A stretch of DNA of 64,000 nt, from positions 3,720,001 through 3,784,000 of the forward strand of contig NZ_CP032489.1 of NCBI RefSeq assembly GCF_003600625.1, in the 5' to 3' direction. Positions 1-64,000 of this stretch are shown here, piece by piece; position 1 is the first letter of the stretch; each line of letters opens with the position of its first letter. The DNA comes from Arachidicoccus soli (GTDB taxonomy: Bacteria; Bacteroidota; Bacteroidia; Chitinophagales; Chitinophagaceae). Made by a program: the position numbers and the translations under genes. The notes beneath the pieces are model-generated. The model was given only the letters and a program-made list of their open reading frames with translations. It had not been told where the DNA came from and made no database searches.

Positions 1-269
1 GATTCTTTACCAAGTGCGATTAAGGCATTTTGCAATTCACCGCCTGCCGTAGCTGCTTCATTGGTATTGTCCGATGCCAGCGCGTTTTTTAAATGGAGGT
101 AATGCATGACAACTCCCTTTACACTTAAGCTTCCATTTTGAGTTTGCGAAGCCGGCATTTGGGCAGATTGCACAGCAGAAGTCGTTGTTTTTGCACTCGT
201 GTTTTGCGGGTTACTGCATGCAGCAAGACTGGTAGCAGTCAAAGCTGCCATTAATATGAAAAGTTTCAT
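1..269 (-). CDS. DUF3347-like lipoprotein, partial (3' end outside window)
   Basis: The reading frame starts at the ATG at 269 and runs off the left edge, so only about 89 residues are visible. The N-terminus is a lipoprotein signal peptide with lipobox SLAAC (Cys at residue 18), predicting a lipid-anchored envelope protein. After a Ser/Thr/Gln-rich linker, the segment MHYLHLKNALASDNTNEA resembles the start of the DUF3347 helical domain, which in Bacteroidota often occurs beside heavy-metal efflux genes. The neighbouring Cys-rich protein and TonB receptor fit a metal-handling setting, but that is inference. The family call rests on a short stretch and is moderate. Confidence 0.6.
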   Translation of the reverse strand, partial: MKLFILMAALTATSLAACSNPQNTSAKTTTSAVQSAQMPASQTQNGSLSVKGVVMHYLHLKNALASDNTNEAATAGGELQNALIALGKE

Positions 270-359
270 TTTAATAAGTTTTAAATTTCTATAAATAATA
301 AATAGCTAAACATTGTTTTGTTGAAGACAGGACATACCTCAGGCTGTCCATATAGAAAT

Positions 360-725
360 TTAGCTTATTTTAGGCGGTAGCCAGATAGAATAGAAACCGG
401 AAGAAAGAACAAAGCCGGGCAAGAAATGCTTTTTCTTTAGGATTTGGCAAATAAGATGTTTTATAACAATTTTGTTGGGTAATGCAACAACAATGACAGG
501 AGCACAATGGCATGAACTCTGTCCGCAATTTCCATTACAGTCATCCTTAGCATTACTTTTTGAATGATGGTTACAGCAAGTGCGATTGCTCTTTTTACAG
601 TTGCTCGCATGTTTTTCGCAACAATTCTCTACTTTGCCATTTTTATTATGACAAGCAAAAGATAGATTCGGCATCAATAGAAAACCAAAACCTATCAAAA
701 GAAGTATTATCAATTGCTTTTTCAC
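360..725 (-). CDS. Cys/His-rich small secreted protein
   Basis: This 121-residue protein has an N-terminal signal peptide (MKKQLIILLLIGFGFLLMP, then NLSFA). The mature first half is packed with Cys and His, including a CC pair, CCNHH, and a CGQSSCHC cluster, a composition typical of metal-binding proteins. The C-terminal half is hydrophobic or basic and ends in SIWLPPKIS. It lies between a DUF3347-like lipoprotein gene and a TonB-dependent receptor, all on the minus strand. A role in copper or other soft-metal handling is likely but inferred; no enzyme domain is seen. A second protein in this window (59373-59759) ends with a similar SIFKPPIV tail. Confidence 0.7.
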   Translation of the reverse strand: MKKQLIILLLIGFGFLLMPNLSFACHNKNGKVENCCEKHASNCKKSNRTCCNHHSKSNAKDDCNGNCGQSSCHCAPVIVVALPNKIVIKHLICQILKKKHFLPGFVLSSGFYSIWLPPKIS

Positions 726-1036
726 CTAATAATTCAATATTCAATGCGAAGTTAATATTTTGCCAGATTAAAGAATTATAAAATATCGATAATAGTTTAT
801 AATATTCGGTATTCTATAAGCGTGACATAATCAAAGACCATAAATTGACAATAGTAAGAAATCACGTGTATGCGCAATACGTTTTTCAGAAAATAAAAAA
901 TAAATTGCCTTAACAGCATTTCTTTCAAATCGTATTTCTTTAGTTAAATGCTACACAATTTTATTTTGCGCTCAAATAAAAGGGAGTATAGATGCTCTTT
1001 ATCTATACTCCCCATTTTGATAAAATACGCCGAATT
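726..1036. other. intergenic region, 311 bases
   Basis: The spacer between the Cys-rich gene and the TonB receptor is AT-rich and holds no credible reading frame. It contains the receptor's terminator at 982-1012. The rest presumably includes the promoter of the Cys-rich gene, but I see no convincing promoter match. Confidence 0.6.
982..1012 (-). terminator. rho-independent terminator of the TonB receptor gene
   Basis: A perfect 12-bp stem, GGGAGTATAGAT pairing with ATCTATACTCCC, encloses a 7-base loop. Read on the minus strand it lies 25 bases past the receptor stop codon and is followed by a U-rich tract. Confidence 0.85.
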
Positions 1037-3205
1037 TTAAAGTTGGAATCTTATTTCTAGGTTCGCTACTCTACCAGCTAATGGCGCATAAATTTCACTA
1101 ATTGTCGGATTATTATATGGTGGATTCACCAAAGGCCCAAATCTCGATTGACGAGTATCTGCAATGTTTTCTATATTAGCTATAATGCTAAAATGTTTAA
1201 ACATTTTTTCTGCTACTAAATCAACTGTTGAATAATCTCTTGTTCTGCTTCCATCACTTAGGTATTGTGCGCCACTGTAATACCCTTCTATGCCAGCCCT
1301 AAAATGCCCTTCCTTTTCATACACGAGTGTTAGCAAGATTTTATGTATAGGGTTCAAAGGAACCGGTTGGCTATTATTGTCAAATCGGTTTTTTGCATTT
1401 GTATAGGTATAATCTGCCACAAACTCCCAATTATCCATATCAAATTTAAAATTACTTTCCAATCCTTTAGCCAATTCCGTGCCCCCTGCATTTATCAAAT
1501 CATAAACACCTTTTTTCAAACTATCAGGCTGCGGAAAGACCGGATTGGAGATATGGGTCAAAAAGAAGTTCTGATTATAGGTAAATGAGATATCATCACC
1601 CAGTTTTGTGCTATAGTTAAAATCTAAGTTTACCCCTTTAGATTGTGTTGACTTAATAGCATTGCCTATAGGCAAAACATGGCTGAAGTCAGACTGATCC
1701 GGCAGAATATTGAATACTGTGGGAATCTGATATCCCATACCACCGCCTATTCTAGCATAGAAATCTGGACTAATTTTATATAATAATGCTACTCTAGGTA
1801 ATGGAAAATATCCAAATTCATTTTGCTTATCTGCTCTGAAACCAATCTCAGAGTGTAGTTTGTCCGTTAATTCCCAATCATCCTGTATAAAGGCACCCAG
1901 TGTGTTGAAGGAATAACTTCCAGGCATTGTGCTAAGATCCTTGTTCTGAATAAAATCATCTGTCGTAAAATTAAGCCCAACAACAGTTTTATGATTACCC
2001 CAATTTAAAAGATAAGAAGCTTCAGAGTAAGAATTCCAATCTTTACCCCCGAATGCATAATCAGGCAATGTAATTGTTCTGTTATAGTATGACAGGCTAT
2101 TCTTTAAAGTCAAGACATTGCCGTGATGAAATTGTTTGGTAAAACTTAACTGGTAGTAATTTCTCTGGGACTTATTTTGCTCTAAATAAGGATGAGCAAC
2201 ATTTGGTCGATTTTGTATGGCAAAAATGTCTCCACCGGCGCGATTATCTGAAGTGGCATTTACAGATAAACTTACAATAGTACTATCATTAAAATAATAA
2301 AACATTTTAGGATTAAAAGTAACTGTTTCAGATTCTGGCAAATCTGCAAAACCATCACGATTAATATCGTTCGCTGACTGACGGTCATAGGTTGCTAGAA
2401 GTGTTATGCCTAATTTATTTTCCCTACCACTATAAAAAGAACTGATATCTGTAGCGCCTCTTTGAGATTGGTTCATTAAAAAATCAAAATGAGGAGTAGC
2501 TTCAGGAGTCTTGGTCACAAAATTGACAAGACCAGCAATAGCATCACCACCATAAAGCGCCGATGAAGCGCCTTTAATGATCTCCACTCTTTTCAGATTT
2601 AAGGGTGGTATTTGTAATAAGCTTAGGCCGCCAGAAAAGCCTCCATACATGGGGAACCCATCCTGAAGCAGTTGCGTGTATCTTCCTTCCAGGCCCTGAA
2701 TACGTACACTCATATTTCCTGTAGTAGTTGAAGTCGGCAAAACTTGTAATCCAGAGGCTTCTCCTAATAACTCTGAAACGTTCGCGGGTGTTGAGCCTAT
2801 TTTCTCGTTTATATCATCTGCTCCTATTACTTCTACCCTAACAGGTAGATCTTTGATATAGCTATTATTTCTTGTTGAAGAAACGATTACATCCTGCAAG
2901 GCTTGTTCTTCAGGATCAAGATCAACATTGATTGTATCAATTTGATTTGGATGGATATTTACTGTAGTAGATTTTGTTTCATAACCTACAGAAGATATAT
3001 GCAATAATAATTTTCCTATCGGTATACCGGTCAGGATACCTACTCCTTGATTGTTACATGTAATACTAATATTCGAAGCAGAACTAATAATTGTTGCATT
3101 TGGAACTGGTTGCTGCGTGTCATCATTGAGCACGTGCACAACGAGCTTTTGTTGCGCAATGGCAACTTGGCTGCTTAATAAAAGCAGCATTAAGAAACAT
3201 TTCAT
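1037..3205 (-). CDS. TonB-dependent outer membrane receptor
   Basis: This 722-residue protein is an outer membrane active-transport receptor powered by TonB. A signal peptide ending AIAQQ is followed by a carboxypeptidase-regulatory-like beta-sandwich (about residues 20-100). Next comes a plug domain (about 105-230, beginning DVIVSSTRNNSYIKDLPVRV and including the plug motif ALYGGDAIAGLVN). The remainder is a 22-strand-type barrel ending in an aromatic-containing final strand (LEIRFQL). The length is short for a SusC protein, and no SusD gene follows, so it looks like a siderophore, cobalamin or metal receptor rather than a glycan importer. The substrate is unknown; the Cys-rich and DUF3347-like genes downstream suggest a metal, as an inference. 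Confidence 0.9.
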   Translation of the reverse strand: MKCFLMLLLLSSQVAIAQQKLVVHVLNDDTQQPVPNATIISSASNISITCNNQGVGILTGIPIGKLLLHISSVGYETKSTTVNIHPNQIDTINVDLDPEEQALQDVIVSSTRNNSYIKDLPVRVEVIGADDINEKIGSTPANVSELLGEASGLQVLPTSTTTGNMSVRIQGLEGRYTQLLQDGFPMYGGFSGGLSLLQIPPLNLKRVEIIKGASSALYGGDAIAGLVNFVTKTPEATPHFDFLMNQSQRGATDISSFYSGRENKLGITLLATYDRQSANDINRDGFADLPESETVTFNPKMFYYFNDSTIVSLSVNATSDNRAGGDIFAIQNRPNVAHPYLEQNKSQRNYYQLSFTKQFHHGNVLTLKNSLSYYNRTITLPDYAFGGKDWNSYSEASYLLNWGNHKTVVGLNFTTDDFIQNKDLSTMPGSYSFNTLGAFIQDDWELTDKLHSEIGFRADKQNEFGYFPLPRVALLYKISPDFYARIGGGMGYQIPTVFNILPDQSDFSHVLPIGNAIKSTQSKGVNLDFNYSTKLGDDISFTYNQNFFLTHISNPVFPQPDSLKKGVYDLINAGGTELAKGLESNFKFDMDNWEFVADYTYTNAKNRFDNNSQPVPLNPIHKILLTLVYEKEGHFRAGIEGYYSGAQYLSDGSRTRDYSTVDLVAEKMFKHFSIIANIENIADTRQSRFGPLVNPPYNNPTISEIYAPLAGRVANLEIRFQL

Positions 3206-3260
3206 TTCTTTTGGTTAAATGGTAATAATAAAATTGAGATTATTGATATTTAACCTAGTA

Positions 3261-3779
3261 TCAGATCCGAAAATTTTGATAAAGTAAATAAAGATAAACT
3301 GCTGAGGGACGATAACAGCTATATAAGTGGTTGTCGACAATAAATGCATCAGCACTAAAATACTGAGGTGTCGATTGTATTGTCCGTGTTTCCGAAGTTT
3401 CAATTAAAGAATTACAAACGTTGGAATGCGGGTCAAAGTAGGATACTAAAGTTGTTTCATTTGGATCTTTAGCATAAGACCATTCAATGGATGATAATAA
3501 AAAAAGAAAGCATCCAGTAATTAATAGCCCCCTACGAAACCAATAGTTAAAACGGTTATAGTATTTCCATCGTTTTATAAATTTTAAAGAGAAATCCCAA
3601 GGAAATTGTATCAATAAAGTGGTCAAATCCAGAAACAATATCAAGATACTTGTTAATAGGTTGCCATTTCGTCTGCGACCCGGCAAAACAATCCCCTTGA
3701 AGAGAGCCTTCATTAATGCCGCCAACTGTTTAATCAACAAAAAGCTCTTTTGTGCTACTATCTTTATGTAGTGTTTCAT
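3261..3779 (-). CDS. hypothetical small membrane protein
   Basis: I do not recognise this protein. I chose the Met at 3779 (MKHYIKIVAQ); an upstream ATG at 3794 would add five residues. The first half is basic and hydrophobic with two likely membrane segments (around LLTSILILFLDLTTLLIQF and GLLITGCFLFLLSS). The second half is a soluble tail with three Cys and many Tyr. It ends 55 bases before the TonB receptor start on the same strand, so the two could be co-transcribed. Codon use looks plausible, but without a family match it could be spurious. Confidence 0.45.
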   Translation of the reverse strand: MKHYIKIVAQKSFLLIKQLAALMKALFKGIVLPGRRRNGNLLTSILILFLDLTTLLIQFPWDFSLKFIKRWKYYNRFNYWFRRGLLITGCFLFLLSSIEWSYAKDPNETTLVSYFDPHSNVCNSLIETSETRTIQSTPQYFSADAFIVDNHLYSCYRPSAVYLYLLYQNFRI

Positions 3780-4006
3780 AAAATTGAATTGCAAAAATAA
3801 TATGCTTCATCATATATTTTTTCAATGATTAAAAAAAAATCTTATAAATTCAATTAATGGAGACTTAATTTTTTCTGCACATAAATTCCTAGCAGAATAT
3901 TTTTTCAAAAACATTCAAAATCAATAATTTACAAAAAATTCCACTCTTATGATAAGAGCTTGTTTCAGGATGCCTATATTCGTAAAAATATTTTTTTCAA
4001 ATACTA

Positions 4007-4037
4007 TTGCGATATCCACAATTTATCCTTACCTTTG
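4007..4037 (+). promoter_or_regulatory. promoter of rplU-rpmA
   Basis: TTG at 4007-4009 and TACCTTTG at 4030-4037 are separated by 20 bases, a close match to the Bacteroidota primary sigma factor promoter. The rplU ATG lies about 20 bases past the -7 element, implying a short leader. Confidence 0.8.
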
Positions 4038-4058
4038 CAGTCCTAATTTCTAAAAGTT

Positions 4059-4364
4059 ATGTTCGCAGTTGTAAAAATAGCAGGTCAACAATTTAGAGTA
4101 CAAGAAGGTGATACCTTATATGTGCCACGTTTGGCTGCCAATAACGGAGACAAAGTAGAGTTCAACGAAGTATTGTTGGTAAGTAGCGATGGAAAATTAT
4201 CTTTGGGCGCTGATGTAAAATCAATTGTAAAAGCAGAAGTGCTTAGCAATTTAATTCAAGGCGACAAAGTAATCGCTTACAAGCAAAAAAGAAGAAAAGG
4301 TTTCCGTAAGAAGCACGGACACAGAACTCATTATACAAAAATCAAAATTGACGCAATCGCGTAA
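4059..4364 (+). CDS. rplU: 50S ribosomal protein L21
   Basis: This 101-residue protein matches L21 along its whole length: MFAVVKIAGQQFRVQEGD at the N-terminus, the YKQKRRKGFRKKHGHR RNA-binding stretch, and the TKIKIDAI end. L21 binds 23S rRNA in the large subunit. It is the first gene of a two-gene operon with rpmA 41 bases downstream, the arrangement found in most bacteria, with its own promoter just upstream. Confidence 0.98.
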   Translation: MFAVVKIAGQQFRVQEGDTLYVPRLAANNGDKVEFNEVLLVSSDGKLSLGADVKSIVKAEVLSNLIQGDKVIAYKQKRRKGFRKKHGHRTHYTKIKIDAIA

Positions 4365-4405
4365 TTTTGGTTTATTAATTTTTAAAACTTTATAATTATC
4401 ATACC

Positions 4406-4678
4406 ATGGCTCACAAGAAAGGTGAAGGTAGTGTAAAAAATGGTCGCGATTCAAGAAGCAAACGTCTTGGCGTAAAAATATTTGGTGGCCAACCAGCTAT
4501 CTCAGGCAATATTATCGTTCGTCAAAGAGGTACTAGTTTCCATCCCGGTAAAAATGTTGGTTTAGGTAAAGATTTCACTTTATTTGCACTTACTGACGGT
4601 GTTGTAGAATTTAAAAAAGCTAAAGGAGATATTACTAAAGTATCTGTATTAGCTGCTCCAGCAGAAGCTACCGCTTAA
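4406..4678 (+). CDS. rpmA: 50S ribosomal protein L27
   Basis: This 90-residue protein has the L27 signature [16 protein letters not shown], followed by [11 protein letters not shown] and the [15 protein letters not shown] core. The flexible N-terminus of L27 reaches toward the peptidyl transferase centre. It begins with MAHKK directly, so no N-terminal extension of the type cleaved in Firmicutes is present. It lies downstream of rplU and ahead of a strong terminator. Confidence 0.98.
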
Positions 4679-4700
4679 TCACAAAACACATTATAAAAAT

Positions 4701-4731
4701 GCTATCCGCTAATATACGGGTAGCTTTTTTT
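4701..4731 (+). terminator. rho-independent terminator of rplU-rpmA
   Basis: An 8-bp stem, GCTATCCG with CGGGTAGC (one G-T pair), has an 8-base loop and is followed by seven T residues. It lies 22 bases after the rpmA stop codon. The minus-strand methyltransferase gene ends about 30 bases further on. Confidence 0.9.
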
Positions 4732-4762
4732 GTTTCTACTAATTCAATAGATTTTCAAATTC

Positions 4763-5671
4763 CTACACTATTTTCTGCTTTTTAATTACATATATAACTG
4801 AACTATATTTTTCAGCATTATGTTGTGCTTTTTTATTAGACTGAAACCCGTTTAGGAATGATTTTATAAGGTTCTTTTTACCATTTTTATATTGTTCGCT
4901 CAACATACTTACATAATAACTATCAAATTTCATGGGTAAGCATTTCTCTACTTTAAAACCATATTGCGCTACTAAAAGCTTCATGCTCTCCGGAGAGAAA
5001 TGATACAGGTGCCTTGGCACATCATAAGCCGCCCAAAAACCTTCGTAATAAGTTGCATCAAAAGATGTATAATTAGGAACAGCAATCAAGAGCGTACCTT
5101 TGCTTTTTATTATTTTTTGGAAAACTGCAATGTAATTATGTAAATCATGTACATGTTCCAAAACATGCCACATAGTAATTACATCAAAGCTTGCCTCATC
5201 CAAAGAAAATAATTCCCCTCCATCTTGCAATTCAATATCAAAATCTCTTTTAGCATTTCTTCTTGCATCTTCATCCGGTTCCAGAGCCAGCACTTCCCAG
5301 TTTTCAGATTTCATAACAGATGCGAATGCGCCTGTTCCAGCACCAATATCCAACAAGTTACCAGTTTGCAATCCACTATATTTTTTTACTAATTCAGCTT
5401 TTTGTTTCAAAGTTCTTTTACGTACAATATGGTAAAGCCAGTTTACAATCCCTTTTCTAGTGTTGCTATGCGAAATATAAGTATCGGCTTTATAATAGGG
5501 TACTATCCCTTCTTCATCAGGGACATTTTGCGTAAAACGCAGGTTGCAATGGGCACATTGCCAAATTTCGAAGATTTCACCGGAGACAGTATAGTCTTTG
5601 GCACACAAAACTTCGCTTATATCTTTGCTTTCGCAGGCAGGACATTGGGTATATTGAATAGTATTTTTCAT
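4763..5671 (-). CDS. zinc-ribbon class I SAM-dependent methyltransferase
   Basis: This 302-residue protein begins with a zinc ribbon (C10-x2-C13 and C39-x2-C42). A Rossmann methyltransferase domain follows, with the SAM-binding motif LLDIGAGTG near residues 106-114, an acidic ribose-binding position (LALEPDEDA) and the post-motif MWHVLEHVHD. This architecture is common among methyltransferases acting on sugar nucleotides, lipids or small molecules in Bacteroidota. The true substrate cannot be read from the sequence. It is a single gene, convergent with rplU-rpmA and divergent from the DUF58 gene across a 225-base spacer. Confidence 0.85.
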   Translation of the reverse strand: MKNTIQYTQCPACESKDISEVLCAKDYTVSGEIFEIWQCAHCNLRFTQNVPDEEGIVPYYKADTYISHSNTRKGIVNWLYHIVRKRTLKQKAELVKKYSGLQTGNLLDIGAGTGAFASVMKSENWEVLALEPDEDARRNAKRDFDIELQDGGELFSLDEASFDVITMWHVLEHVHDLHNYIAVFQKIIKSKGTLLIAVPNYTSFDATYYEGFWAAYDVPRHLYHFSPESMKLLVAQYGFKVEKCLPMKFDSYYVSMLSEQYKNGKKNLIKSFLNGFQSNKKAQHNAEKYSSVIYVIKKQKIV

Positions 5672-5896
5672 GTGTTTATTTTCTATTGATTTTTAATCGC
5701 CACATGGAATTCGCCAACATAATCAACAGATTAAATATGAAAGATGTTTTTGGCTCATTTCATACAAAAGCAAAGAAACAAAGTTAATTTGATAAAGCAA
5801 TCAAGCGCCTAATGAATGCTTAGGCACAAAACACAAAATTTATCTATTTACAAACAATCTCATTCAGAATTAAACCCCTAACTTCACATACGTAAT

Positions 5897-7246
5897 ATGC
5901 AGTATAAAGTATCCATACGAAAAACACTAAAACAACTTGGGTTTTTCGCCCCCATCACTGTGTATTTCTGCCTGTTTCTTGTTGGATCCTTTATCTGTTT
6001 GGCTTGGTTAAAGGAACAACCCAAATTGCCAGGGACTCCATTTCAAGATATTTTCTCAATACTTATAAGAATCACCCTATACATCAGTTGCACTTTTTTA
6101 ATAATTGGTTTCGTGAGCGTGTTGCTTTCTTGGCTTTTCTTTCTTTTTAAAAGATACAAAAAACAAATTTCATTTCATATTACTACCAAGGAATTTGACA
6201 CCCCTTATCAACCTATTGTTCTAGCGCTAAAGCCAATCTTAAGACCTATCCTGGGATACATTAAACTTCGTTTTATATACGATAATGGCTCTTTTTCAAA
6301 AAAAATACAATTAGTAGAAGACGAGCACGCTAATTGGTTTAATAGAAATTTGAATGGATTCTACGATTGGGAGATCACAGATATAAAAGAATTTCGTATT
6401 TCGAGTGTAGTGGTATATTTCGAAGATTTTTTACAATTTTTTTCACTCACCGTTTCTTTACCAACTGCTGAAAGGTTTTACACCCCACCACAGTCACAGC
6501 CACTACAAAATTTAGAAGCAAAGCAAAGAAATACAGAAATAAAAAATAGCAGAATAGACGAAATAAGAAAAGTAGAAGGTGATTTATTTAGTTATAAAAA
6601 ATTCGAATCACACGACGACCTCCGAAGAATTGTATGGAAGATATACGCCAAAAACAAAGAACTAGTTATTCGTTCGCCGGAAATATTGGAGCCTTATGCT
6701 TCTCACCTTTACTTATACGTTTCTTTTTTCTCGAAGTTTTTAAATAATCACACAGAAGTTATTAATAATGCTATGCTCAACTTTTATAAAAACAAAGTGT
6801 GGAGCATCTATAGAAACCTAGTACTCCAGAACAACGATGTTAGATGGGCTTCTGATCAACCGGAAAAATCCATTTCATTTTCTGTGAATCCAAGTAAGGA
6901 AGAAGAAATAAAACATTTAATAGCGGTAAGCGAATGGCAAGACAATATAGATTTACTTAATTTTGTACAACCGCAAAAAGCAGCGATTGTAGTAATATCC
7001 TCGCTCACAGATATCAAACAGCTAAAACAATTAATAGCCTGGCATAAAAATGAAATTAATTTTTTATTTGTTCCTATTTCTAACCAATTTAAAAGGCAAG
7101 GGATTAGAAGTTGGATCACTTGGTTTTTTCTAGAGCAGGAGAAAAACAAAAAAGCGAAAAATAGAATGGCATGGACCTTTTATCCGCTGAGGAGAGAGAT
7201 ACTCCGCAACGAAAAAGAATTAAGAAAAATATTGAAAAGTGTGTAA
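5897..7246 (+). CDS. DUF58 domain membrane protein
   Basis: This 449-residue protein has two N-terminal membrane segments (about residues 14-38 and 51-80), then a soluble part with the DUF58 signature near residues 220-260: EGDLFSYKKFESHDDLRRI followed by VWKIYAKNKELVIR. DUF58 proteins are almost always encoded with MoxR ATPases and transglutaminase-like membrane proteins, as here. The exact function is unknown; a role in envelope protein maturation or stress is proposed for related systems. It is the first gene of a four-gene operon, 10 bases before the transglutaminase gene. Confidence 0.88.
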   Translation: MQYKVSIRKTLKQLGFFAPITVYFCLFLVGSFICLAWLKEQPKLPGTPFQDIFSILIRITLYISCTFLIIGFVSVLLSWLFFLFKRYKKQISFHITTKEFDTPYQPIVLALKPILRPILGYIKLRFIYDNGSFSKKIQLVEDEHANWFNRNLNGFYDWEITDIKEFRISSVVVYFEDFLQFFSLTVSLPTAERFYTPPQSQPLQNLEAKQRNTEIKNSRIDEIRKVEGDLFSYKKFESHDDLRRIVWKIYAKNKELVIRSPEILEPYASHLYLYVSFFSKFLNNHTEVINNAMLNFYKNKVWSIYRNLVLQNNDVRWASDQPEKSISFSVNPSKEEEIKHLIAVSEWQDNIDLLNFVQPQKAAIVVISSLTDIKQLKQLIAWHKNEINFLFVPISNQFKRQGIRSWITWFFLEQEKNKKAKNRMAWTFYPLRREILRNEKELRKILKSV

Positions 7247-7256
7247 CAAAGTTTAG

Positions 7257-9860
7257 ATGCAGATAGAAAGAACACATAGTTGGAGAAAAGTGGGTGTGCA
7301 ATGCCTTTTGCTTGCAATGCCTACGATTTTTTTTGCCATTGTGATATTGTATAAACTGAATGAGGCTTACATTATTTTACAAAACCAGTGGCTCTATCAA
7401 GGTATTTTCTTTCTTTTAGGCATTTTTATTTCATTAATATTTTATGGTTGGAGGTTTAGATTTACGAGTACCATTATTACACTTGGCATTTGTTATTTTA
7501 TCGGATATCAAATAATTGAAAAATATGCAATAGGAGAGTTCGATATGTTTTTCTTTATCGTTCAGTATTTAATATTTCTTTTAGTATTTTCGATAGGATG
7601 GCTAGTAGGCTTCGGTTTCAGCAGATGGCGCTTTTTTACAGTCATCTGGATTCTATTCTTATTAGCTATTGAAATAATTCTGATAAGTAAAATCCAAACT
7701 ATTTCAGCTGAAGCTATCATTATAACTTTTGCACCAGTATTACTCTACGCTTTCTATATACTCTACGCATCGGAATTAGTACGAAATTTAAATGAACATC
7801 AATCTTCTTTTAGCTGGTTTTTGGCTAAAAGGGTAAGTGGTTTTTTCTTATTTGCCATTGCTATTTTTGCAATCATATTTTTAATGTTTCGAAAAGATTT
7901 AATGAATATTGAACATGATTGGAACAAGGTTCAACCAGATTATCAAGCCAACAAAAGCAATAGTCAAAGTATGACCAAGAGTAATCACGACGGCACTTTA
8001 AGCCCTAATGGGCAGATGCCTCTAAGTGGTTCCTTAAGCAAAACAAAGCAATTAGTTTTTGTCGCTAGATTAAATAATTTTTTTGCAGATGGCAAAACGC
8101 AAAACCCCTTGTATTTTACTGCAGATTATTATACCAGGTTTGATACTGTCACCCAAACTTTTGAAACAGATTCATTGATGCCTTTTAATGATTTGTTTAA
8201 ACCCGATCCTTCCAAAGTGCCTTTGTTTTTTACAAAGACAGACAGTTTAGCAATTAAAAATTCGCAGGCCATTGTTGATAGATCTGTGGTAGAAGCAGAA
8301 ATATATAAAGTAGCCTTGTCTCCATCAGATTTTCTAGCACCAAATACAGCTTTCTCTGTCCAGCCCATTCCTGTACCAAGAGAATATGGCAGTCAATACA
8401 GTTCTGCATATCGCGCAAAAATGTGGGTAAGCTCACTTAACAGCGCCTATTTTGTTTACAACCCTGCTGGCAATACCACCCTGGAAGATTTTCAAAAAAT
8501 GCGTTTTGACCTTTTAAGAAAAGATACAAGTTACTTAAATATTGATACCGGTTTCTTGCAGTATTACACATCTATGCCAAGAGGAAAATCTTATCAAAAG
8601 ATAGTTGCTTTAGCTAATCAAATAACATTAAATGATTCTATTGTTATCGACAAAATGTTAGCAATAAGAAATTATTTTTTAAGCAAAGATGAATTTGGGC
8701 AGCCGCTTTTCAAATACACAGACAATCCGGGTGTACCGGGTCTGCCAAGTGCGAATAAGCTAGATTACTTTTTATTTGAAAATAGAAAAGGTTACTGTGC
8801 CTATTTCGCCGGCGCCACTTTATTTTTACTTCGCTCTTTGGGTATTCCATCCAGAATTGCCACCGGTTTCTTGACAGTGGATAGAAGTAGTAAAAATCCC
8901 GGATGGTATTGGTTTTATGAAGATCAAGCGCATGCTTGGGTGCAGGTGTTTTTCCCTGGTTACGGGTGGATTGATTTTGACACAACCGTTCCGGATATGA
9001 ATACACAACAAGCACCACAGCCAGACGGGACACCACCACTTGGCACGCAAAAAGTATATTTTGTAGGAGATGGAATAATCAAAAAAATAGACAGTACAGA
9101 TAAAAAACTCACGCTTTACGTAGGGAAGATACTATACCGGGACAAAAGTTATACGCTGAAGTCTGTCATACCTTTGCAAATGAATATTGCATTTGCCAGA
9201 ATAGCCACAGACACTGGCGTAGTAAACATAGGCATGCTGAAAAAAGGTGCGCATATCTCAGCCGCCTCTTATAACGATCGGCTAAATAATATTGACATTA
9301 AACGAAGTAAGGATACTGCCGCTTATATATTATCACAGCTAAAAGAACCTGTATCAATAGATGAAGTAAAAATAATCGATCAAAGTAATGTGACGCAACA
9401 AAATATTGGAAGCCGGCATTCATTCTTACAATCCTTTAACTGGCAGCAAATTGCTGTTGGATGTTTAGTCGCTATTGCATTCTTACTTCTGCTAATTCTG
9501 CTCTCTCCTTGGCTAATATGGCAGTATTATCAATTCAGGGCCAAAAAGAATACACATTGGTCTTATCGTGCCACTTTGTATTATTTAAATCAATTGGGGT
9601 ATTCACGCAAAATGCAGTCTCCGGAAAGCTTTGCGATGCTGGTTGATAAAAAATTTTCGACTAATTTTTCACAACTAAACCGCATTTATCAAAAGGAGAA
9701 ATATAGCAAGAATAAACCTTCTGCTCAAGAACAACAATGGTCTAAAGATTTTTTCAGGTTGTTTATTCAATCCTTAAGAAAGCAAATACCTTGGAAACAA
9801 AGAACTTCAAAGTTCTTCAACTTATATTATACACTTAATTTTTTCATCAAGTATGTTTAA
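7257..9860 (+). CDS. membrane transglutaminase-like protein
   Basis: This 867-residue protein has several N-terminal membrane segments (within about residues 15-215), a large extracytoplasmic region and one more membrane segment near 725-750. The transglutaminase-like domain carries a complete Cys-His-Asp triad: C514 in KGYCAYFAGA, H559 in QAHAWVQVF and D573 in GWIDFD. This matches the DUF3488/transglutaminase/DUF4129 type of membrane protein found with MoxR and DUF58. Such domains act as proteases or amide-bond exchange enzymes; the substrate is unknown. The triad is intact, so catalytic activity is plausible. Confidence 0.88.
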   Translation: MQIERTHSWRKVGVQCLLLAMPTIFFAIVILYKLNEAYIILQNQWLYQGIFFLLGIFISLIFYGWRFRFTSTIITLGICYFIGYQIIEKYAIGEFDMFFFIVQYLIFLLVFSIGWLVGFGFSRWRFFTVIWILFLLAIEIILISKIQTISAEAIIITFAPVLLYAFYILYASELVRNLNEHQSSFSWFLAKRVSGFFLFAIAIFAIIFLMFRKDLMNIEHDWNKVQPDYQANKSNSQSMTKSNHDGTLSPNGQMPLSGSLSKTKQLVFVARLNNFFADGKTQNPLYFTADYYTRFDTVTQTFETDSLMPFNDLFKPDPSKVPLFFTKTDSLAIKNSQAIVDRSVVEAEIYKVALSPSDFLAPNTAFSVQPIPVPREYGSQYSSAYRAKMWVSSLNSAYFVYNPAGNTTLEDFQKMRFDLLRKDTSYLNIDTGFLQYYTSMPRGKSYQKIVALANQITLNDSIVIDKMLAIRNYFLSKDEFGQPLFKYTDNPGVPGLPSANKLDYFLFENRKGYCAYFAGATLFLLRSLGIPSRIATGFLTVDRSSKNPGWYWFYEDQAHAWVQVFFPGYGWIDFDTTVPDMNTQQAPQPDGTPPLGTQKVYFVGDGIIKKIDSTDKKLTLYVGKILYRDKSYTLKSVIPLQMNIAFARIATDTGVVNIGMLKKGAHISAASYNDRLNNIDIKRSKDTAAYILSQLKEPVSIDEVKIIDQSNVTQQNIGSRHSFLQSFNWQQIAVGCLVAIAFLLLLILLSPWLIWQYYQFRAKKNTHWSYRATLYYLNQLGYSRKMQSPESFAMLVDKKFSTNFSQLNRIYQKEKYSKNKPSAQEQQWSKDFFRLFIQSLRKQIPWKQRTSKFFNLYYTLNFFIKYV

Positions 9861-9869
9861 ACAAAAAAT

Positions 9870-10865
9870 ATGGAAAACACATTTATCGATATAAACCTGA
9901 ATAGCAATATTGAATATATTCAAAAACTTATTTGCAATATAGAAAAAGTAATTAGGGGTAAACGATCACAAATCCAATTGATAATAACTGCCCTAATCGC
10001 TGGAGGGCATGTTTTAATGGAAGACAATCCCGGTACCGGAAAGACGGTAATGGCAAAAACCTTGGCGCATAGCATTCACGCAAATGCCAATAATGAATTA
10101 GCTGTATTTAAACGCATCCAGTTCACCCCCGATTTATTACCGATGGACTTAATAGGTACACATATCTTTAATGAAGAAAGGAAGGATTTTATTTTCAAAA
10201 GAGGGCCATTGTTTTGCAATGTCTTACTTGCGGATGAAATAAATCGCGCTTCTCCAAAAGTACAATCTGCGCTTCTAGAATGTATGGCCGAAAATCAAAT
10301 TACTGTTGGCGAATCTACTTATCCGTTAGAAAAGTTATTTTTTACCATTGCAACGCAAAATCCAATAGAAATGGAAGGTACATACCCATTGCCGGCCGCG
10401 CAATTGGATAGATTTTTCATGAAAATACATTTCGGTTATGTCGATGAAGTAACAGAACTGTCTATTTATGAAAACTACTCCTCTATTCAAAAAAATCAAG
10501 AAATAGTAGATCCGGTTTTAACCGTAGATGAAATTTTATTGCTTCAACAAACAGCTCAAGCAATATTTATACACCCCGAATTAGTAAAAGCTGTGCGCAA
10601 TATCGTAGTAGCTACCCGCGAAAGCGATGATATTGTTTTAGGCGCTTCTACAAGAAGTGGTATTGCATTTCTAAAATGCTTGAAAGCTTTTGCTTTGGTA
10701 AATAAAAGAGATTTTGTAACAGAGGATGATATACAAAAATTAGCTCATTCGGTACTGGATCATCGTATTACCTATCGCAATAAAGAAGCAAAACAAAAAT
10801 TATTGTCTTTAATTGTAGAAAGTGAAATGAGCAGATTAAGTAAATTAAATCTGAGCGGCAAATAA
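9870..10865 (+). CDS. MoxR-family AAA+ ATPase
   Basis: This 331-residue protein has Walker A NPGTGKT (residues 53-59), Walker B LLADE (119-123) followed by INRASPKVQSALLECMAE, and sensor 1 IATQNPIEMEGTYPLPAAQL. All are diagnostic of MoxR ATPases, which act as chaperones that mature or remodel partner proteins in the cytoplasm. It lies 9 bases after the transglutaminase gene, and its TAA overlaps the next ATG (TAATG), indicating translational coupling. No von Willebrand (BatA/BatB) genes accompany it. Confidence 0.93.
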   Translation: MENTFIDINLNSNIEYIQKLICNIEKVIRGKRSQIQLIITALIAGGHVLMEDNPGTGKTVMAKTLAHSIHANANNELAVFKRIQFTPDLLPMDLIGTHIFNEERKDFIFKRGPLFCNVLLADEINRASPKVQSALLECMAENQITVGESTYPLEKLFFTIATQNPIEMEGTYPLPAAQLDRFFMKIHFGYVDEVTELSIYENYSSIQKNQEIVDPVLTVDEILLLQQTAQAIFIHPELVKAVRNIVVATRESDDIVLGASTRSGIAFLKCLKAFALVNKRDFVTEDDIQKLAHSVLDHRITYRNKEAKQKLLSLIVESEMSRLSKLNLSGK

Positions 10866-12892
10866 TGTCAGTGACTAAGTATTATAAATCCTCAGTCAAG
10901 AAAATCTTTTCCATTTTTTTGATACTTCCTTTTTTTCAGCAAGTAATTGCTCAGAAAAATGAAGCAGCCCGTTATGAAATAGACACAAAACGAAGAGGCA
11001 TAGAGCTTACAGACGATGCAGCGTTATTACGAGGTAAGGAATTTGAGCGCCTGGACAGCACCTATTATGTGGGTTATTTATTAGAAGGATACTATAAGTA
11101 TAATCATAGTGCCGACTATTTAGGATATAAGAATGCGATACCCACTTTGCTAAAAGCAAAAGAACTGATGGAAAAGGATTTTAATCCTATGTTGAAGAAT
11201 ATGTTTTCCAATCTTGATTATTTAACTCAGAACTACAATCGCTTTCAAGATTATTACAGTATTTGTAATGCACTAAAAGAGTGTTACGACAATATAGAAA
11301 TGCCAGATTCAGTCATGTCTTTACTCAATCATATCGCCACTTATCATTTCAAAAAAGATTTTTTTGGCATTTACTATCATCGTGCATGGACCTATCACCG
11401 TAACCGTATTTTTACTTCAGCTAAATATTCTTTCTTAAAAAATTCAGTAGGTGCAAATGAAAGAATGGCATTTAAATATTGCTATGAAGGATTGGCGTTT
11501 ATAAAAGAAAATGAGAAAGAAAATGATGAATGGTTTGGCCAGAATCAGGCATTGGCGGATGACTTACAAATTTATCATTATCTCGCCTTGCTACATTGTT
11601 ACAATAAAAATTATGATAGCAGTTTTTATTATTACAATATTTTAGCTCAATATGGATTGATTTCCTGGAATAACTATGCAGGCTTTCAAACAGAAATTGG
11701 CAATTTTTCAAATGCACAAACTTTTTTTAAACGCGATTTAAGTATTAGTTATAGTGGAGAAAATGTTTTAAAAGAACCTTATTATTATTTGCCTGAATTA
11801 TATATATACGCAGGGCGAACAGAAGATGCGATAAGCCTCAGTAATCGTATTATTCAACAAAATGGTTCGCGTCCGGGATTCGGTTGGTACAACATAGCAT
11901 TGAGTCGATCCTACATGTACAACGATCAGTTAGATAGTGCGGAAAATGCGTTGGATAAAGCAGCAGATTTTAAGGAACTGCATATCGGTACAACACTCAC
12001 ACAAGAACAATATGAATTTACCATCAATCTCTTACGTGTAAACCTGTTGGACAGAAGGATTGAAGAGTTGAAATTCTTACATAGTAACTGGTGGTACTCA
12101 CCTACCACGCTATTTAAAATGGCTAAGTTGAAATGGCAAAAGCTTATGGCGGAGTATAATACTTGTATAGAACTCGCATACAATCCAGATCGAAGCAGAA
12201 TGGTCTATGATTTATTCTGTTCAGAGTCAACTACTACATTTGATGAGGCCTGGTATTTAATGAAAGATTTTAACCCAAAATTTTTTGCAAAAAAATATCA
12301 CAACTACCAAACGACAGATAAGCGTGAAAATATTCAGCGTTATTTCAAATTGTTTGAAGCAAAATTTAATTACGAAGATGGTCGCTATAAAATAGCTGAA
12401 CAAGAACTAGAAAATATACTTTCTAATACAAAACTAGATTCTGAGAATGAAAAATTATTTTTAGGACGTTTGTATGAAGCCGCTTCCAGAGTGTATAAAA
12501 TTTCCAGAAACCAGTACAGCCGCTCTTTCTACAATAATTTACTCTTAGAGACATATCCGCAATTAATTCCTTTTTCTAATATAAGAATCCCCATGCGTCT
12601 AGAAACTAGTGGAGTTGATGATGAGACAACAGAGGAAATTAAACGACAATTATCGCATGTAAATATTGATTGGACTGACAAAGAAAAAACACCTTTAGTA
12701 TCCATCTATTTTGAAAGAAGAGGAGATAAATATCAAGCCACCATTAATGTAAAGAGTAATACTAATATACAAGTTGTAAGCAATAGAAAACTGGTATTTT
12801 CATCCGCGAATAATAATGTAGGCAATGAAATCGCTTTGCGCATATTTGGCAAAGGAGGGAACGTGGTCTTTGAAGAGGGAAGCGAATATTGA
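10865..12892 (+). CDS. secreted TPR-like protein of the MoxR operon
   Basis: This 675-residue protein has an N-terminal signal peptide ending QQVIAQ. It is largely alpha-helical, with repeated Tyr- and Asn-rich helix pairs that resemble tetratricopeptide repeats. The C-terminal 90 residues look beta-rich (TPLVSIYFERRGDKYQATIN). I recognise no named family. It overlaps the MoxR stop by one base, so it is almost certainly part of the same operon and may be the periplasmic partner or substrate of the DUF58/transglutaminase/MoxR set. That role is inferred from position only. Confidence 0.75.
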   Translation: MSVTKYYKSSVKKIFSIFLILPFFQQVIAQKNEAARYEIDTKRRGIELTDDAALLRGKEFERLDSTYYVGYLLEGYYKYNHSADYLGYKNAIPTLLKAKELMEKDFNPMLKNMFSNLDYLTQNYNRFQDYYSICNALKECYDNIEMPDSVMSLLNHIATYHFKKDFFGIYYHRAWTYHRNRIFTSAKYSFLKNSVGANERMAFKYCYEGLAFIKENEKENDEWFGQNQALADDLQIYHYLALLHCYNKNYDSSFYYYNILAQYGLISWNNYAGFQTEIGNFSNAQTFFKRDLSISYSGENVLKEPYYYLPELYIYAGRTEDAISLSNRIIQQNGSRPGFGWYNIALSRSYMYNDQLDSAENALDKAADFKELHIGTTLTQEQYEFTINLLRVNLLDRRIEELKFLHSNWWYSPTTLFKMAKLKWQKLMAEYNTCIELAYNPDRSRMVYDLFCSESTTTFDEAWYLMKDFNPKFFAKKYHNYQTTDKRENIQRYFKLFEAKFNYEDGRYKIAEQELENILSNTKLDSENEKLFLGRLYEAASRVYKISRNQYSRSFYNNLLLETYPQLIPFSNIRIPMRLETSGVDDETTEEIKRQLSHVNIDWTDKEKTPLVSIYFERRGDKYQATINVKSNTNIQVVSNRKLVFSSANNNVGNEIALRIFGKGGNVVFEEGSEY

Positions 12893-12975
12893 TTTTAGTC
12901 GTAATAGATACTGGCAAATTGATATCATACGACCTTATTAAAAATATTTTGTCCTATTATTATTGCGCAATAAAA

Positions 12976-13533
12976 TTATTTCTGATAGAAATAATAATAA
13001 TACATATATCCACAACCTGCTAAGAATAACAATATTACCAGGACATAAGCCCACCAATATTTTTTTTGTTTCTCTTTGGACAATAACTCTTGCATTTCTG
13101 TACTAGTTTTCTCATCTTCGCCCACTCTTACAACATGCTTCGCATCTGCATGTATTACACGATTAACTAGTATAGGGCTATAACATCTCCAGGAAGAATG
13201 TGGTTGAAAATTTAAATTGTCTTTTTCATCAGTTATGACCCCCACACCATCAATATCTAAGCGTTTAGATGTACTAAATTCTTCAGCTAGCCTATCTAAA
13301 AAGTCTTTTACAATACTTTCTGTTACTTGTAGTTTTTGCGTAGCGAATTGCATAAAAGCATTTTCAGCAATTGCATCATTTTCTTTTTTATAAAGAAAAC
13401 TGTAAGTGGGGGGTACAATTGTTTTCTCCCCAAAATCATCTTCAGCATCTCGATTTACAATCGAAATACTACCCACCTGAGGTATGGATATTTTTTTATT
13501 CTGCACCAGAAAATAATGAAGCAATGCTTTCAT
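12976..13533 (-). CDS. HU-CCDC81-like membrane protein without SPOR domain
   Basis: The first 120 or so residues of this 185-residue protein match the prokaryotic HU-CCDC81 pair of Bacteroidota: HYFLVQNKKISIPQVGSI, then LQVTESIVKDFLDRLAEEF and LDIDGVGVI. The C-terminus has one membrane segment (about 162-180) and a short Tyr-rich tail. Related proteins usually continue into a SPOR domain that binds denuded peptidoglycan; here the protein stops after the membrane segment. It is 10 bases from the stop of the barrel gene on the same strand and is probably the last gene of that operon. Confidence 0.75.
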   Translation of the reverse strand: MKALLHYFLVQNKKISIPQVGSISIVNRDAEDDFGEKTIVPPTYSFLYKKENDAIAENAFMQFATQKLQVTESIVKDFLDRLAEEFSTSKRLDIDGVGVITDEKDNLNFQPHSSWRCYSPILVNRVIHADAKHVVRVGEDEKTSTEMQELLSKEKQKKYWWAYVLVILLFLAGCGYMYYYYFYQK

Positions 13534-13543
13534 TGTAAAATAA

Positions 13544-15349
13544 TTATTTTTTCAAATCTCCAAAGTTAAAGATAATGCCCCCCAAAATATTCGTACCCAA
13601 AACTGGATAATTAACCCAACGTTCGTATTTGTTGTTCAGAAGATTATTCACTTGCAGCCACAAATCCCAGTTCTTAATTAAATGATATTCTGCCCCGACA
13701 TTCCAATCTGCCGCCCCCTTCAGGCGTTGTTTTTGACCACTGGCATCTTGATATTGAGCACCATTGTTTATAGAAATATCGCTTTTAAGTAATAGATGCT
13801 TCAACACATTCCAGTGTAAAGAACCTGTCAATTCAATGGGGACAAGACCCCAAGGTTCTGCATTATTTTTGAGACCGGTATAATTGTTCATTGTAAGACC
13901 AACCAGCAATGAAAAATCTTCTTTTGCATTATAACCCAATTCACCATGAAGGCGAAAATCATTCATCTTGGATTCATTCAAAACAGCAAATTCACGAGCG
14001 CCAGAAACATTATTTAAAAATAAAGGCACATCTTTTAAACTTAGGACAGAAGCTCTCGCATTATAGGTAAAATGATCACCTGCCGCGCCTTTAAATCCAC
14101 CGTAAGCCTCTATTACTCGCGTATTATAAAAATTGTTAGGCACCTCAATCCAAGGATTGTATCTGGTTAGAGAACGATAAGTATTTGCATTATAATAACC
14201 AATCCAACCTGCTTGTACAATAAAACGTTCATCACGTAGCTTCGCATCTAAAGTCACATTTGGCAACAAATGAAAACTACTGTTATCAAAAGACGGGATG
14301 ACCCCTACATTCAACTTAAAGTTGGGGCGATTCACTGCTATCGACGGGCTCAGATATACTAAATGATTATTGACAGTAGATGTGTCGGCCTTATAACTTG
14401 AGATATTAGCGGTAATACCCAATTTAGCGCTAAATGTCTCGCTTATTTTTTTTGCAAAAGGTGCATCTATTATCAAGGTAGATTCATGTTCATCTCTGTT
14501 ACCAGAAAACGCATCAATAGCAATTGTAGGACGATAATCAATTGCTGAAGTATTTTTCACTTTATTGTTTAGTCCAATTTTCACACCTATATCATTATAA
14601 CGGCGTTGTAAGCTGTCTTTATCATAATTGACTCCAGGAATTAACCCTCCATATTCATATTGATTATTATGGTCGAAATAGGCACGTGCCTCTAATTCAT
14701 TTTTTTCTCCTAAAGCAAAAACTCCACTCGCATCAATACCAGTTTTAGAAAACTGTTGCAAAGGCAAATTACCTTTGGAAGAAACATGTTTAGCGTGCAA
14801 AGTAATGGCAGAATTATAACCGTCTCCGAAAGAAAATCCACCTTCAAGATATGGTGTCGAATAATTTCCATAACCAAGTTTTACAAAGTCAGTATTTCTC
14901 CAAACAGAGGCAGTATCTATGTTTGCTGCTAAAGGTCGCAAGAAGGATGGTTGATAAGTAAAAGATAAATTTTGCGCAGGCACGTTATAACTTAAAGGTA
15001 TTTTTTCCGGCGATGGCAATGCAGTTGTAGCGCTGAAATTGATTTTAGACGCATCACGCAAACTCGGCGTAAACGCAGAGGTCACAGTAAAATTCTTACT
15101 CGTAATCGCATCTGGAATTGTTGCCGTATCTTTTTTCTGCTCGGCAGACCTAACAGCGACCACTGCATGTCTTTTATGAATCACAGCATGTTTCTTTACA
15201 GGATGCTTTACTCTATGCTTCCTGCGGTGTCTGCTTTGTGCCTGCACACTGCCCAAGCTGAACAATATAAGCAATAACAACACGCCAAATTTAAGGCATT
15301 GTCGCCAACATAGGTTCTTCGAAAACATTTGATTGAAATTATTTTTCAT
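13544..15349 (-). CDS. outer membrane beta-barrel protein (TonB-receptor-like)
   Basis: The reading frame could start at 15376, but the Met at 15349 (MKNNFNQMFSKN) or 15328 gives a more normal signal peptide ending GSVQAQ. Next comes a strikingly basic stretch rich in His, Lys and Arg. The rest is alternating beta-strand sequence of a large barrel, ending in NLLNNKYERWVNYPVLGTN, as in TonB-dependent receptors, and a final strand. No plug domain is evident, so active TonB-driven import is doubtful. It follows the large TPR gene closely and precedes the HU-CCDC81 gene, suggesting one envelope complex. Confidence 0.75.
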   Translation of the reverse strand: MKNNFNQMFSKNLCWRQCLKFGVLLLLILFSLGSVQAQSRHRRKHRVKHPVKKHAVIHKRHAVVAVRSAEQKKDTATIPDAITSKNFTVTSAFTPSLRDASKINFSATTALPSPEKIPLSYNVPAQNLSFTYQPSFLRPLAANIDTASVWRNTDFVKLGYGNYSTPYLEGGFSFGDGYNSAITLHAKHVSSKGNLPLQQFSKTGIDASGVFALGEKNELEARAYFDHNNQYEYGGLIPGVNYDKDSLQRRYNDIGVKIGLNNKVKNTSAIDYRPTIAIDAFSGNRDEHESTLIIDAPFAKKISETFSAKLGITANISSYKADTSTVNNHLVYLSPSIAVNRPNFKLNVGVIPSFDNSSFHLLPNVTLDAKLRDERFIVQAGWIGYYNANTYRSLTRYNPWIEVPNNFYNTRVIEAYGGFKGAAGDHFTYNARASVLSLKDVPLFLNNVSGAREFAVLNESKMNDFRLHGELGYNAKEDFSLLVGLTMNNYTGLKNNAEPWGLVPIELTGSLHWNVLKHLLLKSDISINNGAQYQDASGQKQRLKGAADWNVGAEYHLIKNWDLWLQVNNLLNNKYERWVNYPVLGTNILGGIIFNFGDLKK

Positions 15350-15398
15350 GCAAAATTTGCTTAAAATATTATACACTCATTATTAGGATCAAGTGTAC

Positions 15399-18300
15399 TT
15401 AATTATTTAATTTACTCTTCTTTTCTTTTAGAGACAATACGGTATCTAGCTTTTGTTGTGCTTGCATTTTTAAACTATCATTTGTCGCATTTTCTACCAC
15501 ACTTTTCAATGTCGCTTCCGCATTAAACAAGTCTTTCTCTTTTAAATAAATATCGCCTAGCAAAATGTAAGATTTCGTAATCCATAAGTCGTAAGAGCCG
15601 GCTTTATTAATTACATCAAAAGCTGCAGATTCTGCCGATTTATATTGTGCATCATTATACAATATTTCAGCGACACGATATCTTGCTTCAGCAGCATATT
15701 CCGATTTGCCAATAGCATATACTTTTTTATAATCAGCCATCGCTTCTTCATTACTTCCTGCTGCCTGCAAATTTTTCGCAATTATAATATTGGACATTTG
15801 CTGATCGTCAGATGCAATACCTTTTTGCTGAAGCAATTCCCTTGCATTCGCATCAGCATCTGTCCATTGTTGCAGTTTATATTGGCAACGAAGCAAACCT
15901 CGCATGCTTTCTAATTTATTATCTGAAGAGGTTGCAATATTTTTTAATTGTTTATAATATTGTTCTGCGGTGGCAAAATCACCTAACTGGAAATAATTGA
16001 TACGAGCGGCTTGTAGCGTTGCAGGTTCAGCAAATACATTAGGCGCTTTCTGTGCAACAGCTTCATAATTTTTTAAGGCATTCGTATAATCCTTTTGTTG
16101 ATTGTATATTTCGGCAAGATAAAAATGTGCTTCAATACTATTTTGTCCTTGTGGAAATGCAGTCAAATAACTTTCAAAACTCTTTTGTGCATTCGAAAAA
16201 TCCTCATTGCCATATTGTCTAAATGCTGCTGTATAGCTCAGGGAATCTTGCTCTGAATAGCTAACCGTTTTACCATTTTTTTGCATAAAGGCAACATATT
16301 GATCCGGCTCATTTAGGTTTACAAAAATATTCTTTACATAAGACAGAGCCTGATTACTTTGTTCTGAATTCGGGTAATTTGAAATAAGTTTTTGAAAACT
16401 ATTTAAAGATGCATCATTGTTGTTCATATTAAAATATGCCACACCTAAATTCAAATATGCATCCGGCTTTAACGCATTATCATTTGAATTAATTACTTTC
16501 TGTAAAGGAGCAATCGCATTTGAAAAATTCTCACTAGCCATATATGCTCCCGCCATTTGCAAATTGGCTTCCACTGCTAAGGAAGAATTTTTATATTTTT
16601 GATCAAATGATTGCAGGTAAGCCACCTTATCTGCAACTCTGCCGTAAGCGCCCGCTATGATGGCTTTTTGATAATATGCATAATCAGCAGAAGGCAATCC
16701 TTGCTGAATAATGTCATCGTAAATTTTAGAAGCTTGCTGATAATTCTTTTGCATAAAATAACAATCCGCTTCTCGCAAATAAGCATCTTTTTGTACTTCT
16801 GTTGAAGAGGCATCTGCATTTGTTGCAATATGCCTAAACGCATCAATTGCTTTTGCGAATTCATTTTTACGCATATAAGCATAACCCAAGGTATAATATG
16901 CATCAGCAGCATTTACATCACCATAAGTTTGCGGATCTTGTAAATAAAAACCCAAAGCGCTTATTGCTTCCTCATAATGTTGTTGACGATAAGCAATCTC
17001 ACCTTTCCAAAAATATGCCGGCTGTACTTCTTGCTGATTATATGGCAAATTAAAAATATTATTTATCATTTGTCCTGCCTGCGACATATTTTGATCATTC
17101 ACTAACTCTACGGCACGGCCATATAAAATACGGGGGTAAGCACGTTGTACCAATTCACTTTGTGCTCCTATTTCCCTTATGATTCTTAACGCATCCTTGT
17201 AATTATTGGTATTGGATAAAACAGCTACAAGCAATTCTTTCGCCTCTGAATTATAAGTAGATTGAGGGTAATTAGCAACAAATTTCTTCAATTCATTAAG
17301 AGCTACATCTTGATACCCTAATTCATAGGAAAGTTTTGCATAATTAAAAGAAGAAATTTCTTTCTGTTGTGCATTGCTACTATTAAGTGAACAAAACAAG
17401 AATGCATTTCTTGCGTTCGTTTTTTGATCGGTGCGCAAATATGCATCGGCTAACAAATACATACTGTTTTGTGCCAAAGAATCTTCTTTACCACCCAATT
17501 CCTTAAAACCATTAATGGCTTTATCCCAGCGTTTTGCCGCATAATAACAGTAAGATAATTCATATAAATCCTCACGTTTTACTTTGGCGCTCTTAGTAAT
17601 ATAATCTTCCAGATAAGGCAATGCCTTATCATACGCTTTTTTCTCAAATAAAATATGACCGATTAATTGTTTTAAATTAGTTTCATAATATTGGCCACCT
17701 GCCTCTAATACATGCTGTGCATAGGTCAGCGCCTCTTCCTTATCTCCTTTGAAATATTCAATTTCTGCAATATAATAGGGTACAATTTTGTTGTAATAAC
17801 TATTTGGCTCTGCAATTTTCAGTGCACTTAATGCTTCATCATAATTCTTTTTGTAAAACTCAATAAAGCCATAATAATAATTGGCATCTACATAATTAGG
17901 ATTGGAAGGTATTTGACGGATTGCATTGAACAAAGGTTCTGCCTTATCAAATTGTTGCAATGTAAAATAGCTATACCCTTCATGAAATTTGAGTTGTGCC
18001 GCTTCGCTATTTTTGAGGTTTGCCGTTCCAGCTTTTTCATAATAAGCCAACGCCTCAGTAAATTTCTCTTTCCTAAAATAATATTCACCTAGCTGAAAAG
18101 AGAGCATTTGCACCAATGGCGTACTGTGTTCATATCTAATAAATTCAATAGATTCATTTTCAGCTGATGTTTGATTGAGCATCAAACCACAAGCTAAGGT
18201 GTAAAACTTTGCCTCTATTTTTTTTGTAACCGGCACATCGCTTTTTGTATAAGGATGACTATAATTTAAGGTTTTAAAAATCGGATAAGCCAAGCTATAT

Positions 18301-18440
18301 TGACCCTTTAAATACATTTCCTTAGCAAGTTTGTATTCTTTATCGGGATCATTATTGGCTTTGGTCGCTTGTGCAAACATTTGCGGTGCAAACATGGTAA
18401 AGCATACTGAAACACCCAATACTTTTATTAATCGGTTCAT
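15399..18440 (-). CDS. large secreted tetratricopeptide repeat protein
   Basis: I chose the Met at 18440 (MNRLIKVLGVSVCF), which gives a signal peptide ending MFAQ; an in-frame ATG at 18470 is less likely. The protein of about 1013 residues is made almost entirely of TPR units (for example AQLKFHEGYSYFTLQQFDKA and AYYTLGYAYMRKNEFAKAID), spanning about residues 30-1000. TPR arrays are protein-binding scaffolds; in the periplasm or outer membrane they often organise envelope machines. It lies just upstream of a beta-barrel gene, and the pair probably works together. No catalytic domain is seen. Confidence 0.88.
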   Translation of the reverse strand: MNRLIKVLGVSVCFTMFAPQMFAQATKANNDPDKEYKLAKEMYLKGQYSLAYPIFKTLNYSHPYTKSDVPVTKKIEAKFYTLACGLMLNQTSAENESIEFIRYEHSTPLVQMLSFQLGEYYFRKEKFTEALAYYEKAGTANLKNSEAAQLKFHEGYSYFTLQQFDKAEPLFNAIRQIPSNPNYVDANYYYGFIEFYKKNYDEALSALKIAEPNSYYNKIVPYYIAEIEYFKGDKEEALTYAQHVLEAGGQYYETNLKQLIGHILFEKKAYDKALPYLEDYITKSAKVKREDLYELSYCYYAAKRWDKAINGFKELGGKEDSLAQNSMYLLADAYLRTDQKTNARNAFLFCSLNSSNAQQKEISSFNYAKLSYELGYQDVALNELKKFVANYPQSTYNSEAKELLVAVLSNTNNYKDALRIIREIGAQSELVQRAYPRILYGRAVELVNDQNMSQAGQMINNIFNLPYNQQEVQPAYFWKGEIAYRQQHYEEAISALGFYLQDPQTYGDVNAADAYYTLGYAYMRKNEFAKAIDAFRHIATNADASSTEVQKDAYLREADCYFMQKNYQQASKIYDDIIQQGLPSADYAYYQKAIIAGAYGRVADKVAYLQSFDQKYKNSSLAVEANLQMAGAYMASENFSNAIAPLQKVINSNDNALKPDAYLNLGVAYFNMNNNDASLNSFQKLISNYPNSEQSNQALSYVKNIFVNLNEPDQYVAFMQKNGKTVSYSEQDSLSYTAAFRQYGNEDFSNAQKSFESYLTAFPQGQNSIEAHFYLAEIYNQQKDYTNALKNYEAVAQKAPNVFAEPATLQAARINYFQLGDFATAEQYYKQLKNIATSSDNKLESMRGLLRCQYKLQQWTDADANARELLQQKGIASDDQQMSNIIIAKNLQAAGSNEEAMADYKKVYAIGKSEYAAEARYRVAEILYNDAQYKSAESAAFDVINKAGSYDLWITKSYILLGDIYLKEKDLFNAEATLKSVVENATNDSLKMQAQQKLDTVLSLKEKKSKLNN

Positions 18441-18614
18441 GCACGAAAATTTACTGCGAAAGTTAAACAAATACTTTGCCTTAATTGGAAATAAAAAATT
18501 AAAATTCGTATAAAGTTAGTGGAACTATTTTTTAGACTGTGGAGATGTATGCAAATGTGCAAAACATAGGCAGGAGTATACAGATTATCCACAAATCACA
18601 GCTAGAATATGACT

Positions 18615-19859
18615 TTAAAATTTGTTATTGAACGAGATATTTTTCGCTGCGATCCAACCACTAGCCCAGGCATGTTGAAAATTAAAGCCCCCGGTAATGC
18701 CATCTACATCCATAATTTCTCCGGCAAAAAATAGGTTTTCGTGCAGTTTACTTCGCATGGTTTGCGCCTCTATTTCATTTAAGGTTATCCCGCCACAGGT
18801 TACAAACTCTTCTTTAAACGTTGTCTTGCCTTGCACTTCATATTCATCTGCAACTAAAATCTGTATCAGTTTATTCTGTTGTTTAGCAGGCAGTTTGGAC
18901 CAAAACATTTCTAACGAGATTTCTGCTTTTTCTAGAAAATATTGCCACAATCGTTTCGGTAATTCAAATGGGTTTTTATCGTTCATTTTCTGTGCAGCAT
19001 ATTTATTTCTAATTGAATGCCATTCCTCACGCAAGGCATGTTCTTTTAAATCTGGCAGCCAATTTATATGTGTTTTATAATGATAATGTTTCTCTGCCAA
19101 AATCCTTGCACCCCAAGCAGATAAACGCAACACCCCTGGGCCACTCATACCCCAATGCGTAATCATTATTGGGCCTTCTTCATTTAGTTTTGTTCCCAAA
19201 ACTTTTACTTGCGCACGCTGAACACTCACGCCCATCAAGGTTGTAACAGAATTATTTGGAATATTAAAAGTAAATAAAGATGGAACGGGTGATTCAATTT
19301 GGTGTTGTAAGTTTTGAAGCCAGTCAAATTGTTGCAGTTTAGGAAAACCGCCACAAGCCACACAAACAAAATCTGCTTGCAACTTTTCATCACCTAAATC
19401 AAGAATCCATTTATCTTCATTTTTGACGAACTGTTGAACATGACTGTTCATACGAAGATGCACTTTATATTTTGTCGCTTCCTGTAACAAGCAATCAATA
19501 ATGCTTTGTGAAGAATTACTTACAGGAAACATCCTGCCATCAGGTTCGGCCTTCAATGCTACGCCACGCGATTCGAACCATTCAATTGTATCTTTTGGAG
19601 TAAACTGAAATAATTCCTTTTTAAGAAAATTCTTTCCTCTAGGGTACTTTTTAATCAACTCATTTATATCAAAACAGTGGTGAGTAACATTGCAACGTCC
19701 GCCACCACTCACTTTCACTTTTGATAAAACTTTTGATGACTTTTCAAGAATAATAACTTTCAAATTAGGTGCAAGTCTCGCAGCGTTTACTGCACAAAAA
19801 AATCCGGCTGCTCCACCACCAATGACAATTAAGGTTTTCTCTTCTTTGAAATGTTGCAC
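18615..19859 (-). CDS. BaiN/HI0933-like flavoprotein
   Basis: This 414-residue protein begins with an FAD-binding Rossmann motif (VIGGGAAGFFCAVNAARL). It continues with the family signature VSGGGRCNVTHH and ends with GEIMDVDGITGGFNFQHAW, where the second FAD contact lies. This is the BaiN/RdsA family (HI0933-like), putative NAD(P)/FAD-dependent oxidoreductases of mostly unknown physiological substrate. It starts 18 bases after map on the same strand and is probably co-transcribed with it. Confidence 0.92.
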   Translation of the reverse strand: MQHFKEEKTLIVIGGGAAGFFCAVNAARLAPNLKVIILEKSSKVLSKVKVSGGGRCNVTHHCFDINELIKKYPRGKNFLKKELFQFTPKDTIEWFESRGVALKAEPDGRMFPVSNSSQSIIDCLLQEATKYKVHLRMNSHVQQFVKNEDKWILDLGDEKLQADFVCVACGGFPKLQQFDWLQNLQHQIESPVPSLFTFNIPNNSVTTLMGVSVQRAQVKVLGTKLNEEGPIMITHWGMSGPGVLRLSAWGARILAEKHYHYKTHINWLPDLKEHALREEWHSIRNKYAAQKMNDKNPFELPKRLWQYFLEKAEISLEMFWSKLPAKQQNKLIQILVADEYEVQGKTTFKEEFVTCGGITLNEIEAQTMRSKLHENLFFAGEIMDVDGITGGFNFQHAWASGWIAAKNISFNNKF

Positions 19860-19877
19860 AATTAAATAATTGAAATA

Positions 19878-20687
19878 TTACAACGCTTCGTAAGAAGTAT
19901 TCAGATTCGCATTTGTTTTCTCTGCAGCTTCAATAATAGAAAAATCAGAAAGTATCAAAGCCTTATTTTTCTTCACACATACATTGTGTTCAAAATGTAC
20001 AGAGGGCTTACCATCTTTGGTTTTTACCGTCCAGCCATCACTTTCAGTATAAACATTTTTTTTGCCTAAATTAATCATCGGCTCAATTGCAATCGTCAAA
20101 TTCTCTTTCATTTGCATACCAGTACCGCGTCTGCCATAATTCGGCACATTAGGGTCTTCATGCATAGTTTTTCCTAGACCATGGCCAACTAATTCACGCA
20201 CTACGCCATATCCATGCTTTCCTTCAGTATAATCTTGAATGGCATATGCAATATCACCAATTCGGTTTCCGACAACAGCTTTTTCAATACCCTTGTATAA
20301 AGATTCTTTGGTAACTTTTACCAATTGCAAATTTTCTTTAGTTGATTCCCCAAGCACAAAAGTATAAGCGTGCTCACCTACATATCCATTTTTGGTAATA
20401 CCCAAATCAAGCGAGATAATATCGCCCTCCTTTAATTCTGTTTTATTAGGAAATCCATGAACAACAACTTCATTTACAGATGCACAAATATTGTGCGGAT
20501 AGCCATGATAATTATAAAAAGTTGGAATACCGCCTTCATCTAAAATCATTTGTTTACACATGTGATCTATTGATAAAGTAGTCATACCCGGCTTTAATAT
20601 TTTTGCCATCTCTGCCAAAATACGACTAATCGTCGTAGCATTTTGACGCATAATTTCTACTTCTTCATCTGTCTTTAAAAAAATCAT
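19878..20687 (-). CDS. map: type I methionine aminopeptidase
   Basis: This 269-residue enzyme removes the N-terminal Met from nascent proteins. It has the type I core: VVHGFPNKTELKEGDIISLD, GHGLGKTMHEDPNVPNYG, TIAIEPMINLG and VHFEHNVCV. Metal ligands are D94, the His of GHGLG, the Glu of IEP and the Glu of FEHN. The position expected to hold the second Asp ligand (11 residues after D94) is Glu105 (codon GAG at 20375-20373), a conservative change. The gene has its own promoter after the secY terminator, so it is not in the ribosomal operon. Confidence 0.95.
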   Translation of the reverse strand: MIFLKTDEEVEIMRQNATTISRILAEMAKILKPGMTTLSIDHMCKQMILDEGGIPTFYNYHGYPHNICASVNEVVVHGFPNKTELKEGDIISLDLGITKNGYVGEHAYTFVLGESTKENLQLVKVTKESLYKGIEKAVVGNRIGDIAYAIQDYTEGKHGYGVVRELVGHGLGKTMHEDPNVPNYGRRGTGMQMKENLTIAIEPMINLGKKNVYTESDGWTVKTKDGKPSVHFEHNVCVKKNKALILSDFSIIEAAEKTNANLNTSYEAL

Positions 20688-20739
20688 ATATTAAAAAGTG
20701 TAGTTTACTAAAATTTATAAAAGCTCTCTTTTTCGGCGT

Positions 20740-20747
20740 CAAAGGTA
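20740..20747 (-). promoter_or_regulatory. promoter -7 element of map-baiN
   Basis: On the minus strand this reads TACCTTTG, a full match to TAnnTTTG, about 53 bases before the map ATG. No good TTG is present at the usual -33 distance, so it is weaker than the rpsJ and rplU promoters. Confidence 0.55.
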
Positions 20748-20780
20748 ACTTAAAGATTGAAAGTAAAAGTATATCCATAC

Positions 20781-20816
20781 AAAAAACCCTGTCGAATAAA
20801 GTAATTTCAACAGGGT
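20781..20816 (-). terminator. terminator after secY, end of the S10-spc operon
   Basis: On the minus strand the arms ACCCTGT and ACAGGGT pair in a 7-bp stem with a 17-base loop, followed at once by six T residues. It begins 25 bases after the secY stop codon and precedes the map promoter, so it separates the ribosomal operon from map-baiN. Confidence 0.8.
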
Positions 20817-20840
20817 CTTCATTATTTCTAAAACAAAATA

Positions 20841-22187
20841 TTATATGCCAGACTTTACTTTGCTACGACCGTGAACGCGAGCGCCGCCGCTCATCAATCC
20901 ATCATATTGTCGCATTAGTAAGTGCGTTTCTATTTGTTGTAAAGTATCTAAGATTACAGCAACCATAATCAACAATGAAGTTCCTCCGAAGAAATAACTG
21001 AAACTTTGTTGTACGCCCAACATTTGTGCAAATCCAGGCAAGATACCCGCAATTGCTAAAGCGATGGCTCCAGGGAAAGTAATACGATCCATTATAGAAC
21101 CAATATAATCTGCTGTAGGTTTTCCAGGCTGCACACCCGGGATAAATCCATTGTTTCTTTTTAAATCTTCACTCATTTCTTTAGGATTGAAGATTAAAGC
21201 TGTATAAAGGAAGGTAAAGGCTACGGTCATTCCACCATATATTACCATATACCAAACATTGGTATGGTCGCCAAAAATTCTTGCGATAGTACCACCTTTA
21301 TCCAAACTTGTGAAAGAAACTAAAGTAGGTAAAAACATAATTGCTTGTGCAAAGATGATTGGCATTACACCAGCAGCATTCACTTTTAAAGGTAAAAACT
21401 GACGGGCGCCTCCTACTTGTTTATTGCCCACTAATTGTTTCGCATAAATCACAGGAACTTTTCTAACACCTTCAACCAACATTACCAATGCCAAATTTAT
21501 CAAAATGTAGAATGCTATTTCAATTAAGAATATAAGCAATCCGCCACCTCCTTTTACTTGCTTAGATTGGAACTCTTGAATGAGAGATTCAGGAAGGCGA
21601 GATAAGATACCAATCATGATGATGATAGAAATACCATTGCCCAAGCCTTTGTCTTGTATTTTTTCACCTAACCACATTACAAACAAAGAGCCCGAAGTCA
21701 ATACGAATAATGTAGAAACAAAGAAATATGGTTGATAAGAAGGAATCAATGCCACGGCATAAGTAGGACTATTCAACAAAGAAATATAAGCTACTGCCTG
21801 GAAAGCTGTAACCAATACAGTCAAATAACGGGTCCATTGATTGATTTTAGTTTGGCCGCTTTTACCTTCTTTTTGAATTTTTTGCAATTGCGGCACTAAT
21901 ACCGTCATTAATTGCATAAAGATAGAAGCAGAAATATAAGGCATTACACCCAATGCCAAAATACCAGCTTGTGAAAACGCGCCGCCTGCAAAAGCATCAA
22001 ACATACCTAATAAACCATTGTTCTGTGTTTGTTGCGCTGCAGCTTGAATTTTATTAGGATCAATACCCGGTAAAACTACGTGTGCGCCAAAACGGAAGAT
22101 GAAGATTAATAAAAGAGTAAACGTAATTTTTTCCCGTAACTCATCAATGCTCCAAATATTTTTAATGGTCTGAATCAATTTTTTCAT
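20841..22187 (-). CDS. secY: preprotein translocase subunit SecY
   Basis: This 448-residue protein has ten hydrophobic segments. Its SecY landmarks are HVVLPGIDPNKI after TM1, the plug-region sequence GGAFSQAGILALGVMPYIS, and cytoplasmic loops such as GVRKVPVIYAKQ and NPKEMSEDLKRNNGFIPGV. It forms the channel for Sec-dependent export and membrane insertion. It is the last gene of the ribosomal operon, separated from rplO by a 141-base spacer that contains a hairpin, and is followed by a terminator. Confidence 0.98.
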   Translation of the reverse strand: MKKLIQTIKNIWSIDELREKITFTLLLIFIFRFGAHVVLPGIDPNKIQAAAQQTQNNGLLGMFDAFAGGAFSQAGILALGVMPYISASIFMQLMTVLVPQLQKIQKEGKSGQTKINQWTRYLTVLVTAFQAVAYISLLNSPTYAVALIPSYQPYFFVSTLFVLTSGSLFVMWLGEKIQDKGLGNGISIIIMIGILSRLPESLIQEFQSKQVKGGGGLLIFLIEIAFYILINLALVMLVEGVRKVPVIYAKQLVGNKQVGGARQFLPLKVNAAGVMPIIFAQAIMFLPTLVSFTSLDKGGTIARIFGDHTNVWYMVIYGGMTVAFTFLYTALIFNPKEMSEDLKRNNGFIPGVQPGKPTADYIGSIMDRITFPGAIALAIAGILPGFAQMLGVQQSFSYFFGGTSLLIMVAVILDTLQQIETHLLMRQYDGLMSGGARVHGRSKVKSGI

Positions 22188-22288
22188 TCCCTTAGCGTAA
22201 TTATTTGTTTAGTTCAAAATACTTTTCCTCAAAACATAATCGAAAATAATTTTCAACATTGGAAAAGGCAGTGCAATTTAAGGTAAAA

Positions 22289-22311
22289 GGACGCATCTTG
22301 TGGATGCGTCC
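22289..22311 (-). promoter_or_regulatory. hairpin between rplO and secY
   Basis: A perfect 9-bp stem, GGACGCATC with GATGCGTCC, has a 5-base loop and is followed on the minus strand by CC and then TTTT. It lies 18 bases after rplO. It could act as a partial terminator or an RNA processing and stability site that sets the secY level relative to the ribosomal genes. Confidence 0.6.
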
Positions 22312-22328
22312 GGGATATTTTTTTAAAA

Positions 22329-22778
22329 TTAATTTAAAACTTCTACCGTACCGCCAGCCGATTCAATGGCTGTTTTGGCTTTGGCGCTTACTGCGTGTAC
22401 TTTAAAGTTTAATTTTTTCGTTAAGTCACCGTTACCCAAAATCTTCACTTTATCAGTTCTTGAGACTAGACCGTTGATATATAAATTTTCTAAAGTAAAT
22501 TCTTTTAATTCGTATTTTTCAATCAATGCCTCTACCTGAGCCAAGTTAAATACTTTAAAAGTAATATGGTTTGGATTCTTAAATCCACGTTTTGGAACTC
22601 TGCGTTGAATAGGCATTTGACCACCTTCGTGTGCCAATTTCAATTGATAACCGGCGCGGCTTTGTTGACCTTTATTACCTTTTGTAGAAGTACCACCTTT
22701 ACCGGATGCTTCACCACGTCCAAGACGTTTTTGTTTGTGTACAGCGCCTTCTGCAGGCTTTAAATTGTGTAATTTCAT
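22329..22778 (-). CDS. rplO: 50S ribosomal protein L15
   Basis: This 149-residue protein has the Gly-rich, basic N-terminal tail of L15 (GRGEASGKGGTSTKGNKGQ) and the RVPKRGFKN motif, then a globular C-terminal domain ending KTAIESAGGTVEVLN. L15 binds 23S rRNA and is a late-assembly large-subunit protein. Position between rpmD and secY is canonical for the spc operon. Confidence 0.98.
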   Translation of the reverse strand: MKLHNLKPAEGAVHKQKRLGRGEASGKGGTSTKGNKGQQSRAGYQLKLAHEGGQMPIQRRVPKRGFKNPNHITFKVFNLAQVEALIEKYELKEFTLENLYINGLVSRTDKVKILGNGDLTKKLNFKVHAVSAKAKTAIESAGGTVEVLN

Positions 22779-22874
22779 TTTTTGATTTTTAGACTCAACG
22801 GGGAATCGCCCCTCGCTATATTTTAAATTAGGGACCGCAAAAATAATCGATTATTTTTATTGTCCAAGAAATAG

Positions 22875-23054
22875 TTAAACAGTTTCCACCTTTACCAGAT
22901 GGCTTACTTTTCTCACCATTCCTTCAATTTGTGGAGTAGCTTCTACTTCTTTTGAAGCATTTAGTTTATTCAATCCTAAAGCTTTCAAAGTCAATTTTTG
23001 ACGCTCAGGCCTATCAATTGAACTCTTAATTTGTGTTACTTTAATTTTTGCCAT
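22875..23054 (-). CDS. rpmD: 50S ribosomal protein L30
   Basis: This short frame reads MAKIKVTQIKSSIDRPERQK and continues to a TAA stop, 59 residues in all. It contains the L30 features KLTLKALGLNKLN and the C-terminal IEGMVRKVSHLVKVE. Length is usual for L30. It sits between rpsE and rplO, as expected. The spacer on its upstream side contains a short heptamer repeat. Confidence 0.97.
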   Translation of the reverse strand: MAKIKVTQIKSSIDRPERQKLTLKALGLNKLNASKEVEATPQIEGMVRKVSHLVKVETV

Positions 23055-23064
23055 GTTATTATGA

Positions 23065-23092
23065 GTTGAAAGTCGAAAGTTGAAAGTTGAAA
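23065..23092. repeat. four-copy GTTGAAA tandem repeat in the rpsE-rpmD spacer
   Basis: Four tandem heptamers read GTTGAAA, GTCGAAA, GTTGAAA, GTTGAAA on the plus strand, and the last one runs into the palindrome TTGAAAGTTTTCAA. It is noncoding and lies inside the ribosomal operon. A function is not known. Confidence 0.75.
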
Positions 23093-23131
23093 GTTTTCAA
23101 AACCCTTTCCCTTTTTAGCTTTTAACTAAGT

Positions 23132-23653
23132 TTATCCGTTAAATACTTTGCTAAGTTTGATGCTTCTTTGTTTAGCAACTGCCACCGGTTCGCGCAACAT
23201 TGTCAATGCTTTCACTGTAGCTTTTACAACGTTTTGAGGATTGGCAGAACCTAAATTTTTAGATAAAACGTCGGTAATACCTGCACTTTCCAAAACGGCA
23301 CGCATGCTACCTCCGGCAATTACACCGGTACCTTGTGCAGCTGGTTTTATTAAGACTTTTGCAGCACCTTCTTTTGCAAACTGCTCATGAGGTATAGTAC
23401 CGTGACGAAGTGGAACTTTTACTAAATTTTTCTTAGCATCTTCAATGCCTTTAACGATCGCTTCTTGAACTTCTTTAGCTTTTCCTAAACCTTGACCCAC
23501 TAATCCGCTACCATTACCTACTACTACCAATGCAGAGAAACTGAATGTGCGTCCGCCTTTTGTAGTTTTTACTACGCGATTGATAGAAACAACTTTTTCT
23601 TTCAGTTCAGCATCAGCTGTAGGTTTTACCCTTTGTATGTTTGAATTAGACAT
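23132..23653 (-). CDS. rpsE: 30S ribosomal protein S5
   Basis: This 173-residue protein has the S5 N-terminal RNA-binding region ([20 protein letters not shown] then [20 protein letters not shown]). The C-terminal fold contains [20 protein letters not shown]5 lies near the decoding site and the mRNA entry channel and influences fidelity. It follows rplR with a 33-base gap. Confidence 0.98.
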
Positions 23654-23686
23654 TTAAATCTATTTACTTTTTCTATAAAAATTTTA

Positions 23687-24040
23687 TTAAAATTGCAATC
23701 CGGCTTCTCTTGCGCCTTCGGCTGCTGCCTTTACACGTCCGTGATACAAATTTCCACCACGATCAAATACAACTTCTTTAACCCCCAAATCAATTGCTTT
23801 ACGCGCAATAGCTGATCCAGCTAATTTTGATTTTTCGGATTTTGTACCTTTTTGTGCCACAATATCTTTATCTCTAGTAGATGCAGATGTAATAGTTACA
23901 CTATCATCATCATTGATCAATTGAAGATATAATTCATTATTACTGCGGAAAACCGACAAACGTGGTTTTGTTGCAGTACCAGTTACCTTCTTACGAATGC
24001 GGTAACGTATTTTTTGTTTTTTCTGTAGCGTATTGCTCAT
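23687..24040 (-). CDS. rplR: 50S ribosomal protein L18
   Basis: This 117-residue protein starts with a basic tail (KKQKIRYRIRKKVTGTATKPRLSVF-type sequence) and ends with the L18 signature VVFDRGGNLYHGRVKAAAEGAREAGL. L18 binds 5S rRNA together with L5. Canonical position between rplF and rpsE. Confidence 0.98.
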   Translation of the reverse strand: MSNTLQKKQKIRYRIRKKVTGTATKPRLSVFRSNNELYLQLINDDDSVTITSASTRDKDIVAQKGTKSEKSKLAGSAIARKAIDLGVKEVVFDRGGNLYHGRVKAAAEGAREAGLQF

Positions 24041-24136
24041 TGCTTTATTATTTTACTTCCCGATGCTGCCGGGAATGTTATAGCTAATTTATTTCTAAAG
24101 AAAACAATTTGTAATAAAAGTTCTCTAATAATGATT

Positions 24137-24691
24137 TTATTTACCGGCCGCTTTACCTGCCTTACGACGGATAACTTCACCAACATATTTAACACCCTTA
24201 CCTTTATATGGTTCTGGTTTACGTAGGCTGCGAAGTTTAGCGGCAACTTGTCCCAATAATTGTTTATCGTGACTTTCTAAAAGAATCATAGGGTTTTTAC
24301 CTTTTTCAGTAACGGTAGAAACTTTTAGTTCTTTAGGTACATCGAATATGATGTTGTGTGAATAACCTAAAGCCAAATCCAAAACATTACCCTGGTTAGA
24401 TGCTTTATAACCCACCCCAACAAGTTCTAAGTCTTTCTTAAATCCTTCAGAAACACCTTTTACTAGGTTAGAAAGAATTGAACGGTACAAGCCGTGCAAT
24501 GCCTTGTGACGAATTTGTTCTGTAGGGCGGCTAATGTTAATTTCAGAGCCATTTACTTCCACTTTAATATCGCGGTCGATAGCTTGAGTCAATTCACCTT
24601 TTGCTCCTTTTACAGTTACAATATTATCTTTTCCCACAGTTACAGTAACGCCTGAAGGTATAATTACGGGTTGTTTACCAATACGAGACAT
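24137..24691 (-). CDS. rplF: 50S ribosomal protein L6
   Basis: This 184-residue protein begins MSRIGKQPVIIPSGVTV and carries the two L6 repeats, with the C-terminal signature LRSLRKPEPYKGKGVKY. L6 supports the factor-binding region of the large subunit. The lysine-rich end (RRKAGKAAGK) is usual. A 96-base spacer separates it from rplR. Confidence 0.98.
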   Translation of the reverse strand: MSRIGKQPVIIPSGVTVTVGKDNIVTVKGAKGELTQAIDRDIKVEVNGSEINISRPTEQIRHKALHGLYRSILSNLVKGVSEGFKKDLELVGVGYKASNQGNVLDLALGYSHNIIFDVPKELKVSTVTEKGKNPMILLESHDKQLLGQVAAKLRSLRKPEPYKGKGVKYVGEVIRRKAGKAAGK

Positions 24692-24777
24692 ACAATAAAA
24701 TTTAAGTATGATATAAAAGTTTTAAACCGGTCAGCCGTGTATGTGCGGCTTAATGTATTTAAAACCAAAAATTGTTA

Positions 24778-25176
24778 TTAATAAATGTGGCAAAGAACTT
24801 CTCCACCTACATTTTCTGCTTTTGCTTGTTTATCTGTCATCACACCTTTTGAAGTGCTGATGATAGCCACACCCAAACCATTGATTACTCTTTTGAAATC
24901 AGCTGGTTTTGAATATTGACGTAATCCCGGACGGCTAACGCGCTCCAAAGATTGAATAGCCGGAAGTTTTGTTGCCGGATCGTATTTCAACGCTATTTTA
25001 ATAATGCCTTGTTTATTGTCTTCTTCAAATTTATATTTTAAAATATAACCTTGAGCGTACAATATTTCAGTCATACGTTTTTTTAAATTTGAAGCAGGGA
25101 TTTCCACAATTCTATGACCTGCCATCTGTGCATTACGAACCCTCGTCAAAAAGTCTGCTATTGGATCTGTTACCAT
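24778..25176 (-). CDS. rpsH: 30S ribosomal protein S8
   Basis: This 132-residue protein begins MVTDPIADFLTRVRNAQMAGH, and its C-terminal domain contains GLGVAIISTSKGVMTDKQA and ENVGGEVLCHIY. S8 nucleates the central domain of 16S rRNA. In E. coli S8 also represses the spc operon by binding near rplE; no equivalent site was identified here. Confidence 0.98.
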   Translation of the reverse strand: MVTDPIADFLTRVRNAQMAGHRIVEIPASNLKKRMTEILYAQGYILKYKFEEDNKQGIIKIALKYDPATKLPAIQSLERVSRPGLRQYSKPADFKRVINGLGVAIISTSKGVMTDKQAKAENVGGEVLCHIY

Positions 25177-25253
25177 TTGTATCTAAATTAATACGTTTGT
25201 AAAATTGATGAATACTGCTGTCATTAATCTTATTAATAACGGCTAAATTATTA

Positions 25254-25523
25254 TTACCAGCTTGCTTTTTTAACGCCTGGTATCTTGCCATCAAGAGCCA
25301 TATCTCTAAAGATTACTCTAGATAAACCAAAGTATCTTATATAACCTCTTGGGCGACCTGTAAGCTGACAACGGTTTTTCAAACGAACAGGTGATGCATT
25401 TCTTGGAAGTTTATCCAATCCTGCAAAATCGCCCGCTTCTTTTAAAGCTGCACGTTTTGCCGCATATTTTTCCACCATTGCTTCGCGCTTTCTCTGCCTG
25501 GCTTTTATTGATTCTTTTGCCAT
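25254..25523 (-). CDS. rpsN: 30S ribosomal protein S14, zinc-independent long form
   Basis: This 89-residue protein has the S14 core [20 protein letters not shown]. It has a single Cys and lacks the CxxC...CxxC zinc motif of the short form, so it is the zinc-independent type. The end [11 protein letters not shown] is canonical. It sits between rplE and rpsH. Confidence 0.98.
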
Positions 25524-25590
25524 AATTTATAATTTGACTATTTTATAATCTAACAATTTGCTAATGAAAATACATTTTCAAATTGCTTAA

Positions 25591-26166
25591 TTAATTGTTT
25601 TCTTTTTTAATATTTTTGAAGGGCAATCCAAGCTCTTTCAACAATTCGTAAGCCTCGTCATTTGAATTAGCCGAAGTAACGAAAGTAATATCAAGACCTG
25701 TAATTTTATTTACCTTGTCGATATCAATTTCAGGAAAAATGATTTGTTCTGTAACGCCTAAGGTATAATTACCACGACCATCAAAAGCTTTATCACTAAT
25801 ACCTTTGAAATCACGTACACGTGGCAAAGACACAGAAATCAATCTATCTAAAAATTCATACATTTTCTCACCACGCAAAGTTACACGTGCACCAATCGGC
25901 ATGCCTTTACGCAATTTGAAGTTAGAGATATCTTTCTTAGAAAAAGTAGTTACTGCTTTTTGTCCAGAAATCATGGTTAGTTCATCCACTGCAATTTCAA
26001 CCAATTTTTTGTCTGAAACAGCACCGTTAACACCACGGTTCAAACATATCTTTTCCAATTTAGGAGCTTGCATTGGTGTTTTGTAAGCAAACTTTTTAAT
26101 TAGAGTAGGAACCACTTCCTTCGTATATTTTTCTGCCAATCTTGGCGAATATTTTTGTGTGCTCAT
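25591..26166 (-). CDS. rplE: 50S ribosomal protein L5
   Basis: This 191-residue protein carries L5 signatures [33 protein letters not shown] and [20 protein letters not shown]5 binds 5S rRNA and contacts the P-site tRNA. Its ATG overlaps the rplX stop by one base (TAATG), indicating translational coupling. Confidence 0.98.
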
Positions 26167-26504
26167 TATTTAATTGCCTCCCCGGATTTTTTTGAAATAC
26201 GAATTAGTTTACCATTTTCACGAGTGCGTTTAATTTTCGCAGGCCCGCCAGCTTTAGCATCCCATAATTGCACATTACTAATGTGAATTGGAGCTTCTAC
26301 TTTTACAATACCACCTTTGGTATTCGTAGCCGATGGTTTTGTGTGTTTGGTTACAATATTTGCACCTTCTACCACTACACGACCTTTATCGGTAATTACT
26401 TGCAATACCACACGAGGCTTTTTAAGATCTTTATCGTCACCGGCAATGATGACAACTTTGTCGCCTTTTTTGATATTGTATTTGGGTTTAAATCTATTAA
26501 TCAT
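26166..26504 (-). CDS. rplX: 50S ribosomal protein L24
   Basis: I chose the Met at 26504 ([19 protein letters not shown]) because L24 normally starts just before its KOW motif ([17 protein letters not shown]). An upstream ATG at 26525 would add seven residues. The protein of 112 residues helps start large-subunit assembly. It ends in a one-base overlap with rplE. Confidence 0.97.
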
Positions 26505-26567
26505 ATTTGTATGCTTAATGCTCAAAGCTTATGCTTAAAGCTTAAATAATATTTTTTTCTTTATCGC

Positions 26568-26936
26568 TTAAAGAACTTCGGGTGCTAAGGAAATAATTTT
26601 CATATGTCCTTTATCGCGCAATTCACGAGCAACGGGTCCAAATATACGTGTACCTCTTGGCTCATCAGCGTTATTTAATAACACAACTGCGTTATCATCA
26701 AAACGGATATAAGAACCATCTTTACGACGTAACTTATTAGTTGTGCGTACAATAACTGCTTTAGAAACGGTACCTTTTTTAATATTACCGGCAGGGATAG
26801 CATCTTTAACGGTAACAACGATCTTGTCACCAATTTTTGCATAATCTTGTCCGGAGTTGCCAAGTACACGAATACAAAGTACTTCTTTTGCTCCACTATT
26901 ATCAGCTACACGTAGCCTACTTTCTTGCTGAATCAT
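26568..26936 (-). CDS. rplN: 50S ribosomal protein L14
   Basis: This 122-residue protein matches L14 end to end: [18 protein letters not shown] at the start, the signature [20 protein letters not shown], and [24 protein letters not shown] at the end. L14 forms part of the intersubunit bridge. Usual length and position between rpsQ and rplX. Confidence 0.98.
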
Positions 26937-27031
26937 TTTATTTAGCTTTTAGCTTCGATTAATAATTACGATATTAATCTAATTCAATTTTATTTTTCAA
27001 ATAGGAATTTCCTAAGTAGATAAGCCAATAT

Positions 27032-27289
27032 TTATTTAGCTTTTTCAACTATTTCCACTAAACGCCAACGTTTAGTTTTGCTCAATGGGCGGGTTTCCAT
27101 AATCTTTACGATATCGCCAATAGCAGCTTCATTCTTTTCGTCATGTGCGTGAAACTTGGTAGTTTTCTTCACAAATTTACCATACATAGGGTGCTTTACT
27201 TTTCTTTCAACAGCCACAGTGATTGTTTTAGTCATCTTGTTGCTGCTTACAATCCCTACTCTTGATTTACGCAAATTTCTTTCGGTCAT
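27032..27289 (-). CDS. rpsQ: 30S ribosomal protein S17
   Basis: This 85-residue OB-fold protein has S17 landmarks [33 protein letters not shown] and [18 protein letters not shown]. It binds 16S rRNA and is needed for early small-subunit assembly. It follows rpmC by 38 bases. Confidence 0.98.
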
Positions 27290-27327
27290 TTTACTTAATT
27301 TTTAATTGCTTTAAAAGCAATATTTAT

Positions 27328-27537
27328 TTACGCTAATTCTCTTTTTTGTAATTCAGTTTTAATGCGTGCGATGTCTTTTCTGAAAAGACGAATGCTCATA
27401 GGATTTTCCAAAGGAGAAATAGCATGGGCAAACTTCATTTTTTTTAAACGAAGCTCATCTTCCTGAATGCGTGCCTTCAAGTCTTCTACAGACATTGAAT
27501 TAAGGCTTTTATTAAATGCTACTATTTTATTAGGCAT
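27328..27537 (-). CDS. rpmC: 50S ribosomal protein L29
   Basis: This 69-residue, mostly helical protein has the L29 features SMSVEDLKARIQEDELRLKK and LFRKDIARIKTELQKRE. L29 lies beside L23 at the exit tunnel. It has its canonical position between rplP and rpsQ. Confidence 0.97.
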   Translation of the reverse strand: MPNKIVAFNKSLNSMSVEDLKARIQEDELRLKKMKFAHAISPLENPMSIRLFRKDIARIKTELQKRELA

Positions 27538-27632
27538 TATTGATGAATTTTATTAATTGATAAATTCTACTATTTGAAATAAAGTGTGCAAAGGTACAAA
27601 TATTTCAAACATTTATTACTGAATCTCGAAAA

Positions 27633-28046
27633 TTATAAATCTCTACGAGACACAAATTTTGTTGCAATAGGCAATTTAGCTGCGGCTAATTTCATTGCGT
27701 TTTGCGCTACTTCCGGTGTAACACCATCACATTCAAAAATAATGCGTCCTGGTTCTACAACTGCTGCCCAATATTCCGGGTTACCTTTACCTTTACCCAT
27801 ACGCACTTCAGCAGGCTTTTTAGTAATGGGTTTATCAGGGAATATTCTAATCCAAACATTACCTTCACGTTTCATTGCACGCGTCATTGCTTGACGTGCA
27901 GCTTCAATCTGACGGTTATTTAACCAAATGGGTTCTACTGCTTTTAGGGCAAAAGATCCAAAAGATATAGTTGTTCCTCTTTTCGCTACATTTCTGATGC
28001 GTCCTTTCTGTGCTTTCCTGTGTTTTGCTCTTTTTGGCTGTAACAT
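27633..28046 (-). CDS. rplP: 50S ribosomal protein L16
   Basis: This 137-residue protein begins [19 protein letters not shown] and contains [20 protein letters not shown] and the L16 core [19 protein letters not shown]16 helps position the A-site tRNA acceptor arm. A gap of about 95 bases separates it from rpmC. Confidence 0.98.
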
Positions 28047-28114
28047 AATAAGCCTATTTTTAACCTTTTATCGGTTCGTTATAAATTTTATTACTTTTTA
28101 AGATAGTTAGAAAA

Positions 28115-28900
28115 CTAGTTTCTTCTATCTCTTCTATCTCCTCCAGCACCATGTGGTCTTCCGCCGCCTCTTCTGTCACCACGATCTCTATCACCACCGC
28201 GGTGTTCGCCACCCGGTCTTCTATCTTTTGCATCTCCACCGCTCAAAACGTTTGGATTCAAATCTCTTTTACCCAAAACTTCACCTTTACAAACCCAAAC
28301 TTTTAAACCGATTTTACCATATACAGTTTGCGCAAATACACTAGCATAGTCAATATCCATACGGAAAGTATGCAAAGGAATACGACCTTGTTTAAATTCT
28401 TCAGAACGTGCAATTTCAGCACCATTCAAACGACCGCTTGCTTTAACTTTGATACCTTCTGCACCCATACGAAGCGCTGAAGCTACAGCCATTTTAATAG
28501 CACGTTTGAAATTGATACGATTTTCGATTTGACGGGCAATAGTGTCACCTATAATGGCTGCATCTATTTCCGGACGGCGAATTTCTAAGATGTTGATTTG
28601 AACATCTTCTTTTTTCGTCAATTTTTTCAATTCTTCTTTGATACGATCAACTTCTCCACCACCTTTACCTATGATGATACCTGGTTTTGAAGTATGAATG
28701 GTAACAATCAGCTTACCCAAAGTACGCTCGATTACAATTCTAGCGATGCCGCCTTTGTTGATACGTGCTGTAAGGTAAGTACGGATTTTGTTATCTTCAA
28801 TCAAACGGTTGGCATAATCTTTTTTGTTGCCATACCAATTGCTGTCCCATCCACGGATGATTCCTAATCTGTTACCAATAGGATTTGCTTTTTGACCCAT
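28115..28900 (-). CDS. rpsC: 30S ribosomal protein S3 with long basic tail
   Basis: This 261-residue protein has the S3 start [20 protein letters not shown] and a KH domain with [18 protein letters not shown]. The C-terminal domain contains [21 protein letters not shown]. The last 40 or so residues form a low-complexity tail of Gly, Arg and Asp with [16 protein letters not shown]3 lines the mRNA entry channel and has helicase activity. Extended S3 tails occur in this phylum; this one could bind RNA. Confidence 0.98.
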
Positions 28901-28993
28901 ATTGTTGATTTGAAATTTGAAAGTTTGATACTATCTTTCTTTCAGTTTTTATTTATTTAAATTGATAATGATTGCTCATTACACTATTTCTAA

Positions 28994-29338
28994 TTAAGCC
29001 TTTTTATCTACAATTATTGTAACGTGATTGCTACGTTTACGAATCTTATGTCCACGTCCTTGTGGCGCCGGGCGCATTCTTTTAATAGAACGACCACCAT
29101 CAACAAAAATAGTTTTTACAACTAAGTTTGCATCTGCTGCGCTTTCTCCATTATTTTTTTGTTCCCAGTTGGCAATGGCGCTTCTCAACAATTTAGCCAA
29201 AGGCTTTGCGTTGTGTTGAGGATGAAATTCTAAAATAGAAATTGATTTTTCAACATCTAATCCGCGAATTACATCGGCTAACAAACGCATCTTGCGCGGC
29301 CCTGTAGGATAATTCTTTAATTTAGCTACTGCTTCCAT
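28994..29338 (-). CDS. rplV: 50S ribosomal protein L22
   Basis: I chose the Met at 29338 (MEAVAKLKNYPTGPRKMRLL), giving 114 residues, the usual length; an upstream ATG at 29359 would add seven. The tunnel-loop region has the canonical FVDGGRSIKRMRPAPQGRGH. L22 lines the peptide exit tunnel, and its loop is a known site of macrolide-resistance changes; none is evident here. Confidence 0.97.
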   Translation of the reverse strand: MEAVAKLKNYPTGPRKMRLLADVIRGLDVEKSISILEFHPQHNAKPLAKLLRSAIANWEQKNNGESAADANLVVKTIFVDGGRSIKRMRPAPQGRGHKIRKRSNHVTIIVDKKA

Positions 29339-29385
29339 TTTCTTATATTTATGTGTCAAATTAATATCAACACAAATTTTTACAA

Positions 29386-29655
29386 TTATTTTTTGCTGCC
29401 TGAGTGACCTCTAAAGTTTCTTGTTGGTGCAAACTCACCTAACTTATGACCCACCATAAACTCAGTTACATATACAGGGATAAATTTGTTCCCATTGTGT
29501 ACTGCAAATGTTTGTCCTACAAAATCCGGTGTAATAGTTGAGCGACGGCTCCAAGTTTTTACAACTGCTTTTTTTGCTTTTCCTTCCGTGATAGCTAAAA
29601 CTTTTTCTTCAAGCTTAGCATCTACATAAGGACCTTTTTTAATTGAACGACCCAT
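29386..29655 (-). CDS. rpsS: 30S ribosomal protein S19
   Basis: This 89-residue protein has S19 signatures [39 protein letters not shown] and [18 protein letters not shown]-type sequence ending RGHSGSKK. It sits in the head of the small subunit near the A site. It follows rplB by 58 bases. Confidence 0.98.
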
Positions 29656-29713
29656 AGTTTGTATTAAATTTGTTTATTTGTTTCGTTGTTTACGAAACCA
29701 TTTTAACAATAGA

Positions 29714-30553
29714 TTACTTGTTAGATAATTTTTTACCGTTGCTTCTCTGAATGATTAATTTGTCAGAGCCTTTTTTCTTACGGGTAATTTCACCTTTCGC
29801 ATATTTACCAGTACGAGAACGTGGATGTCCACCAGAAGCGCGACCTTCACCACCACCCATCGGGTGATCTACCGGGTTCATCGCAACACCTCTTGTGCGA
29901 GGGCGAATACCTTTCCAACGATTAGCACCTGCTTTACCAACGCTTAGCAAATTGTGGTCGCTGTTTGAAACAACACCTACAGTTGCATAACCATCAATCA
30001 ATACTTTTCTTAATTCACCAGAAGGCATTTTTAAGATAGCATATTTTTCTTCTTTGTTACTCAATTGAGCGGAAGTACCTGCGCTACGCGCCATTTTTGC
30101 ACCTTGTTTAGGTTGCAATTCAATATTATGAATTGTAGTACCTAAAGGCATATTGCGCATTTTCAATGCATTGCCTAATTCAGGAGCAACGGCATCTCCA
30201 GACATTACTGTAGCGCCTACTTGCAAACCTTGCGGGGCAATAATATATCTTTTTTCACCATCAGCATATTGCAACAAAGCAATAAATGCAGTACGGTTTG
30301 GATCGTATTCGATAGAAACAACTTTAGCTTCTATATTTACTTTATCTCTTTTAAAATCAATGATACGGTAATGTTTTCTGTGTCCACCACCTTTATAACG
30401 CATTACCTGACGACCTTGGAAGTTACGTCCTGCCTTGCTGTGTTTCTTTTCTAACAAACTTTTTTCAGGTTCGTTAGTCGTAATTTCTGCGTATGCATTT
30501 CCAATTCTCCAGCGTGTACCCGCCGTCATTGGTCTATATTTTTTTAATGCCAT
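29714..30553 (-). CDS. rplB: 50S ribosomal protein L2
   Basis: This 279-residue protein starts [18 protein letters not shown] and has the L2 signature [19 protein letters not shown] near its C-terminus, including the conserved His near the peptidyl transferase centre. L2 is a primary 23S rRNA binder. Length and location are standard. Confidence 0.98.
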
Positions 30554-30606
30554 TTTATTCTTGTTTATGCGAAATTTTCAGCTTCGCTTACTATAAATTA
30601 ATTTTA

Positions 30607-30906
30607 CTAAATGCTAGAGTACAAATCGATTGAATCACCCTCTGCAACTGTTACATAAGCTTTTTTATAAGCTGGCTTTTGCCCTTGAATATAACCTGCT
30701 TTTGTAAAGCGTGTTTTGTTTTTTGCCGGAACTACAACAGTATGCACTTCTTTTACAGTTACACCATAAAAAGCTTCAACTGCATCTTTTATTTCCAATT
30801 TGTTTGCCCTGCGGTTTACGCGAAAGGTAAATTTGTTCAATTTTTCGCTTTGCGCGTTTGCCTTTTCGGTAAGTATGGGTTTCACTAAAACTTCGCTAAG
30901 TTTCAT
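30607..30906 (-). CDS. rplW: 50S ribosomal protein L23
   Basis: This 99-residue protein matches L23: LVKPILTEKANAQSEKLNK, FRVNRRANKLEIKDAVEAFY and the loop KTRFTKAGYIQGQKPAYKK. L23 docks trigger factor and SRP at the tunnel exit. It follows rplD by 27 bases. Confidence 0.98.
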   Translation of the reverse strand: MKLSEVLVKPILTEKANAQSEKLNKFTFRVNRRANKLEIKDAVEAFYGVTVKEVHTVVVPAKNKTRFTKAGYIQGQKPAYKKAYVTVAEGDSIDLYSSI

Positions 30907-30933
30907 TTCTAATAATTTTTTAAAATTCGCTAA

Positions 30934-31569
30934 TTAAGCAGCTGCTTCTTCTTTCTCGTTTAAAATTTTTGCCGCATTTTCTGTGAAAACAACTAGGTCT
31001 GCATTAATTACATCATAAGTATTAATATCCGCTAACAAAGTGCTTCCTATTCTTGGCAAGTTTCTTAAGCTCAAATAAACATTGTCGTTGTAGTCTGGTA
31101 AAACAAATAAAACTTTTTTACCGGCTGCATTAATGTTTTTCAACACTTCAACAAATTGCTTTGTTTTTGGTGTTTCATAAGACAAGTCTTCCAAAACAAC
31201 GATAGCACCGTCTTTAGCTTTGTGAGAAAGCGCGCTTATTTTAGCCAAATCCTTCACTTTTCTGTTCAACTTAATAGTATAAGCGTGTGGTTTTGGTCCG
31301 AAAATAGTACCACCTCCTTTATATAAAGGGTTACGAATGTTCCCTTTACGAGAACCGCCGGTACCTTTTTGTTTGTGTAATTTGCGACTAGCACCTTGTA
31401 CTTCTGCACGCGTTTTTACTTTATGCGTACCTTGGCGTTGTGAAGCAAGATGTTGTTTCACAGCCAAATATATTACGTGATCGTTTGGTTCAACACCAAA
31501 TATTTCGTCAGGCATTTCTATTGAACGCCCTGTGGTTTTTCCTGTTGTATTTAAAACTTCTAATTGCAT
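30934..31569 (-). CDS. rplD: 50S ribosomal protein L4
   Basis: This 211-residue protein has the L4 tunnel-loop features RAEVQGASRKLHKQKGTGGS, RKGNIRNPLYKGGGTIFGPK and the C-terminal domain INADLVVFTENAAKIL. In E. coli L4 also represses the S10 operon through its leader RNA. A structured spacer lies upstream of rplC here, but any link to L4 is speculative. Confidence 0.98.
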   Translation of the reverse strand: MQLEVLNTTGKTTGRSIEMPDEIFGVEPNDHVIYLAVKQHLASQRQGTHKVKTRAEVQGASRKLHKQKGTGGSRKGNIRNPLYKGGGTIFGPKPHAYTIKLNRKVKDLAKISALSHKAKDGAIVVLEDLSYETPKTKQFVEVLKNINAAGKKVLFVLPDYNDNVYLSLRNLPRIGSTLLADINTYDVINADLVVFTENAAKILNEKEEAAA

Positions 31570-31619
31570 TTTTGTTTCATTTTTGGTAAAGAATAATTGT
31601 TACTGAATTATCTCTACTT

Positions 31620-32237
31620 TTATTTTTGGATGAAAACGGTTGAGCCAATATGACCGGGAATCGAACCGCTGATAAGGATATAATTCTTCTCTGCAAAAAT
31701 TTTAACCACTTTCAAGCCTTTCAATTTTACACGGTCGTTACCCATACGGCCAGCCATTCTCATTCCTTTAAATACTCTTGAAGGATAAGAAGAACCACCG
31801 ATTGATCCAGGTGCACGAGAACGGTCATGCTGACCGTGAGATTGTTCACCCACACCAGCAAAACCATGGCGTTTTACCACACCTTGAAATCCTTTACCTT
31901 TTGTAGTACCCACAACATCAACAATTTCACCTTCCGTGAAAATATCTACAGATATGGTTTCTCCAATATTTTTTTCGATTGAGTAATCGCGAAATTCTTT
32001 TACAATTTTCTTAGCCGAAGTGTTGGCCTTTGCGAAGTGATTGATAGCTGCTTTAGTGGCGTTTTTTTCTTTCTTATCGCCAATAGCAAGCTGAAGCGCG
32101 CTGTATCCGTCAGTTTCCTGATTTTTGATTTGCGTTACAACATTTGGTGTCGCTTCAATGATGGTTACAGCAATCTGTTTGCCTTCTGGGCCGTAGATGC
32201 TGGTCATCCCAATTTTTTTTCCAATAATTCCTTTCAT
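31620..32237 (-). CDS. rplC: 50S ribosomal protein L3
   Basis: I chose the Met at 32237 ([19 protein letters not shown]), which gives the usual 205 residues; an ATG at 32297 would add a 20-residue extension unlike L3. The family loop reads [20 protein letters not shown] then [21 protein letters not shown]3 lies close to the peptidyl transferase centre. The gene is preceded by an unusually long 279-base spacer after rpsJ. Confidence 0.97.
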
Positions 32238-32516
32238 TTTTGCGGTTTTTCGCCCCGCTAGGTTGTTGAGACAATACCGAATGAAGCGGTATTTCAATCC
32301 CTGTTTCCCACCGACCTTTTCTTTTGTCGTTTAAACTTCTAAACTTCAGAAGTACCGGTAGTCAACAAACCTCGAAGGGCCTGTTTTATATTTTACAGTT
32401 CAAACAAAATCTGTTTGAATATTTTCTAATCAGAGCTCTTTTCTTCTGCCGTGGCAAAATTGAGAGATAATATTAATTACTTTTAAGAACTATCTGTCGG
32501 CTTGAAAACCAAGCAG
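32238..32516 (-). promoter_or_regulatory. structured spacer between rpsJ and rplC
   Basis: The 279-base spacer has no credible reading frame but contains four short perfect hairpins on the transcribed strand. They are a 5-bp stem at 32500-32514, an 8-bp stem (TTCAAACA/TGTTTGAA) at 32399-32419, a 6-bp stem at 32335-32353, and a 7-bp stem (AATACCG/CGGTATT) at 32273-32293. The last lies about 36 bases before the rplC start. No TAnnTTTG promoter was found inside. It may be a leader RNA that controls the distal genes of the operon. Confidence 0.5.
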
Positions 32517-32822
32517 TTATGCCTTGATTTCTACTTCAACGCCAGAAGGTAAATCCAATTTACTTAAAGCATCTACAGTTCTTGAAGAAGAAGTATAGAT
32601 ATCCAATAAGCGTTTATGCGTAGCCAATTGGAATTGCTCACGGCTTTTCTTATTCACATGTGGTGAACGTAAAACGGTGAAAATTCTTTTGTGAGTTGGC
32701 AAAGGAATTGGGCCAGTAACCACTGCTCCAGTTCCACGTACTGTTTTAACTATCTTCTCAGCAGATTTATCTACTAAGTTATGATCGTAAGATTGTAATT
32801 TTATTCTGATGCGTTGCGACAT
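32517..32822 (-). CDS. rpsJ: 30S ribosomal protein S10
   Basis: This 101-residue protein has the S10 features [40 protein letters not shown] and [20 protein letters not shown]10 is a small-subunit protein and also the NusB partner in antitermination. It is the first gene of the S10-spc operon, behind a strong promoter and a 5' hairpin. Confidence 0.98.
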
Positions 32823-32828
32823 AATAAT

Positions 32829-32852
32829 AACCCCAATTTTTTCATTGGGATT
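32829..32852 (-). promoter_or_regulatory. hairpin at the 5' end of the S10 operon transcript
   Basis: On the minus strand AATCCCAAT pairs with ATTGGGGTT (9 bp, one G-T pair) around a GAAAAA loop. It lies directly after the -7 element and ends seven bases before the rpsJ ATG. It would form at the very 5' end of the mRNA, where it could protect the transcript or gate translation. Confidence 0.65.
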
Positions 32853-32853
32853 G

Positions 32854-32884
32854 CAAAGGTATGTGTAGTTTTTGAATGTGCAAA
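32854..32884 (-). promoter_or_regulatory. promoter of the S10-spc operon
   Basis: On the minus strand TTTG (32884-32881) and TACCTTTG (32861-32854) are separated by 19 bases. This is an essentially perfect Bacteroidota promoter and diverges from the tRNA-Gln gene. Confidence 0.88.
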
Positions 32885-32936
32885 ACTTTTTCTTAAAAAA
32901 ATTTTACTCGTCCTATTATCAAATCGAAAAACGCAC

Positions 32937-32944
32937 TATTTTTG
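32937..32944 (+). promoter_or_regulatory. promoter -7 element of tRNA-Gln
   Basis: TATTTTTG fits TAnnTTTG and lies 29 bases before the tRNA. No clear TTG is seen at the expected upstream distance, so the call is modest. Confidence 0.45.
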
Positions 32945-32973
32945 TATCCATACTAAGGCTATTTTAGTCCTCT

Positions 32974-33044
32974 TGCCCGATAGTATAATGGTAGTACCAC
33001 AGATTCTGGTTCTGTTTGTCTAGGTTCGAGTCCTGGTCGGGTAA
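32974..33044 (+). tRNA. tRNA-Gln (anticodon CTG)
   Basis: The acceptor arms TGCCCGA and TCGGGTA pair in seven base pairs (U1-A72 as in Gln tRNAs, one G-U). The anticodon stem ACAGA/TCTGT encloses the loop TTCTGGT, giving anticodon CTG. The T arm GGTTCGAGTCC is standard, and the discriminator is A. The 3' CCA is not encoded. It is a single tRNA between the S10 operon and the carbohydrate-enzyme region. Confidence 0.93.
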
Positions 33045-33046
33045 CA

Positions 33047-33083
33047 AACTAGCCTTGTAAATCATTGATCTACAAGGCTAGTT
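33047..33083. terminator. bidirectional hairpin between tRNA-Gln and the GH2 gene
   Basis: A perfect 13-bp stem, AACTAGCCTTGTA with TACAAGGCTAGTT, has an 11-base loop. It sits three bases after the tRNA and 24 bases beyond the stop of the convergent GH2 gene, so it can terminate both. No strong T-run follows on either side. Confidence 0.7.
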
Positions 33084-33106
33084 CATTTGCAATGAATAAC
33101 TCTAGT

Positions 33107-36688
<3,582 letters not shown>

Positions 36689-36707
36689 TTATTAATATTT
36701 ACTAAAT

Positions 36708-38222
36708 TTAATACAATCGTATCTTTTGAACAAAAAGAGAATTGAATAATAATGATACAGAAGAAGAGCACCCGAAGTCTGATCCTGGCTTTATTGCGCT
36801 AGTGGCTGTACCCCACTTTGTCTGAATAAGGTTTTCTGCATTACGATTATTATAAGCAACTTTTGCATTTAGTCGTATCCAAGCAATCAAGTCTGGTCTT
36901 TTACATTCAAGTGTATACATACGTGCGTATCTGGCAAAAATCCCTTTAAACCCAGGCAAATCATCTCCTCCATCCTCATTGTTTATCACTCCATTGTGGT
37001 ACATCGCGCTTCTTGTGTATCTTGCAATTTTTTCAGCATCAGATAAGTATTTAGTATCCTTGGTAAATTTATACAGCATCGTTGCTGCCCCAAGATAAGT
37101 TCCTTGATTATAGGTGGAACTCCAATTGCTAATCTTAATCTTTCCCGACTTATCAAAATCAACATTATCATTAACTTTACCAGTAGCTGTATCGAATAAG
37201 TATAATTTAGACCACTTATATAAAGTGATTGCCTTATCATAATAAGTACTATCACCCGTAGCTCGCGCTAAGTAACAGCAGGCAACCATTGCCGGCCCGT
37301 TGATACAGGCATTTTTAGATTTTTTTGTTTCATACCAAATCAGTCCACCACCAAAACTTTTCGTATAAGCACGAGCGTACATTTCATCAAATTGTTTCTT
37401 CCCCTGTTCAAGATATATTTTATTACCGGTAAGCAAATAACCACGAACACAAAAAAGAACTGCCCAAGTAATATCATCATTGAAGTTGTTATACATCCAA
37501 TCGGTCTTATTTTTTTTGATAAAATCTTTGTACATATTATTGAACTTTGTGATGTAATTTTTTTTGCCGGTTACTTCATAGGCATCTAAAAGAATTTCCA
37601 TCATTTCGGCTTTGCTCCAAAACCCTTTACCCGTTTCCACTTTATATTTGTTGTACCAGGCTTCAAATATTTTATCGGCTATTGCAGTGGTTGGAGCTCC
37701 ATCTTGCCCGGTCTGTCTTATCAATGCCCATTTATCTGCATTCGTATGAGCCCCATAAGATATGTCGACATTTGCATCTGCATTGTTTTCGCCGATTCCT
37801 GCGTGAAGAGAACAATTTTTATCCAAAGCAGGTTTTAAGTAAAAGTATCCTCTTCCGGCTTTTCTAACAACCCATTTAACATCATCGCGGTGCGTATTAT
37901 TATGTTGATTTACATTTATCAAATCTGTGGATGTAGAAGCTATGTGCAGCAGTTTCCCACTTGCGACATTGGTGAATGTAAATATTTTTTTATCGATACG
38001 GGTAGCAATCCATCGCTCTGCGTCCGAACTTGTATTTATCCGGCAATCTACGTCTGCATTGTTGTTTATTGAGGAATTCTTTACATTCAATAACTTGGTA
38101 TTCAATTTTGATTGTATTGTATAAATTTCTCCCGAAATAATATTTGTTCTTTGAGCAAGTGCATGATTTGCGCTCACAAGGCAAGCCATCGATATCAACA
38201 AAAATAAATGAAAAAATTTCAT
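36708..38222 (-). CDS. secreted GH76 alpha-1,6-mannanase-like protein with ricin-type lectin domain
   Basis: This 504-residue protein has a signal peptide ending HALAQ. A beta-trefoil lectin domain (about 28-170; SDAERWIATR, DDVKWVVRK, NADKWALIR) is followed by an (alpha/alpha)6 GH76 domain with the catalytic Asp pair D249-D250 in FNDDITWAV. GH76 enzymes are endo-alpha-1,6-mannanases acting on yeast-type or bacterial mannan backbones. Only 28 bases separate it from the GH2 gene downstream, suggesting co-transcription. Its lectin domain resembles that of the neighbour. Confidence 0.88.
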   Translation of the reverse strand: MKFFHLFLLISMACLVSANHALAQRTNIISGEIYTIQSKLNTKLLNVKNSSINNNADVDCRINTSSDAERWIATRIDKKIFTFTNVASGKLLHIASTSTDLINVNQHNNTHRDDVKWVVRKAGRGYFYLKPALDKNCSLHAGIGENNADANVDISYGAHTNADKWALIRQTGQDGAPTTAIADKIFEAWYNKYKVETGKGFWSKAEMMEILLDAYEVTGKKNYITKFNNMYKDFIKKNKTDWMYNNFNDDITWAVLFCVRGYLLTGNKIYLEQGKKQFDEMYARAYTKSFGGGLIWYETKKSKNACINGPAMVACCYLARATGDSTYYDKAITLYKWSKLYLFDTATGKVNDNVDFDKSGKIKISNWSSTYNQGTYLGAATMLYKFTKDTKYLSDAEKIARYTRSAMYHNGVINNEDGGDDLPGFKGIFARYARMYTLECKRPDLIAWIRLNAKVAYNNRNAENLIQTKWGTATSAIKPGSDFGCSSSVSLLFNSLFVQKIRLY

Positions 38223-38305
38223 ACAAATATGATTTTATCTTACAATAGTAATTTGCAGAATAATGCTCTTCAAACAACTTATTAAAGCATTCAATATAAA
38301 CAAAT

Positions 38306-38340
38306 TGGCAAGTAGTTCTTTGTTAGCGAACTACTTGCCA
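38306..38340 (-). terminator. rho-independent-like terminator after the GH38 gene
   Basis: A perfect 13-bp stem, TGGCAAGTAGTTC with GAACTACTTGCCA, has a 9-base loop. It lies about 70 bases past the GH38 stop on the minus strand and is followed by a T-rich stretch. It separates the GH38 unit from the GH76-GH2 pair. Confidence 0.75.
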
Positions 38341-38410
38341 TTAAATCATAAAAAGACATTAAAGCGCTTCGCTTTATAACATTCTTCTCCTACTCTGCGA
38401 TTGGCTATTT

Positions 38411-41400
38411 TTAGCGTAATCGAACAGGCTTATTATCTTGAAAGCTGTCATACAAAGGCTGAAGGGGGGTTACATCTTCATTGATTTTATTGGCGATAGT
38501 TATCGCAAATATTTTAATGCCGCTATTTTTCGGAACTGTAATACTTTTTGTCCCCTCAGGTAAATCAATCTCATATTCGTATAAGTAACTATATTGATAA
38601 GCAAGATTTCCTTGGGGTGAATGACAGTGTGATGCATACCAGGCAATATCATCACGCTTGGTATATGCATTTGTAATACCCGTTACTTTTTTATATTTAT
38701 CTGTGAATATACGACCGTAATCCTGCCCTACAAATCCCGTCCATTTTTGAACATTAAGTTGTACCCTGTGTTTCCCGACAAGCAGTTCTCCAGTCGTATC
38801 ATTATTCGCAGCAGCCAAAAGATATATCCTATTGTATTTTCCTTTCGGAAGCCTGATGGTCTGACCTTTTGCGGCTACTGCATTTTTCGCCCCGTCTAAA
38901 GTACTTCCCATTTTAAAGTGAATATCTTCACTAGTGATTTCGGCAGGGATAAGCTCTGCCGGATATGTCTGTCCGTCGGACATATCACCATTGCTTCTAT
39001 TATTGTCAGAACTGATAACATCTTCATTGAATGGAAGATCGATACTTTTCTGTTCGGGAATGGTTGAAGGGTATCTTGCACTTTGTAACTTAACTGCAAA
39101 GCTCCTAATCATAAATTTTGTCATATTGAAGTGAAGTGTACCTCCACTAAAATCGGCTTTGCCAATTTTCTGTTCTTGACCATTTACTTCGTAAGCATCC
39201 ACAATTTTTCCGGGGAAATTTACAGTGATATTTTTTGCATCTTTGCCATACAACTCATTAAATCTCACAATATAGTAATCGCTTTCTTCAGCTTTTTTGA
39301 AAGCCATCATGTGTATCTTATCTGTATTAAACTTAATTAAAGAAACCTCTTTACCCAATGGGCCATTGTGCTGTGCCGTTTCAAAACCGATAAGCGGTGC
39401 ATTTACAAAACTGCCCTGCCAAGGTGATTTGGCATATGCCCAGTCGCCAACATGCGGATAAATAGCATATTCAAAATTGTGGATACCCCAGTCTTGTGTT
39501 CCTTGATAAATATAAGAATTAGCTGTAGGTGTATACATCAACGTAAGCCTTACCGTATTGTTATCAGGTTTATCTGAGCCATATTTACAATCCTCCAGGA
39601 TGGAAACACCATAGTTTTGTGACCTGTCGGTTAGGTCAAACCACTGACGACTAGGCACTTCAAACTTCACTGGGTCATTAGTAGAACGTTGAATAGCTGC
39701 TGTATTTAGCCCATAAGTAGCATTTTCATTTTCCACGGTGGTAGGGAATGCTGCTTTCAAGCTTACCCCTTTAGATTGCCAATCAATTTTATTATTTACA
39801 TCAATTCGTTTCCCGGCATCCCCGGCAGCTAAGCTGACGATTTGCGTAATTTCAGAGTTTTGGCCTTTCTTGGTTATTGCTAAGGCCACCCGTACTGGTC
39901 CTTGTTCTACAATCTTTATTGAGACATCTTTATTCATAAAAGCGAAAGGCGGATTCTTACGATCTTTCCAATACATATTCCAAGCTGGCCATTCAATTGG
40001 ATCTTCCTTTTGGAACTGCAACGATGCAGGATGTGAAAGGACTTCTCTTTGAGCAGTTTTGTCATAAATGCTTGCAATGTCGCCTTCACTATTAATCCTG
40101 ATTTTAAAGTACTTGTTTTCCAAACTGCTGTCTTTAGCAATTAATGTTGATTCTGAAGGTGTTTCCTTTACATCCCTTACATCAAAGACTGACATCCCAG
40201 CTGAGGGTAGCTTAGCCAAAAAAATCAAGGTAATTTTATTTCCTTGGGTCCCAATGATCTGAGTAGGAACTGCATTACCCATATTATCGAATACAGTTAG
40301 GTCCTGAGGAATTTTTTCGTAGCTGAGATTTGCCGTTACGACACCTTCCCTTGCGATAGCCACTGGATTATACACAATCACTGCTTTGCCTTGCACTTTC
40401 GTGTTTAATTGATGGGCAATCGCGCTTACTGAGTTTTTTTCTACCTCAGAAAAGCCATTCATAGCCACAAATTCATCATTCCAAGCATAAGTATAGGCTT
40501 TAGGGGTGGCTGTTCCTGAAAGAATATCATGCATCTGACTACCCAATACTAAATCCCAAGACCTATTAAGCTTATTTCTCGGGTATGAGGCTGCTCCCAA
40601 CCAATCGGCTACAGAAGCAAGTTGTTCCGCAGATTTAGCAAGCTGTTCATTCTTCCTATTCGCCCTTTTCATATATGCTTGAGAAGTCAGAGAGCCAGCA
40701 CTGTGTTGTGTTAGCAATAAATCACCTTTATAAGTTGGGAGTTTATCCCGAAGCGCTGGCGTAATATCTTTGAACATTTGGTCGGATGATGTTAGTTCAA
40801 CTTTGAAATTACTACTATCACCATGGTTAAGGCTTTCTACGGCATTGCGTACGTCTCCTTCTCTTGGAGCACCACCCACATCACCTGTGCCATAATAGCG
40901 GTAATCGAATGAAATGCCATATTTTTGGATATCGTCATTTATGCGGGCGGTCCATTCTTTATTTGTATCCAGCCTTGGAACAATACTACCATTATAATTG
41001 GTCGCATTTAATGCGGAAACCAATCCCTGTCCATCCGGACCTTCCCAAATACCTACATTAAAAGGAATACCATTTGCGGAACCCCATGTAAGTTTTTGTG
41101 TAGAGAATCCCAGCAGTCCGGCGTGCCTCCATACAGAAGGGGTAGTAGCCACAAAACCAAAACAATCAGGCAACATATAATCGGCACTTTCCTTATTGAA
41201 CTCATGCTTAAAGAATAAATTGCCATAAAGCACCTGACGTAGCAAGGACTCAGAAGAAGATATATTTACCTCTGCTTCATCTACTGAAGAACCTGCAATA
41301 TACCACCGACCTTCTTTTACATAAGCAAGCAATTTTTTATACAAGTCGGGGTAATACTCTTTCATCATTTCATAACGGCGGGAACCTGTAAAATTGAATA

Positions 41401-41635
41401 CATAATCCGGGTATTTCTCGAAAAGTTTAAAATTGTCCACCATTGTGTTCCTAATGTAATCGTTTATAACGGTAGGGTACTCCCAATTCCATTCAGTGTC
41501 CAAATGGGCATAACCAATCGTATATAAAACCTTATCTTTAGAAATATCATATTTCTCTCTACGCTGTATCTGCTGAGAAAAAATTGAAAGGGGCAAAAGC
41601 CCTGCAACAAGAAAGGAGTAAAATTGCTTCTTCAT
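38411..41635 (-). CDS. secreted GH38 alpha-mannosidase
   Basis: This 1074-residue protein has a signal peptide ending IFSQQ, predicting periplasmic or surface location. The GH38 catalytic domain contains IGYAHLDTEWNW (zinc ligands H44 and D46), the nucleophile Asp in MLPDCFGFVATTP (D157) and the His of LLTQHSAGSLTSQA. The middle part is the GH38 beta-sandwich region. The last 200 residues (from about AEITSEDIHFKMG) form an extra beta-rich module that I cannot name. GH38 enzymes remove terminal alpha-mannose, which fits the GH76 neighbour. It has its own terminator. Confidence 0.92.
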   Translation of the reverse strand: MKKQFYSFLVAGLLPLSIFSQQIQRREKYDISKDKVLYTIGYAHLDTEWNWEYPTVINDYIRNTMVDNFKLFEKYPDYVFNFTGSRRYEMMKEYYPDLYKKLLAYVKEGRWYIAGSSVDEAEVNISSSESLLRQVLYGNLFFKHEFNKESADYMLPDCFGFVATTPSVWRHAGLLGFSTQKLTWGSANGIPFNVGIWEGPDGQGLVSALNATNYNGSIVPRLDTNKEWTARINDDIQKYGISFDYRYYGTGDVGGAPREGDVRNAVESLNHGDSSNFKVELTSSDQMFKDITPALRDKLPTYKGDLLLTQHSAGSLTSQAYMKRANRKNEQLAKSAEQLASVADWLGAASYPRNKLNRSWDLVLGSQMHDILSGTATPKAYTYAWNDEFVAMNGFSEVEKNSVSAIAHQLNTKVQGKAVIVYNPVAIAREGVVTANLSYEKIPQDLTVFDNMGNAVPTQIIGTQGNKITLIFLAKLPSAGMSVFDVRDVKETPSESTLIAKDSSLENKYFKIRINSEGDIASIYDKTAQREVLSHPASLQFQKEDPIEWPAWNMYWKDRKNPPFAFMNKDVSIKIVEQGPVRVALAITKKGQNSEITQIVSLAAGDAGKRIDVNNKIDWQSKGVSLKAAFPTTVENENATYGLNTAAIQRSTNDPVKFEVPSRQWFDLTDRSQNYGVSILEDCKYGSDKPDNNTVRLTLMYTPTANSYIYQGTQDWGIHNFEYAIYPHVGDWAYAKSPWQGSFVNAPLIGFETAQHNGPLGKEVSLIKFNTDKIHMMAFKKAEESDYYIVRFNELYGKDAKNITVNFPGKIVDAYEVNGQEQKIGKADFSGGTLHFNMTKFMIRSFAVKLQSARYPSTIPEQKSIDLPFNEDVISSDNNRSNGDMSDGQTYPAELIPAEITSEDIHFKMGSTLDGAKNAVAAKGQTIRLPKGKYNRIYLLAAANNDTTGELLVGKHRVQLNVQKWTGFVGQDYGRIFTDKYKKVTGITNAYTKRDDIAWYASHCHSPQGNLAYQYSYLYEYEIDLPEGTKSITVPKNSGIKIFAITIANKINEDVTPLQPLYDSFQDNKPVRLR

Positions 41636-42070
41636 TTTTAATTAGTATTTAGAATATCCATGTTTCTTCGATCAGTATACGATAACGGCTAAAGGCATCT
41701 CCACCCTAATCTTACAATCCTTTTGTAATAAAAATATCCATTTTTTCCTTAATAGCCCTTGTATGGAACTTATATCTTTCCAATAAATTGTAACCCAATA
41801 GTGCCGCAACCTCTATTTAACCCCTTTATAGAAAGTGTTAAAATACCTGAAAAGAATATTCAAAAAAATTATTTTGATGGTCCATTAATACAAAAATTAT
41901 TTATTAATAGAAAATGTAAGGGGGTATTAAACCCCGCTTACATGAGCGTATACAATAATAGTAGATTCGATTTACAGATCATTTTAGATTTCCAATGCAA
42001 TCAAAGCATGAAGAATTTTTGGTTTCTCAAGTAGACAAGATAAAAAGAGATTATTTTAATTCAAACAGTC
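41636..42070. other. intergenic region, 435 bases
   Basis: The spacer between the glucan synthase stop and the GH38 start is AT-rich. It holds the synthase terminator at 41911-41942 and presumably the GH38 promoter nearer 41700, for which I see no clear TAnnTTTG. A plus-strand open frame here (41759-42034) has no protein-like composition and was rejected. Confidence 0.6.
41911..41942 (-). terminator. terminator of the cyclic glucan synthase gene
   Basis: TGTAAG and GGGG pair with CCCC and CTTACA, with a one-base bulge and a 7-base loop. On the minus strand the stem is followed by TTTT and an AT-rich tract, 128 bases after the synthase stop. Confidence 0.75.
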
Positions 42071-45000
42071 CTACTTCCTTACTCTTATTTCTACATGATG
42101 ATCTATATTATCATCTATTAATGAGATATAATTATGTTCTTGAGCAATACCGTCTACACTATATCCCGATCCTCTCTCTTCCACCAATTGTACTACCTCA
42201 AAATAATAACAAGTATTTAGATACTTATAATTTAATTTAAAAGATGGCCAGCCTTTTGGAATACAAAGCTCAAAATACAATTTATCTCCTTCCCTTTTTA
42301 GTCCAAGTAGTGATTGCAACAAAAACTGATACATCCATCCTGCAGATCCTGTGTACCATGTCCAGCCCCCGCGACCTTTGTGCGGTGCTGCACCATAAAC
42401 ATCGGCTGCCATGACATAAGGTTCCACTTTATATTTTTCTACTAATTCCTTTGTATGTGTATGAGATATTGGATTAATCATCGAAAACAATTCCCACACT
42501 TTTTCCGTATCACCTTTTTCTGCAAAAGCCATCATCGCCCAAACAGCAGCATGGGTATATTGACCTCCATTTTCTCGAACGCCAGGTACATACCCTTTTA
42601 TGTATCCAGGATTTAAATCAGACTTATCAAAAGGAGGATCTAACAATAAAATAATGCCATCATCCTTTTTGACTAAATATTTATTGAGCGCCATCAATGC
42701 TTGTTCGGTTTTGTCGACTTCTCCTACTTTTGATATAACCGACCAGCTTTGTGAAATAGAATCTATGCTACATTCCGAATTGGACGAAGAGCCCAAAGGT
42801 GTCCCGTCGTCAAAATAAGCACGGCGATACCATTGTCCGTCCCAAGCATTTTTATTAATGTTTTCTTTTAACTGATCGGCAAGTCTATTGCATTCCTCGC
42901 CAAAATTTAGATCTTGTTGTGTAATAGCAATAGGAGCGAATTGTTTTAATACTTTGTATAAAAAGAACCCTAACCAAACGCTTTCACCCCTGCCGGCTTC
43001 TCCTACTTTGTCCATCCCATCATTCCAATCACCAGAACCCATTAAAGGCAACCCATTTGCCCCAAATCGTAAGCCATACTTAATAGCACGAACACAATGT
43101 TGATAAACTGTCTCTGTTTCTGGTAAAACTATCGGCAAATCATAATAAGATTCCTCATTTGGATTTAATGGTCTCCCTCCCAAAAAAGAAACCTGCTCCT
43201 GTAAGATATTAGCATCACCTGTAATTTTTAGATATTGTTCCGTTACATATGGCAGCCACAAATAATCATCGGAGCAAGTGGTTCGTACCCCTCGCCCTAA
43301 AGGCGGATGCCACCAATGCTGCACATCGCCCTCTTTAAATTGTCGTGAAGCCGCGAGCAAAATTTGATTTTTGGCTATTTCCGGTTTCGCGTGTAATAAG
43401 GCCAAAACATCTTGCAACTGGTCTCTGAAACCAAAAGCCCCTCCCGACTGATAATACCCACTTCTCGCCCAAACTCTACAAGCAAGTGTTTGATATACTA
43501 ACCAACCATTCGTCAAAACATTTAAAGCTGCATCCGGTGTTTCTACGTAAACAATTCCAAGTGTTTCGTTCCAATAGTTATGAATATTGTCTAGGGCGTT
43601 TCTTACTGCAGAAACCTCTTTAAACTGATTGATCAAATGACGTGCATTTTGTTCATTTTCTCCCACACCCAATTTAAAAACTATTTCTTTTTCTTCGTTA
43701 GGAAATATCTCAACCAGGACTTGCAATGCTATACAGGGGTCTAATGCGCCGCCAATTTTTCCAGAAAGACGTTTGCGTTGCATCGCTTCAGGGCTTTGTG
43801 GGCTGCCGTTTCTTCCCAAAAAATCGGATCTATCTGTAGTAAAGCTCTTATTAACATAATCCACATCCAAAAACGCAACTTTTTGCGCGAAAGGAGTATT
43901 ATATTTATTGTACGCAAAAACTGCATGCGTCTCCTCGTCTATTTCTGTAATTACATGCATGCCAGTTTTTTGCGCCAAATCTCCTAAAACCAATTCAACA
44001 TAATTCGTGACCGACAATTTACGATTGCGATTAGATAAGTTTCTAATCTTTAAAACAGAGAATTTAATGTTTTCTACTAAGTCTACATACACCCACAATT
44101 GTGTAAATATTTCTTCTTCTACATGTTCAAAGACACTGTAACCAAATCCATGTCTTGTGATATACGGTTCTTTACTCAATTTAGGCAAAGGCGTTGGCGA
44201 CCAAAACTTCCCACTTTCTTCATCGCGTATATAAATAGCCTCTCCACATTCATCTGTAACAGGGTCGTTTTTCCATGGAGAAATCCTATATTCATGTGCA
44301 TTATTTTGCCAAGTATAAGCACTTCCGGATTCAGAAATAACTGTCCCAAAATTTTCATTAGCAATTACATTTACCCAAGGTGCAGGGGTAGGCTTATCCA
44401 TACTAGAAAGTAGAATATATTCTCTTCCGTCATTTGTAAAACCACCGAAACCGTTATAGAATATTAAATTTTTCGGTAATTCTACAGGCATGACTTTACT
44501 ATTTTTTTCTCTTTTAATTAAAATAGGGTCGATTGCAGGAGGAAGTGGCCTTGTTATATTTTTTTTACTGATTTGTTCGGACAGGCTGCCTACGGTATCC
44601 TCTATTATTATCCTAGCGACTGATTGAAATAATATCCTGTCTTCACTGGAAATTTGATCTGTAGAACGAATAAAGATATTTCCTGTATGACTGCTTGTAG
44701 AAACACTATTGGCAGAAGTAACAAAACTTTGTATTTGGTCTTGAAATTCTTGCCGATAACTACCAAAATCTTCATTCCAAATTACTAAGTCTACCATAAT
44801 ACCTTTTAAACGCCAATAAACGTGAGCCTTCACTAATTGCTTTACTAAATCTAGATTCTCAATACTCTGCACACGTAATAATACAATAGGCAAATCACCT
44901 GACACGGAATAAGCCCACAAGTCGGATTGCCCTCTGGAATTGTTGCGTATAATACTTGGCATAGCGCGCAATGCAGCATTTGGATAAATAATTGATCCAG

Positions 45001-48000
45001 CAATTCGATTAAATAATTGAGCTTCAGCTTCAGTCGCATTTATTTGCCTCAACAATACTTGACTATGTGTCCAAGACAGTTCGAATGCCCTATTCTTTAA
45101 ATGCCTATCTTGGTATTTCTCCAATAATCCTTTACACTTTTCTTTACTCTCTGCTATCCCCAAAATCAAGTCGAATGTTACAGTTTGATTCGGTTTCAAA
45201 AAAATCCGATAGCGTATCGAAACTATAGGATCTAATACAGAACCATCATTTCCTGATAATGCTTCATCTTGAAGCAATGCCTTAGGTGCTTTTATAGAAT
45301 TGGTCCGGCCAATAAATTTCATTCTATCTGTTTCATAAGAAATTGCTTCCGCATCTGCCCCATTGAGAGACATCAAATGAAACATCCAAGGCGGCTGTTC
45401 ATCTTTAGACCGAGGCCTCCTTGAGCACAAAATGGCTTTTTCATTTTTCAAGATTTCTGTTTGCACAAAAAGATTACTAAATGCAGGATGAGCTTCATCT
45501 GCCGCTTGTGGAGCTAAAACAACTTCTGCATAACTTGTAACTTCAAGTATCCTTTTAGAACTGTTCCTATTAGTGATCCGTATTCGTCTTACCTCAACAT
45601 CATCTTCTGGAGATACAACGACTTCCGTCCTGCATTCAAATCCGTTATCTACACGGCGATATTCTGCATGGCCTTGAGAGAAAATAGCTTCATAATTTTT
45701 TGCAGCTTGCAATACCGGCTGATACGTATTTGACCAGAAAGCACCGGTTTCTATTTCTTTTATATAACAAAATACGCCCCAGTTATCTCTTGTACCATCC
45801 TCTCTCCATCGAGTAATTGCGATATTTCTCCAACGACTATAGCCGCCCCCTGCATTACTCGTAACAACATGGTAATTGCTATTTGATAACAATTGTATTT
45901 CAGGCACTGGGGTATTTGGTGTACCAATAATGCGCATCTGCGGCTCTATTACCGGAATATTTGTTTGGGAAATATCAGTAGTATGCGAGTAGTAAGTAGA
46001 AGTGCGTGGGATTTTTTCTTGTAATAATAATAAAGTTGCTTGAAATTGGGGATCACTCTCAAACCGTTTTTGCATTTTATGATTTAAAAGCAAAGATGCT
46101 AAAGACAAGAATCCCATTCCCTGATGATGTACCATGAAAGATCGAATGACAACCTCTTCTTGTCCACGTGGCACGCGCGAAGAAGTATAATCAATAGCTT
46201 CATAGAAACCATATTGTCCTTCAAAACCTTCTTGTGCAAGTCGTTGCAAATTTTCGCAGGCTTGCTTGGGAGCAATCATCAAAGCAAGTATCGTCGCATA
46301 AGGTGCAATGACCAAATCATCACCCAAACCTCTTTTTAAACCTAAACCAGGCACACCAAAAGCACGATATTGATAATTTAGACTTGCATCGACCGCATTG
46401 TAGCCTGACTCTGAAATGCCCCAAGGTACTCCGCGTTGTTTACCATATTCGATTTGACGATGGACCATTGCACTATTTGTTTGAGCAAGCAATGTATTCT
46501 CGTAAGATGGCATTACCAATTGCGGCATCAAATATTCAAACATCGAACCACTCCAAGATAATAAAACAGGTGCTTTTCCTGCATTTACTAAAAGGCGGCC
46601 TAACGTAAACCAGCATTCCTGAGGTAGTTTACTTTGTGCGATAGCCACAAAAATACCCAGCCTTACTTCTGACGCTAAAAGGTCATAATAACTATTATCT
46701 GGTAAATGTTCATCAACATTAAAACCAATACGTAGCAAATGTTTGGAATTGTCATATAAAAACCTATATTCCATTTCCGAGAAAATAGAACAATCCTGGG
46801 CAAGATTTTCCAGCAATGTAATTATTTCTAATGCTTTTCTACTGCTGACAGACAATTGCACTTTCAAATTATTTAACCACTCAAACTCTTCTTCCGAATT
46901 GGGCAGAGAGATAAGTTGTTCAATATCTACTGAATGAATATCCTTAATATCTTTTAATTCAAGAAAACTAGGGATCTTAATGAATAAAGATAAATCTCTG
47001 AACTTTTCTGGTATAGCACTTTTTAACCAAGGAAGCAGTTCTTCAAATTCGCTTAAAACCGAAATCATCTGCTGTTGTAATTTTCCCATCCAATTATGAC
47101 CTTCTTCTTCAGGGCCTGAAAAATACTTTTCTAACATTTGATCTACTTGAAACCTTAAGTTATCTAAAATGGTATAAGTTTCTAGTAAAGATGTTGGTGG
47201 AGTTATACATAGGCCATTCAGCAAGTTGAAAAGCTCTTCAACTTTTTTAACTTCTTTTTTTTCTATTTCTTTATAAGTAATAAGTAGTGTGTCTCTCAAA
47301 CCTAAAAAGATATTTTCATTTATTACCTTTTGAGAAGGTAGCGCCAAAAAACCTTGCCTAAGCGTAATTAAATGACCCGCCAAATTCCCACTATCTACCG
47401 TCGAAATATATTTAGGATTAAGTGGCTGGAGCGTAATTGTATCATACCAATTATAGAAATGATTTTGATAACGTTCCAATAAATTCATCGTTTTAAAAGT
47501 ACCCCTTGTCCTCTCAATTAATTCTTTCATAGAAATATAACTGAAGTCATATGCCGATAAATTGGCCAGCAAAGCCAATCCTATATTTGTAGGCGATGTG
47601 CGATGCGCAATTACACTTGTGGGGTGCTCTTGATAATTATCAGGCGGCAACCAATTTTCCTCTTCGGTTACAAAAGTTTCAAAGAAATACCAGGTCTTAC
47701 GGGAAATATGATGTAAAAAAATCCTTTCTTCTTCTGAAAGAAAAGCCGACTTCAGTTTACGGGGCATACTTATCTCCCAAACTACCATAGGCGCAATAAA
47801 CCATAAAACTAAAATGGGTAACGAAGTAAAGAACCCACCCTTATCCAAATAAAGTAATAATATTGCGGTCACCAGCGCTAGAAAAGGTGCCGACCACATG
47901 ATAAAATATGTTTTAAAGAGAGGTTTGCTCCCCGCTGCATTAATACTACTTGAGGGTGTCCATTCTAACAATTTTTTATTAGAGATAATCATCCGCCAAT

Positions 48001-50773
48001 TGGTGCGAACAATAGCATCTAAGTTATAATATGCCTCGAAGGGAAGGCTTGCCAAATACAAAAATGATTGCAAAAAATTTAAAGACGCAGCTTGTACAAA
48101 CTCATTAAAATGGGATGCAAAATCTAAATCTTTGGGCTTATGTGCCAAGTGCCAAAGTGCAGCAATAATAACGGGTAAGAATAGAATCAACACAACAATT
48201 GTTGTCCAAAACCAAGGCATGGGCAGCAATGTCCAGCCAATAATCAATAATGCAATAAATGCAATTGGCATAAGACTGCGACGGATATTATCCCATATTT
48301 TCCAACGAGACAAGGCAGAAAGGTGGTTTTTACGTAAGTGTCCTTCTTTATCCGGAGCAAATGGCAAAGCCCAACTAGCTATTTGCCAGTCACCCCGAAT
48401 CCAACGATGCTTACGAGCCATATCAGCCAAATAGGAACCTGGAAAGCTTTCATACAATTGAACGTCGCTAATAAGACCGGACCGGGTATAACATCCCTCT
48501 AATAAATCGTGACTTAATATTCTGTTTAACGGAAACCTATCTTTCAATACCTTTTCAAACATGCCTACATCATAAATGCCCTTTCCTATAAATGAGCCTT
48601 CTCCAAATAAATCCTGATACACATCCGAAGTTACCCGAGTATATGGATCTAGTCCGGAATCATTGCTGTGCATCACTGTAAATAACGAACTGCTTGATTT
48701 CGGTAAAGTCACCGCCAGTCTAGGCTGCAAAATGGTATACCCTTCCACCACTCTTTTTAAAGAGGCATCATAAACAGGCCTGTTTAAGGGATGTGCCATT
48801 GTCGCAATCATTTTTGTAGCTGCTTCTCTTGGCAATTGCGTATCGGAATCTAATGTAATTACATATTTTACATTTGTCAATACCTGATAATCTCCAATAA
48901 TGATCTCAAAATCGGATTCGTTTCCTTCTCCTTTAAGTAAGGCATTTAAATTGCTAAGTTTACCGCGTTTTCTTTCAAAACCCATCCAGCTTTTTTCATA
49001 TTTATTCCATTTCCTTGGTCGGTGAAATAAAAAAAAGATGTCTTCCACGGAGTGCTTATATTTTTTATTCAAAAGCTCAATTCTCTCTACAGCCATTTGA
49101 AGTAATTTCTTGTCAGAAGGCATGGTTTCAACCGGTGCATCTTTATAGTCACTTAAGAGCGCAAAATGTAAATGAGCCTGCGGGTTAGCCAGATACCTTA
49201 CTTCCAAAGCCTCTGCCAACTCTTCAACTTCTTGTTCATTTGAAAGCATACAAGGAATAGCTATTAGTGTTCTATATTCAACAGGCAAGAATTTTACAAA
49301 ATCCATCTTAGGTAAAATTTTCGGCTTTATGATAAGCGTCGCCACCCAATTAATAATAGCACTAATTAAATAACTTGCTCCTACAAAAGAAAGCACTCCT
49401 ACTAAGGCAATAATCCAAATATGCATGTGTTTTTGGTAAGTAAAATTGCATAACCAAAAACAAATAATTAAAGTCCCTATAAAATTGGAAAGTGCATAAA
49501 TAGAAAATCCATATTTCTTACAAACCGTTTTTATTCTATCCCAAACTGAACAATTCATCTGGGCAAGTTTCTGCGTTTCTGCAAGGCCTTTATCTATTAA
49601 AAAATAGCCCACATGATTTTTACGTTGCGCATTATTTTCAGCTTTATTCTTTTTTGCAAGCTCAATTGCAATGCGTGCAATAGCAGCTTCAGAAATTTGA
49701 CTCTTTTTAGCTATATTTTCAATTACGTGCCGATAAACATCTCGCGTTGCAAAATCCATAATTCCGTAAATCCCATCTATATCTTCATGCAAAACACGTT
49801 CTACACAACTGACACTTTCTACAAACTCTTGCCAATTGGTGGTACGCAAAAGCCGCATGCTTTCAATATTGTTGCGCATAGAGACTTGATTAGCTGCTTG
49901 CTTTTGATTTTCAATATGCACCAATTCCGCACTAGTATAGCCTGTTTCAGAGAGTTGTTGCTCTATCCAGGTAAGTGCCATCGATAATCCAGAACCTTTA
50001 CCTTGCAGACTTCTGGTAAATTCTGCAACAAAGGAATCTGACAGGGCAGGCTCAGAATGAGCCATATCAGCTATAGAAATAATTAAATCTTTGGGGTTCT
50101 TTTCGGCCTCATTCAACAATGTTTCAGCCCAATAACTTGCAATATTCCGATCGATTCTGTTGATAGCAATATTTGCTGCAATACGTCGAATATTTTCAAT
50201 TAATGCCAACCTAAGCATAATGGGTATTGCCCAAAGCTCACCTAAAGTAAGTTCATTTACAATTTGATATGACTCTATAAAACTTGATAAATTTGCTAAA
50301 TCTACCCGTCCATCACTATGAGCAATAATTTCTAAGGCAATATCATACACACGCGGAAGCCCTTCTGAAGCACCATTGTCGAGATGCGGTAAATTCTGGC
50401 TATAACCTTTGGGTAAGTGTTTTTTCCCAATGGAAATTTGTTCTTCAATTAAATAAAAATTGTCTAATAACCATTCACTAGCCGGTGATATTGACTTTTT
50501 ATCTTTAACCGCATCAGTCAATAAGTTCCTTACCCTAAACAATACTTTCTCATTATTGTCAAGTCTCCTAAGTAATTTATCAAGCGTCTTACCCTCGGAC
50601 AAAACATGTCCTTTTGCAACCTGTTGTCCATACACACGCATTTGTGCAACGCTAAACAATTCAGCTATCAAAGGAGCCTCTCCTTTATATCTTTTTTGTT
50701 GCACACTTTCACCCATAAAATAAGTACGCATGCGCAAGATGATTTCATCTACTGTATTAGCTATTCTATTCAT
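42071..50773 (-). CDS. cyclic beta-1,2-glucan synthase (NdvB/ChvB type)
   Basis: This 2900-residue membrane protein has the full architecture of cyclic beta-1,2-glucan synthases. After an N-terminal region come membrane segments near residues 430-480. The GT84 transferase has TLDSDTQLP near 640 and RWIRGDWQ near 790; more membrane segments lie at about 845-1000. A glycoamylase-like transglycosylation domain begins near 1450 (GISESGYNAVDASLNYQYRA). Two GH94 supersandwich regions (about 1640 and 2110) lead to a phosphorylase domain with the acid Asp in GSGDWNDGMDKVG near 2585. It makes and cyclises beta-1,2-glucan, which in proteobacteria serves osmotic adaptation. No ndvA-like exporter is beside it. 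Confidence 0.92.
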   Translation of the reverse strand: MNRIANTVDEIILRMRTYFMGESVQQKRYKGEAPLIAELFSVAQMRVYGQQVAKGHVLSEGKTLDKLLRRLDNNEKVLFRVRNLLTDAVKDKKSISPASEWLLDNFYLIEEQISIGKKHLPKGYSQNLPHLDNGASEGLPRVYDIALEIIAHSDGRVDLANLSSFIESYQIVNELTLGELWAIPIMLRLALIENIRRIAANIAINRIDRNIASYWAETLLNEAEKNPKDLIISIADMAHSEPALSDSFVAEFTRSLQGKGSGLSMALTWIEQQLSETGYTSAELVHIENQKQAANQVSMRNNIESMRLLRTTNWQEFVESVSCVERVLHEDIDGIYGIMDFATRDVYRHVIENIAKKSQISEAAIARIAIELAKKNKAENNAQRKNHVGYFLIDKGLAETQKLAQMNCSVWDRIKTVCKKYGFSIYALSNFIGTLIICFWLCNFTYQKHMHIWIIALVGVLSFVGASYLISAIINWVATLIIKPKILPKMDFVKFLPVEYRTLIAIPCMLSNEQEVEELAEALEVRYLANPQAHLHFALLSDYKDAPVETMPSDKKLLQMAVERIELLNKKYKHSVEDIFFLFHRPRKWNKYEKSWMGFERKRGKLSNLNALLKGEGNESDFEIIIGDYQVLTNVKYVITLDSDTQLPREAATKMIATMAHPLNRPVYDASLKRVVEGYTILQPRLAVTLPKSSSSLFTVMHSNDSGLDPYTRVTSDVYQDLFGEGSFIGKGIYDVGMFEKVLKDRFPLNRILSHDLLEGCYTRSGLISDVQLYESFPGSYLADMARKHRWIRGDWQIASWALPFAPDKEGHLRKNHLSALSRWKIWDNIRRSLMPIAFIALLIIGWTLLPMPWFWTTIVVLILFLPVIIAALWHLAHKPKDLDFASHFNEFVQAASLNFLQSFLYLASLPFEAYYNLDAIVRTNWRMIISNKKLLEWTPSSSINAAGSKPLFKTYFIMWSAPFLALVTAILLLYLDKGGFFTSLPILVLWFIAPMVVWEISMPRKLKSAFLSEEERIFLHHISRKTWYFFETFVTEEENWLPPDNYQEHPTSVIAHRTSPTNIGLALLANLSAYDFSYISMKELIERTRGTFKTMNLLERYQNHFYNWYDTITLQPLNPKYISTVDSGNLAGHLITLRQGFLALPSQKVINENIFLGLRDTLLITYKEIEKKEVKKVEELFNLLNGLCITPPTSLLETYTILDNLRFQVDQMLEKYFSGPEEEGHNWMGKLQQQMISVLSEFEELLPWLKSAIPEKFRDLSLFIKIPSFLELKDIKDIHSVDIEQLISLPNSEEEFEWLNNLKVQLSVSSRKALEIITLLENLAQDCSIFSEMEYRFLYDNSKHLLRIGFNVDEHLPDNSYYDLLASEVRLGIFVAIAQSKLPQECWFTLGRLLVNAGKAPVLLSWSGSMFEYLMPQLVMPSYENTLLAQTNSAMVHRQIEYGKQRGVPWGISESGYNAVDASLNYQYRAFGVPGLGLKRGLGDDLVIAPYATILALMIAPKQACENLQRLAQEGFEGQYGFYEAIDYTSSRVPRGQEEVVIRSFMVHHQGMGFLSLASLLLNHKMQKRFESDPQFQATLLLLQEKIPRTSTYYSHTTDISQTNIPVIEPQMRIIGTPNTPVPEIQLLSNSNYHVVTSNAGGGYSRWRNIAITRWREDGTRDNWGVFCYIKEIETGAFWSNTYQPVLQAAKNYEAIFSQGHAEYRRVDNGFECRTEVVVSPEDDVEVRRIRITNRNSSKRILEVTSYAEVVLAPQAADEAHPAFSNLFVQTEILKNEKAILCSRRPRSKDEQPPWMFHLMSLNGADAEAISYETDRMKFIGRTNSIKAPKALLQDEALSGNDGSVLDPIVSIRYRIFLKPNQTVTFDLILGIAESKEKCKGLLEKYQDRHLKNRAFELSWTHSQVLLRQINATEAEAQLFNRIAGSIIYPNAALRAMPSIIRNNSRGQSDLWAYSVSGDLPIVLLRVQSIENLDLVKQLVKAHVYWRLKGIMVDLVIWNEDFGSYRQEFQDQIQSFVTSANSVSTSSHTGNIFIRSTDQISSEDRILFQSVARIIIEDTVGSLSEQISKKNITRPLPPAIDPILIKREKNSKVMPVELPKNLIFYNGFGGFTNDGREYILLSSMDKPTPAPWVNVIANENFGTVISESGSAYTWQNNAHEYRISPWKNDPVTDECGEAIYIRDEESGKFWSPTPLPKLSKEPYITRHGFGYSVFEHVEEEIFTQLWVYVDLVENIKFSVLKIRNLSNRNRKLSVTNYVELVLGDLAQKTGMHVITEIDEETHAVFAYNKYNTPFAQKVAFLDVDYVNKSFTTDRSDFLGRNGSPQSPEAMQRKRLSGKIGGALDPCIALQVLVEIFPNEEKEIVFKLGVGENEQNARHLINQFKEVSAVRNALDNIHNYWNETLGIVYVETPDAALNVLTNGWLVYQTLACRVWARSGYYQSGGAFGFRDQLQDVLALLHAKPEIAKNQILLAASRQFKEGDVQHWWHPPLGRGVRTTCSDDYLWLPYVTEQYLKITGDANILQEQVSFLGGRPLNPNEESYYDLPIVLPETETVYQHCVRAIKYGLRFGANGLPLMGSGDWNDGMDKVGEAGRGESVWLGFFLYKVLKQFAPIAITQQDLNFGEECNRLADQLKENINKNAWDGQWYRRAYFDDGTPLGSSSNSECSIDSISQSWSVISKVGEVDKTEQALMALNKYLVKKDDGIILLLDPPFDKSDLNPGYIKGYVPGVRENGGQYTHAAVWAMMAFAEKGDTEKVWELFSMINPISHTHTKELVEKYKVEPYVMAADVYGAAPHKGRGGWTWYTGSAGWMYQFLLQSLLGLKREGDKLYFELCIPKGWPSFKLNYKYLNTCYYFEVVQLVEERGSGYSVDGIAQEHNYISLIDDNIDHHVEIRVRK

Positions 50774-51095
50774 TTATACTATTTGTCTAATATTTTTAGA
50801 AGTTGAAGTAATAATTGACAATTTCAATTTTTACAAAAAACAAGCCGATTTGGCTTCAGATCTTAAGGGCCTTTCATTTTATTAGCATATAAATGCCCTA
50901 CTCGGAATAGTTATCTTTTGCCAAACCCATTCCAAAGTAAGATAAGCAAAAATTTACTGAAAAGCTCCAATTGTATTATGTTACAAATTAATTAGTATTT
51001 ATGAGATTGTTCGTCCTCACAAAAAGTTTAACGTTAAGACCATTTCTTATTACCGGATAATCTTTACTTTTAAAATTCAGAAAAAATCATATACA
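50774..51095. other. divergent intergenic region, 322 bases
   Basis: This spacer separates the divergent cyclic glucan synthase and aminopeptidase genes and should hold both promoters. I see no full TTG/TAnnTTTG pair in either direction and no reading frame, tRNA remnant or clear hairpin. Confidence 0.55.
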
Positions 51096-52487
51096 ATGTT
51101 TAGCACAGAAATATACAGGCAGCGCCGTGAACGTTTACAATCAAAAATAAAGTCAGGATTAATCCTGTTTATGGGCAATGAGGAAGTGGGGATGAATTTT
51201 CTACATAATGCTTATAAGTTCCGACAAGATAGTTCATTTCTTTATTACGTGGGCATTGATTTACCTCACCTTGGTGTAGTCATAGATATAGATAACAATA
51301 AAGAAACATTGTTTGGGAATGATTTAACAATTGATGATATTGTATGGACAGGACCTAAAGACGCTATGAAAGATTGGGGAACAAAAACCGGCATTCAAGA
51401 TATAAGAAAATATGATGAAATAATAAGTATTCTGCAATCTGCATATCGTAGTGGTCGAACGGTTCATTTTTTACCTCCTTATAGAGAAGAACATACATTG
51501 AAACTGCATGAATGGTTAGGCATACCACCACAAGTTTGCGCGGACAAAGCTTCTGTTGAATTGATTAAAGCCATTGTATCTATGCGTTCTTACAAGCAAC
51601 CCGAAGAAATAGAGGAGATGGAAAAAGCTGTAGATATATCTACAGAGATGCATGAGCTATTTATGAAAGCTTTGCGACCAGGGAAAACGGAGCTCGAAGT
51701 TGCAGGACTCGCTGAAGGATTGGCTGTAAGTGCCGGTGGGCAATTAGCCTATCCCGCCATTTTAACGGTAAGTGGAGAAACTTTGCATATACACGCAAGG
51801 AACATAATAATGCAATCTGGACAAATGGCTTTATGTGATATAGGCGCAGAAACAGGCATGCATTATGCTGGAGACTTAACGCGTACGGCACCGGTAAACG
51901 GCAAGTTTACCAATTTACAAAAAGACATGTATAATATGATACTAAATATTCAGCTGGCAGCAATTGATGCTTGTCATCCGGGTATTTTGTACAAGGATAT
52001 CCATGCCTTGTCTGGCGAAATGTTATTGGAAGGGTTAAAAGGGTTCGGCATCATTAAAGGCGATATAAAAGAAGCTTTGGCTGCGGACGCACATACTTTG
52101 TTTTTCCAATGCGGGCTGGGGCATATGATTGGCTTGGATGTACACGATATGGAAAATCTCGGCGAACAATACGTAGGCTATACCGAAGATGCTCCAAAGA
52201 AAATGAACTTCGGCTGGAAATCTTTGCGCCTTGGGCGCGCACTGGAGCCCGGTTTTACCATTACAGTAGAACCCGGTATCTACTTCATACCGACCTTGAT
52301 TGATATGTGGAGGTCCGAAAATAAATTATCAGATTTTATTAATTATGCTGAATTAGAAAAGTTCAAAAATTTTGGCGGAATTCGTATTGAAGACGAAGTA
52401 CTAATTACTGAAAATGGGCATCGGATATTAGGAAATAAAATGCCACCCAAAACCGTTGCTGAAATGGAAGCTATTCAACAGCATTAA
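51096..52487 (+). CDS. pepP: Xaa-Pro aminopeptidase, M24B family
   Basis: This 463-residue protein has the aminopeptidase P N-terminal domain (residues 1-150; FLHNAYKFRQDSSFLYYVG) and a pita-bread M24 domain. The five metal ligands are visible: Asp in LCDIGAETG, Asp in HYAGDLTRTAP, His in GLGHMIGLDVHD, Glu in TVEPGIYF and Glu in GIRIEDEVLIT. It cleaves N-terminal residues next to Pro. The N-terminus lacks a signal peptide, so it is cytoplasmic. The symbol is by family; paralogues exist in this phylum. Confidence 0.9.
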   Translation: MFSTEIYRQRRERLQSKIKSGLILFMGNEEVGMNFLHNAYKFRQDSSFLYYVGIDLPHLGVVIDIDNNKETLFGNDLTIDDIVWTGPKDAMKDWGTKTGIQDIRKYDEIISILQSAYRSGRTVHFLPPYREEHTLKLHEWLGIPPQVCADKASVELIKAIVSMRSYKQPEEIEEMEKAVDISTEMHELFMKALRPGKTELEVAGLAEGLAVSAGGQLAYPAILTVSGETLHIHARNIIMQSGQMALCDIGAETGMHYAGDLTRTAPVNGKFTNLQKDMYNMILNIQLAAIDACHPGILYKDIHALSGEMLLEGLKGFGIIKGDIKEALAADAHTLFFQCGLGHMIGLDVHDMENLGEQYVGYTEDAPKKMNFGWKSLRLGRALEPGFTITVEPGIYFIPTLIDMWRSENKLSDFINYAELEKFKNFGGIRIEDEVLITENGHRILGNKMPPKTVAEMEAIQQH

Positions 52488-52604
52488 AACATTGCATCAT
52501 AGCATGTACAAAACAACGAAAATGAGTCGTATTCTTTTATTTGTTATCATTTTTTCGAAAAAGTGAATAGATAGAATAGTAATTTTTCATTCCCCATTAA
52601 TAAT

Positions 52605-52612
52605 TACTTTTG
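52605..52612 (+). promoter_or_regulatory. promoter -7 element of lptB
   Basis: TACTTTTG matches TAnnTTTG and lies 15 bases before the TTG start codon of lptB. Transcription starting about seven bases downstream would give an almost leaderless mRNA. No strong TTG is seen upstream. Confidence 0.5.
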
Positions 52613-52627
52613 TAAAAATAGAAAACA

Positions 52628-53416
52628 TTGAGCATCACCATTTCCACCAAAGAATTAATAAAAACTTATCGCAACAGAACTGTTGTGAATAAGGTATCGG
52701 TTAATGTAACGCAAGGCGAAATTGTAGGTTTACTTGGTCCAAATGGTGCTGGTAAAACCACTTCATTTTATATGGTGGTTGGTTTAATTAAACCTGATAG
52801 CGGTTCTGTTTATTTAAATGAAGAAAATATTACCAAACTACCCATGTATAAACGTGCACAAATGGGTATTGGCTACCTACCCCAGGAGGCATCTGTATTT
52901 CGTAAGCTAAGTGTGGAGGATAATATTATGGCTGTCTTGGAAATGACGAAACTTACAAAAGAAGCGCGCCAAGAAAAATTAGAAACTCTTTTAGATGAAT
53001 TTAATCTGCATCATGTACGCAAAAACAATGGAGACAGTTTAAGTGGTGGTGAAAGACGTAGAACTGAAATCGCAAGGGCATTAGCGGTTGACCCAAAATT
53101 TATTTTATTAGATGAACCTTTTGCCGGAGTCGACCCTATCGCAGTTGAAGATATTCAAGCTGTAGTTGCCAAATTAAAATATAAAAATATCGGCATTTTA
53201 ATTACCGATCACAATGTAAACGAAACCCTATCTATTTGCGATCGCGCTTATCTATTGATAGAGGGGAAAATATTTAAACACGGTACAGCTGAGCAGCTTG
53301 CAGAGGACGAACAAGTGCGTCGCTTATATCTCGGAACCAATTTTGAATTAAAGCGTAAAGACTGGATTTTGGAAATGGGAAAACAGCCTTTAAAAAAAGA
53401 AGAGCAAACATCCTAA
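52628..53416 (+). CDS. lptB: LPS export ABC transporter ATPase LptB
   Basis: This 262-residue ABC ATPase has Walker [18 protein letters not shown], the signature [15 protein letters not shown] and Walker [34 protein letters not shown] and [19 protein letters not shown] are characteristic of LptB, which powers lipopolysaccharide transport to the outer membrane. The start is TTG: an in-frame TAG lies seven bases upstream, and no ATG fits the conserved N-terminus. The last four bases overlap the convergent Pr6Pr gene. Confidence 0.95.
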
Positions 53417-54051
53417 ATAATTTTTGTTTTTTGTTTTCTCTTTATGGCAATAAATATGAAGGAGAGCACCAAAAATGCCAATGTAATTGCGCAACAATTA
53501 AAGAATACTTTCCGATATCCCAATACGGTAACATTTACAAAAGGATAAGGATAATAGTCTGTAAGCGCTCCATGAATAAGCGTATAAATTAAATATGACA
53601 ACGGATAAAGCATCCAACCCCCTAGCTGCCGCCACTCCAATGATCTCTTTGGCACATATATCCACCAAAAAATTAAGAAAATAAGAGGTATAACGGAATG
53701 AAGTAACTCATCAGCTAATTTAAAGAACCCCTGTGGATGACCAAGTTTGCGTAAAACGAGATTATACACTGCACCAACCACAATAATATAAACATTAATA
53801 GCAGTTATTGTGGAAGATCTTGAAAAGAATTTATAAAGCTTATTATTCTTGTGCAACCATAAAACGGTAAAACAAATAGCCACCAACAGATTGGTGAGAA
53901 TTGTAAAATAACTAAAATATTTAATAATACTTGTAGCAACCGGTAAGCTACGATGTAACATCGTTAAGGTAAATTGCAGAATTAATGCAAACCATCCAAT
54001 CAGCGCACCTGCAAGTATATACCAACGATAAAAAGAAGCATCTTTATTCAT
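53413..54051 (-). CDS. Pr6Pr family membrane protein
   Basis: This 212-residue protein has six predicted membrane segments and the sequence pattern of the Pr6Pr family: [18 protein letters not shown] near residue 45, [20 protein letters not shown] around the middle, and [18 protein letters not shown] then YPYPFVNV near the end. The biochemical role of the family is unknown. Its stop overlaps the convergent lptB stop by four bases; the upstream side is divergent from the NYN gene. Confidence 0.85.
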
Positions 54052-54190
54052 TTTACTGCGGATATTTTAGTAAATTTAATGTTATTCTTTATAACGAACT
54101 GCATTTTATCCTTTACAAGAAATTAATCAATAGTCACTCCACAATTTTTTCGGAACTTTGTCTTATGACCTTCAGGTAAAAAAGATATTT

Positions 54191-54913
54191 ATGAACAATA
54201 ATATATTCAATATAGCCGTCTTAATTGATGGTGATAATGCCCAACCGAAACTAATAAAAGAAATCTTAGAAGAGGTATCCAAATACGGCAAAGCCACCAT
54301 CCGCAGGATTTACGGAGACTGGACAACCCAACAAATGAATAGCTGGAAAGAGACAATTAATCAACATTCCATTAGTCCTATTCAGAAATTTGCTTACACT
54401 ACAGGTAAAAATTCTACCGACAGTTCTTTAATAATCGATGCGATGGATATTTTACACGGTAAAAATATCGAAGGCTTTTGCATCGTCTCGAGTGACAGCG
54501 ATTATACAGGTTTGGCAAAAAGAATTCGCGAAGAAGGACTTTTTGTAATGGGCATTGGCGAAAAGAAAACACCTAACGCTTTTGTGCAATCTTGCGAAAT
54601 ATTTACTTATTGCGAAAACTTAAATCCAATTATTGAAATACAACCCACCACCGGCAGGGACAATAAAAGCAAAACACCAAAGAATAAACCCAATACTTCT
54701 GTGATTGATAAAGCGTTTAATATATCTATCAACGAAGAAGATGAAACTTATATTTCTACAGTAGGCACCAATTTAAGAAAGATAGATCCAAGCTTTGATC
54801 CACGCAGTTTTGGCTATAAAAATCTTACACAAATGTTTGAAGGTTTGCCAAAATATAAAGTGATTAAAAATATGGTAAACGGATTGAATCATCCAATGGT
54901 AAAATTAAAATAA
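54191..54913 (+). CDS. NYN domain protein with C-terminal LOTUS-like domain
   Basis: I chose the Met at 54191 (MNNNIFNIAVLIDGDNA), since the NYN fold starts there; an ATG at 54158 is in frame. The first 150 residues are a PIN-like NYN nuclease domain with acidic positions in IDGDNAQP, SLIIDAMD and VSSDSDYTGLAKRIREEG. After a Lys/Asn-rich linker, residues 185-240 (GTNLRKIDPSFDPRSFGY, then KNLTQMFEGLPKYKV) match an OST-HTH/LOTUS RNA-binding domain. Together this suggests an RNA-directed nuclease. It lies seven bases before the DUF1398 gene and is likely in one transcript with it. Confidence 0.88.
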   Translation: MNNNIFNIAVLIDGDNAQPKLIKEILEEVSKYGKATIRRIYGDWTTQQMNSWKETINQHSISPIQKFAYTTGKNSTDSSLIIDAMDILHGKNIEGFCIVSSDSDYTGLAKRIREEGLFVMGIGEKKTPNAFVQSCEIFTYCENLNPIIEIQPTTGRDNKSKTPKNKPNTSVIDKAFNISINEEDETYISTVGTNLRKIDPSFDPRSFGYKNLTQMFEGLPKYKVIKNMVNGLNHPMVKLK

Positions 54914-54920
54914 ATACAAG

Positions 54921-55313
54921 ATGTTCACTATTCAAGACATTCATAATGCGCATGCCAAGGTAAAAAGTGGCGCGGATTTCCCTAAGTACATACAAGATAT
55001 TATTCAAATAGGTGTTACTGATTTTGAAACTTTTGTAAGCGACAGTCATACTGTTTATTTTGGTGAAGATAATTATCAAACACAGTCAGCACCAATGTAT
55101 GCGCCATTGAGCATTGCCGATAAAAGTGCTAAAGAGCAATTTGTTCGTTATTTAAAAATCCATCAACGTGGAGAAACAGATTATCCAAGTTTCTGTAAAC
55201 ATTGTGCTGAAACAGGGATTGAAAAATGGGTTGTAAACATGCAGCAAATGACTTGCATCTATTACAATAAAGAAGGAGAAAAGGTTTTAGTTGAAAAAAT
55301 TCCTTCTCTCTAG
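54921..55313 (+). CDS. DUF1398 family protein
   Basis: This 130-residue protein resembles the DUF1398 (YbcV-like) family across its length, including DFPKYIQDIIQIGVTDFETF, GRGETDYPSFCKHCAETGIE-type sequence and the terminal KWVVNMQQMTCIYYNKEGE. The function is unknown. It has no signal peptide. It follows the NYN gene by seven bases and precedes a strong bidirectional terminator. Confidence 0.85.
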   Translation: MFTIQDIHNAHAKVKSGADFPKYIQDIIQIGVTDFETFVSDSHTVYFGEDNYQTQSAPMYAPLSIADKSAKEQFVRYLKIHQRGETDYPSFCKHCAETGIEKWVVNMQQMTCIYYNKEGEKVLVEKIPSL

Positions 55314-55319
55314 AAAGTT

Positions 55320-55353
55320 AAAAGCCACTTCTTAGATGAAAGAAGTGGCTTTT
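55320..55353. terminator. bidirectional terminator between DUF1398 gene and purL
   Basis: A perfect 14-bp stem, AAAAGCCACTTCTT with AAGAAGTGGCTTTT, has a 6-base loop and carries A- and T-rich flanks inside the stem ends. It sits seven bases after the DUF1398 stop and 23 bases from the convergent purL stop. Confidence 0.9.
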
Positions 55354-55375
55354 ACTATGATTTTCAAAATCAATT

Positions 55376-57598
55376 TTATTTTACGCCATTGATAATATTT
55401 TCAATAGCTGTATCATATTTGCATTCCCAATCTCTAATAGAATTCCAATTTTCACCATCCACTTTTATTTCTCCCGAAGTTACTGCCCCTAATTTTGAAA
55501 AGCTAATTTTCGCATTCGACATTTCAGCTTCGAAAGCAGCAAGTTTATCCACCGCAACAGATACTACCACGCGGCTTTGGGCTTCTCCAAACCAGAATGC
55601 ATCTTTTCTTACAGATGATTTATTCTCTACTTCGAAACCTAAATCTCTATTAAACCCTTTTTCCAATAGAGTCGTCATTAAACCACCTTCGCTGATATCA
55701 TGTGCACTTTGAATAAGCTGGTTTTTTATAAGCGAAGCAACTACCTGTTGTACTGCAAATTCTTCTTCCAAATCAAAAGCAGGTACATTTGAATACTCTA
55801 CTCCTTTTATTTTATGAATATATTCAGATGAGCCAATATCATTTTTGCTCTCGCCTATTAAATAAATAACGTCACCAGATTGTTTATAATCAAGGGTCAT
55901 CTTATTTTCAATATCATCAAGGATACCAACCATTCCAATCGTCGGAGTCGGATAAACCGGACCTGTCGGATTTTGATTGTAAAAACTTACATTACCTCCA
56001 GTAACCGGCGTATTAAACTTTCTACAAGCTGCACCCATTCCTTCAACAGATTTCACAAATTGATAATACACTTCCGGATTATATGGATTACCAAAATTCA
56101 AGCAATTAGTAACACCAATAGGCTCACCACCGCTGCATACAATATTACGAGCGGCTTCTGCTACAGCTATTTGTGCCCCTACAAAAGGATTGGCAAAAAC
56201 ATATTTACTATTACAATCGGTCGTCATAGCCAACGCTTTGCCCGTACCTTTTGCAATGACAACTGCCGCATCACTTGGCGCATTGGTCTGTGTATTTGCC
56301 GTACCTACCATGCTGTCGTATTGCACAGTAACCCAGCGTTTATTGGCAATATTCGGGATCTGAATAATTTGTTCTGCAACTGATTTTAATCCAGCATTTT
56401 CTTTTATATCTTCAACAGTTTCAATAGAAAATGCATCGACTTTTTTCAGGTATTCTGGTTCGCTATATGCGCGAGAATAAACAGGTGCTCCTCCTCCCAA
56501 AACCAGTTCCTCTGCAGGAACCGCTGCTTCCAACTCTCCATTTAAATAGAAATTCAATATGCCGTCATCGGTAACATAACCAATTTCGCTACAAGGCAAG
56601 TCCCATTTCTCAAACACATCTAAGATGGCTTGCTCTTCCCCTTTTTTAGCAACTAACAACATTCTTTCCTGGCTTTCACTCAACAGCAATTCCCAAGCTT
56701 TCATATTTGATTGACGAGTAGGTACTTTCTCTAAATCGATATGCATACCCACACCTCCTTTCGCACTCATTTCAGCAGTAGAACAAATAATACCGGCAGC
56801 ACCCATATCCTGCATCCCAACTACTGCATTTGTTTCTAAAACTTCTAAACAAGCTTCTAATAATTTCTTTTCTTGGAATGGATCTCCTACCTGAACAGCA
56901 GGTAATTCTTCCGTACTTTCTTCCGTAATATTTGCGGAGGCAAAACTTGCGCCGCCAATACCATCTTTACCTGTGGCACTTCCTACAAAAAACACAGGGT
57001 TTCCTTTTCCTTCTGCAATTGCGCTTACTGTTTTGCCTGCTTTTACAATACCTACACTCATGGCATTCACCAAAGGATTAGTATGATAGCAATCTTCGAA
57101 ATATATTTCACCAGCAACTGTAGGCACACCAAAACAGTTACCATAATGACCAATACCGTGAACAACTCCGGCTAAAAGGCGTTGTGTTTTTTTATCGTTT
57201 AATTTTCCAAATCGCAGACTATTTAAAGATGCAATAGGTCTTGCACCCATAGTGAAAATATCACGCTGAATACCCCCTACACCGGTTGCCGCGCCTTGAA
57301 AAGGCTCAATTGCACTTGGATGATTGTGGCTTTCTATTTTAAATACAACGCCATAGTCATTTCCAATATCCATCAATCCGGCATTTTCTTCGCCGGCGGC
57401 AACTAACATCCTACCACCATCACGCGGCAATGTTTTTAACCATTTAATAGAATTTTTGTAGCTGCAATGCTCGCTCCACATAGCACTAAAAATGCACAAT
57501 TCTGTAAAATTGGGTGTACGCCCCAACTTTACTTTTATTAATTCAAATTCTTCTGCCGTTAAGCGAAGTTCTTCTGCGTGTTTTACGGTGATTTCCAT
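55376..57598 (-). CDS. purL: phosphoribosylformylglycinamidine synthase subunit PurL
   Basis: This 740-residue protein is the small-type PurL, which with PurQ and PurS converts FGAR to FGAM in purine synthesis. Signatures are MWSEHCSYKNSIKWLKTLP with the catalytic His, ESHNHPSAIEPFQGAATGVG for ATP binding, and NMGNPYNPEVYYQF-type and TGGNVSFYNQN later. Length matches the Bacillus-type subunit rather than the 1300-residue fusion. purQ and purS are not in this window. Confidence 0.97.
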   Translation of the reverse strand: MEITVKHAEELRLTAEEFELIKVKLGRTPNFTELCIFSAMWSEHCSYKNSIKWLKTLPRDGGRMLVAAGEENAGLMDIGNDYGVVFKIESHNHPSAIEPFQGAATGVGGIQRDIFTMGARPIASLNSLRFGKLNDKKTQRLLAGVVHGIGHYGNCFGVPTVAGEIYFEDCYHTNPLVNAMSVGIVKAGKTVSAIAEGKGNPVFFVGSATGKDGIGGASFASANITEESTEELPAVQVGDPFQEKKLLEACLEVLETNAVVGMQDMGAAGIICSTAEMSAKGGVGMHIDLEKVPTRQSNMKAWELLLSESQERMLLVAKKGEEQAILDVFEKWDLPCSEIGYVTDDGILNFYLNGELEAAVPAEELVLGGGAPVYSRAYSEPEYLKKVDAFSIETVEDIKENAGLKSVAEQIIQIPNIANKRWVTVQYDSMVGTANTQTNAPSDAAVVIAKGTGKALAMTTDCNSKYVFANPFVGAQIAVAEAARNIVCSGGEPIGVTNCLNFGNPYNPEVYYQFVKSVEGMGAACRKFNTPVTGGNVSFYNQNPTGPVYPTPTIGMVGILDDIENKMTLDYKQSGDVIYLIGESKNDIGSSEYIHKIKGVEYSNVPAFDLEEEFAVQQVVASLIKNQLIQSAHDISEGGLMTTLLEKGFNRDLGFEVENKSSVRKDAFWFGEAQSRVVVSVAVDKLAAFEAEMSNAKISFSKLGAVTSGEIKVDGENWNSIRDWECKYDTAIENIINGVK

Positions 57599-57633
57599 TA
57601 GAAAGATTGGTAAAAGATGATTGAAATATCGCG

Positions 57634-57641
57634 CAAATTTA
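57634..57641 (-). promoter_or_regulatory. promoter -7 element of purL
   Basis: On the minus strand TAAATTTG matches TAnnTTTG, 35 bases before the purL ATG. No TTG at 17-23 bases upstream, so it is provisional. Confidence 0.45.
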
Positions 57642-57719
57642 AGGTAAAACTTGCAATGTTAAGGTTTGACTCTTATCAGATTTTGTTTTTACACTCTTTT
57701 CGCTAAGATCAAAAACTTC

Positions 57720-59144
57720 TTATCGACGAGCTTCTGCGGTTTGCAAAAATGTTTCTTTGCATTTCTGACTGCAAAATCCGATTATTTTGCCATGCTCGAG
57801 TGTCGTATCCATTGCCGTCTTTTCATTTATTTTCATCCCACAAACCGGGTCTGTAGAGAGGGCCATTTTTGGCATTTCTCGAGGTCTTTTAAAAGGTATC
57901 ACCTCCTCCGTATTATTTTCTGCGGGAATTTCAGTGATTGAAGCTATGTTTAATAGTTTGTAATAGATCCTATTATTATCTGTCCAAGCAACAATAATCC
58001 TTTGGTCACCTATTGCTTGTACAACGGGATAGGAAGCATTCACATTGGGCAATGTAATTAGTTTTTCAAATAACCCTTTATCATTGATTTTATTGACAAT
58101 TATTTTACTATAAAACGAATCCTTCTGCTGATATTCAACATTATAAGCAGCAATTCTTTCCCCATCCGGCATTAGGCACAATTGCACAAACCTTCCATTT
58201 GGATTAAGTTGGCGCTTGGTAACCATCTGGTTATTCTTATCCAACTCTGCATAAAAAACACCATATTTCTGAGCGCCTGTAAACCATGCTACATACTTTT
58301 TATCATCTTTGCTTACAATGGAAGGTCCGTCATGCGGACATCCGTCTATCACCCAATGATCATTACTAAAAGAAATTGGCTTACTGAAATTTTGACCATT
58401 GTCGACTGAACTACTAATACCGATATCTCTCACAGAACCTGGAAGCAAATCACGAAACACAACATTGATATGGCCTCTTTCATCAGTGCTCAAAGCAGTT
58501 CGGCAGCACTGACAGCCAGCGTTTTCAATAAGAATTGGCTTCCCAAAACCTTTATTGCCATTTGACTTAGCAAAATAAACCGGACGCGCATGATCAGCAT
58601 TATTCGGATCTGTTCCTAGCCAAGTAATACCTACTTCTCCATCGCTAAGTCGTATTATATTTCCAAAAGAACGAGAACCTATATGTGAACTATCGGACTC
58701 AATTGGTTTAGGCGTTGTCCAGGTTTTGCCTTTATTAAATGAGATTTCATAATGAATATCACTTAACCCAAACCGCATATTCTTGACAGGAACAGATGTT
58801 TCAAAAGTTGCCACAATCGTATCATTTCCTTTAAATGCAATCTTAGGCATTCCTTCCTCATGAATACTGGTATTGGATAGAACAGGAATTGTTATTGAAG
58901 GAGAAAATGAATTGCGCTGATTATTCCAGTTGGCAAAATAAAAATGCTTAACGCCATTATTGTCTATCTGCACCCAACTTATAACCGGATTTTTATGTTG
59001 ATCGCATGTGAGAAATACACAGGAAGCTTTCGTATTTGTATCAGAAAGCAAATTAGGTCTCTGTAGTTTACTAATATTTTCTTTATTACTACATGATTGC
59101 AATATTGTAAATAGCGCAATCGATAAAATGAATAGGTTTTTCAT
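57720..59144 (-). CDS. lipoprotein with sialidase-like propeller and C-terminal YHS domain
   Basis: I chose the Met at 59144 (MKNLFILSIALF), which gives a lipoprotein signal with lipobox LQSC; an ATG at 59201 is in frame. The 474-residue product has a BNR/sialidase-like beta-propeller (about residues 40-400) with Asp-box-like repeats such as SFNKGKTWTTP and SVDNGQNFSKP. It also has unusual Cys motifs GCQCCRTAL and DGCPHDGPS. The last 45 residues form a YHS domain (DPVCGMKIN and GFCSQKCKETF), a metal-binding module common in copper proteins. The role is unknown, but metal sensing or carriage at the cell surface is likely. The catalytic residues of true sialidases are not evident. Confidence 0.8.
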   Translation of the reverse strand: MKNLFILSIALFTILQSCSNKENISKLQRPNLLSDTNTKASCVFLTCDQHKNPVISWVQIDNNGVKHFYFANWNNQRNSFSPSITIPVLSNTSIHEEGMPKIAFKGNDTIVATFETSVPVKNMRFGLSDIHYEISFNKGKTWTTPKPIESDSSHIGSRSFGNIIRLSDGEVGITWLGTDPNNADHARPVYFAKSNGNKGFGKPILIENAGCQCCRTALSTDERGHINVVFRDLLPGSVRDIGISSSVDNGQNFSKPISFSNDHWVIDGCPHDGPSIVSKDDKKYVAWFTGAQKYGVFYAELDKNNQMVTKRQLNPNGRFVQLCLMPDGERIAAYNVEYQQKDSFYSKIIVNKINDKGLFEKLITLPNVNASYPVVQAIGDQRIIVAWTDNNRIYYKLLNIASITEIPAENNTEEVIPFKRPREMPKMALSTDPVCGMKINEKTAMDTTLEHGKIIGFCSQKCKETFLQTAEARR

Positions 59145-59372
59145 TTTAGATAAATTGATTAATAAAAATGTATTTGGTATTTGATTTTCATCAAACTCCA
59201 TTAGAATTGAAGAGTTAAAATAAGTGGAAACCTTTTATCATAGCCGATTCCAGTCTCACCCAATTTCAGTTGAAAATGGAACATTTATTTATTCTTACTT
59301 AAAGGCACAAGAAAAATAAATGTGTCATTATTTAGAGATAATCCATCGGGCAACATCAGCAGGATAACACAT

Positions 59373-59759
59373 TTATACAATCGGGGGCTTAAAAATAGAG
59401 TGGGGCCGGTCAATGGTTTTGGGCTCGGGTAACAGCGGGAAATCCTTTTTATCTAAGTCAAAAGTTGCAGGAGACAATGTAAAAGCATGTTGACCCAAAC
59501 AATAAAAATTATTAAAGGAATCTATCTTATTCTCCGGGGCATTTCCTCGTTTTTTATCCTCCTGCCGGATTTTCTTTTCCATTTGACACTTGCCATTGCA
59601 ATGCATGGAAATATTTGCTTTGTTTACACATTGGGCAATATACTTGGACGTATTCAGGTAATAATCGCTTACAATAATAACATTGTTGAAGGATTGCATA
59701 ACGAATACAAACAACATTACTATTGCTCCCAACCAATTATATGTATTTACTTTTCTCAA
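59373..59759 (-). CDS. small secreted protein with CNGKC motif
   Basis: This 128-residue protein has an N-terminal membrane or signal segment (LGAIVMLFVFVMQSF) and the motif YIAQCVNKANISMHCNGKCQ, in which three Cys and one His could bind a metal. It ends SIFKPPIV, resembling the tail of the Cys-rich protein at 360-725. It resembles small Bacteroidota proteins that I associate with metal-transport or TonB loci, from memory. It is 228 bases upstream of the propeller-YHS lipoprotein gene on the same strand. Confidence 0.65.
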   Translation of the reverse strand: MRKVNTYNWLGAIVMLFVFVMQSFNNVIIVSDYYLNTSKYIAQCVNKANISMHCNGKCQMEKKIRQEDKKRGNAPENKIDSFNNFYCLGQHAFTLSPATFDLDKKDFPLLPEPKTIDRPHSIFKPPIV

Positions 59760-59877
59760 AACCTGTGCAAAGCTAATTCTAAAATCTCAATGTATTTGGC
59801 AGAAGTTGGTACCTTAACATAAAATGCTACGCAACTTTAAGGTGAAACTTACAATATTTTAGATGATCATTTATCTG

Positions 59878-61029
59878 TTAATCATCGGCATTATTTACCA
59901 AATATTGCAGCAATAAGACATCATTATAAGCAGGGCAGTAATAATAATATAGTAAAGCACCCATTTTGTAAGATATCTTTTTGAAGAAGTCGGGAAAATA
60001 AGATGCAATATTTCCAATTACAAAAGGAAAGTCATTTTCTTCAATCTTATTTTGAACTTCTTCCTGAGAGGGCAGGTTCTGTATACTTAGTTTTTCTCCC
60101 AAACCATTTAAGGCATTGGCCACAATTATTTTTTCAAAAATATTTTTTGAATGATTAAATATAAATTGTCCCTCTTTAATCAGATTTGGTTTTAAAACTT
60201 CTAATGCCGGAATCTTTTTCACCTGCATCAATCTTGAAAAATGATATAATAAAATTGCTGTTTTTCCATAATTGGGTGCAATATCTAAAGGTTTGTTTAT
60301 ATAATCTTTATTTTTTATTGATTGTACGATGAGTTGCAAAGAAGCAGAATCCACCTTTGTCCAAGGTAAATTATAAGTCTGTACAAAAGTTAAGATATTT
60401 GTTAATACAGCTACATCAAAACTCACATGAAACTTCTTACCGAACCAAGTAGAATAAGCATAGTATTTCCTATATTTTTTATCTACAGAATTAATTTTCC
60501 CATTAGGCCGATGAATATAATGCTGCATTATCAGATGTAATTTTTCCAAAGAGTCATCAGGCCAGGCCAATTGCTTAAGGGATGTGTCATCCAAGTCATC
60601 GGGAACACTACCATCATTTTTTATCAACGGAATCCACCAAGAAATAGGAAAGCGATAAACAGAATCCCTTAACCAAAAGTTATAACTCCCTCTTTCCACA
60701 TTTTTAAACCGATGATAAATTAGAAGCGATCGAGCTAACAGGGTATCTACCAAAACTTGTTGCCGGGCATTTAAGTTTGGTCTTATTTTCTTTAAAGTGG
60801 CATCAATAACAATATTATAAAAGATATTGATGTCCCCACGTTTTGTTTTAAATTTCTGGTGACTGCTAATATAAGCAGGATAGCTACCAGTTAAGAAAAA
60901 TGGATCATTTTTCGTTTGTAATTGTTCTATTCTGTTTAGTAGAAAGCTTATATCAATTTTTGAACCTTGCGCATTGGCTATTAGCAATACAATGCAACCT
61001 AGTATTGCTAGGGTTATTTTTTTTATCAT
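59878..61029 (-). CDS. secreted hypothetical protein with DLDDTS motif
   Basis: This 383-residue protein has a signal peptide ending IANAQ. The mature part is mainly alpha-helical. At residues 144-150 it has DDLDDTS, which matches the DxDD(T/S) acid motif of class II terpene cyclases, and nearby GSYNFWLRD and PISWWIPL. A periplasmic terpene cyclase is not expected, so an alpha/alpha-toroid enzyme of another kind is more likely. I do not recognise a named family. The insertion sequence begins 47 bases upstream of its start, and before insertion it probably followed the MFS gene in one operon. Confidence 0.7.
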   Translation of the reverse strand: MIKKITLAILGCIVLLIANAQGSKIDISFLLNRIEQLQTKNDPFFLTGSYPAYISSHQKFKTKRGDINIFYNIVIDATLKKIRPNLNARQQVLVDTLLARSLLIYHRFKNVERGSYNFWLRDSVYRFPISWWIPLIKNDGSVPDDLDDTSLKQLAWPDDSLEKLHLIMQHYIHRPNGKINSVDKKYRKYYAYSTWFGKKFHVSFDVAVLTNILTFVQTYNLPWTKVDSASLQLIVQSIKNKDYINKPLDIAPNYGKTAILLYHFSRLMQVKKIPALEVLKPNLIKEGQFIFNHSKNIFEKIIVANALNGLGEKLSIQNLPSQEEVQNKIEENDFPFVIGNIASYFPDFFKKISYKMGALLYYYYCPAYNDVLLLQYLVNNADD

Positions 61030-61076
61030 TGATGCAGTTTAGACGTATAATATGAGATCCCTAATTAAAAAATAGT

Positions 61077-61091
61077 TTAACCCACATTGCA
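61077..61091 (+). repeat. left terminal inverted repeat of the IS
   Basis: TTAACCCACATTGCA is the exact reverse complement of the right end at 63148-63162. It begins 47 bases upstream of the start of the DLDDTS gene. Confidence 0.88.
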
Positions 61092-61208
61092 GGCTAACAA
61101 ATGTTATCATGTTAAAAAGGTCGTTGATTTAGTTAAATATTAATTATATAATTATTTCAATAATTCGTAAATATATTATTATCAATATGTATAAAATTGA
61201 AAATCCGT

Positions 61209-61219
61209 TGTAGTCCCAC
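61209..61219 (+). repeat. internal direct repeat of the IS, copy 1
   Basis: TGTAGTCCCAC lies about 130 bases inside the left end. The same 11-mer, in the same orientation, lies near the 3' end of the transposase gene at 63079-63089. It may be a protein-binding site or a remnant of recombination. Confidence 0.6.
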
Positions 61220-61264
61220 AGGGTTCAGTGTATTTTTAGTGCTGGGTAGCCTATCTTCGTATGG

Positions 61265-63145
61265 ATGTTTTTAAAGATCGCTTATAAACGAATAAGAGCA
61301 ACCGGAGAGGAAGAAAAAACTTACCGGTTAGTGGAGAGCTATCGTTATATGGACCGTGTTCGTCATGAAATAATTTTACATCTGGGAAAGCTGGAAGAAT
61401 TAGAAACACCTGAGCAAAAAAGGGACATGGCTATACGTATCAATACGCTGATGCGACAGTATCATCGTAAGGAGCTTGATTTGTTTAAGCATGAAGATCC
61501 ACAAGTAGAAATATTAGCCCAGAAATTTTTCAAAGAGATCCTTGAAAAGCAGCGTGTAGACACAGCTTCAGGCAAGTCTCGTCTGGTCATAGACGAGCAC
61601 AGTGTCAAAAACAAGGATGTTCGGGAAGTAGGCACAGAATGGCTGTGTAAGCAGGCCTTGGATCAGCTAGGGCTTTGCTCTTTCTTACAACATCAAGGGT
61701 GGGAGGAAGAAAAAATACAATTGGCTTATACACATATCATCAGCCGGTGCGCTTATCCTGCATCCGAACTGAGGACCAGCGAATGGATCCGGCAGAACTC
61801 CTCCATTTGCGAGGTCACAGGTTATCCCATAAGTAAAGTCACCAAGGATAAGCTATACCACATTACCAAGGAGCTTTACAACATTAAAGAAGCCCTGGAA
61901 AAGCACCTAAGTTATCGCACCAGTGAGCTTTTTGATCTGGAGGATGAAATCATCCTTTATGACCTAACGAACACGTATTATGAGGGCGCCATGCGCAGTA
62001 GCCAATTGGCTAAATTTGGGCGTAGTAAAGAAAAGCGCAGTGATGCCAAATTGGTGGTATTGGCATTGGTCGTGAACCTGGAAGGTTTCGTCAAATACTC
62101 TCAGATCTTTGAAGGCAATATGGCAGATAGCACCAGCCTGCAGAAGTTAATAGAGGACTTATCCCTCAGGACGTCTTCTGCGCAGCGAAAACCCACGATC
62201 GTCATGGACGCCGGGATCGCTACTCAAAAGAACCTGGAACTTCTTAAGAGCAAAAAGTTTGAATATATGTGCGTAGCAAGATCTAGCCTGAATAAATACA
62301 CTATAGATACAGATAGTGATCCTGTTAAGATAGCGGACAAAAAAGGCCAACCCTTGACCCTGCAAAAAGTAAAAGTAGAGGGCAATACGGACACCTGGCT
62401 TCTTGTACATAGTGAAGCAAAGGCAGTGAAGGAATCCGGCATGAACAGTCGTTTCAGTCAGCGCTATGAACAAGGCCTGGAAAATATAAGGGCTAGCCTG
62501 ACAAAGAAAAGTGGTGTCAAGAAACAGGAAAAGGTCAGTGAGCGGATAGGGCGGCTTAAAGCCAAATATCCAAGCATGAATAGATATTACGATATCCAAC
62601 TAGCTATTGACGAAAATGGTATCGTAACGGAACTTACCTGGCAACAAAAGCCTGTGGAGAAAAAAGAGGGCCATTACCTGTTACGAACAACGCTTGATGA
62701 AAAACAGGAAGCCACGCAGTGGGCAGTGTATAATGCTATAAGGAACATTGAAGGCTCATTTCGTTGTTTGAAAAACGATCTGGATCTAAGACCCATCTTT
62801 CATAAAACAGATGAAGCCTCTATGGCACACCTGCATCTGGGTATCTTGGCTTACTGGACCGTTAATACACTCAGATATCAGCTTAAAGCGAAAGGCATCC
62901 AAAATGAATGGACCGACATCAGAAGAATTATGGATACCCAAAAACTGGTGACCACTACCATGGTCGATCAGTATGATCAGTTGATTACCATACGCCAATG
63001 TAGTGAACCGGAGGCTAAGGTTATGGAGATTTATACCGCATTAAATTACAAGCTCCAACCGTTCACTCGCAAAAAATCTGTAGTCCCACTTTCTGAAAAT
63101 CAAAAAATTGAAACGCCTGCTACTAGGGCTAAACGATCGGGTTAA
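61265..63145 (+). CDS. IS1634-family transposase
   Basis: This 626-residue protein matches IS1634-family transposases of the IS4-type DDE group. The N-terminal region (ETYRLVESYR-type KTYRLVESYRYMDRVRHEII, then LHLGKLEELET) is typical. The DDE domain includes LYDLTNTYYEGA (first Asp), PTIVMDAGIATQKN (second Asp) and NIEGSFRCLKNDLDLRPIFH (Glu), followed by HLHLGILAYWTVN. The frame is intact, so the element may be active. It lies on the plus strand, opposite to both flanking host genes. Confidence 0.93.
   Translation: MFLKIAYKRIRATGEEEKTYRLVESYRYMDRVRHEIILHLGKLEELETPEQKRDMAIRINTLMRQYHRKELDLFKHEDPQVEILAQKFFKEILEKQRVDTASGKSRLVIDEHSVKNKDVREVGTEWLCKQALDQLGLCSFLQHQGWEEEKIQLAYTHIISRCAYPASELRTSEWIRQNSSICEVTGYPISKVTKDKLYHITKELYNIKEALEKHLSYRTSELFDLEDEIILYDLTNTYYEGAMRSSQLAKFGRSKEKRSDAKLVVLALVVNLEGFVKYSQIFEGNMADSTSLQKLIEDLSLRTSSAQRKPTIVMDAGIATQKNLELLKSKKFEYMCVARSSLNKYTIDTDSDPVKIADKKGQPLTLQKVKVEGNTDTWLLVHSEAKAVKESGMNSRFSQRYEQGLENIRASLTKKSGVKKQEKVSERIGRLKAKYPSMNRYYDIQLAIDENGIVTELTWQQKPVEKKEGHYLLRTTLDEKQEATQWAVYNAIRNIEGSFRCLKNDLDLRPIFHKTDEASMAHLHLGILAYWTVNTLRYQLKAKGIQNEWTDIRRIMDTQKLVTTTMVDQYDQLITIRQCSEPEAKVMEIYTALNYKLQPFTRKKSVVPLSENQKIETPATRAKRSG
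63079..63089 (+). repeat. internal direct repeat of the IS, copy 2
   Basis: TGTAGTCCCAC, identical to 61209-61219, lies inside the transposase C-terminal coding region (KSVVPLSENQ). Its distance from the right end is about 75 bases. Confidence 0.6.
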
Positions 63146-63147
63146 GT

Positions 63148-63162
63148 TGCAATGTGGGTTAA
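63148..63162 (-). repeat. right terminal inverted repeat of the IS
   Basis: TGCAATGTGGGTTAA is the reverse complement of the left end. The final TTAA contains the TAA stop codon of the MFS gene on the minus strand. Confidence 0.88.
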
Positions 63163-64000
63163 TAAGTCTGTTCATCAAAAGCAATCTGAATTTTCTCCAT
63201 TTTTTTCTTATTTGTGATAAATCGGCTTCGCCATGCAACTATGGCTGATAATAATGTCATAAAGATTAATAAAGATAGGGCTTTAGAAAGATTGGTTTTT
63301 TCTGCGATAAAACCAATAACGGATGGGCCTGTAAGAAAGCCGATCAATCCTCCTGTGGTCACCATTGCAAATCCTTCTACAGTACTTATACCCGGAATAT
63401 GCGCCGAAGCTCTAAACAACACCGGTACAATACAACAACAACCTAGTCCAATCAAAATATACCCTGCAATAACAATCGGTATTAACCAAGCAGTCACAAC
63501 AGTTAAGAATCCTGTCGCAGCAATCAGACAACCGGTAATGACCACTTTTTTGCTGCCAAACCGACCGACTAAACTATCACCATTGAGTCGCCCAAAAGTC
63601 ATAGCAAAAGAAAATCCTGCATAACCTAAACTTATCATTGCCTTTGGCGCATGCATTGTTTCTTTCAAATAAATAGCACTCCAATCGGCAACGCAGCCTT
63701 CAGCCATATAACTTACTAAACAAATAAATGCAATCCCCAATATCCCTAAAGAAGGTAACTTAAAAGATGATCTGGAGTGAATAATTTCTTTATTGCCCAA
63801 TAAATAATTTCTATTAGCATAATTAACAGTAACAATTGCGGCAACTATAATGACTATTTGCCAGCCTGAAGGTACATGAATTGAAAACCAGAAAGCAGCA
63901 AGAATTGCACTTACACCACCCCCTAAACTATACATACTGTGGCAAGTACTCATCATGAGCCGATTGTATTTCTTTTCCATATTGTTGACAGTGGCATTGA
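63159..64000 (-). CDS. MFS transporter, partial (5' end outside window)
   Basis: The frame has no start inside the window: codons upstream of 63980 read NATVNN into MEKKYNRLMMSTCHSMYSLGG, a conserved loop of sugar-permease-like MFS proteins. About 280 residues covering the second half are visible, with six or more membrane segments and the loop GRLNGDSLVGRFGSKKVV. The family resembles YbjJ or fucose-permease-like MFS. The substrate is unknown. The TAA stop lies in the TTAA at the end of the insertion sequence; the protein end FDEQTY seems native. Confidence 0.88.
   Translation of the reverse strand, partial: NATVNNMEKKYNRLMMSTCHSMYSLGGGVSAILAAFWFSIHVPSGWQIVIIVAAIVTVNYANRNYLLGNKEIIHSRSSFKLPSLGILGIAFICLVSYMAEGCVADWSAIYLKETMHAPKAMISLGYAGFSFAMTFGRLNGDSLVGRFGSKKVVITGCLIAATGFLTVVTAWLIPIVIAGYILIGLGCCCIVPVLFRASAHIPGISTVEGFAMVTTGGLIGFLTGPSVIGFIAEKTNLSKALSLLIFMTLLSAIVAWRSRFITNKKKMEKIQIAFDEQTY

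What the first reader, a model, noticed from the sequence alone, without database searches (positions are those of the whole stretch)
61030..63170. IS1634-like element inserted exactly at the stop codon of an MFS gene, splitting an apparent two-gene operon
The element has perfect 15-bp ends. The right end contains the TAA stop of the MFS gene. Removing the element and one TTAA joins GAACAGACTTATTAA to ACTATTTTT and leaves 47 bases between the MFS stop and the start of the DLDDTS protein gene on the same strand, a normal operon gap. The transposase runs opposite to both genes, so the DLDDTS gene may have lost its promoter or gained one from the IS.
Basis: partly seen in the sequence, partly recalled or inferred. 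Interest (0 to 1): 0.6.

Follow-up and report, generated by a model that had tools for sequence, protein, structure and literature searches.

The report
TTAA-targeting insertion sequence beside transporter gene
A bacterial jumping gene landed on a TTAA that holds a transporter gene's stop codon; its relatives, mostly in Bacteroidota, also sit on TTAA with CCC ends, as the animal transposon piggyBac does, although its enzyme is of another family.

Summary
The insertion is real: a 2,078-bp IS (61081-63158) with a 626-aa IS1634-type transposase between two TTAA, one carrying the MFS stop codon. Four near-identical copies exist in this genome. The "15-bp ends" are an 11-bp perfect terminal repeat plus a 4-bp target duplication. 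The operon reading is only partly right: 4 of 5 congeners have a SurA-like gene directly upstream of the DLDDTS gene, and the MFS gene is found in none of 5, so the MFS-DLDDTS pair was at most lineage-specific.

What stands out is the target. Of 35 related elements with both ends, 30 have TTAA on both sides and one TGAA on both, against 0.83% TTAA in their surroundings. Rejoining with one TTAA restores an acetyltransferase and a sorting-domain protein across the junction. Published IS1634 duplications are 5-6 bp or long and variable (PMC2266710). TTAA plus CCC ends recalls piggyBac, yet the predicted fold is nearest Tn5. I call it a TTAA-targeting subgroup within the IS1634 family. Seamless excision is inferred, not shown; ISfinder could not be consulted.

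The parts
61081..63158 (+). insertion sequence proper, 2,078 bp, CCC...GGG ends
   Evidence: four copies share exactly these boundaries
61077..61080 (.). left TTAA, target-site duplication
   Evidence: 30 of 35 related elements TTAA/TTAA, one TGAA/TGAA
63159..63162 (.). right TTAA, target-site duplication; carries the TAA stop of the MFS gene on the minus strand
61081..61091 (+). left terminal inverted repeat CCCACATTGCA
63148..63158 (-). right terminal inverted repeat CCCACATTGCA
61265..63145 (+). transposase, 626 aa, IS1634 family by model, candidate DDE residues D233/D315/E496
63159..63998 (-). MFS transporter gene, 3' part; whole gene 401 aa, runs past the window end
   Evidence: PF07690; full ORF in L030; no match in 5 of 5 congeners
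59878..61029 (-). DLDDTS protein gene, 383 aa, open, no Pfam family
   Evidence: matches in 13 of 59 genomes, the own one included
61030..61076 (-). 47-base gap that separated the MFS stop from the DLDDTS start before insertion

Best explanation
A recently moved IS of a subgroup of the IS1634 family found mostly in Bacteroidota. Its transposase joins CCC...GGG ends to a TTAA target with a 4-nt stagger, so the element ends up between two TTAA copies (4-bp duplication: supported by sequence). The reaction is probably Tn5-like DDE cut-and-paste (inferred from the fold). Because the target is a self-complementary TTAA, insertion at the T-TAA end of the MFS gene rebuilt its stop codon and left the protein unchanged. 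The cost falls on spacing: the DLDDTS gene, which in related species follows a SurA-like gene, is now 2.1 kb from any upstream same-strand gene. The MFS gene was there before the IS, since the split TTAA holds its stop (inferred).
For: Family: NF033559 254 bits; 29 of 29 aligned transposases, window included, match it. Target: 35 elements with both ends, 30 TTAA/TTAA, one TGAA/TGAA, three with one altered side (TTAA/TTAG, TTAG/TTAA, CTAA/TTAA), one cut by a contig end; the flank was not part of the pattern used to find ends. No direct repeat of 3-9 bp outside the 4 bp in the 31 with flank on both sides. Eleven further loci with one end show TTAA. Background TTAA 1,074 of 129,316 positions. TGAA/TGAA is a direct repeat, not an inverted one, so the 4 bp are target. 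Rejoining with one TTAA opens a GNAT gene (FR47 match 139-220, junction at 146) and a T9SS-tail protein (Por_Secre_tail 80-150, junction at 88), and also a Crp/Fnr-like ORF and a small ORF. The published family end C-----YT (PMC2266710 Table 1, passage) fits an element starting at CCC. A pattern-free search for inverted repeats gave ends with CCC[A/G]NNTT as best repeat in 27 of 40 loci and second best in one. Recent: 0 differences to copy L002. Fold: Tn5 Z 16.6, 342 residues, 5.7 A.
Against: TTAA is palindromic, so only TGAA/TGAA proves direct repetition by itself, and three elements have unequal flanks. Of 26 elements with enough flank, 13 gave an open frame of 60 aa or more across the join; the longest frame fits a 4-bp duplication (modulo 3) in 6, other lengths in 7: not decisive by itself. 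In the frames of other lengths or doubtful ones that I tested (7 proteins), no Pfam domain spans the junction convincingly: in L184 a trypsin-like domain and in L186 a DUF3843 domain begin truncated at or just after the junction, so the two flanks seem to come from different genes there and those loci are not simple insertions. The Crp/Fnr junction (residue 49) lies just before the Pfam domain (53-139), and the small ORF has no family. No strain with the empty site was found. No transposition was observed.
Confidence: 0.86

Rival explanations
1. TTAA is the end of the element itself (TTAACCCA...), and it inserts without duplicating its target.
For: TTAA is nearly invariant next to the repeat and palindromic; a recognition end would look the same. 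Three elements have one altered side, as a mutable end could have.
Against: TGAA/TGAA in L044 is a direct repeat; a GNAT and a T9SS-tail gene come back in frame across a Pfam domain only if one TTAA (or a length equal to it modulo 3) is kept; the published family end consensus fits a start at CCC (PMC2266710).
Confidence: 0.09
2. One reading: an ancestral MFS-DLDDTS operon was split, and silencing or re-promoting DLDDTS is the main consequence.
For: 47-nt same-strand gap before insertion; the IS separates the genes by 2 kb.
Against: No MFS match in 5 of 5 congeners; SurA-like gene upstream of DLDDTS in 4 of 5.
Confidence: 0.15
3. The subgroup is a bacterial branch of piggyBac/IS1380 that the family models label IS1634.
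For: TTAA plus CCC ends; an IS1380 model reaches 29 of 29 members weakly (best E 3.6e-11); PF13701, DDE group 1, reaches 19 of 29; piggyBac is the next fold group after Tn5 (Z 10.2, 320 residues, 6.7 A).
Against: IS1634 254 bits against IS1380 23.6 bits (cutoff 180) for the window protein; an IS4 model reaches 28 of 29 about as weakly; the piggyBac Pfam family did not appear for the window protein at E<=1; Tn5 Z is 6 higher.
Confidence: 0.07

Closest known systems
IS1634 family (IS1549, IS1634, ISPfe2, ISGka5)
   Same: Transposase model, single long ORF, end pattern C-----YT, long spacer between second D and E (D233, D315, E496).
   Different: 4-bp TTAA duplication instead of 5-6 bp AT-rich or long variable ones (PMC2266710 passages; ISPfe2 6 bp, PMC3281130 passages; ISGka5 6 bp, PMC8024623 passages). 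Length 2,024-2,235 bp in 35 elements against 1,500-2,000.
piggyBac
   Same: TTAA target, 4-bp duplication, CCC at the transposon ends (PMC7351741 and PMC10140906 passages; the latter reports many bee elements with CAC and some without TTAA).
   Different: Bacterial; transposase of another family, nearest in fold to Tn5; seamless excision untested.
Tn5/IS50 (IS4 family)
   Same: Best fold match of the predicted transposase.
   Different: IS50 subgroup duplicates 8-9 bp (PMC2266710 Table 1); 10-12% identity; strict YREK spacing not kept here.

Membership tests
IS1634 family | transposase matches the family model above its cutoff | tested here: met
   254.4 bits against 100; 29 of 29 aligned members, window included, match at E<=0.1
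IS1634 family | DDE triad with a long N3-C1 spacer | tested here: met
   D233, D315, E496 invariant in 29 sequences; assigned by motif, not by experiment
IS1634 family | ends C-----YT | tested here: met
   pattern-free repeat search: 28 loci, and own copies, against Table 1 of PMC2266710. The 70 of 70 ends were found with a CCC..TTG pattern and prove nothing here.
IS1634 family | 5-6 bp AT-rich target duplication (typical; two members of the family are known to deviate) | tested here: not met
   4 bp, TTAA/TTAA in 30 of 35. Filed by its transposase only, as a variant.
IS1634 family | strict Y(2)R(3)E(6)K motif lacking | tested here: met
   window protein reads Y489-N-A-I-R493-N-I-E496...K503, i.e. 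Y(3)R(2)E(6)K
piggyBac | TTAA target with 4-bp duplication | tested here: met
piggyBac | CCC at the transposon ends | tested here: met
   the piggyBac end is as given in PMC7351741
piggyBac | piggyBac-type transposase domain | tested here: not met
   window protein has only PF01609 at E<=1
piggyBac | hairpin intermediate and seamless excision | not testable with these tools
   needs biochemistry or excision assays
IS1380 family | transposase above the family cutoff | tested here: not met
   23.6 bits against 180 for the window protein

The most novel reading that the evidence does not exclude
Bacteroidota carry a bacterial counterpart of piggyBac: a Tn5-like transposase that independently evolved TTAA targeting with CCC ends, and that, as in piggyBac, forms 4-nt TTAA hairpins and leaves no scar on excision.
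Probability: 0.3. Interest if true: 0.72.

Novelty: new variant of a known kind. Interest (0 to 1): 0.45.

Why it matters
The piggyBac structure paper says that, although the reaction pathway is shared with IS4-type elements, only piggyBac precisely targets TTAA (PMC7351741 introduction, passage seen). A bacterial subgroup with the same target and the same CCC ends on a different transposase would test whether TTAA targeting and scarless excision are linked. It could also offer a compact TTAA-specific tool for Bacteroidota. The insertion at the MFS stop itself is an ordinary, probably near-neutral event.

Tried and rejected
Stop-codon targeting: rejected, 1 of 4 own-genome copies. Conserved MFS-DLDDTS operon: rejected. 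A duplication outside TTAA: none of 3-9 bp in the 31 of 35 that could be tested. Short derivatives of the IS: of 19 exact CCCAMMTTGCA sites in the genome 14 are paired IS ends; the 5 singles lack TTAA next to them. Distant IS1634-like elements as controls: 3 copies in G214 (30% identity) and 3 in G317 (31%) show no TTAA at their ends. Flanks of two G214 copies read by my eye as 4-bp AAAT and AATT, the third does not match exactly; in G317 I saw no duplication. Ends of other distant hits were not resolved. Homologues for the empty site: congeners have no match to the split GNAT half; the split small ORF has only weak ones; neither gave an orthologous empty site. Outward promoter at the IS end: no TTTG/TAnnTTTG match (motif recalled). 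Sigma-70-like hits (11 found, 6.0 expected) and terminator-like hits (6 found, 2.2 expected, one at 61097-61077) were not used. Structure of the DLDDTS protein from one sequence: pLDDT 39, discarded. Sequence searches of the PDB with the transposase profiles: nothing. First genome-contig scan with the single protein: no relatives.

Literature: none of the papers listed (one search listed 20 of 36) reports, by title, abstract start or the passages I saw, TTAA duplications for IS1634 elements. In PMC2266710 'TTAA' occurs 0 times in the main text. ISfinder could not be searched, so such elements may already be listed there. Five papers were seen as passages, the others as listings.

Rows left out: of 49 loci, 40 were examined for ends (L199-L207, weak partial hits, dropped). 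Of these 40, 28 had both ends, 11 one end, 1 none. For L043 and L044 the right ends were put in by hand. In L182 and L193 a second, inner pattern match was ignored. Not in the counts: L214 (TTAA on both sides), L228 (left TTAA) with L232 (TTAG read toward its end), L235 (left TTAA) and L234 (38% identity, no such end beside the match).

Full report
Observation. The element described is there. The IS proper runs from 61081 to 63158 (2,078 bp), with an 11-bp perfect terminal repeat CCCACATTGCA that extends to 18 bp with 3 mismatches. TTAA lies at 61077-61080 and 63159-63162. The MFS gene, read on the minus strand, ends ACT TAT TAA, so its stop codon sits in the right TTAA. The transposase ORF is 61265-63145, 626 aa, opposite to both genes.

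Copies. The window is part of a 4.1-Mb single-contig genome that holds four full copies. They differ by 0 to 7 bases; the window copy is identical to copy L002 and differs by one base from L003. All four are flanked by TTAA. A second IS is present in three copies with ends CCCAACTTGCA; its transposase is 50% identical to the first.

Operon context. The DLDDTS protein has matches in 13 of 59 genomes, the own one and all five congeners among them. In four of the five congeners (G001-G004) the ORF directly upstream on the same strand is a homologue of the SurA-like gene L030_8, itself preceded by infB. In G005 the upstream ORF is a divergent uppS-like gene. purL lies downstream on the same strand in all five, with two ORFs between in G002 (ORFs of 90 aa or more; gene names by look, not from a family search). 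In the window genome the order is infB, SurA-like, MFS, IS, DLDDTS. The MFS gene has no match in 5 of 5 congeners. In a sample of 295 class members its best match outside the own genome is 61% identical, in one genome of the family with different neighbours; the next is 33%. So the MFS gene is a later arrival at this locus, and no ancestral two-gene MFS-DLDDTS operon is supported. The IS may have cut DLDDTS off from transcription of the upstream genes; this was not tested.

Target. I collected relatives of the transposase from public genomes (49 loci) and looked for ends in 40. With the seven own-genome elements, 35 elements had both ends: TTAA/TTAA in 30, TGAA/TGAA in one (L044), TTAA/TTAG, TTAG/TTAA and CTAA/TTAA in one each, and one cut at a contig end. 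In the 31 that have flank beyond these 4 bp on both sides there is no adjacent direct repeat of 3-9 bp. Eleven loci with a single end show TTAA. TTAA makes up 0.83% of positions in the flanks of the same loci, and no strong consensus is seen beyond it. The ends were located with a pattern CCC[AG]NNTTG, so their uniformity is by construction; but a pattern-free search for inverted repeats gave the same ends as best repeat in 27 of the 40 loci and as second best in L187. The TTAA next to them was in no pattern.

Target or element end? TTAA is its own reverse complement, so equality of flanks cannot decide. Three facts favour target. TGAA on both sides of L044 is a direct, not an inverted, repeat. 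Rejoining flanks with one TTAA restores an open acetyltransferase whose FR47 domain spans the junction (L002) and a secreted protein whose type IX sorting domain spans the junction (L168); a Crp/Fnr-like ORF (L045) and a small ORF (L004) agree but are weaker. The published end consensus of the family, C-----YT, fits an element that starts at CCC (PMC2266710 Table 1, passage). Against: three unequal flank pairs; and in the plain open-frame test 13 of 26 elements gave a frame of 60 aa or more across the join, whose longest version fits a 4-bp duplication (modulo 3) in 6 and other lengths in 7. I tested seven of these further frames with Pfam: five have no domain; in L184 (trypsin-like) and L186 (DUF3843) the domain starts truncated at or just after the junction. 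There the flanks seem to come from two different genes, so these loci are not simple insertions and speak neither way.

Family. The window transposase scores 254 bits against the IS1634 model (cutoff 100) and 24 against IS1380 (cutoff 180); 29 of 29 aligned transposases, window included, match IS1634, and weakly also IS1380 (29 of 29) and IS4 (28 of 29). D233, D315 and E496 are invariant. An AlphaFold model from 29 sequences (mean pLDDT 78.9) matches Tn5 best (Foldseek E 1.3e-8; Z 16.6 over 342 residues at 5.7 A), then piggyBac (Z 10.2 over 320 residues at 6.7 A), piggyBat (Z 8.6) and ISCth4 (Z 8.3). Published IS1634 elements give 5-6 bp AT-rich duplications, with IS1549 and IS1634 giving long variable ones (PMC2266710); ISPfe2 and ISGka5 give 6 bp (PMC3281130; PMC8024623). 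More distant IS1634-like elements in two genomes of the phylum, three copies each, do not have TTAA. So TTAA looks like a property of this subgroup (42-66% identity to the window element in the 40 loci), not of the family.

Mechanism. Shown by sequence: the 4-bp TTAA duplication and CCC ends. Inferred: cut-and-paste DDE transposition of the Tn5 type with a 4-nt stagger. Speculative: because TTAA is self-complementary, excision could be scarless as in piggyBac, where a TTAA hairpin links target choice and clean excision (PMC7351741 passages). That paper states that only piggyBac precisely targets TTAA although the pathway is shared with IS4-type elements; the subgroup here challenges this if confirmed at the bench.

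Verdict. The event at the MFS stop is ordinary. The TTAA subgroup is a new variant of a known kind as far as the searches of the held literature show; ISfinder could not be consulted.

Noticed in passing
59878-61029 (-): The DLDDTS protein belongs to a family whose D-x-D-D motif is invariant in 15 of 15 aligned members and for which Pfam gave only stray weak hits. A profile of the family weakly matches AstC structures 22ty/22tz (E 0.0024 and 0.009), but outside the DxDD motif. AstC is recalled as a terpene cyclase, and DxDD as the class II terpene cyclase motif; both are leads only.
   Followed up: partly
L004 (own genome C1 3390614-3392700): This IS copy differs from the window copy by six bases, all within 108 bp near its left end; five lie in the non-coding leader and one in the first codons of the transposase ORF (element offsets 94-161 and 201; ORF starts at offset 184). 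Gene conversion from a diverged copy is one possible cause.
   Followed up: no
L043, L044, L045 (own genome C1 about 1886182, 1279319, 588007): A second TTAA-type IS in three copies, transposase 50% identical to the first; L044 has TGAA on both sides and L045 splits a Crp/Fnr-like ORF.
   Followed up: yes
L184 and L186: The IS is flanked by truncated pieces of different genes on its two sides (trypsin-like domain, DUF3843), as after a deletion or recombination next to the IS; L184 also has unequal TTAG/TTAA flanks.
   Followed up: no
L187: The TTAA-type IS lies between inverted copies of at least 40 bp identical sequence about 2.5 kb apart, which read as part of another transposase-like frame.
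   Followed up: no
L171, L175, L183: Copies in contigs titled Geobacteraceae, Parachlamydiaceae and Atribacteria MAGs, outside Bacteroidota: transfer between phyla or binning errors.
   Followed up: no
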